From the IMG/VR virus record IMGVR_UViG_3300035670_001160, positions 1 through 25,354 of that record: a stretch of DNA of 25,354 nucleotides; one strand, written 5' to 3'. Shown here one piece after another: positions 1 through 25,354 of this stretch (within the stretch, counting starts at the first letter, position 1; every line of letters begins with the position of its first letter). The notes under the pieces were generated by a model, which made no database searches, was not told the origin of the DNA, and saw only the letters and a list, made by a program, of their open reading frames with translations. The stretch is from a virus. A program made the translations under genes and the position numbers.

Positions 1-554
1 TGGGGCAGCGGATGCCGGTGTTGCAGTTCGATCACGGCAGCCATCCGCTGATCGGGTCGATCCCGCTTGGCCGCATCACCTCGATCGTGGAGGATTCGCA
101 CGGTCTACGCGTGAAGGCTCGTCTTTCGGATAACTGGCTGGTTGAACCGGTCAGGGATGCGATTCGTGACGGTGCGATCTCTGGCATGTCGTTTCGGTTC
201 CGTGTGGTCGACGACAACTGGACTCGGAGCAAGAGTGGAGTCGCTGAACGCACCATCCGTGAAGTCGAGTTGTACGAGGTTGGGCCGGTCGTGTTCCCGG
301 CCTACGAGCAGACCACGGTTGGTGTGCGTTCCAAGCAGGCTTTGAGTTTGCTGCAAGACCCCGAGATTCGTGGTGAAATTGCACGCATGTTGATCTCAGG
401 CACCGACGTCGAGCAGACGTCGCCCGCCTTTACCGATGGCCCGGCAGACAGCCACCCGTCGGAACCCGACACCCCGGTCGAGCGCCACGTGTCGATCCCG
501 AACCTTTCTCAGCGACGAGCCCGTCTCGTCCTGGCCGGAATCACCAAGGAGTGA
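1..554 (+). CDS. HK97-type prohead protease, 5' truncated by window edge
   Basis: Serine protease that matures the procapsid by cleaving the scaffold part of the capsid protein (peptidase S78/U35-type family). The open frame runs from base 3 with no stop before the first ATG at 12, and the first visible residues (GQRMPVLQFDHG) already match the core, so the true start lies upstream. The expected catalytic His is in FDHGSHPLIG and the catalytic Ser in GAISGMSFRF, followed by a VELYEVGPVVFPAY segment typical of the family. The last ~60 residues are a Pro/Ser/Thr-rich tail. The gene sits 6 bases before the major capsid gene, the usual order in HK97-like phages. Family assignment is confident; the N-terminus is simply missing from the window. 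Confidence 0.88.
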   Translation, partial: GQRMPVLQFDHGSHPLIGSIPLGRITSIVEDSHGLRVKARLSDNWLVEPVRDAIRDGAISGMSFRFRVVDDNWTRSKSGVAERTIREVELYEVGPVVFPAYEQTTVGVRSKQALSLLQDPEIRGEIARMLISGTDVEQTSPAFTDGPADSHPSEPDTPVERHVSIPNLSQRRARLVLAGITKE

Positions 555-560
555 ACCGAA

Positions 561-1925
561 ATGAACTTGTCCGAAATGCGTGCTCGCATCGTCGAGCTGT
601 CCGAAATGATCGAGATCAGCGTCGACGAAACCGCTGAACTGGACGCCCTGTTGGAGCGTTTCGAAGCCGAAACTCAGGCTGCGGAGATCCGTGCTGCCCG
701 CGCCGCCCGTGTCGAAGCTGCCAAGGCCAAGGTGACGGAGCGTGCCGCCGGCTACGACGTCCAGGTGATGCGTCAGGTCAACACCGACCTGGATGTGCGT
801 TCCGCCTCCCAGATGGAGATTCGTGACGCCGCTCTGAAGATGCTGGACCGTGACGGCCGTGACCTGAACACCCGTCAGGGTGACCACGTCGAGAAGCTGC
901 TGCGCACCAAGAACGGCAACACCGACGGCGGCGTCATCGCGAAGCGCATGCTGCTGACCGAGAACGACAACTACCGGTCGGCTTTCGCGAAGGCTGTCAC
1001 GTCGGCGCAGCCCGCCTGGACCGCCGAGGAGGCTCGTGCGATTTCCGAGTTCCGTGCGATGTCGGGTGGAACCGACACCGCCGGCGGCTTCGGTGTCCCG
1101 GTGCTGATCGACCCCAGCATCATCCTCACCTCGGGTGCGGTTGCCGCTCCGGTGCTCGAGCTGGCCCGCATCGTCACCATCACCACCGACGAATGGAAGG
1201 GCGTGAGCTCGGCCGGTGTGTCGTGGAGCTACGACGGCGAAGGCACCGAAACCTCGGACGACAGCCCGACGTTGGCGCAGCCGACCGTCCCCGTCTACAC
1301 GGCAAGGGGTTTCATCCCGTACAGCATCGAGATCGGCGAGGACTATCCGTCGTTCGCTGCCGAGATGCGCCGCCTGCTCGATGAGGGCTACATCGACTTG
1401 GTTGCCCAGCAGACGATCACGGGCTCGGCCCCGACCGGCATCTTCACCGCTCTCGACGCCAACACCAACGTCGAGGTGGTGGTCGGCACCGACGGCCAGT
1501 TCACCGCACCCGACCTGCTGAAGGTGTGGAAGAGCCTGCCGGAGCGTTACCGTGGCAACGCCACATGGATCATGTCGACCGACGTCGAGAACGAGATCCG
1601 CACGTTCAGCGCGAACGACACGGGTGCCTACTACACGGTGAACCTCACCCAGGGTGGCATCGGGAACCTGTTCGGTCGTCCCGTGCGGACCACGGACTAC
1701 GCACCCGAGTTCACCGGTACCACCGGGGCCGCCAACATTCTGGTCGTTGGTGACTTTTCGAACTTCCTGGTGGCGCAGCGGGCCGGTATGAGCATCGAGC
1801 TCATCCCGCATCTGTTCGGCACCACCGCAGGCCGGCCCACCGGCCAGCGCGGCTGGTTCGCCTACGCCCGCCACGGCTTTGATTCAGTGAATGATTTGGG
1901 TTTCCGCATTTTGCAGAATACGTGA
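561..1925 (+). CDS. HK97-fold major capsid protein
   Basis: 454-residue major head protein of the phage HK97 (Phage_capsid) type. Residues ~1-60 are a charged, Ala/Glu-rich helical segment, which fits the delta domain that acts as internal scaffold and is removed by the upstream protease. From ~150 the sequence has the family landmarks: SGGTDTAGGFGVPVLIDPSI (N-arm), then an alternating beta/alpha core and a C-terminal AYARHGFDSVNDLGFRIL strand. The start is set by AAGGAG at 546-551, lying in the last codons of the protease gene. Codon use is more C-ending than in flanking genes, consistent with very high expression. A strong hairpin follows the stop. Length and position after the protease both fit. 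Confidence 0.93.
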   Translation: MNLSEMRARIVELSEMIEISVDETAELDALLERFEAETQAAEIRAARAARVEAAKAKVTERAAGYDVQVMRQVNTDLDVRSASQMEIRDAALKMLDRDGRDLNTRQGDHVEKLLRTKNGNTDGGVIAKRMLLTENDNYRSAFAKAVTSAQPAWTAEEARAISEFRAMSGGTDTAGGFGVPVLIDPSIILTSGAVAAPVLELARIVTITTDEWKGVSSAGVSWSYDGEGTETSDDSPTLAQPTVPVYTARGFIPYSIEIGEDYPSFAAEMRRLLDEGYIDLVAQQTITGSAPTGIFTALDANTNVEVVVGTDGQFTAPDLLKVWKSLPERYRGNATWIMSTDVENEIRTFSANDTGAYYTVNLTQGGIGNLFGRPVRTTDYAPEFTGTTGAANILVVGDFSNFLVAQRAGMSIELIPHLFGTTAGRPTGQRGWFAYARHGFDSVNDLGFRILQNT

Positions 1926-1947
1926 TCTGACCTCAAGTCAAACAACC

Positions 1948-1981
1948 GCCCCACCGGCTGATGGGCAGCAGTCGGTGGGGC
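1948..1981 (+). terminator. Strong hairpin after the capsid gene, terminator-like but without a U tract
   Basis: GCCCCACCG at 1948-1956 pairs perfectly with CGGTGGGGC at 1973-1981. A G-T pair and three more pairs (1957-1960 with 1969-1972) extend the stem to 13 base pairs around an 8-base loop. It lies 23 bases after the capsid stop. No T run follows, so it could be a U-less terminator or attenuator, or a 3' structure that stabilises capsid mRNA. The pairing is directly visible; the role is inferred. Confidence 0.5.
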
Positions 1982-2014
1982 ACCTGCCCTTCTGCCCGTG
2001 AAAGGAACTGCCCG

Positions 2015-2212
2015 ATGCGTTTAGCGCTCCCGAAGTCGGATGGGTTTGTGACCCATCCTGCGACCGGCATGCGAGTCATGTTGCGTCGCAACGACGAATG
2101 GCCTGCCGACGATCCGTTGGTGGTCGCCAGGCCGGACTTGTTCCGCATCCTCGATGTCGTCGAGCAAGCATCCGCCGAACCGGGTGCGCGTAGGCAGGTG
2201 CGTCGTGGCTGA
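2015..2212 (+). CDS. Small head-region protein, unknown function
   Basis: 65 residues. The ATG at 2015 is chosen because AAAGGA lies at 2001-2005; an in-frame ATG at 1961 lies inside the hairpin loop and has no ribosome site. The protein starts MRLALPKSDGFVTHPATGMR and contains a RNDEWPADDPLVVARPDLF segment, which looks like a small folded domain with a basic C-terminus (GARRQVRRG). Similar short ORFs often follow the capsid gene in actinobacterial phages, but I cannot name a function. Its end overlaps the next gene by 8 bases (GTGGCTGA). Confidence 0.7.
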   Translation: MRLALPKSDGFVTHPATGMRVMLRRNDEWPADDPLVVARPDLFRILDVVEQASAEPGARRQVRRG

Positions 2213-2924
2213 CAAGGTTTCGATGGCTTGGGTTCACGGCAACGAGGTCACACACTCCTGGCATGCGTCAGTGGTGGCCCTCTTGTCACACGATGTTGCG
2301 CACCATCAGCGTGTGTTGGGTGCGCAGTGGTTCGCCACCCGTTACGGCACTGGCGGCATCGTCCAGGCGCGCAACGACACCGCGAAGCAGTTCCTCGAGC
2401 ATGGCGGCGACTGGCTGTTCTGGATTGACACCGACATGGGTTTCGCACCCGACACTGTCGATCGTTTAGTCGAGGCTGGTGACCCTGAGAAGCGTCCGGT
2501 GGTTGGCGGTTTGTGTTTCATGAACCGTGAGATTTCGACCGACGGGATGGGTGGCTACATCATTCAGCCGAACCCGACGATCTTTCAGTGGTGGAAAGAC
2601 GAGGTCGGTGGCGGGTTCAAAGCCGATCCGAACTATCCACGGAACCAGTTGATCCAGGTCGCTGGCACTGGTTCGGCTTGTTTGGTGATTCATCGCAGCG
2701 TGTTCGAGAAGATTCACGCCAAGTTCGGGGCCGCTTGGTACAGCCCAGTGCAGTCCACGATCGACGGCACATGGCTGTCTGAGGATTTGTCGTTCTGTAT
2801 GCGGTGCGCTGCGTTGGAGATTCCAGTGCATGTGCACACCGGGGTGCAGACAACGCATTTCAAGTGGATGTGGCTGGACGAACGGTTCGTGGATCGTCTC
2901 GCCAGGCTTGAGGTGCCGACGTGA
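2205..2924 (+). CDS. Glycosyltransferase-like protein (DXD type)
   Basis: 239 residues, started at GTG 2205, overlapping the previous stop by 8 bases in the GTGGCTGA arrangement also used repeatedly at 17.9-19.2 kb. Residues 50-80 read GIVQARNDTAKQFL then WLFWIDTDMGFAPD: a nucleotide-sugar-binding fold with the metal-binding DTD (residues 75-77) of GT-A glycosyltransferases. The C-terminal part has HVHTGVQTTHFKWMW, a plausible second metal or acceptor site. It would transfer a sugar from a nucleotide donor. It heads a four-gene overlapping cassette of sugar genes placed inside the head cluster. The acceptor is unknown: virion protein, DNA base or host glycan are all possible. A longer in-frame ATG at 2154 is rejected because it overlaps the upstream gene by 59 bases. 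Confidence 0.75.
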   Translation: MADKVSMAWVHGNEVTHSWHASVVALLSHDVAHHQRVLGAQWFATRYGTGGIVQARNDTAKQFLEHGGDWLFWIDTDMGFAPDTVDRLVEAGDPEKRPVVGGLCFMNREISTDGMGGYIIQPNPTIFQWWKDEVGGGFKADPNYPRNQLIQVAGTGSACLVIHRSVFEKIHAKFGAAWYSPVQSTIDGTWLSEDLSFCMRCAALEIPVHVHTGVQTTHFKWMWLDERFVDRLARLEVPT

Positions 2925-3583
2925 AGTTGGGTGTGATCGTCCCTTCTCGAGGTCGTCCGCAGGCGATGGTCGAACTGGTTGAGGCGTTCGACGCTACGTG
3001 TCGTGCTGATACCCGTCTGATTTGCCGTGTGGACGACGATGACGACTTGGACGCATATCGGGCCGCAGTGCCTGGTTCGCTGTTCGTAGGGCCCCGTGTA
3101 GGGCTTGGTGCGTCAATCAACGAGATGGCGTCCACCTGGGTCGACAAGGTGGACTGTCTCGGGTTCATGGGCGACGACCATCGGCCTCGCACCGTCGGCT
3201 GGGATGAACGGATTCTGTCGGTCATCGAGAAGGAACCGTTGGGTGTGGTTTACGGCGACGATCTTCTCCAGGGCCGCAACCTTGCGTCGCAGGTGTTCAT
3301 GGGTTCGGAGCTGGTGCGCAGGTTGGGTTGGTTCAACCCGCCAGGCATGCGACACATGTACATCGACAACTTCTGGATGACATTGGGCACCAACCTCGGC
3401 ACGTTGCAGTTCCTTGAGGATGTTGTGATCGAACACATGCATCCGATCGCCGGCAAAGCGCAGTGGGATCAGGGGTATCGCGAAGTGAACGCTCAAGAGC
3501 GTTACGACGCAGATCGTGCAGCGTTCGACGCCTACCTGCGCAACGATCTACTGGGCGATCTGATGCGGGTGACACGGCGATGA
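2921..3583 (+). CDS. GT2-family-like glycosyltransferase
   Basis: 220 residues, GTG start overlapping the previous stop (GTGA). The N-terminus KLGVIVPSRGRPQAM is the donor-binding strand-loop of family 2 (GT-A) glycosyltransferases. RVDDDDD (~37-42) and GFMGDDHRP (~81-89) supply acidic residues for the metal and nucleotide diphosphate. WFNPPGMRHMYIDNFW resembles the acceptor side of these enzymes. The C-terminal ~30 residues are charged and helical. Its partners are the preceding DXD glycosyltransferase and the following epimerase, with which it is almost certainly co-translated. The sugar and acceptor cannot be read from sequence. Related short glycosyltransferases occur in many phages, often near structural genes. 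Confidence 0.75.
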   Translation: MKLGVIVPSRGRPQAMVELVEAFDATCRADTRLICRVDDDDDLDAYRAAVPGSLFVGPRVGLGASINEMASTWVDKVDCLGFMGDDHRPRTVGWDERILSVIEKEPLGVVYGDDLLQGRNLASQVFMGSELVRRLGWFNPPGMRHMYIDNFWMTLGTNLGTLQFLEDVVIEHMHPIAGKAQWDQGYREVNAQERYDADRAAFDAYLRNDLLGDLMRVTRR

Positions 3584-4446
3584 AGATCCTCATCACCGGC
3601 CATGAAGGGTTTGTGGGGCGTGAGTTCTGTCGTCAACTTGACGGTCATGACATCGTCGGAATCGACCTGAAGTCCGGTCACGATTGTCGTGACTTCTTCC
3701 GTATCGACGACACCAAGTTCGATCTCGTCGTGCATCTGGCCGCTGTTGTTGGTGGCCGCATGAAGATCGACGGGGCACCGTTGGAAGTGGCGACCGATCT
3801 GGCGATCGACTCAGACATGTTTCAGTGGGCGATGCGCACCCGACCCGATCGACTCATCTACTACTCGAGCAGCGCCGCATATCCAGTCGATATCCAGACC
3901 CGTGACTTTCATCGGCCGCAGTGGGAAGAAGATATCGACCTGGATATGGTCAGCAACCCAGATCAGACCTACGGCTGGGCGAAGCTGACTGGCGAAATCT
4001 TGGCGAAATACGCGCAAGCCGACGGGCTCAAAGTGCACATCTTCCGCCCGTTCTCCGGTTACGGCACCGACCAAGACCTCGACTACCCGTTCCCGTCGTT
4101 CATCGATCGTGCGCTGCGCAAGGCTGATCCGTTCCATATTTGGGGTGACGGCACCCAGCAACGGGACTTCATCCATATGCGTGACGTCGTAGGCGCGTCA
4201 CTGGAGGCTGTCCGCCACGACATCCAAGGCCCTACGAATCTTGGTTGGGGGCGCGCAACATCGTTCAACGAACTGGCCGACATGGTGTGTGCTGCTGCCG
4301 GCTACAGCCCGCAGATCGAGCATCTGCCAGCGAAACCTGTTGGCTGTTGGTTTCGGGTGTCGAACTCGTCGAAGATGCATGACTTCTACAAGCCTCGGAT
4401 CAGTCTCGAGGAAGGCATCGAGATGGCGTTGCGAGGTGAGGTGTGA
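3580..4446 (+). CDS. NAD-dependent epimerase/dehydratase (extended SDR)
   Basis: 288 residues from the ATG at 3580 that overlaps the previous stop (ATGA). The dinucleotide-binding motif is GHEGFVG (residues 7-13), with an acidic D29 after the second strand that fits NAD(H). The catalytic set is SSSAAY (~96-101) and YGWAK (Y131, K135). RPFSGYGTDQD and WGDGTQQRDFIHMRDVV are the substrate-side signatures of nucleotide-sugar 4-epimerases, dehydratases and GDP-fucose synthase-like enzymes. It probably makes or interconverts the nucleotide sugar used by the two upstream transferases. Which sugar cannot be said. Length is slightly short for the family (about 310-340). An in-frame upstream extension to 3463 overlaps the transferase and is rejected. 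Confidence 0.85.
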   Translation: MKILITGHEGFVGREFCRQLDGHDIVGIDLKSGHDCRDFFRIDDTKFDLVVHLAAVVGGRMKIDGAPLEVATDLAIDSDMFQWAMRTRPDRLIYYSSSAAYPVDIQTRDFHRPQWEEDIDLDMVSNPDQTYGWAKLTGEILAKYAQADGLKVHIFRPFSGYGTDQDLDYPFPSFIDRALRKADPFHIWGDGTQQRDFIHMRDVVGASLEAVRHDIQGPTNLGWGRATSFNELADMVCAAAGYSPQIEHLPAKPVGCWFRVSNSSKMHDFYKPRISLEEGIEMALRGEV

Positions 4447-5027
4447 TCGAACACCGGTTGTTTCCTGAAGGCACTGTGCCTGAATGGACGAAACCGGAAT
4501 GGCATGCACTGCGTGAACGGGCACCACATGTCGATCAGGCCGGTCACCGTCCACGGTTGCAGGCTGCAGCGCAGATGGTGCATCTGGTGTGGCTGCCAGG
4601 AATGACTGTCGTGGATCTAGGTGCCGGTGACGGCGGTCTGCTGTCGTTGCTGGACCGTGTCCCTGGTCATGCGAAGTGGGGTTATGACTTGACGGATGCG
4701 AACGTGGCCGGCGCTGCACAGCGAGGTGTCGATGTGCGCCTTGGTGATTGTGTCGATGGCGACATCGAATGGGGTGACATTGCTGTCGCTACCGAGATGC
4801 TCGAGCATTTGGTCGATCCGCATGCGTTTGTGCGGAAGATTGCTGATCATTCACGGTTTCTGATCGCCTCGTCACCGTGGACTGAAACCGCTGCCGCTCA
4901 CTATGAGTTCCATACTTGGGCGTGGGATATCGAGGGTTATGCCCGACTGTGTGAGGACAACGGCTGGAGTATTCTTGGGCATGTCAGCGTGAGCTGGTTC
5001 CAAGTGCTGCTGGCTGAGAGGGTTTGA
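4443..5027 (+). CDS. SAM-dependent methyltransferase (class I)
   Basis: 194 residues, GTG start overlapping the previous stop (GTGA). Motif I is VVDLGAGDGG (residues 56-65), with an acidic residue after the next strand (YD at 81-82) and VATEMLEHLVDP as the motif II/post-II region. This is the Methyltransf_11/23 type, common on small molecules and sugars. There is no target-recognition domain and no DPPY/NPPY or PC motif, so it does not look like a DNA methylase. Its place behind two glycosyltransferases and an epimerase suggests O-methylation of the sugar, or modification of a virion glycan. That is inference from context. It ends the sugar cassette; the next gene is a head-tail connector. 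Confidence 0.8.
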   Translation: MIEHRLFPEGTVPEWTKPEWHALRERAPHVDQAGHRPRLQAAAQMVHLVWLPGMTVVDLGAGDGGLLSLLDRVPGHAKWGYDLTDANVAGAAQRGVDVRLGDCVDGDIEWGDIAVATEMLEHLVDPHAFVRKIADHSRFLIASSPWTETAAAHYEFHTWAWDIEGYARLCEDNGWSILGHVSVSWFQVLLAERV

Positions 5028-5638
5028 TGTCGCAACTGGTGACGACCGAAGAACTGAAAGCCATTCTCGGCATCCCCAACGGCGACCTGGTCGACGATCC
5101 TCGCCTATCGATGGCGTGTGACGCTGCGACGCAGATGATTCAGGCCGAATGCAGCCGCCAGTTCTTCGCCGACACGACCGCTACGGCTCGGGTGTTTGTT
5201 CGTGAGAATCCGTGGGTGTGCGAGGTCGACGACATCAGTACCGTTTCGGGACTGATTGTGAAGACCGATGAAGACGACGACGGCGTGTTCGAAACCACGT
5301 GGGCTTCGACCGACTACCAGTTGGAACCCTTGAATGGGCGTCTGTCAGGTCAGTCGTGGCCGTACACCGCTATTCGTGCGATCGAATCCCGCTACTTCCC
5401 TGCCAAGGGTGGGCAGGCGTTGGTGCAGGTGACGGCCAGGTGGGGTTGGCCGGAGATTCCGAAACCTGTTTCACAGGCCGCACAGATTCAAGCGGTGTCG
5501 ATCTTCAAATCAGCGGATGCACCTCTCGGTATCGCAGGTTTCGGTGATATCGGCATCATGCGGTTGCGGCAGGCGATGCATCCCGTCGCGATCGCATTGC
5601 TGCATCAATATCGGCGTGATCCTGTCATGGTGGCCTGA
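5027..5638 (+). CDS. Head-tail connector / head completion protein (gp6-like)
   Basis: 203 residues. ATG at 5027 overlaps the previous stop (TGATG); an in-frame TTG directly before it is less likely. The N-terminal segment LVTTEELKAILGIPNGDL then MACDAATQMIQAECSRQF is the helical start typical of the HK97 gp6/SPP1 gp15 adaptor family, followed by a beta-rich middle (VDDISTVSGLIVKTDEDDDG) and ARWGWPEIPKPVSQAAQIQA, another familiar segment of these proteins. It would form the ring between portal and tail after packaging. It resumes the structural order interrupted by the sugar genes. Length is at the upper end for the family, owing to the C-terminal helices. Confidence 0.75.
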   Translation: MSQLVTTEELKAILGIPNGDLVDDPRLSMACDAATQMIQAECSRQFFADTTATARVFVRENPWVCEVDDISTVSGLIVKTDEDDDGVFETTWASTDYQLEPLNGRLSGQSWPYTAIRAIESRYFPAKGGQALVQVTARWGWPEIPKPVSQAAQIQAVSIFKSADAPLGIAGFGDIGIMRLRQAMHPVAIALLHQYRRDPVMVA

Positions 5639-6045
5639 TGGCCGCCACAGTCGTCCAGGTGCTCGACGGGCTCGTTACGAGGCTGCGCACGATCGATGGT
5701 TTGCGTGCTTATGACCGGCCGGCCGATATTTCTGCTGCGCCAGCTGCGTTCACGTTGCTCGAGGCAGTCGACTTTCAGAACGCTTTCGCACTCGGTGACC
5801 CTCGCATGGAGATCACTGTGACGGTGATCGTTGCCCGCACTTCGGACCGTGCCGCATATGAACGCATGTCGGAATATGTTGCGCCGACGGGCTCCAGGTC
5901 AGTGCGTGCAGCTATTGAAGCAGATCGCAGCCTGGGTGGAGTGTGTCAAACTCTCATTGTGCAGCGAGCAGATAACATCCGGTCGGTGTCGCAAGGTGAC
6001 GCCGAATATCTTGCCGTCGACTTCGGTTTGACGGTACATGCGTGA
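5638..6045 (+). CDS. Tail terminator / tail completion-like protein
   Basis: 135 residues, ATG overlapping the previous stop (TGATG). Alternating helices and strands (VVQVLDGLVTRLRTIDGLRAYDRP, then EITVTVIVARTSDRAAYERM) resemble small tail-terminator proteins of the lambda gpU/HK97 gp10-11 region, which cap the tail tube and join it to the head. A conserved-looking end, AEYLAVDFGLTVHA, matches the final strand pattern of such proteins. Assignment rests mainly on size, fold pattern and position between the connector and the tail tube gene; no single motif proves it. Confidence 0.55.
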   Translation: MAATVVQVLDGLVTRLRTIDGLRAYDRPADISAAPAAFTLLEAVDFQNAFALGDPRMEITVTVIVARTSDRAAYERMSEYVAPTGSRSVRAAIEADRSLGGVCQTLIVQRADNIRSVSQGDAEYLAVDFGLTVHA

Positions 6046-6052
6046 GGTGACT

Positions 6053-6262
6053 GTGGCCGCGTATCAGGTTGCTTCAAACAAGGTCGCAGGGTTGTCGTTC
6101 GGTGATGTCGTGTCGGATGATGATCTGCTCGGGGTGAATGTGGCGGCTCTCATCGAGGGTGGTCATCTTGTGCCGAAAGCGCTGCGAAAGCCTGCCCGAA
6201 TCCAGGCCGACGAGGCCGCATCAGCCAAGGCCGATGAGGCCGAATCTCCTGAGGAGGATTGA
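6053..6262 (+). CDS. Small tail-region protein, unknown
   Basis: 69 residues from GTG 6053, chosen because GAGGTGA at 6044-6050 is a good ribosome site; an in-frame ATG at 6038 would add five residues and overlap the previous gene by 8 bases but has no such site. The body (AYQVASNKVAGLSFGDVVSD, then NVAALIEGGHLVP) resembles a small winged or SH3-like fold seen in short structural ORFs. The last 25 residues repeat ADEA/KADEA and are highly acidic. It lies 6 bases before the tail tube gene, whose ribosome site overlaps its 3' end. Function not recognised. Confidence 0.6.
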   Translation: MAAYQVASNKVAGLSFGDVVSDDDLLGVNVAALIEGGHLVPKALRKPARIQADEAASAKADEAESPEED

Positions 6263-6268
6263 TCCCGC

Positions 6269-6676
6269 ATGGCAAAGTTCGTGCTTACCAACCCAGTCAT
6301 CACGGTGAACTCCGTGGACCTGTCGGACCACATCGCGAGCGTGTCGCTTAACTCGACGCGCGCCGAGGTGCCGACCACCGCTTTCGGTGACACCGCTGTG
6401 ACGCGCATCGCTGGCCTCGGCGACAACTCGATCACGTTGTCGTTCCATGAGGACTTCGCGTCGAGCGAGGTGCACCAGACGGTGTATCCGCTGATCGGTG
6501 GCACGACGTCGATCACGGTGAAGCCGGTGAACACCACCACGTCGACCGACAACCCCGTGTTTTCGATGACGGTGCTCGTCACCGAGTGGCCGATCCTGAA
6601 CGGCGCTGTCGGCGATCTCGCGACCGCTGACGTCACGTGGCCGGTGTCGGGCACGATCTCAAAGACCAACGCCTGA
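6269..6676 (+). CDS. Major tail (tube) protein
   Basis: 135 residues starting at ATG 6269 behind GAGGAGG at 6251-6257. Almost entirely beta-strand and Thr/Ser/Val-rich: TNPVITVNSVDLSDHIASVS opens the protein, with GLGDNSITLSFHEDFASSEV and VSGTISKTNA following. This is the pattern of short tail-tube subunits in actinobacterial siphoviruses, which polymerise around the tape measure protein. Position immediately before the tail assembly chaperones supports this strongly. Codon use is C/G-ending like the capsid gene, consistent with high expression. Length is short compared with lambda gpV (246) but normal for this group. Confidence 0.78.
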   Translation: MAKFVLTNPVITVNSVDLSDHIASVSLNSTRAEVPTTAFGDTAVTRIAGLGDNSITLSFHEDFASSEVHQTVYPLIGGTTSITVKPVNTTTSTDNPVFSMTVLVTEWPILNGAVGDLATADVTWPVSGTISKTNA

Positions 6677-6696
6677 TCTGAAAGGCCCAGCTGCCC

Positions 6697-6966
6697 ATGG
6701 CTACTCTCACTGTTTCAGTCAAACTTGAAGATCAAGCGGCGACACAAATCCCTGTCAAGCCTCGCACCGTATTGGCGTTCGAACGTCATTTCGGTGTCGG
6801 TTGGACGAAAGCGTTCAACGACGACAACTCGAAGATGGAATACGTCTACTGGTTGGCGTGGGAAGCGATGCGTTCCGATGGGAATGTGGTGAAACCGTTC
6901 GACGCGTGGATTGAAACTGTGGAAGAAGTGAAGTTGGTCCCAAAAGGCGACGCCCAGGACGGATGA
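6697..6966 (+). CDS. Tail assembly chaperone, short (0-frame) form
   Basis: 89 residues from ATG 6697, with GAAAGG at 6680-6685. The N-terminus TLTVSVKLEDQAATQIPVKP and the FERHFGVGWTKAF and WLAWEAMRSDG segments are typical of the first tail chaperone (lambda gpG role), which coats the tape measure protein before the tube forms around it. The 0-frame ends at TGA 6964-6966, shortly after a CCCAAAA heptamer in the correct register for a -1 slip. Placement between tube and tape measure genes is diagnostic. Confidence 0.8.
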   Translation: MATLTVSVKLEDQAATQIPVKPRTVLAFERHFGVGWTKAFNDDNSKMEYVYWLAWEAMRSDGNVVKPFDAWIETVEEVKLVPKGDAQDG

Positions 6967-7088
6967 GCCGAACGATCGCCGCTGTGTCGATAGCGACAGG
7001 CATAGCGCCGAACGATCTGCTGGACTGCGATCCTGAAGTGTTCGCAGAGATGCTCGACATTCTCGAGAAGCAGAACGGAGGACGGTGA
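6697..7088 (+). CDS. Tail assembly chaperone, -1 frameshifted long form (gpGT-like)
   Basis: Predicted fusion made by reading 6697-6945, slipping back one base at CCCAAAA, and continuing from 6945 to the TGA at 7086-7088: 83 + 47 = 130 residues. The downstream part alone is 41 residues from an ATG at 6963 (SRTIAAVSIATGIAPNDLL, then CDPEVFAEMLDILEKQNGGR), which resembles the T domain of lambda gpGT: two short helices with acidic residues. The reading frame of that segment is exactly -1 to the short form. The internal ATGA at 6963-6966 could also allow independent restart. The 3' end carries GGAGG, the ribosome site of the next gene. Confidence 0.75.
6939..6945 (+). promoter_or_regulatory. Programmed -1 frameshift slippery site CCCAAAA
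   Basis: The heptamer is in the X_XXY_YYZ register of the upstream gene: C CCA AAA, with CCA at 6940-6942 and AAA at 6943-6945. Both tRNAs can re-pair one base back on CCC and AAA. It lies 18 bases before the 0-frame stop codon. Tail chaperone genes of lambda-like phages use such a site to set the ratio of short to long protein. I see no convincing downstream pseudoknot. Confidence 0.75.
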
Positions 7089-7089
7089 C

Positions 7090-7662
7090 ATGGCTGAAGG
7101 TGCACAGCAGGTCACCGGTGTTCGCGAGGTTCAACGGATTCTGAAGCAGTTAGATCGCAAGGTGCAGCGGCAGACGCAGGCGATGATGCGTCAGGCTGCT
7201 TCGCCGATGGTTGCGCAGGCCCGCAGTTTGTTGCCGAGTTCGGCGCCGTTATCCGGATGGGCTCATAACGGTCGTGTCGGTTGGCAGCAATCGCAGGTTT
7301 CGTCTGGTGTGAAAGCTGCGAGTGGTGGTCGTGCTATCCGTCAGAATCAGACGTGGCCGCTGTTGACGTTGACACAAAGCAACGCTGCCGGAATGATCTA
7401 CGACTGGGCGGGCCGCTCGAACTATGCCGGCCGTACGGCACGCAGCAGGGCCTACAACCGTCGCCCGAACGGCCATGCCGTTAATGGGCAAGGTTTCGCG
7501 ATGATTGCGAATCTGCCCAAGTTGGGTGGGATCAAAGGTTCGAAGTATTCGCGTGTGTTGTTTCCGGCGTTTGTCGCTACCCGTGGTGAGGTGGTGGGCG
7601 CTGTGTTGGATGCGTTGGATCAGGTGGCCCGCCAGGTGAACGTTGAGATTGAGAGGGTGTGA
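7090..7662 (+). CDS. Tail-region protein, possibly HK97 gp10-like completion protein
   Basis: 190 residues from ATG 7090, ribosome site GGAGG at 7077-7081. The N-terminal helix (VREVQRILKQLDRKVQRQTQ, then AASPMVAQARSLLP) and the C-terminal RVLFPAFVATRGEVVGAVLD followed by a helix follow the layout of gp10-like head-tail completion proteins, where an amphipathic helix is followed by an immunoglobulin-like core and a final PF-R-A helix. The centre is rich in Arg, Gly and Asn. Its position, after the chaperones rather than before the tail tube, is unusual for that family, so a minor tail protein is the alternative. Function is inferred weakly; the gene itself is certain. Confidence 0.6.
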   Translation: MAEGAQQVTGVREVQRILKQLDRKVQRQTQAMMRQAASPMVAQARSLLPSSAPLSGWAHNGRVGWQQSQVSSGVKAASGGRAIRQNQTWPLLTLTQSNAAGMIYDWAGRSNYAGRTARSRAYNRRPNGHAVNGQGFAMIANLPKLGGIKGSKYSRVLFPAFVATRGEVVGAVLDALDQVARQVNVEIERV

Positions 7663-7664
7663 CG

Positions 7665-9884
7665 ATGGCTCGAGGTGGCGTTCGTATCCCGATCCTGGCC
7701 GAGTTTGATCCGGCCGGTATCAAGAAAGCCGAACAGTCGCTCGGCGACATCGCGAAAACTGCGGCGGCGGCGTTCGCCACAACGAAGATTGTTGAGTTCG
7801 GGCGTGAAGCGATCAACGCTGCGGCCGACATGGGCGAAACGATTTCGAAGGCTGGTGTGCTGTTCGGTGATGCTGTCGGCCAGGTTGAGGCGTTCGCCGA
7901 AGGTGCTGCTGCGTCGCTCGGCCAGTCGAAGCAGGAGGCGTTGGATGCTGCCGCCACGTTCGCGACGTTCGGCAAAGCTGCGGGTCTCACCGGGAACGAA
8001 CTGGCGAACTTCTCGACCGAACTGACGGCGCTGGCATCCGATATCGGATCGTTCCAGAACGCTGACCCATCCGAGGTTGTTCAGGCGTTGGGTGCTGCGT
8101 TGCGTGGTGAGGCTGAACCGATGCGACGGTTCGGTGTGCTGCTCGACGATGCAACGATGCGTCAGAAGGCTCTTGAGCTGGGCATCATCGACACCGTCAA
8201 AAACGCTTTGACACCCCAGCAGAAGATTCTCGCCGCCCAGGCGTTGATCTTTGAACAGACCGGCGACGCACAAGGCGACTTTGCTCGCACGTCGGATTCG
8301 TTGGCGAATCAACAGCGCATCTTGGCTGCGGAGATGAAGAACGTCCAGGCCGAGTTGGGGCAGGCGCTGCTGCCAGTCATGAAGCAGTTGGCTGGCATCG
8401 CTTTGGATGTGCTCGGGGCATTCCAGTCGCTGCCGGAACCGATGCAGAAACTTGCGGGTGTGACGGCGATCGCTGGTGGGGCGTTTCTGTCGGCGTCGAA
8501 GACGTTGCAGGGTTTGGGTATGGCGGCCGGCAAAGCAAACAAGGCGTTGGGTGCGATCGGTTTGCTGATCGGTGGCGCTGTCGCCGTCTACGGGCTTTAC
8601 AACTCGGCGAAGAAGCAATCGGAACAGATCACGAATGATTTGGCTGATGCGTTGCAAGCTGAGGCTGACGGACATGCAAACGCTGTCCGTGAAACGTTGG
8701 CTTCGACGTTGTCTGCCGAGAAGTATCAGAAGATCATCGAGGCGACTGGTGTTTCGGCTACCGAGTTGGCGAATGCGATCACCGGGCAGTCTGCGCCGGC
8801 GATCGATGATCTACGGCAACGGTTCGAAGCCATCAACGATCCGCTCGTATCAACATCGATTGTGACAGCGCGTCTGCGTGAAGAGTTCGGCGACCAGTTC
8901 GTCCAAGTACGCAATCTTTTGCTCGAGGTCGACAAACTTTCCGCCTCCTATGACGCTGCTGCCGAACAGGTCAACATCAACAAGCGGGTTACTGAGGAAC
9001 TGACGGCTGTGGATGCCGATTTGCAGAAGCAGATCGAGGCGTCGACGCAGGAAGCGTTCATGTTCGGCGACGGGATCGAAGCCGTGACTGTTGCAATGGA
9101 TGAACAAGCCAAGGCAACTGCTGAGGCCACCGCAGCACTGTCCGAGTTGATGACCCAGACGATCGCCATGTTCAACGAGGAACTGGCCCTGGAGAACCAG
9201 ATCGCCAAGACCGAAGACACGATCCGTGAATATGCGTTGGGTATTGCCGATGGAACGTTGAAGGGTCGCGATCTTGAGGCTGCGATGCGTGATGTGCGTA
9301 GCGAAGCGTTGAAGCAGGCGGATGCTGCGGTGCAGGCCGCCCAGGCGCAAGCCGAGTTGGCTGGTGAAACGTTGAATGCTTCAGCGCAGCAACGAATCAT
9401 GGTGACCGAACTTGCCAAGATCGCTGACGCGCTTGATCCTTCAGATCCTCTTCGGTCGCAACTGGTTGCTTACATTCGTGAACTCGGAATGATCCCTGAG
9501 GTCAGAGAGACGGTGATTCGCACAATCCGTGAGGAGATTGTGCAGCAGTCGATTGTGCAGGCGCAGCAGTTTTCGCCGGCGGCAATCGCCGCAGCGTCAC
9601 GCACCCCACGGGTGAGTCGCAACATCGGTGGCCCGGTGCCAGGCATCATCAACGCCAGCACACCGATCATGGCTCACGGCGGCGAATACGTCCTCAGCGC
9701 TGATGTGGTGGATGCGATCAAACGTGGCGCACCATCTCGAGGACTCGGTCGAGGCGGCGCAGCCGGTGGCGGTGCCGTGATTATCAACGTCGCAGGCTCA
9801 GTCGTGAGTGAACGTGATCTGGTGGAGTCGGTGCGGCGCGGGTTATTGCAGTCGCAACGCAATGGCCGCCAGTTGGTGCTGTAA
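7665..9884 (+). CDS. Tail tape measure protein
   Basis: 739 residues, the longest gene in the window. ATG 7665 is preferred to the overlapping GTG 7659 because GAGAGGG (7651-7657) is properly spaced only for it. The sequence is mostly helical and Ala/Glu/Gln-rich: EFDPAGIKKAEQSLGDIAKT near the N-terminus; an Ala-rich block with a hydrophobic stretch around residues 270-320 (GVTAIAGGAFLSASKTLQGL, then ALGAIGLLIGGAVAVYGLYN), as in membrane-inserting tape measures; coiled-coil segments around 450-600; and a Gly-rich end (GRGGAAGGGAVIINVAGSVV). It sets tail length: at about 0.15 nm per residue, a known rule, the tail would be near 110 nm. It follows the chaperones, as expected. Confidence 0.9.
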   Translation: MARGGVRIPILAEFDPAGIKKAEQSLGDIAKTAAAAFATTKIVEFGREAINAAADMGETISKAGVLFGDAVGQVEAFAEGAAASLGQSKQEALDAAATFATFGKAAGLTGNELANFSTELTALASDIGSFQNADPSEVVQALGAALRGEAEPMRRFGVLLDDATMRQKALELGIIDTVKNALTPQQKILAAQALIFEQTGDAQGDFARTSDSLANQQRILAAEMKNVQAELGQALLPVMKQLAGIALDVLGAFQSLPEPMQKLAGVTAIAGGAFLSASKTLQGLGMAAGKANKALGAIGLLIGGAVAVYGLYNSAKKQSEQITNDLADALQAEADGHANAVRETLASTLSAEKYQKIIEATGVSATELANAITGQSAPAIDDLRQRFEAINDPLVSTSIVTARLREEFGDQFVQVRNLLLEVDKLSASYDAAAEQVNINKRVTEELTAVDADLQKQIEASTQEAFMFGDGIEAVTVAMDEQAKATAEATAALSELMTQTIAMFNEELALENQIAKTEDTIREYALGIADGTLKGRDLEAAMRDVRSEALKQADAAVQAAQAQAELAGETLNASAQQRIMVTELAKIADALDPSDPLRSQLVAYIRELGMIPEVRETVIRTIREEIVQQSIVQAQQFSPAAIAAASRTPRVSRNIGGPVPGIINASTPIMAHGGEYVLSADVVDAIKRGAPSRGLGRGGAAGGGAVIINVAGSVVSERDLVESVRRGLLQSQRNGRQLVL

Positions 9885-11104
9885 TGCTGCCGGCCATCCC
9901 TGAGGTCATCATCCGGTTCGGTGGCGGCGCAATCTTCCAAGATTCGCTGGTACTCGGCTCGGCGACACAAGGTTTACTCGGAACGAATCTGCTGGGTGCG
10001 TTCACGACGGTCGATGTGCCGTTGGTGCAACAAGTATCGATTCGTCGAGGTCGCAGTGATCTCGATCAAGATTTCGGTGCTGGCACCGCAACCGTTCAGT
10101 TCCTCGACACCAACGGCGATTGGAATCCGCAGAACACGTCGGGACCGTATTTCGGTGATCTTGTGCCAGGCCGCCAGTTGCAGATTCGTGCTGTGTCGGG
10201 TGGTGTCGGTTACAACCTGTTCGCCGGCTACATCACCAGCTACGACCTGACATATGAGATCGGGTCACCGGTCGCGACGGTCACAGTCGAAGCAGTTGAT
10301 GCGTTGCGGCTGCTTTCGTTGGCGTCGCTCGACACTGTGTCGGGCACTGCTGCCGGTGATTTGCCAGGGGAACGCATCAACGATCTTCTCGATGAGGTTT
10401 CGTGGCCTGTTACGGCACGTGACATCGAGCATGGATCGGTGACGTTGCAAGCAGACCCCGGTGGCGTTCGTAGCGTCCTGGGTGCGATGCGCACCGTTGA
10501 AGGATCGGAACTTGGCGGTCTCTTCGTCGATTCGTCAGGTCGTGTCGTATTCAAATCGCGTCAAGGTTTGGCGCAGGCTGCGATTGCGTCGCCGTTGCAG
10601 TTCTCGGACCAAGGCACGAATCTGCCTTATTCGTCGCTCGACTTTGCGTTCGATGACGTTGAGATCATCAACGATGTGACGGTCACACGCGAGGGCGGCG
10701 CACCGCAAACGGTGACGGATTCAACATCAGTCACCCAATATTTTCGCCGGTCTGAACAGCGCACCGGTTTATTGATGGAAACCGATGATCGAGCGTTGCA
10801 GCAAGCCAACATGATCGTCGCGAACCGCAAAGACCCAAAACTGCGTCTGCGTTCGTTGTCGTTCGATGTTGTCGACCAGGCCCGTCTGCTTGCCGCTTTG
10901 CAGATTGAGTTTGGTGATGCGATCGAGGTCGTGCGTGAACATACGCCTGGTTCGACGATCACGTTGCTGTCGACGGTGCAGGGAATCAATCATTCGATTA
11001 CCCCTGATCGTTGGGTGACTTCTCTGTCGACGGCGGAAGCGTTGGCTTATGCTTTCGTTCTAGGTTCTTCACAGTTCGGTGTATTGGGCACCAACGTTCT
11101 CTAG
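9884..11104 (+). CDS. Minor tail protein (distal tail / hub-like)
   Basis: 406 residues, ATG overlapping the tape measure stop (TAATG). The first half is beta-rich (VSIRRGRSDLDQDFGAGTAT, VQFLDTNGDWNPQN, GRQLQIRAVSGGVGYNLFAG), a pattern shared by actinophage minor tail proteins whose N-terminal domain forms the ring at the tail tip. The second half (EIINDVTVTREGGAPQTVTD, SFDVVDQARLLAALQIEFGD, GINHSITPDRWVTSLSTAEA) resembles hub domains of the lambda gpJ/T4 gp27 kind. A 16-residue motif near the N-terminus (residues 22-37, LVLGSATQGLLGTNLL) recurs at the extreme C-terminus (391-406, FVLGSSQFGVLGTNVL), 10 of 16 identical. Position right after the tape measure supports the call. Confidence 0.78.
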   Translation: MLPAIPEVIIRFGGGAIFQDSLVLGSATQGLLGTNLLGAFTTVDVPLVQQVSIRRGRSDLDQDFGAGTATVQFLDTNGDWNPQNTSGPYFGDLVPGRQLQIRAVSGGVGYNLFAGYITSYDLTYEIGSPVATVTVEAVDALRLLSLASLDTVSGTAAGDLPGERINDLLDEVSWPVTARDIEHGSVTLQADPGGVRSVLGAMRTVEGSELGGLFVDSSGRVVFKSRQGLAQAAIASPLQFSDQGTNLPYSSLDFAFDDVEIINDVTVTREGGAPQTVTDSTSVTQYFRRSEQRTGLLMETDDRALQQANMIVANRKDPKLRLRSLSFDVVDQARLLAALQIEFGDAIEVVREHTPGSTITLLSTVQGINHSITPDRWVTSLSTAEALAYAFVLGSSQFGVLGTNVL

Positions 11105-11112
11105 GAGCACAC

Positions 11113-12078
11113 ATGGCAGGAGCAGGTTTCAGAACCTTCGTGGACGGTGACGTACTCACCGCCGCCCAAGTCAACACCTATCTGATGGAACAGGCCGTCA
11201 TGGTGTTCGCCACGGCGACCGCTCGAACGACGGCGCTGCCCACACCGTCCGAAGGCATGGTGTCGTACCTGGCTGACACCAACGTGCTCGAGGTGTACAC
11301 CGGTGCAGCGTGGGTGTCGCTGGACGACCCCAACGCCATCCAGAACAGCATCGTGGACGCCAAAGGCGACCTGATCGTCGCTACCGCCGCAGACACACCA
11401 GCACGTCTGGCCGTCGGCACCAACGAGCACCGCTTGGTCGCCGACTCCGCGCAGACCGCCGGGCTGAAGTATGTGGCCGACACCACGAACTATGCGATCG
11501 CCGCGAAAGGCGACCTCTTGGTCGGCACCGCCGCCGACACGCTGACCAACGTCGGTGTTGGCACTAACGGCCAGGTGTTGACCGCCGACTCGGCCCAAAC
11601 GGCAGGTGTCAAGTGGGCGGCGGCTGCTGCTGGCGGCAAGGTGCTCCAAGTTGTCCAAGGGGACACAACCACTCAAACGACAATCAGTTCAGCCTCGTAC
11701 ACCGACACAGGCTTGAGCGCAAGCATCACGCCGTCAGCAGCAACGTCGAAAGTGTTGGTCATCGCACATCAGATGTTTGCTATTGATCGCGGCACAAGCA
11801 CAAATCGGGCAGGTTTGCAGCTCTTTCGCGGCGCCACGATGATTCTCGACCAGGGTGGCACGGTCGGAGGCACAGCGCTCGGCTTAATTGCCAGCGGTAC
11901 CACTGCCTTGACCATCTACATGGCAATTCCTTCCGTCTACTTGGATTCGCCAAACACGACTTCATCCACGACGTACAAACTGCAAGCGAGAGTCGAAACT
12001 ACCGCTAACTCAGCAGCCGTAGTAACTCAGATCAACTCCACGCGAAGCGTCATCACACTGGTCGAGATTGGAGCCTGA
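11113..12078 (+). CDS. Tail fibre-like / receptor-binding protein with internal repeats
   Basis: 321 residues. ATG 11113 is chosen for its TAGGAG at 11102-11107; upstream in-frame codons overlap the previous gene. The N-terminus FRTFVDGDVLTAAQVNTYLM is a widespread phage attachment motif, followed by LPTPSEGMVSYLADTNVLEV and YTGAAWVSL, which is common in fibre tips. Two copies of a beta unit follow: AKGDLIVATAADTPARLAVG at residues 83-102 and AKGDLLVGTAADTLTNVGVG at 131-150, each continuing with a DSAQTAG-hydrophobic-K block; the spacing is 48 residues. Residues ~175-321 are a Thr/Ser-rich beta domain, a plausible receptor-binding head. Codons are C-rich compared with the tape measure gene, hinting at a different history. 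Confidence 0.75.
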   Translation: MAGAGFRTFVDGDVLTAAQVNTYLMEQAVMVFATATARTTALPTPSEGMVSYLADTNVLEVYTGAAWVSLDDPNAIQNSIVDAKGDLIVATAADTPARLAVGTNEHRLVADSAQTAGLKYVADTTNYAIAAKGDLLVGTAADTLTNVGVGTNGQVLTADSAQTAGVKWAAAAAGGKVLQVVQGDTTTQTTISSASYTDTGLSASITPSAATSKVLVIAHQMFAIDRGTSTNRAGLQLFRGATMILDQGGTVGGTALGLIASGTTALTIYMAIPSVYLDSPNTTSSTTYKLQARVETTANSAAVVTQINSTRSVITLVEIGA

Positions 12079-12080
12079 CC

Positions 12081-12398
12081 GTGCTGCTCAACACCATCCG
12101 CTATCTGCGCCCAAACCCTGATTGCGTCATCGTCGGAGAACCAGCAAACGCCAAAGAGTACGCCGACCAGGTCGAATGGCGTGATGATAGGCCGCAACCG
12201 ACGTGGCAACAGATCGAAAACGCACGGTCCGCAGCCGAAACCGCTGCAGCCAACGCCGCTGCACAAGCCAACCGGCACCAGGCGTTCATCGCCGAAGCCG
12301 ACCCGTTGTTCTTCGTATGGCAGCGAGGCGAAGGCACCGAGCAGGCGTGGTTGGACAAATGCGCCGAAATCCGCGCCCGCTACCCCTACACCTCATGA
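12081..12398 (+). CDS. Putative tail fibre assembly / tail appendage-associated protein
   Basis: 105 residues from GTG 12081, with GGAG at 12070-12073. The N-terminal LNTIRYLRPNPDCVIVGEPA and WRDDRPQPTWQQIENARSAA segments resemble the small XkdW- or fibre-assembly-type proteins that follow a fibre gene in many phages; PTWQQI is the recognisable core. A long Ala/Asn-rich helix (AETAAANAAAQANRHQAF) leads to EADPLFFVWQRGEGTEQAWL, a second conserved-looking block. It probably acts as a chaperone or linker for the upstream fibre. This is based on position and short motifs, so the function is tentative while the gene is clear. Confidence 0.6.
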   Translation: MLLNTIRYLRPNPDCVIVGEPANAKEYADQVEWRDDRPQPTWQQIENARSAAETAAANAAAQANRHQAFIAEADPLFFVWQRGEGTEQAWLDKCAEIRARYPYTS

Positions 12399-12511
12399 CT
12401 CGCACAGTCGACAGTGTGATTGCGGTCGCAGCCTGCTTGGCGGCGTTCGCCGTAGGTGTGGTCGGTGTCTCGGTGTACGCGTGGTGGGATGTCAGCCGAC
12501 GGATGATCTGA
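12395..12511 (+). CDS. Short single-pass membrane peptide
   Basis: 38 residues, ATG overlapping the previous stop (ATGA) and ending in TGATG with the next gene. The sequence is one hydrophobic helix (residues 8-29, SVIAVAACLAAFAVGVVGVS and on) bounded by a charged N-terminus (TRTVD) and WWDVSRRM. The tight coupling at both ends supports real translation. Possible roles include a lysis accessory or inner-membrane protein, but the lysis genes begin 1.7 kb later and nothing in the sequence is specific. Confidence 0.55.
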   Translation: MTRTVDSVIAVAACLAAFAVGVVGVSVYAWWDVSRRMI

Positions 12512-12780
12512 TGGACCCGTTGATTGAGGCATTGCAGCAGCAGACTGCGTTGAAACCTGGGTTCAGGTGTGGTGTGCAGAAGATTCGTGCAGCAATGTCT
12601 GATGAGCAACGCCAGGCGTTCGACCTTGAACTCGACGGCCTGTTCCAGGCACGACAAACGCACACCCGTTACCGGCACAGCGCTGAGTCGTTGGCGCGTG
12701 TGTTGTCGGATCATGGGTTTACGATCAGGGGTGCGGTGATTCAAGGTCATCTTGCAGGCAGGTGTGCGTGTGGCCGATGA
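12511..12780 (+). CDS. Small HTH-like DNA-binding protein with C-terminal CxC
   Basis: 89 residues, ATG overlapping the previous stop (TGATG). The second half, HSAESLARVLSDHGFTIRGA then VIQGHLAGRCACGR, reads as a helix-turn-helix (short helix, GF turn, recognition helix) followed by a Cys-x-Cys end. Small actinophage proteins ending in an arginine/histidine helix and CxC are familiar, though their function is not established to my knowledge. The N-terminal part (LIEALQQQTALKPGFRCGVQ) may dimerise. The gene directly precedes and overlaps the phosphoesterase gene, with which it is probably co-translated. A regulatory or DNA-targeting role is inferred. Confidence 0.6.
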   Translation: MDPLIEALQQQTALKPGFRCGVQKIRAAMSDEQRQAFDLELDGLFQARQTHTRYRHSAESLARVLSDHGFTIRGAVIQGHLAGRCACGR

Positions 12781-13924
12781 TCTCGTCGAGGCGCTCCAAG
12801 CAACGCCGGTAGATCGCCGTGAAGTAATAGGTCGCATTGCTGACCTATTGGAACGCAACGGGATCGATCCGACCGAGTTGGGTGGCCTCAAACGCATCTC
12901 GCTGTATCAGTCCCTGACGAAGAACAGTGAGGGTGAGGCTGAGGTTCATGACCTGATCGGTGTGCAGCTGTCGCCGGCGTGGGAAGAAGGCCCGCAGTGG
13001 CCTGTCGTGCAACCGGCTGCACCGACGATCATCCGGCCGTCGAAGGCGAGGCCGGTTGCTCGAGATACGACGGTGACGGTGATTTTGCCTGATCCGCAGA
13101 TCGGGTTCCGCCGCCTTCATGACGGCGAGATGATCGCCACCCACGACGACGAAGCGATCGATGTGGCGTTGCAGATCTGTGCTGATGCGAAACCGGATCA
13201 GATCGTCAACCTGGGCGACACACTCGACTTTCCCGAATGGTCGTCGAAGTTTCTGGTCAAACCCGAGTTCGTGTTGACCACTCAGCCGACGATCGACACG
13301 GCACATCGGTTTCTTGCCCGTCAACGTGCGATCGCACCGGCAGCGACGATCGTCCTGTTGGGTGGCAACCATGACAAACGGATCGCCGACGCCATCACAC
13401 GCAACGCAATGGCTGCGCTCAGGTTGCGACGGGCAGAAGCACCCGAAGAATGGCCTGTTCTGTCGATTCCGAACCTGCTGCGCCTCGACGACCTCGACGT
13501 CACCTATGTGGGTGCGTACCCCGCAGGTCGTTGGCAGATCGCCGCCGGCAACGGTGTCATCACCCCGCTGTGGGCTGTCCACGGCGAACGTCTCGACGTC
13601 GTCAAAGTTGCGAAAACCGAACATCAATCATTCGTCCAAGGTCACATACATCGGATCGCTTACCACTCAGAAACACGGGAACTGAGAGGTGAACCCGAAA
13701 CTGTCATCGCTTTCTCCCCTGGCTGTCTCTGCAAGATCGACGGCACGGTGCCGTCGACGAAGTCAGGTGAGGATGAGTTGGGTAGGCCGTATCGGCGGTG
13801 GGAGAACTGGCAGCAAGGGTTAGCGGTTGTCACCGAAACCTCTGACGGCATGTGGCACGCTGAGTTGGTGACCATTCACGACGGAAAGGCGATATGGCGT
13901 GGACGAACCTATGAAGCACAGTGA
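12770..13924 (+). CDS. Calcineurin-like metallophosphoesterase (Mre11/SbcD-like fold)
   Basis: 384 residues, GTG start overlapping the upstream gene by 11 bases. Residues 1-100 are an extra N-terminal segment, helical then Pro-rich. The phosphoesterase domain has its motifs in order: LPDPQIGF (D108, Q110), NLGDTLDF (G149-D150), GGNHD (199-202), VHGE (H271) and GHIH (291-294). These hold the two metal ions. Motif I is D-x-Q instead of the usual D-x-H. Phages carry such enzymes as nucleases or nucleotide phosphatases. The overlap with a small HTH-like gene hints that this one acts on DNA, but substrate cannot be read from sequence. Its place among late genes, far from the replication genes, is notable. 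Confidence 0.85.
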   Translation: MADDLVEALQATPVDRREVIGRIADLLERNGIDPTELGGLKRISLYQSLTKNSEGEAEVHDLIGVQLSPAWEEGPQWPVVQPAAPTIIRPSKARPVARDTTVTVILPDPQIGFRRLHDGEMIATHDDEAIDVALQICADAKPDQIVNLGDTLDFPEWSSKFLVKPEFVLTTQPTIDTAHRFLARQRAIAPAATIVLLGGNHDKRIADAITRNAMAALRLRRAEAPEEWPVLSIPNLLRLDDLDVTYVGAYPAGRWQIAAGNGVITPLWAVHGERLDVVKVAKTEHQSFVQGHIHRIAYHSETRELRGEPETVIAFSPGCLCKIDGTVPSTKSGEDELGRPYRRWENWQQGLAVVTETSDGMWHAELVTIHDGKAIWRGRTYEAQ

Positions 13925-14117
13925 ACGTCACATCATCATCTCAGTCGATTTGGAATCAAACCCCGGCAACATCACGATCGACTGCGGGAACCTGGCCCCG
14001 AACATCGTGTATTCGGTGCTCGCCCAGGCGTTAGATGTGCTCGAGGATCATGGCGCTGAGATCGCTGTCGTGCACAACGGTGTCATGGTTGAGACGGAAC
14101 CCGAAGAAACGATCTGA
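13899..14117 (+). CDS. Small acidic protein, unknown
   Basis: 72 residues from GTG 13899 (overlapping the phosphoesterase by 26 bases; AAAGG at 13885-13889), or 68 from ATG 13911. A beta-alpha pattern is visible: RHIIISVDLESNPGNITIDC, then VYSVLAQALDVLEDHGAEIA and VVHNGVMVETEPEETI. It looks like a compact alpha/beta domain with an acidic tail. I do not recognise a family. Its stop precedes the endolysin gene by 16 bases. Confidence 0.6.
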   Translation: MDEPMKHSERHIIISVDLESNPGNITIDCGNLAPNIVYSVLAQALDVLEDHGAEIAVVHNGVMVETEPEETI

Positions 14118-14121
14118 CAAG

Positions 14122-14134
14122 TAATCTTCGACTA
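14122..14134 (+). promoter_or_regulatory. Candidate TAnnnT -10 box for leaderless endolysin transcript
   Basis: TAATCT at 14122-14127 ends six bases before the ATG at 14134. The endolysin gene has no recognisable ribosome site, and in actinobacteria TAnnnT boxes at this distance produce leaderless mRNAs. No good -35 is seen (TTGAGA at 14089 is too far). Inference from motif and spacing only. Confidence 0.3.
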
Positions 14135-14619
14135 TGCGTCCGTACACCGGGTTCGACGGCAACGTGAAGCGTCCGTGGCCGTCGATGAATCGTTTCATCG
14201 ACTACGCCACATTTCTCACCGAAGGCGGCTTGTGGAACAACGGGTCATATGGTGTCAGGAAGATGCGCGGCAAAGAAGCCGAATCAATTCACGGCACCGG
14301 ACGCGCTGTCGATCTGTCGTGGCGGAAGACGGCGCTCGGCCGAGGCCGACGTGGTTACGGTGACTGGTGGAAGGCTGCGACGTTCGCCGAGTTTCTGGTG
14401 CGTCACGCCGATGATCTACAAATCGAGCTGATTCTGGATTACACACCTCGTCCGTGGGGTCGAGGTTGGCGATGTGATCGCGGCGAATGGCAGAACTATT
14501 CACGCAAAACGATCGCTGGCGCACCGTTGGGCGATTGGCTGCATGTGGAGATTTCACCGGCTGCGGCCCGTGATCCCGAGTTCTACGACCGGGCGTTTCG
14601 GAAAGTGTTCGGTGTGTGA
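14134..14619 (+). CDS. Endolysin, M15-type peptidoglycan peptidase
   Basis: 161 residues. SIHGTGRAVDLSW (H53, D60) is the SxHxxGxAxD zinc-binding signature of M15 peptidases (VanY/L-alanyl-D-glutamate peptidase group), and DWLHVEIS (H137) supplies the third ligand and the HxE end motif. The enzyme would cut the stem peptides of host peptidoglycan to release progeny. There is no signal peptide and no separate cell-wall-binding domain, so it must rely on the holin for export. Two membrane proteins follow at once with TGATG overlaps, forming a lysis cassette. No Shine-Dalgarno sequence precedes the ATG; a possible -10 box ends six bases upstream. Confidence 0.82.
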   Translation: MRPYTGFDGNVKRPWPSMNRFIDYATFLTEGGLWNNGSYGVRKMRGKEAESIHGTGRAVDLSWRKTALGRGRRGYGDWWKAATFAEFLVRHADDLQIELILDYTPRPWGRGWRCDRGEWQNYSRKTIAGAPLGDWLHVEISPAAARDPEFYDRAFRKVFGV

Positions 14620-14882
14620 TGGATTGGGGTTGGGTGCCGATCGCTGTCGCTGTGATTGCCGGGCCGATGATGTGGATGCTGCATCGGCTCGACAAGAAAA
14701 ACGATCAACAGCACGCCGACAACGGCAAAGTGTTGGTGTCGATCAAAGAAGCGGTGCTCGAGAACCGTGACGACATTCGTGAAGTGAAAGCGGACGTGCG
14801 ATCGTTGAAAGACGATCACCGTCATCTCGCCGGCCAACATCGTGACCTGGCGGACCGACTGCACAAACATTTGGAGGACTGA
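14619..14882 (+). CDS. Membrane-anchored coiled-coil lysis-cassette protein (DUF2746-like)
   Basis: 87 residues, ATG overlapping the endolysin stop (TGATG). Residues ~4-22 (GWVPIAVAVIAGPMMWMLH) are one membrane helix. The rest is a charged heptad-repeat helix (VLENRDDIREVKADVRSLKD, HRHLAGQHRDLADRLHKHLE), a likely coiled coil on one face of the membrane. Proteins of this design (DUF2746) are common beside holins in actinophages and probably act with them. Nothing specific to pore formation is visible, so holin partner or regulator is the best reading. Confidence 0.65.
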   Translation: MDWGWVPIAVAVIAGPMMWMLHRLDKKNDQQHADNGKVLVSIKEAVLENRDDIREVKADVRSLKDDHRHLAGQHRDLADRLHKHLED

Positions 14883-15067
14883 TGGACGACCTACAGGATG
14901 TGGTGCGACGCAGTGCTGCGACGTTCATCTTTTCGTCGTTGGGTGTGATCGGTGGTGGGGCGATTGTTGGTGTTGACGCCACGACTTTGGAGTTGGCTGT
15001 GTTGACAGGTATCGGTGCCGTGTTGAATCTCGCCTACAGGTGGGCGGAGAAAGAGTTGAAGCGATGA
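14882..15067 (+). CDS. Holin candidate (small two-helix membrane protein)
   Basis: 61 residues, ATG overlapping the previous stop (TGATG). Two hydrophobic segments, AATFIFSSLGVIGGGAIVGV (~12-31) and LELAVLTGIGAVLNLAYRWA (~36-55), are separated by a short DATT turn and flanked by charged ends (DDLQDVVRR and EKELKR). Size, two spans and basic C-terminus fit r1t-type holins of Gram-positive phages. It would open the membrane to let the upstream M15 endolysin reach the wall. Its stop overlaps the following fibre gene (ATGA). Confidence 0.65.
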   Translation: MDDLQDVVRRSAATFIFSSLGVIGGGAIVGVDATTLELAVLTGIGAVLNLAYRWAEKELKR

Positions 15068-16119
15068 CTGTTGCCAAACTTCCTGCCGACCTCCCGCTAG
15101 CGGTTGCTGAAGGATCGGATCTGGCGGTGGCGTTGACCGTCACCGAAGGTGGTGTCGCCTACGACTTCACGGGTGCGGCGATCACGACCGTCATTTACGA
15201 CGACAACGGTGATGTGTCGGCCGAGAACTTCGATACAACCACAGCCAGCAATGTGCTGACGATCTCTCTGTCGAACCTGACGACTGGTGATCTGGGTGCC
15301 GGTTCGTTCCGCTATGAGGTGCGGGTCACCAAGAACTCGGTGACGTCACCGTGGGTGGCTGGCAACCTCACCGTGGTTCCTCGAGGGTATGGCGGTTCCA
15401 GTTCTGCGTCGGCGACGTTGGCGATTACCACAGCACCAACGGTCAGCCTTGCGATCACCGCCGGTGTCGGGGCGTGGACCAACCTGTGGGAATCGATCAT
15501 CTTCGAAACCACAGCCGGTGTTGCTGTCGACCACGGTCGGCTTGCCTGGTCCGACAAATATGAAACCCTCGACATCGGGCTGGTCAACGGTGGCAGCGCA
15601 CTTCACGTCGGTCAGGAGACCCTGTACTACGTCAAGAACGGCAGTGGTTCGACGATCAACAAAGGTCAGGCCGTCAAGTTCGCCGGCACCGAAGGCACCT
15701 CACAACATCTGTTGATCGAACCGTTCGTCGCCGACGGAACCGACGACTCACACGTGTTCATGGGGTTGGCGAAAGAGAACATCGACAACGGCGAGTTCGG
15801 TTATGTGCTCAACTTCGGCATCCTCGCCGGTCTCAAAACGAACTACAGCGGATGGATCGACGGCAGCCTCCTCTGGGCGTCACCGACCGCAGCGAACGGC
15901 ACCCACGGTCTGCAAATCACTCGACCGCCGTCACCGAACAACAACGTGCTGGTCGCCGCGGTGATCTCTGCGGCGAACAACGGTGCAGTGTTCGTTCGGC
16001 CGACGTTCTCGAACGAACTTGCCGGCACCGAAGGTGTGCTCATCTCCAACCCGCAGGACGGCGACGTGCTGACCTATCAAGCGTCGACGGGGTTGTGGAT
16101 CAACCAGCAGCCTGCCTAA
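15064..16119 (+). CDS. Second fibre / appendage protein, BppU-like N-terminal domain
   Basis: 351 residues, ATG overlapping the holin stop (ATGA). Residues ~1-110 form an immunoglobulin-like beta domain (AVAEGSDLAVALTVTEGGVA, YDFTGAAITTVIYDDNGDVS) similar to BppU-type N-terminal domains that attach to baseplates. After a Ser-rich linker, residues ~180-320 carry YYVKNGSGSTINKGQAVKFA, HVFMGLAKENIDNGEFGYVL and NNVLVAAVISAANNGAVFVR, a beta domain found in fibres and head decorations of many phages. It ends TYQASTGLWINQQPA, a common fibre C-terminus. It is likely a tail fibre or virion decoration encoded away from the main tail cluster. Confidence 0.68.
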   Translation: MTVAKLPADLPLAVAEGSDLAVALTVTEGGVAYDFTGAAITTVIYDDNGDVSAENFDTTTASNVLTISLSNLTTGDLGAGSFRYEVRVTKNSVTSPWVAGNLTVVPRGYGGSSSASATLAITTAPTVSLAITAGVGAWTNLWESIIFETTAGVAVDHGRLAWSDKYETLDIGLVNGGSALHVGQETLYYVKNGSGSTINKGQAVKFAGTEGTSQHLLIEPFVADGTDDSHVFMGLAKENIDNGEFGYVLNFGILAGLKTNYSGWIDGSLLWASPTAANGTHGLQITRPPSPNNNVLVAAVISAANNGAVFVRPTFSNELAGTEGVLISNPQDGDVLTYQASTGLWINQQPA

Positions 16120-16152
16120 GGTGGCGTCCTCCAACTGCCCAGGAGGTTCCCA

Positions 16153-16341
16153 ATGGCACACACTGTGCGCTGCACACACTGTGCGATAACGTTTCTTCGG
16201 TTCGACGATTATCTGTCGCACGGCTGCGCAACCGCCTCGCTCCCCCCTCGAGGTGACGTCGAACCGCCAACCGCTCTAGCTGAGCGGTTGCGCGCCTCGA
16301 TCGCTGCACACCCTGCTGGAGGTTCCCCGTGGGACAAATGA
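16153..16341 (+). CDS. Small putative zinc-binding protein
   Basis: 62 residues from ATG 16153 behind AGGAGG (16141-16146). The first half has VRCTHCAITFLRFDDYLSHG, an unusual C2H-type finger (C7, C10, H24, C26), which looks like half of a C2H2 zinc finger. The second half is low complexity (Pro, Ala, Arg). The ribosome site could pair with CCTCC at 16128-16132, a weak 5-base stem. Function unknown; DNA or protein binding is possible. Confidence 0.6.
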   Translation: MAHTVRCTHCAITFLRFDDYLSHGCATASLPPRGDVEPPTALAERLRASIAAHPAGGSPWDK

Positions 16342-16478
16342 AATCACCCGCCCAAGTACGCGCCGTCTGCCAGTCGCTGGTGAACGTGATGAACGAACAG
16401 CAACGTGACGTGATCGACCGTGCGTTCCTCGAACTCATCATCCAACGCTGCAACGAAGAGTTAGGACGTAAACGGTGA
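16329..16478 (+). CDS. Small helical protein, unknown
   Basis: 49 residues from GTG 16329, placed by GGAGG at 16318-16322; the ATG at 16338 is the alternative. The start overlaps the zinc-binding gene and the stop overlaps the nuclease gene (GTGA). Sequence: SPAQVRAVCQSLVNVMNEQQ followed by an EQQRDVIDRAFLELIIQRCN helix and a basic end. It reads as two amphipathic helices. Overlaps at both ends and the good ribosome site support expression; no family recognised. Confidence 0.5.
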   Translation: MGQMKSPAQVRAVCQSLVNVMNEQQRDVIDRAFLELIIQRCNEELGRKR

Positions 16479-16816
16479 AACCTGCTACCGCAAAAGCCAA
16501 AGGTGCCAAAACGGAGCAGCTTTGGGTTGATTATCTCCGCGACTGCGGTTGGCCGTTCGTTGAACGCCGCCACCTCGCCGGTGTCGCCGACCGTGGCGAC
16601 ATCACCGGCATGCCTGGCGTCACGTGTGAAGTGAAGTCAGGGGCCCGTCTCGACATCGCCGGTTGGATGGGCGAACTCGAGGTCGAGATGCGCAACGACG
16701 GCACCGACATCGGCTACACCGTGGTGCGGCCGAAGGGTAAGCCTGCGCCTGGTGACTGGTGGTGTGTGGTGCCGGCCGATGTTCTTGTCCGCCTGTTGAA
16801 GGCGGCTGGCTGGTGA
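16475..16816 (+). CDS. PD-(D/E)XK nuclease, Holliday junction resolvase-like
   Basis: 113 residues, GTG start overlapping the previous stop (GTGA). KAKGAKTEQLWVDYLRDCGW at the N-terminus (E14), GDITGMPGVTCEVKSG (D42, E52, K54) and a later WWCVVPADVLVRLL segment match small phage nucleases of the PD-(D/E)XK superfamily: an N-terminal helix with Glu, then D-x(9)-E-V-K. Members resolve branched DNA before packaging or degrade host DNA. The position just after the fibre and lysis region, overlapping a lysozyme gene, is typical of mosaic actinophages. Fold assignment is good; the resolvase role is inferred. Confidence 0.72.
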   Translation: MKPATAKAKGAKTEQLWVDYLRDCGWPFVERRHLAGVADRGDITGMPGVTCEVKSGARLDIAGWMGELEVEMRNDGTDIGYTVVRPKGKPAPGDWWCVVPADVLVRLLKAAGW

Positions 16817-17190
16817 TGCGTCTCGCAGCCGTGTTGGCTGCGATTCTGCCGATGTGCGCACCGGTCGATCAGGCGAAACCTGTCGAACGATGCCCACAGC
16901 ACGAACATCTGTTGCACCGCTACAACCCTGGTTGGGATGTGGCTCGCATGTCGCGCATCATGTGGCGTGAATCTCGCTGTCAGCCGCAGGTGCGGTCCAG
17001 GACGTCAGACACTGGCGTGTTGCAAATCAACGACATCAACCGGCCATGGCTCACCCAACGGTTGGGGTTCGATGTCACGGTCGAAGCGTTGAAAAACGCC
17101 GACATGAACGTGAGATCGTCCGCCGAGTTGTACAAGTTCTGGCGTCGCGCAATCGGCGACGGCTATCAGCCGTGGAAGAAAACCCGCTGA
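16816..17190 (+). CDS. SLT/lysozyme-like muralytic enzyme with signal sequence
   Basis: 124 residues from ATG 16816, overlapping the nuclease stop (TGATG). Residues 1-15 (RLAAVLAAILPMCAP) are a short hydrophobic export signal or anchor. MSRIMWRESRC (E52 as the catalytic acid) and DTGVLQINDIN match the transglycosylase SLT signature of lysozyme-fold enzymes, which cut glycan strands. The domain is short, about 85 residues. With its own signal it may act from outside, unlike the M15 endolysin 2.7 kb upstream. It could serve in lysis or as a virion-associated wall enzyme. Four Cys residues in the first 55 positions could form disulfides after export. Confidence 0.75.
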   Translation: MRLAAVLAAILPMCAPVDQAKPVERCPQHEHLLHRYNPGWDVARMSRIMWRESRCQPQVRSRTSDTGVLQINDINRPWLTQRLGFDVTVEALKNADMNVRSSAELYKFWRRAIGDGYQPWKKTR

Positions 17191-17232
17191 GGTTCTTGAC
17201 TGACGGCTGCCAGGTGCGGTAAACCGTCCGCC

Positions 17233-17382
17233 ATGACTACTGCCCACATGAAACAACCGTCACTTCGACGACCGCTGCTGATCCTTCTCGCTCTGCTGAT
17301 CGGTGTCGCCCTGGTGGACGATCCGTCGCTGCACAACCCTCAGCCGGGCCCGAACGCCAAGGTGCTCGAGGTGCAGCCGTGA
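17233..17382 (+). CDS. Short membrane or secreted peptide, unknown
   Basis: 49 residues, ATG 17233. A basic start (MKQPSLRRP) leads into PLLILLALLIGVALV, one hydrophobic helix, followed by a Pro-rich polar tail (DDPSLHNPQPGPNAK). This is the layout of a signal anchor or small single-pass protein. There is no good ribosome site: AGGTG at 17212-17216 is 16 bases away. The stop overlaps the next gene (GTGA), which favours expression. A possible promoter lies just upstream. Function unknown. Confidence 0.45.
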   Translation: MTTAHMKQPSLRRPLLILLALLIGVALVDDPSLHNPQPGPNAKVLEVQP

Positions 17383-17723
17383 CTGTCGACGAACTACTCG
17401 AACAGTTGAACAGCGCCGAGCTGCGTCACCTCACCGAGCGGCAGAACATGCGACGTGCCATCGTGCAGCTGCATGACGCTTTGCAGGAATCGATGTCGAC
17501 ACATGGTCGACCGGCGTGGTTCGACAAGCAGGTCGAAGCAGCATTGACGGCAGCACGGCCGTACATCGACGACACAGCCAGCAAAGTCCGCAAAGGCTGT
17601 ATCGACAACTGGAACGGCAACCAACTCCTCATCGAAGTGTTCCGTGACGGCACATTCCACATCGCTGAACGCGAAAACAGTTGGGATACGTGGAATGTCG
17701 GCCAGTGGGGGTGGCTGTCATGA
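17379..17723 (+). CDS. Hypothetical protein, helical N-terminal half
   Basis: 114 residues, GTG start overlapping the previous stop (GTGA). The first ~60 residues are charged helices (VDELLEQLNSAELRHLTERQ, MRRAIVQLHDALQESMSTHG). The rest is mixed with aromatic strands (NWNGNQLLIEVFRDGTFHIA, then DTWNVGQWGWLS). I do not recognise a family. It leads the block of small accessory genes and overlaps the next gene by 4 bases. Confidence 0.65.
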   Translation: MTVDELLEQLNSAELRHLTERQNMRRAIVQLHDALQESMSTHGRPAWFDKQVEAALTAARPYIDDTASKVRKGCIDNWNGNQLLIEVFRDGTFHIAERENSWDTWNVGQWGWLS

Positions 17724-17923
17724 CCGGCCCCGCTATCGCCCACTGGCATCTGTTGGGCCGTGACGACTCCGGTCGACTCGGTATCGAACTCGAAGCATCT
17801 GACGGCACCTGCAACCACTGGTGGTTTCGTGACGACGACCAGATGCGCCGCTTCATCATCCACCTCATCTCCGTCTATTTGAACGGCAAGATGCCCGATC
17901 CGCAGGAGCGCAACCGTGGCTGA
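17720..17923 (+). CDS. Hypothetical small protein, aromatic-rich
   Basis: 67 residues from ATG 17720, overlapping the previous stop (ATGA). Sequence MTGPAIAHWHLLGRDDSGRL then DGTCNHWWFRDDDQMRRFII, rich in Trp, His and Asp. It looks like a small alpha/beta domain ending in an amphipathic helix and QERNRG. Its last bases carry GGAG and the first GTGGCTGA junction of the array, so its C-terminal RG is fixed by the start of the next gene. No function recognised. Confidence 0.6.
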   Translation: MTGPAIAHWHLLGRDDSGRLGIELEASDGTCNHWWFRDDDQMRRFIIHLISVYLNGKMPDPQERNRG

Positions 17924-18173
17924 CGTGCATCACATGATCGACGTGACTAGCCCTGGCGATCATCGCCGCTACTTCTGTCGCGGCGCAAAGATCGTCAACC
18001 CGACAAAGATTGATCGCATTGTGTTCGAGTTGCGCGAACTGGGCGACGACCTCGACACATACAACAATCTGCGAGGCGGCGAGATCGTGCACGAAGCCGC
18101 AGATCATCTGCTGTTTCTTCAGCGTGCGATCGCTGCGGCGATCGGCCGCCTGGAGGACGCCGGCCGTGGCTGA
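17916..18173 (+). CDS. Small array protein 1 (MAD...RG, helical)
   Basis: 85 residues, GTG start overlapping the previous stop by 8 bases (GTGGCTGA); GGAG at 17905-17908. N-terminal half VHHMIDVTSPGDHRRYFCRG is beta-like. The second half (VNPTKIDRIVFELRELGDDL, then IVHEAADHLLFLQRAIAAAI) is helical and has an EAADxLxxLQ core close to that in two later array members. It ends ...DAGRG with the next junction. No catalytic motif. It may interact with other array proteins through the helix; that is inference. Confidence 0.6.
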   Translation: MADVHHMIDVTSPGDHRRYFCRGAKIVNPTKIDRIVFELRELGDDLDTYNNLRGGEIVHEAADHLLFLQRAIAAAIGRLEDAGRG

Positions 18174-18399
18174 GAACAACGTGATTTTGCAACACAACTA
18201 CTACGAGGAGCGCCGCAGCTTCGGTCGTATCCGTCGGGTTGCCGACGGCACCGGCTTTCTTCATGTCGAGTTGGACGGCATCTTCCGTTCCGCTGTGATC
18301 CCTGGCGAAATCTTCCCGGCTGTATCGAACGCTGTGATCGCCTTGCAGCGGCAGATCGCTGAGCTGCAGGCCGAACTCGAGGAGGCTCGCCGTGGCTGA
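18166..18399 (+). CDS. Small array protein 2
   Basis: 77 residues, GTG start in a GTGGCTGA overlap, GGAGG at 18152-18156. The first 50 residues (NVILQHNYYEERRSFGRIRR, DGTGFLHVELDGIFRSAVIP) appear beta-rich. The end (IALQRQIAELQAELEEARRG) is a coiled-coil helix whose final EARRG is identical to the ends of array members 3 and 5. The stop lies in the first of three near-identical 38-base repeats. Unknown function. Confidence 0.58.
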   Translation: MAENNVILQHNYYEERRSFGRIRRVADGTGFLHVELDGIFRSAVIPGEIFPAVSNAVIALQRQIAELQAELEEARRG

Positions 18400-18416
18400 C
18401 GACATCGTGACCCGAC
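18379..18416 (+). repeat. 38-base gene-boundary repeat, copy A
   Basis: Spans the end of array gene 2 and the start of array gene 3, with GAGGAGGCTCGC then CGTGGCTGACGACATCGTG. Identical over 38 bases to copy B at 18563-18600 and one base different from copy C at 19037-19074 when offset by one. It holds the ribosome site, stop, start and the MADDIVTR codons. Confidence 0.9.
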
Positions 18417-18583
18417 TGCAAGACACCGCATACGAAACCGATCTGTGTTGGGAAGCAGCCGACGAGATCGAAGTGCTACAGACTGCTTTAGCGCTGGCAT
18501 GCGGACTGTTGAGCACCTACTACGGCATGTCTCAACCTGCCCAGTTGATGCAGCAGTTCATGGAGGAGGCTCGCCGTGGCTGA
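18392..18583 (+). CDS. Small array protein 3 (MADDIVTRL / EAADEIE type)
   Basis: 63 residues, GTG start in a GTGGCTGA overlap with GGAGG six bases away. MADDIVTRL at the start and WEAADEIEVLQTALALACGL in the middle form a pattern seen in many small phage proteins, whose function is not established to my knowledge. It shares its N-terminus and EAADEIExLQ with array protein 6 and its C-terminal half (ALxxAxGxLST ... EARRG) with array protein 5, as if assembled from exchangeable halves. The body is helical, probably an oligomerising coiled coil. Confidence 0.62.
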   Translation: MADDIVTRLQDTAYETDLCWEAADEIEVLQTALALACGLLSTYYGMSQPAQLMQQFMEEARRG

Positions 18584-18600
18584 CGACATCGTGACCCGAC
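18563..18600 (+). repeat. 38-base gene-boundary repeat, copy B
   Basis: Perfect copy of 18379-18416, 184 bases downstream, at the junction of array genes 3 and 4. Direct repeats of this length flanking one whole gene could recombine to delete or duplicate gene 3. Seen directly. Confidence 0.9.
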
Positions 18601-18809
18601 CCTGCTGCGTCATCCGGCCATGCGGATGCGCTGATGCACGCACGGTCATCGACCACCTACACCGTGAGATCGAACGGCTACGTGCTGGACTACAAGATGC
18701 TTGGTCTGCTGCCGACATGCTCGCAACCCAACTCGAAAGAATCTCGTCAGGAAACACGGAGGTGCTGCGTGAATACGACCAGCGGCGAGAGGAGGCCGAC
18801 CGTGGCTGA
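18576..18809 (+). CDS. Small array protein 4, Cys-rich N-terminus
   Basis: 77 residues, GTG start in a GTGGCTGA overlap. It begins with the same eight residues as array proteins 3 and 6 (MADDIVTR) and then departs to PCCVIRPCGCADARTV, four Cys within nine residues, a possible metal site. A helical coiled-coil segment follows (VIDHLHREIERLRAGLQDAW). It ends EEADRG. The shared start is encoded by repeat copy B, so it may have been acquired by recombination while the rest is unrelated. No function recognised. Confidence 0.58.
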   Translation: MADDIVTRPCCVIRPCGCADARTVIDHLHREIERLRAGLQDAWSAADMLATQLERISSGNTEVLREYDQRREEADRG

Positions 18810-19056
18810 CATCAAACGCAAAGACGTTCAACGCCTAAGCCACCAACTAGTTGACGCCGTTACACAACTCCGGCAAGACATGGCAAGGCAAGACGCAACC
18901 ATCCAACGACAAACAGCCGAAATCCACCAACTACGCGCAGCACTTCAGATCGCCGCAGGGAAACTGTCCACCCTGCCGCCGTACACCGACTGGCATCCCG
19001 AGGTGATCTACAAGGCGCTACTGGAGGACGGTACGCAGGAGGCCCGCCGTGGCTGA
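18802..19056 (+). CDS. Small array protein 5, coiled-coil
   Basis: 84 residues, GTG start in a GTGGCTGA overlap, GGAGG at 18791-18795. Residues 5-50 form a long heptad-like helix (VQRLSHQLVDAVTQLRQDMA, IQRQTAEIHQLRAALQIAAG). The end, LSTLPPYTDWHPEVIYKALL and ...EARRG, parallels the C-terminal half of array protein 3. From this gene rightward the coding strand becomes clearly A/C-rich. No enzyme motif; probably oligomeric. Confidence 0.6.
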   Translation: MADIKRKDVQRLSHQLVDAVTQLRQDMARQDATIQRQTAEIHQLRAALQIAAGKLSTLPPYTDWHPEVIYKALLEDGTQEARRG

Positions 19057-19074
19057 CGACATCGTGACCCGACT
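19037..19074 (+). repeat. 38-base gene-boundary repeat, copy C
   Basis: Matches 18380-18417 with one difference (C at 19044 for T at 18387). Joins array genes 5 and 6. Together with copies A and B it gives three recombination-prone junctions within 700 bases. Confidence 0.88.
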
Positions 19075-19216
19075 ACGCCAAATCCTTGACCCCGAGATGT
19101 CACCCACCGAACAAGCAGTCGTCGTTGAAGCCGCCGACGAGATTGAAAGGTTGCAGGCCCTAACCGTTGCATTGCGCGCCGAGATTCAACGCCTCGAGCA
19201 GGTGAACCGTGGCTGA
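19049..19216 (+). CDS. Small array protein 6 (MADDIVTRL / EAADEIERLQ type)
   Basis: 55 residues, GTG start in a GTGGCTGA overlap, GGAGG at 19038-19042; short enough to be missed by length cut-offs. Sequence MADDIVTRLRQILDPEMSPT, then VVVEAADEIERLQALTVALR and a charged helical end. This is the cleanest copy of the MADDIVTRL ... EAADEIERLQ pattern found in small proteins of many phages. It is paralogous to array protein 3 in the first 30 or so aligned residues. Function unknown. Confidence 0.62.
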   Translation: MADDIVTRLRQILDPEMSPTEQAVVVEAADEIERLQALTVALRAEIQRLEQVNRG

Positions 19217-19457
19217 CTATCTCGACGACAAGTGCCGTCTCCTGGAGCAGTACGCAAGTGATCTGCGTAAGCGTTTCGAGGCGCAGAAGGAATGGGACGC
19301 CCGTCACCCTGATTTCCGCACATGGGACGAAGCCAAATGGGATTTTGTTAACGAAGTTGATCCTCGCCCGTCGACAGCCGATGTGATCAGCGTCGAACGA
19401 TGGCTGATGGTGATCGAGGTTGCCACTGCTGCATACAAAGAGACACACAATGGCTGA
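19209..19457 (+). CDS. Small array protein 7, helical
   Basis: 82 residues, GTG start in a GTGGCTGA overlap; the ribosome site is AGGTGA at 19200-19205. Charged helices (YLDDKCRLLEQYASDLRKRF, EAQKEWDARHPDFRTWDEAK) lead to a VISVERWLMVIEVATAAYKE helix and an ETHNG end. Unlike its neighbours it has no EAADEIE or EARRG blocks. It overlaps the next start in an ATGGCTGA version of the junction. Function unknown. Confidence 0.6.
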   Translation: MADYLDDKCRLLEQYASDLRKRFEAQKEWDARHPDFRTWDEAKWDFVNEVDPRPSTADVISVERWLMVIEVATAAYKETHNG

Positions 19458-19884
19458 CATCAGCGACGGCTACAGCTGGTGGCCGAAATGCCCACTTCCG
19501 AACTGTGACCTTCACATCGTCCGACCCGGCGACGCCGACTGCAACCATCCCGGCTGCGACGGCGACGGTTATGGCCAACTTGTTGAACCAGACCTGCCCG
19601 AAAACAAATATGACAAAAGACAGGAGAACACCGTGAGCCATCCAATCAAACGCCAGGAACTGTGGGCGGTCCGCATCCACGACCGTGAAACCGACAACGA
19701 CCCGGTGCTCGCCACACTGATGCGGGCCTGGGAACCGGAAGGACCGTGGCATGACATCGCCACCGGCCACCCCGACAACATGTGGGAAATCTACGAACTG
19801 CACTGGCTGCGTCAAGAGATCACCCAGCTGCGTGAACTGTGTGACCGTCACGGCATCAACTGGGCGGAACAACTCGATGACTGA
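19450..19884 (+). CDS. Hypothetical protein with Cys-rich N-terminus and internal start
   Basis: 144 residues from ATG 19450, overlapping the previous stop by 8 bases (ATGGCTGA). The N-terminus has CPLPNC, then DCNHPGCDG: paired C-x4-C units (C14, C19; C31, C36) that could bind zinc. A poorly conserved-looking linker (LVEPDLPENKYDKRQENT) leads to a second domain (RQELWAVRIHDRETDNDPVL, then MWEIYELHWLRQEITQLREL). AGGAG at 19622-19626 stands six bases before an in-frame GTG at 19633, so the second domain may also be made alone as an 83-residue protein. No family recognised. Confidence 0.6.
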   Translation: MADISDGYSWWPKCPLPNCDLHIVRPGDADCNHPGCDGDGYGQLVEPDLPENKYDKRQENTVSHPIKRQELWAVRIHDRETDNDPVLATLMRAWEPEGPWHDIATGHPDNMWEIYELHWLRQEITQLRELCDRHGINWAEQLDD

Positions 19885-20029
19885 ACCGATCACCTGGACT
19901 TGCCCCGTCTGCGGCCAACACGTCACCACCTACATCACCGTCAGCGAACCACCCACCTGCCACCGTCACATGCGACGCACCGTCCGCATGACACCCGACC
20001 GGCAGCCGAACCAGTTGGCGCTGCAATGA
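19877..20029 (+). CDS. Small zinc-ribbon-like protein
   Basis: 50 residues, ATG overlapping the previous gene by 8 bases. TWTCPVCGQHVTTYITVSEP then PTCHRH: CPVC plus C-x-H-x2 motifs make a treble-clef or zinc-ribbon knuckle (C9, C12, C28, H31 as likely ligands). The end is basic and polar. The stop overlaps the exonuclease gene (ATGA), suggesting linked expression. Role unknown. Confidence 0.58.
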   Translation: MTEPITWTCPVCGQHVTTYITVSEPPTCHRHMRRTVRMTPDRQPNQLALQ

Positions 20030-21498
20030 ACAACGACATCATGAACACACCGTCCGAAACCCGTCGGGATCGCTGGGGCCGCTATTTGGTGGTGCCACCG
20101 GCCGGTGGCAAACCTGTCGGCTACACGCGAGCCACGACGGTGGCGAAAGCGTTGGATGACACCTCGAGCCTGATGGCGTGGGGCGAACGCATGACGGCGA
20201 TCGGCCTGTCGGATCGACCCGATCTGCTCGCCCAGGTGCATGAAGCCCGCAACGACAAAACAGCGCTGAACCGGATTTGTGAACGGGCGAAAGAGGCGGG
20301 GGGTGCCACCGTCCGCAGAGACTTGGGCACCGCACTCCACAGCATGCTCGAACAGTCGTTCAACGACGCCACATACGAGCCGCCGGCGGCACACAAGGCT
20401 GATGTGGAGGCGGTTCACGCGCAGCTGCGTCACGCCGGCCTCGAGGTCGTCGCAGGGATGACCGAACGGGTCGTTGTATTGGACGAACATACTATTGCCG
20501 GCACATTCGACCTGTTAGTGCGCGATTTATCGACCGGTGAACTACTCATCGCCGACATCAAAACCGGCAGCAGCGTCGAGTACGGAGCCCTCGGATTCTG
20601 CGTCCAACTAAGCCTGTACGCGCACGCCGACTCGTTGTACGTACAAGGCGAAGCCGGCGACGGCTCACAAGATCAACGCAACCCGATGCCCCAAGTGTCA
20701 CAACAACGGGCCGTCATCATTCACGTCGAACCCGGCTCCGGCCTATGCACCATCCACCAACTTCAACTGCACTGGGAGTTGGCTGAGATGGCGATCGACG
20801 TCCGCTCCTCCAGGTCGATGCGAAACCTGCTGCAACCATGGCAGTCACCGCTGGAAGCGCTCCTCGAGGCCCGCAACACGTGGATCAGAAACAGGATCGC
20901 CGCCTGCACCGAAGCAAACAAGAAACTGCTCGCCACACACTGGCCGCCGTCAATCCTCCCACCGAAGAAAGCGAAGTTGTACACGTCTGCCGAGATTGAC
21001 GACCTGGACGTCGTGTTGGGACGTGTCGAACGTGAACTCGACATCACCTGGCCCACACCCGACCCACGCATCGCCACGATCACCGTCAACAAAGGTGCGC
21101 TACAAGCCTCCCAGGAGCCTCTAGAAGAGCCTGTAAGCCCCGCAGAAGGTGCAGAGCAACCAGACCAGCGTCAACGCCTGAAAGACGCCTACGACGCCCT
21201 GGACGACGACGGGAAATCTTGGATTGCTGCAAGAGTTTGGGAAGCGAACTCGGCGGAACTCCCTATCCGAGTCGCCGAACACCCATCACAACGACGCATC
21301 GCTATCGCTGACGTCATGTTCACCGCCTGGGCGAAACAACTCGACGACAACACCATCCGACACATGATCGCCGCAGTTCTGGGTGACGAAACCGTCACCT
21401 TGGACAGCATCAGTCTCGGGGCCGCACTCGGCTGCCTCGACAACAGGCAAGCCGCTGCGCTTGTCGAACTCACCAACATCACCCAAGGAGCGAACTGA
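20026..21498 (+). CDS. RecB-like PD-(D/E)XK exonuclease
   Basis: 490 residues, ATG overlapping the previous stop (ATGA). The nuclease core shows GTALHSMLEQ (H105), IAGTFDLLV (D162), IADIKTGSS (D177, K179) and FCVQLSLYAHAD (Q194, Y198), which are motifs I-III and the QhxxY motif of RecB/Cas4-type nucleases. The last ~100 residues (QRLKDAYDALDDDGKSWIAA onward) are an added helical domain. It probably resects DNA ends for recombination or host DNA turnover. It is followed by a putative ssDNA-binding protein, a functional pair often seen in phages. An in-frame extension to 19900 overlaps the zinc-ribbon gene and is rejected. Confidence 0.78.
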   Translation: MNNDIMNTPSETRRDRWGRYLVVPPAGGKPVGYTRATTVAKALDDTSSLMAWGERMTAIGLSDRPDLLAQVHEARNDKTALNRICERAKEAGGATVRRDLGTALHSMLEQSFNDATYEPPAAHKADVEAVHAQLRHAGLEVVAGMTERVVVLDEHTIAGTFDLLVRDLSTGELLIADIKTGSSVEYGALGFCVQLSLYAHADSLYVQGEAGDGSQDQRNPMPQVSQQRAVIIHVEPGSGLCTIHQLQLHWELAEMAIDVRSSRSMRNLLQPWQSPLEALLEARNTWIRNRIAACTEANKKLLATHWPPSILPPKKAKLYTSAEIDDLDVVLGRVERELDITWPTPDPRIATITVNKGALQASQEPLEEPVSPAEGAEQPDQRQRLKDAYDALDDDGKSWIAARVWEANSAELPIRVAEHPSQRRIAIADVMFTAWAKQLDDNTIRHMIAAVLGDETVTLDSISLGAALGCLDNRQAAALVELTNITQGAN

Positions 21499-21500
21499 CC

Positions 21501-21911
21501 ATGTCATTCGATGATTTCATGGGCGGCGACAAACTGCCCGCCTACAAGTTCACCAACCCCGGCGACACCATCCGAGGCCAGATCTGCAACGTGTCGAAGC
21601 TCGAGGACCGGGCACCTGACGGCACCGTCAAGAAATGGCCGGACGGTTCCCCGATGCATGTGTTCGTGTTCGACCTCGCCACCGGTCTCGACGGCAAAAC
21701 CGACTGGGCGGTGTGGGTGCGCGGCAACATGGTCACCGCCGTACGCGAAGCATTGCGTGCCGCCAACTTGAAGCCGTCGGATCGGCCGATCCTCTCCATC
21801 AAGTTCACAGAACTCGGTGAACCAACGAAGAAGGGGTATGCGCCGCCGAAACTGTTCAAAGCGAAGGCTGAACCGGCACCGAATGTGATCGTGTCCGACG
21901 ACGACTTCTGA
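21501..21911 (+). CDS. Putative ssDNA-binding protein with acidic C-terminus
   Basis: 136 residues from ATG 21501, ribosome site AAGGAG at 21485-21490. The beta-rich body (YKFTNPGDTIRGQICNVSKL, PMHVFVFDLATGLDGKTDWA, LSIKFTELGEPTKKGYAPPK) has the length and strand pattern of an OB fold. It ends VIVSDDDF, an acidic tip with terminal Phe like the protein-docking tail of SSB proteins (DDDIPF in E. coli). Placement right after the RecB-like nuclease supports a role in replication or recombination. No residue proves DNA binding, so the call remains tentative. Confidence 0.58.
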   Translation: MSFDDFMGGDKLPAYKFTNPGDTIRGQICNVSKLEDRAPDGTVKKWPDGSPMHVFVFDLATGLDGKTDWAVWVRGNMVTAVREALRAANLKPSDRPILSIKFTELGEPTKKGYAPPKLFKAKAEPAPNVIVSDDDF

Positions 21912-21914
21912 ACG

Positions 21915-22367
21915 ATGCGAATCAATCCTGAAGCACCCGGCTTCGACCTCGTACTCGACGTCGACGAAGCCACGCATGGCAACCGAATCAACTTGGAACA
22001 CGTCGCAGACCGAGAGGAACGCAACATGAAACGACGGGTGCTGAAGGATGACTCGGACACCACCTGGCGTCTCATCATCGGCAAACAAACCGAGATCGAG
22101 GCGCCAGGTGACTGGGTAGAACAAGCAGCCTGCCGAGGCCACCAGAAACTGTTCGTCTACCCACAATCCAACATCCTCGTCGCACGCGAAGCCGCCTACC
22201 GAGGCATGTCCGAACGAGCCGTCGCAATCTGCCACCGCTGCCCCGTACTCATCGAATGCCGCCGCTGGGCGCTCACCAGCCCTGATCCGGCAGTCGACAT
22301 GGTCGCCGGTGGACTCACCCCGTGGGAACGACGCGCCATCCGCCGCAAACATCTCAAGCCGACATGA
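21915..22367 (+). CDS. WhiB-like iron-sulfur transcription regulator 1
   Basis: 150 residues from ATG 21915. A shorter start at ATG 22026 (113 residues) has the better ribosome site (GAGAGGA at 22012-22018), so the first 37 residues are uncertain. The four cluster-binding Cys are at 73, 106, 109 and 115 (ACRG, then CHRCPVLIEC), the C...CxxCx5C pattern of Wbl proteins. AGGLTPWERRAIRRKHLKP is the following turn and basic segment; here AGG replaces the usual GVWGG. Wbl proteins bind a [4Fe-4S] cluster and the host sigma factor. Phage versions, such as WhiB of TM4, can interfere with host regulators. Confidence 0.85.
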   Translation: MRINPEAPGFDLVLDVDEATHGNRINLEHVADREERNMKRRVLKDDSDTTWRLIIGKQTEIEAPGDWVEQAACRGHQKLFVYPQSNILVAREAAYRGMSERAVAICHRCPVLIECRRWALTSPDPAVDMVAGGLTPWERRAIRRKHLKPT

Positions 22368-22543
22368 CACCCGACGAAGGGTTCCTCGAGTACGCCGGCC
22401 TACTCACCAAGTTCACCGACCTCGCCGTCGGACAACGCAACCGGCTCATACGTGAAGGAGTCGACGAACGCATCGCCGACCAAACCTGCGCCCAACTGCT
22501 GTTGATCCTGCTCACATCGTTTCTCAACCGGACCAAAACCTGA
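22364..22543 (+). CDS. Small helical protein between the two WhiB genes
   Basis: 59 residues, ATG overlapping the previous stop (ATGA). MTPDEGFLEYAGLLTKFTDL, then RNRLIREGVDERIADQTCAQ, then LLLILLTSFLNRTKT. It reads as three helices, the last one hydrophobic. The single Cys and absence of CxxC exclude a WhiB fragment. Position between two WhiB genes hints at a regulatory accessory, but nothing in the sequence shows it. The antisense frame is also open, which is common here and carries no weight. Confidence 0.58.
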   Translation: MTPDEGFLEYAGLLTKFTDLAVGQRNRLIREGVDERIADQTCAQLLLILLTSFLNRTKT

Positions 22544-22562
22544 ACCTGCCCTGGACCAAACC

Positions 22563-22979
22563 ATGACCGACGTCAACCCGATCGACCTCGCCCGCCCCAC
22601 ATGGATGCAACACGCAGCCTGCCGAGGCATGGACGCCGACCTGTTCATGCCAGAACGTGGCGACATCGACACACTCAACCAAGCCAAAGCAGTGTGCCGA
22701 AACTGTCACGTCCGCCACCAATGCCTCGAATACGGCCTCGAAGAGAAATACGGGGTATGGGGAGGCATGCCCGAATCCGCACGACGCAAACTACGCGCCC
22801 AGCGATACGCAGAAACCGGTGTCAAATGGGATCGGCGACGCAAACCGATCGAACACGGCACCGTCGCCGGCTACCACGCCCACAAACGGCGTCGAGAAGA
22901 ACCCTGCGAAGCGTGCCGCCGGGCGAACAGCATCAACTCGATGGAACGCAAGGCACGACGTGAAGCACGGAACGCGTAG
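22563..22979 (+). CDS. WhiB-like regulator 2 with C-terminal HGT...CxxC extension
   Basis: 138 residues. A canonical Wbl domain: C20 (HAACRGMDADLF), then C45, C48, C54 (VCRNCHVRHQCLEYGL), and the full EKYGVWGGMPESARRKLR turn and basic helix. Residues ~95-135 add a second motif, IEHGTVAGYHAHKRRREEPC with EACRRAN (C115, C118), a short block common in actinobacterial phage proteins. The next gene starts with a second copy of that block. It likely binds an iron-sulfur cluster and a host sigma factor and redirects transcription. The start has no strong ribosome site; it lies 19 bases after the previous stop. Confidence 0.9.
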   Translation: MTDVNPIDLARPTWMQHAACRGMDADLFMPERGDIDTLNQAKAVCRNCHVRHQCLEYGLEEKYGVWGGMPESARRKLRAQRYAETGVKWDRRRKPIEHGTVAGYHAHKRRREEPCEACRRANSINSMERKARREARNA

Positions 22980-23460
22980 CAGCTACGTCGCAGGTTGCCG
23001 CTGTCAACCATGCCGGCAAGCAAACACCGACTACGCACGCACTCTCGAACGACGGCACCGACGCAACCGATACGGCATCGATCCGTTCGAAACCGTACAA
23101 CTCGTCGACGTCAAAGAAACTCGGCGACATCTCGCATGGTTGAACTCGCAAGGCATCGGGCTTCGCACCATCGTCGACCAAACCGGCCTCTCACGTTCAA
23201 ATCTGCAACGCATCGTTCGAGGTGACCGCAAACAGATCACGGCACGAACAGCCGACCGCATCCTCGCCATCGGCTTACACCGCACACCGCCACCGTTCGT
23301 CGACGCCGACCAAGCCTGGCAGATTATTCGCACACTCAACGCTCGAGGACTGTCTAACGCCGAGATCGCACGACGACTCGGATTGAAACGGCCAGCTGTG
23401 CAAATCAGCCGCATCAAAGTGCGACGTGAAACACTCGACCGCCTCCGCCAACTGCTCTAA
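22960..23460 (+). CDS. Double helix-turn-helix DNA-binding protein with HGT/CxCxxC N-terminus
   Basis: 166 residues from GTG 22960, overlapping the WhiB gene by 20 bases. It opens with KHGTRSSYVAGCRCQPCRQA (C13, C15, C18), a block common at the start of actinophage DNA-binding proteins. Two helix-turn-helix units follow: IGLRTIVDQTGLSRSNLQRI (~66-85) plus VRGDRKQITARTADRIL, and LNARGLSNAEIARRLGLKRP (~126-145) plus AVQISRIKV. Residue use is basic throughout. It should bind DNA as a transcription regulator. The open frame extends far upstream to 22657, but that part is antiphase to the WhiB gene and is rejected. Confidence 0.8.
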   Translation: MKHGTRSSYVAGCRCQPCRQANTDYARTLERRHRRNRYGIDPFETVQLVDVKETRRHLAWLNSQGIGLRTIVDQTGLSRSNLQRIVRGDRKQITARTADRILAIGLHRTPPPFVDADQAWQIIRTLNARGLSNAEIARRLGLKRPAVQISRIKVRRETLDRLRQLL

Positions 23461-23475
23461 CCCGAGGACTGCCCC

Positions 23476-23931
23476 ATGAACCTCGAACCCATCACCATGC
23501 GCAGCCCATGCCAGAAATGTGGCTCCATCGAAGGCAGCATCGAAGTGCGCAACGGGCAACGCTGCGTCACCTGCGACCACTGCGGCACCTGGTGCTACAA
23601 CGCACCCAAAGACGAACGCGAACAGGTGCGGTCAAGACCCAACCTCAAACCGTCGGTCAGAGCCCGAGTGTTGGCGACACACAGCCACCAGTGCGTCAGC
23701 TGTGGCAGATCACCCGCCCTACACGGCGTCGTACTCCACATCGACCACATGCTGCCGGTCGAGGCCGCCAAACGAGCTGGCTGCTACGACGCACTCATCG
23801 AAAGCGAATGGAACCTCGTACCGCTCTGCGAGGAATGCAACCTCGGTAAATCAGACGACATCAACGCCACACACATCGCACTCATGTACCGAGTCCTCAT
23901 GATCAAAGCACTGCCCAAAGGAACGCCATGA
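23476..23931 (+). CDS. HNH endonuclease with N-terminal zinc ribbon
   Basis: 151 residues from ATG 23476, 15 bases after the previous stop; GAGGA at 23463-23467. An N-terminal ribbon has CQKC (12, 15) and CVTCDHC (30, 33, 36). The HNH core is CVSCGRSPAL (73, 76), LHIDHMLPVE (D90, H91), EWNLVPLCEECNLGKSD (N113, C118, C121, N122). The extra Cys pairs hold a structural zinc. It would nick or cut double-stranded DNA. Being a free-standing gene, it may be a homing-type enzyme or a packaging/host-takeover nuclease. It overlaps the GIY-YIG gene next door by 4 bases. Confidence 0.83.
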   Translation: MNLEPITMRSPCQKCGSIEGSIEVRNGQRCVTCDHCGTWCYNAPKDEREQVRSRPNLKPSVRARVLATHSHQCVSCGRSPALHGVVLHIDHMLPVEAAKRAGCYDALIESEWNLVPLCEECNLGKSDDINATHIALMYRVLMIKALPKGTP

Positions 23932-24581
23932 GCTGCGATCTGTACCGGCTGTACGACGTAAAAGGCCAACTGCTTTACGTTGGCATCTCGTGGTCGGCAA
24001 TGTCCCGACTTGCGCAACACAAGAACGAGAAACGTTGGTGGAAAACAGTTGCTCGAGTTGACATCGAACACTTTGCTACGCGGAAACAGGCGATACAGGC
24101 TGAATCGGCGGCGATCAAGAACGAGCAGCCTGTCCACAATATTGCCGGGCGAGGCAGCTTTCTCGACGGCATCGAGGTGTGGGAATCGCAGCGGAGGCCC
24201 GGTGGCCCAGGGTCAAGAAGGCGACGAAGCATGCCGAACACATTTGCTGGAAAAGTTGTCATCAACGGCAGGGCTCTGCGAGTAAGTGGAATGCAAAGCG
24301 AAGATGCAGCGCGAGAGAAGCTCGCCGGATTAGTAGCCGCTCATCTGGAAGCCGCACAGGTCGGGTTAGGGCAACTCAATCCGCTACCTCTTGAGCGCTG
24401 GCCCGACAATCCAGTACTGAACTTGGACATGACAGCCGAGTTGCTCGGCATTAGCAAAGAAGCGGCACGCATAGCGGTGAAGAACGGGAGCATTCCTTCT
24501 ATCTGCGTTGGTGGTCGGTTCTTGGTGCTCAAGTACCCACTACTGAGGGCCGTTCACCCCGATATGGAGACAGCCGCATGA
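23928..24581 (+). CDS. GIY-YIG nuclease fused to an excisionase-type DNA-binding domain
   Basis: 217 residues, ATG overlapping the HNH stop (ATGA). The GIY-YIG domain is at the N-terminus: LYRLYD (5-10), LLYVGIS (15-21), R27, H31, a Glu at 59 (AIQAESAAIKNEQPVHN) and N71. Residues ~95-125 are a basic linker with TFAGKVVINGRALRVSG. Residues ~166-206 (LDMTAELLGISKEAARIAVK, then IPSICVGGRFLVLKYPLL) form a MerR/excisionase-like winged helix. Composition differs from its neighbours: in a hand-counted 60-base sample (24241-24300) GC is 50% versus 63% at 24661-24720. This suggests recent acquisition. A homing-type or targeted nuclease is the likely role. Confidence 0.75.
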   Translation: MSCDLYRLYDVKGQLLYVGISWSAMSRLAQHKNEKRWWKTVARVDIEHFATRKQAIQAESAAIKNEQPVHNIAGRGSFLDGIEVWESQRRPGGPGSRRRRSMPNTFAGKVVINGRALRVSGMQSEDAAREKLAGLVAAHLEAAQVGLGQLNPLPLERWPDNPVLNLDMTAELLGISKEAARIAVKNGSIPSICVGGRFLVLKYPLLRAVHPDMETAA

Positions 24582-25354
24582 ACCCTGCCTACGCCACACC
24601 ACCTGCCAACGTCCTCGACGAAGCACTCCAGCTCGCAGCGCTCGGATGGCGCGTCCTGCCGATCAAACCCGGCCACAAACGGCCACCCATGACCGCATGG
24701 CAAGACGCCGCCACCAACGACCCCGCAACAATCCGCAACTGGTTCACCGGCCTCTACCGCGACCACGGACTCGGCGTCGCCACCGGACAACTCCCCGACG
24801 GCCACTACCTGTTCGTCGTCGACGTCGACGAACACGACCCCGCAGCATCAGGCTCAGACACACTGCACGACCTCGAGACAGCAAACGGCGCATTGCCGGC
24901 GACAGTCGAAGTACTCACCGGGTCGGACGGCCGACACATCTACCTGACATCACCAACACCTGTACACAACGACGCCGGAAAGCGGCTCGGCCCAGGACTC
25001 GACATTCGTGGCGTCGGCGGCCAAGTCCTCGCACCACCAACCATCCACCCCAACGGACGACCATACGAATGGCTCGCCGACCATAGCCCATCTGATATCA
25101 CCGTCGCCGAAGCACCGTCCTGGCTGCTCGAACGGCTCGCACCGATCGAACCCGCCACACCACCACGAACAGTCGAACCATCGGCATGGGATGTGATCGA
25201 CGACGGCCCCGCAGCACGATTCAACGCCGCCACCACCTGGCCCGAACTCCTCCAAGCCGACGGCTGGACACACACCCACACCGACCGCAACGGCGAACAA
25301 CACTGGACACGACCAGGCAAAAACCCGCAAGAAGGCACCTCAGCCACCGTCGGC
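24578..25354 (+). CDS. Bifunctional primase-polymerase, N-terminal part, cut by window end
   Basis: 259 residues visible; the frame is open to the last base. ATG overlaps the previous stop (ATGA). The prim-pol core is clear: LGWRVLPIKPGHKRPPMTAW near the N-terminus, GLGVATGQL, YLFVVDVDEHD (D82, D84 for metal), VEVLTGSDGRHIYLTSPTP (H120) and GLDIRGVGGQVLAPPTIHPN (D142). The family makes primers and copies DNA, and its phage members usually carry a C-terminal helicase, which would lie beyond the window. The coding strand is extremely A/C-rich here. Confidence 0.9.
   Translation, partial: MNPAYATPPANVLDEALQLAALGWRVLPIKPGHKRPPMTAWQDAATNDPATIRNWFTGLYRDHGLGVATGQLPDGHYLFVVDVDEHDPAASGSDTLHDLETANGALPATVEVLTGSDGRHIYLTSPTPVHNDAGKRLGPGLDIRGVGGQVLAPPTIHPNGRPYEWLADHSPSDITVAEAPSWLLERLAPIEPATPPRTVEPSAWDVIDDGPAARFNAATTWPELLQADGWTHTHTDRNGEQHWTRPGKNPQEGTSATVG

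Follow-up and report, generated by a model that had tools for sequence, protein, structure and literature searches.

Why do seven small genes of a virus follow one another through the same eight-base overlap of stop and start codon, and is that junction a border at which genes are exchanged? The locus lies in the IMG/VR record IMGVR_UViG_3300035670_001160, a fragmentary contig whose whole analyzed stretch of 25,354 bases is referred to here as the window. Its gene content is that of a tailed phage, with head, tail, glycosyltransferase, metallophosphoesterase, WhiB-like and endonuclease genes, and the genomes compared to it were metagenome contigs throughout.

An array of small genes joined by stop/start octamers

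An earlier note on this DNA had reported seven starts within GTGGCTGA between 17916 and 19209, and all seven were recovered there as 8-nt overlaps, in which the upstream gene reads CGT GGC TGA (RG-stop) and the downstream gene reads GTG GCT GAC (Met-Ala-Asp), with GAG (Glu) at 18166. The start at 19450 uses ATGGCTGA, as had been claimed, again as an 8-nt overlap, and the last array gene ends in HNG-stop because this next start is ATG. A ribosome-site-like sequence, also anticipated by the note, precedes every array start; stop and start overlap and the ribosome site lies within the upstream gene, which is the arrangement expected of translation-coupled overlaps. Numerically, GTGGCTGA occurs nine times in the window versus 1.27 expected from dinucleotide shuffles, a count reached in 0 of 100 shuffles. 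By our own gene list, all eight boundaries from 17916 to 19450 are 8-nt overlaps (seven GTGGCTGA, one ATGGCTGA), compared with only two of ~35 boundaries outside the array, at 2205 (GTGGCTGA) and 6038 (ATGCGTGA). The octamer attributed to the sugar gene start at 2205 is indeed present; this isolated overlap precedes the glycosyltransferase gene and is kept in the close relative described below (G001).

Three junctions stretch, as first noticed in the note, into near-identical 38-base repeats, which are copies of a longer junction, J (about AGGAGGCCCGCCGTGGCTGACGACATCGTGACCCGACT). Several of the array proteins begin with MADDIVTR and carry AADEIERL further in, the latter encoded by an internal motif, E, and none of the seven could be assigned to a confident Pfam or PHROG family. 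The features of the locus are as follows (coordinates, strand, description).

17720..17923, +, gene entering the array, 67 aa, ATG start at 17720, ending ...ERNRG-stop in GTGGCTGA
17916..17923, +, GTGGCTGA octamer, the last base of which is the left homology breakpoint with G001
17916..18173, +, array gene 1, 85 aa; a diverged 85-aa allele lies at the same place in G001
18166..18173, +, GTGGCTGA octamer junction
18166..18399, +, array gene 2, 77 aa; without PHROG/Pfam family
18379..18416, +, junction J copy 1, 38 bp
18392..18583, +, array gene 3, 63 aa, MADDIVTRL...AADEIEVL...EARRG; 38-bp identical direct repeats on both sides
18455..18478, +, internal motif E (AADEIEVL)
18563..18600, +, junction J copy 2, 38/38 identical to copy 1
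18576..18809, +, array gene 4, 77 aa, MADDIVTRP...HREIERLR
18802..18809, +, GTGGCTGA octamer junction
18802..19056, +, array gene 5, 84 aa
19036..19073, +, junction J copy 3, 95% identical
19049..19216, +, array gene 6, 55 aa, MADDIVTRL...AADEIERL...EQVNRG
19130..19153, +, internal motif E (AADEIERL)
19209..19216, +, GTGGCTGA octamer junction
19209..19457, +, array gene 7, 82 aa; G001 has a 228-aa nuclease-like gene instead
19450..19457, +, ATGGCTGA octamer (GTGGCTGA in G001), right homology breakpoint
20032..21498, +, PD-(D/E)XK exonuclease 3' of the array (phrog_466, PF12705), with a possible function in recombination

Homology borders in the window and in other phages

The only close relative of the window that a flank-protein search returned, G001 (IMGVR_UViG_3300034073_003363), is ~89-90% identical to it on both array flanks, including the gene at 17720..17923, which is conserved up to base 17923. 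There, at the last base of GTGGCTGA, homology is lost, and it is regained at 19451, inside ATGGCTGA. Between the two breakpoints G001 carries four genes, all with RTGGCTGA starts, versus seven in the window, so the expectation that relatives would differ in gene content at these junctions held for this pair, with both breaks inside octamers. The right border is sharp; at the left, identity drops already in the 50 bp before the breakpoint, and the first genes are diverged alleles rather than unrelated genes, which makes this border softer. Array gene 6 is homologous to a G001 array gene (L004:4563-4736, 78% DNA identity), and array gene 3 has a homologue with junctions on both sides in G004, a phage of 42% GC, as well as a partial homologue in L337. 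The last array gene of G001 encodes the 228-aa nuclease-like protein (phrog_21138, weakly Holliday junction resolvase/endonuclease) and lies between 26-bp direct repeats that include the junction; since the second copy is out of the nuclease's reading frame, we read it as a duplication relic. Units flanked by direct repeats are also represented by window gene 3 (38 bp), G001 gene L004:4163 (37 bp) and a unit of contig G007 (135 bp).

Beyond this pair, pattern searches and a profile applied to viral contigs located J, 90-100% identical, in over 12 phage contigs of 42-70% GC that are mostly unrelated; these were chosen through the motif and are thus biased to share it. Most of them share few proteins with the window (e.g., in G004, a single ORF at 49% identity). 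In a degenerate search that did not fix third codon positions, J was recovered at 30 sites, 26 of them 8-nt overlaps, and the exact seven-codon string was present in 15 of the 30, versus 0.025 expected from each contig's own codon usage, a several hundred-fold excess among sites that are not independent within one contig. Applied to motif E, the same test gave 9 exact strings among 22 versus 0.22 expected. Conservation of both J and E extends to the DNA level in phages that are mostly unrelated. Within a contig, the upstream halves of J are more alike than between contigs (0.83 versus 0.66; 0 of 2000 shuffles), as expected from duplication or conversion inside genomes. The G007 array itself recurs as near-identical copies in G010 (IMGVR_UViG_3300025872_000063), which comes from another metagenome, and it is therefore not a one-off assembly error.

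Some neighboring sequence families were recorded separately. In contigs of the L327 type, which were set aside, MADDIVDYWDNP lies at a comparable octamer that lacks a ribosome site and in most cases has a short upstream frame. In other phages (L118, L124, L130, L135, L139, L150, L151, L154 and L156), the same octamer as in the array is followed by a different conserved cassette head, MADLSPAAQAVL (GTGGCTGACCTCTCCCC..GC.GC.CAGGCGGT), and homology edges fall there too. G010 additionally contains, at ~35.8-45.4 kb, a second, unrelated repeat family with more than 10 copies of ~45-55 bp (for example 41170-41219, 41728-41777, 43788, 44518 and 44781).

Pairwise comparisons of J-bearing contigs placed changes of gene content in the same element. 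L098 and G009 share 153 bp at 98% identity, ending at the A of GTGGCTGA and followed by different genes, while 91% identity between L188 and L192 extends to J and is followed by a different gene in each before the two become homologous again. L181 and L198, which are unrelated, share a ~240-codon gene that stands between two J copies in each; in its G007 homologue the left border is the octamer and the right border a GTGACTGA variant. G028 is a chimera of a G011-type upstream gene end and a G007/G010-type downstream gene, with the switch in J. Quantitatively, 23 of 30 HSP ends, from 15 cassette-sized matches, fall in J or E versus 13.9 +/- 2.1 for random placement (0 of 2000 reach 23). Of 55 exposed GTGGCTGA junctions, 45 are homology edges, versus 35 of 90 ATGA/GTGA overlaps lying no more than 2 kb away (p=4e-7). 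Both genomes have the junction at 55 of 73 GTGGCTGA edges versus 27 of 64 for ATGA/GTGA overlaps. Homologous pieces common to these phages thus tend to begin and end in J or E. Other 8-nt overlaps, which are few, are edges in 12 of 15 cases, as often as GTGGCTGA, and the GTGGCTGA sequence is therefore not itself shown to be special. The proposal of the earlier note that the junction acts as a module boundary is accordingly largely supported in that gene content differs at the junctions, but not in the importance that it gave to the octamer. As a separate observation, homology between G006 (27310-27431) and L121 breaks across a J, with ~120 bp extra in G006, and the L121 sequence resumes at an E motif.

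Generic and distinctive parts of the junction

Bacterial chromosomes provided a control for the junction sequence. Its upstream 20-mer (AGGAGGCYSRYCGTGGCTGA) marks 8-nt coupled overlaps in most of the 80 chromosomal sites inspected (L205-L284), in ordinary GC-rich genomes including Streptomyces, Amycolatopsis and Microbacterium, which rules it out as a phage-specific mark; common octamers alone therefore prove no exchange. It stands, for example, ahead of the VAERLSIAYSPCPNDTFV gene in several Streptomyces/Kitasatospora, as a generic coupled-overlap signal. The exact junction 22-mer was absent from the bacterial genomes searched. Among published phages, neither blastn with the 4-kb array locus nor tblastn with a cassette protein gave a match, and a 43-mer junction query returned weak matches only, carrying only the generic overlap. 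The octamer and the upstream half of the junction are hence generic in GC-rich genomes, and what is distinctive is the longer, DNA-conserved junction together with the internal motif.

These controls bear on the simplest alternative, a convergent translation signal, in which a favorable coupled overlap (Shine-Dalgarno, short spacer, GTG GCT GA) would arise repeatedly in GC-rich genomes and the edges would reflect ordinary boundary mosaicism. The chromosomal occurrences of the 20-mer fit it, as do the published phages Pam4, Mae-JY24 and Braxoaddie, in which the overlap occurs but the remainder of J does not, and the equal edge frequency of other 8-nt overlaps. However, it is already weakened by the identical synonymous codons that continue 20 bp past the overlap in phages of 42-70% GC, and it leaves these unexplained along with the conservation of the intragenic motif E as DNA, the direct repeats that flank units and the excess of edges over 4-nt overlaps of the same region, so we consider it unlikely. 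The paralogue-like family found within single arrays would also suit selection at the protein level, with MADDIVTRL and AADEIERL as functional motifs of one small protein family and the array built by tandem duplication. This we hold to be very unlikely, given that codon conservation in J and E goes far beyond what the usage of each phage would give, that array genes lacking the motifs use the same junctions (17916, 18166, 18802 and 19209), and that the 240-codon gene of L181 and L198 is unrelated to the family yet bounded by junctions.

Active cassette mobility, whether site-specific or endonuclease-driven, integron-like or through homing by the nuclease-like gene of G001, draws on the G001 unit, in which the phrog_21138 protein sits between direct repeats. 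Such a nuclease is absent from most arrays, though, and edges also fall at E, inside genes. No integrase was recognized among the window proteins scanned, which were part of the ORFs of this fragmentary contig, and a hairpin or attC-like site is ruled out, as J does not fold (z=+1.65) and the array is without inverted repeats. We regard active mobility as highly improbable.

A probable route of gene exchange and its known counterparts

We consider it likely that the locus is an array of small and probably translation-coupled genes that are swapped gene by gene between phages at J/E homologies. Each unit would consist of J, a variable part, often E, a further variable part and the next J, where J comprises the end of one gene, the ribosome site, the 8-nt GTGGCTGA overlap and the first ~9 codons of the next gene. 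From the borders and repeats seen in these contigs we infer both translational coupling and recombination at J: short homologous recombination or annealing between copies of J (or E), in a mixed infection or inside one genome, would insert, delete, duplicate or replace units, and, with the crossover lying inside the coupling overlap, an incoming gene would still be translated from the operon. Phage annealing proteins would be the likely agents. J offers 26-38 bp of exact identity, and the published minimum for pairing is 23-27 bp with Red-beta and 31-34 bp with RecA (PMC3945230). Searches for RecT, ERF and AAA_24 recognized no annealing protein in the window; over the whole recombinase search, RecT was found in 0 of 14, ERF in G011 only and AAA_24 as two sub-cut-off matches only.

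A stronger reading, which we offer tentatively and think doubtful, is that J serves unrelated uncultivated phages as a dedicated cassette border that has spread horizontally, making up an integrase-free, integron-like exchange system. If so, any gene that ends in RG-stop and starts with MAD/E in J could plug into the operon of another phage and be expressed at once. Under the main reading too, the border is visible, repeated and common to phages, and it coincides with a probable coupling overlap, so that the recombination target and the expression signal would be combined in one piece of DNA. J and E would in any case supply defined sequences with which homology-driven exchange can be tested and a marker by which small exchangeable phage genes can be recognized, and could shed light on how viruses shuffle genes while keeping them intact.

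No description of J was found in the literature searched, which consisted of open-licence papers, but several known systems resemble it in part. The SAS/ESAS of cluster K mycobacteriophages are likewise short sequences repeated at the starts of many different small genes; according to the available text of PMC3203893, SAS (GGGATAGGAGCCC) lies before the start whereas J spans the overlap, ESAS has inverted repeats whereas J has none, and neither is described there as an exchange border. Allowing for up to 2 mismatches, a search of the window gave 0 matches to the SAS motif. In T4-like phages, PeSL cassettes (Arbiol et al. 2010, cited in PMC4503421) similarly place a conserved sequence among small genes and are thought to mediate shuffling, but PeSL is a promoter and stem-loop between genes, whereas J is a coding overlap without a stem-loop, and the array is without inverted repeats of at least 10 bp within 60 bp. 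The relaxed recombination of Rad52-like phage recombinases (PMC3945230, PMC2327257) supplies an enzymology able to use 23-38 bp of identity, as a general mechanism with no dedicated junction sequence.

Closer still is Island3 gene 68 of the cluster I mycobacteriophages (PMC3029335), in which one small gene has been inserted beside another, a gene end of ~50 bp is duplicated, and recombination between the two copies was inferred; there, a duplicated gene end accompanies a small gene as it does here, but in a single event, with no tandem array and no element shared across phages. The boundary-sequence idea (Susskind & Botstein 1978 and Clark et al. 2001, both cited in PMC3029335) proposes that modules are swapped by homologous recombination at short stretches of homology lying at gene borders, and J agrees with it in being present in both genomes at most of the edges counted above, including both window/G001 edges. 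Unlike those boundary sequences, J is itself a stop/start overlap, stands in tandem within one array and is shared by mostly unrelated phages, and a second type of copy, E, lies inside genes. The boundary-sequence hypothesis and Island3 gene 68 are the closest precedents of J.
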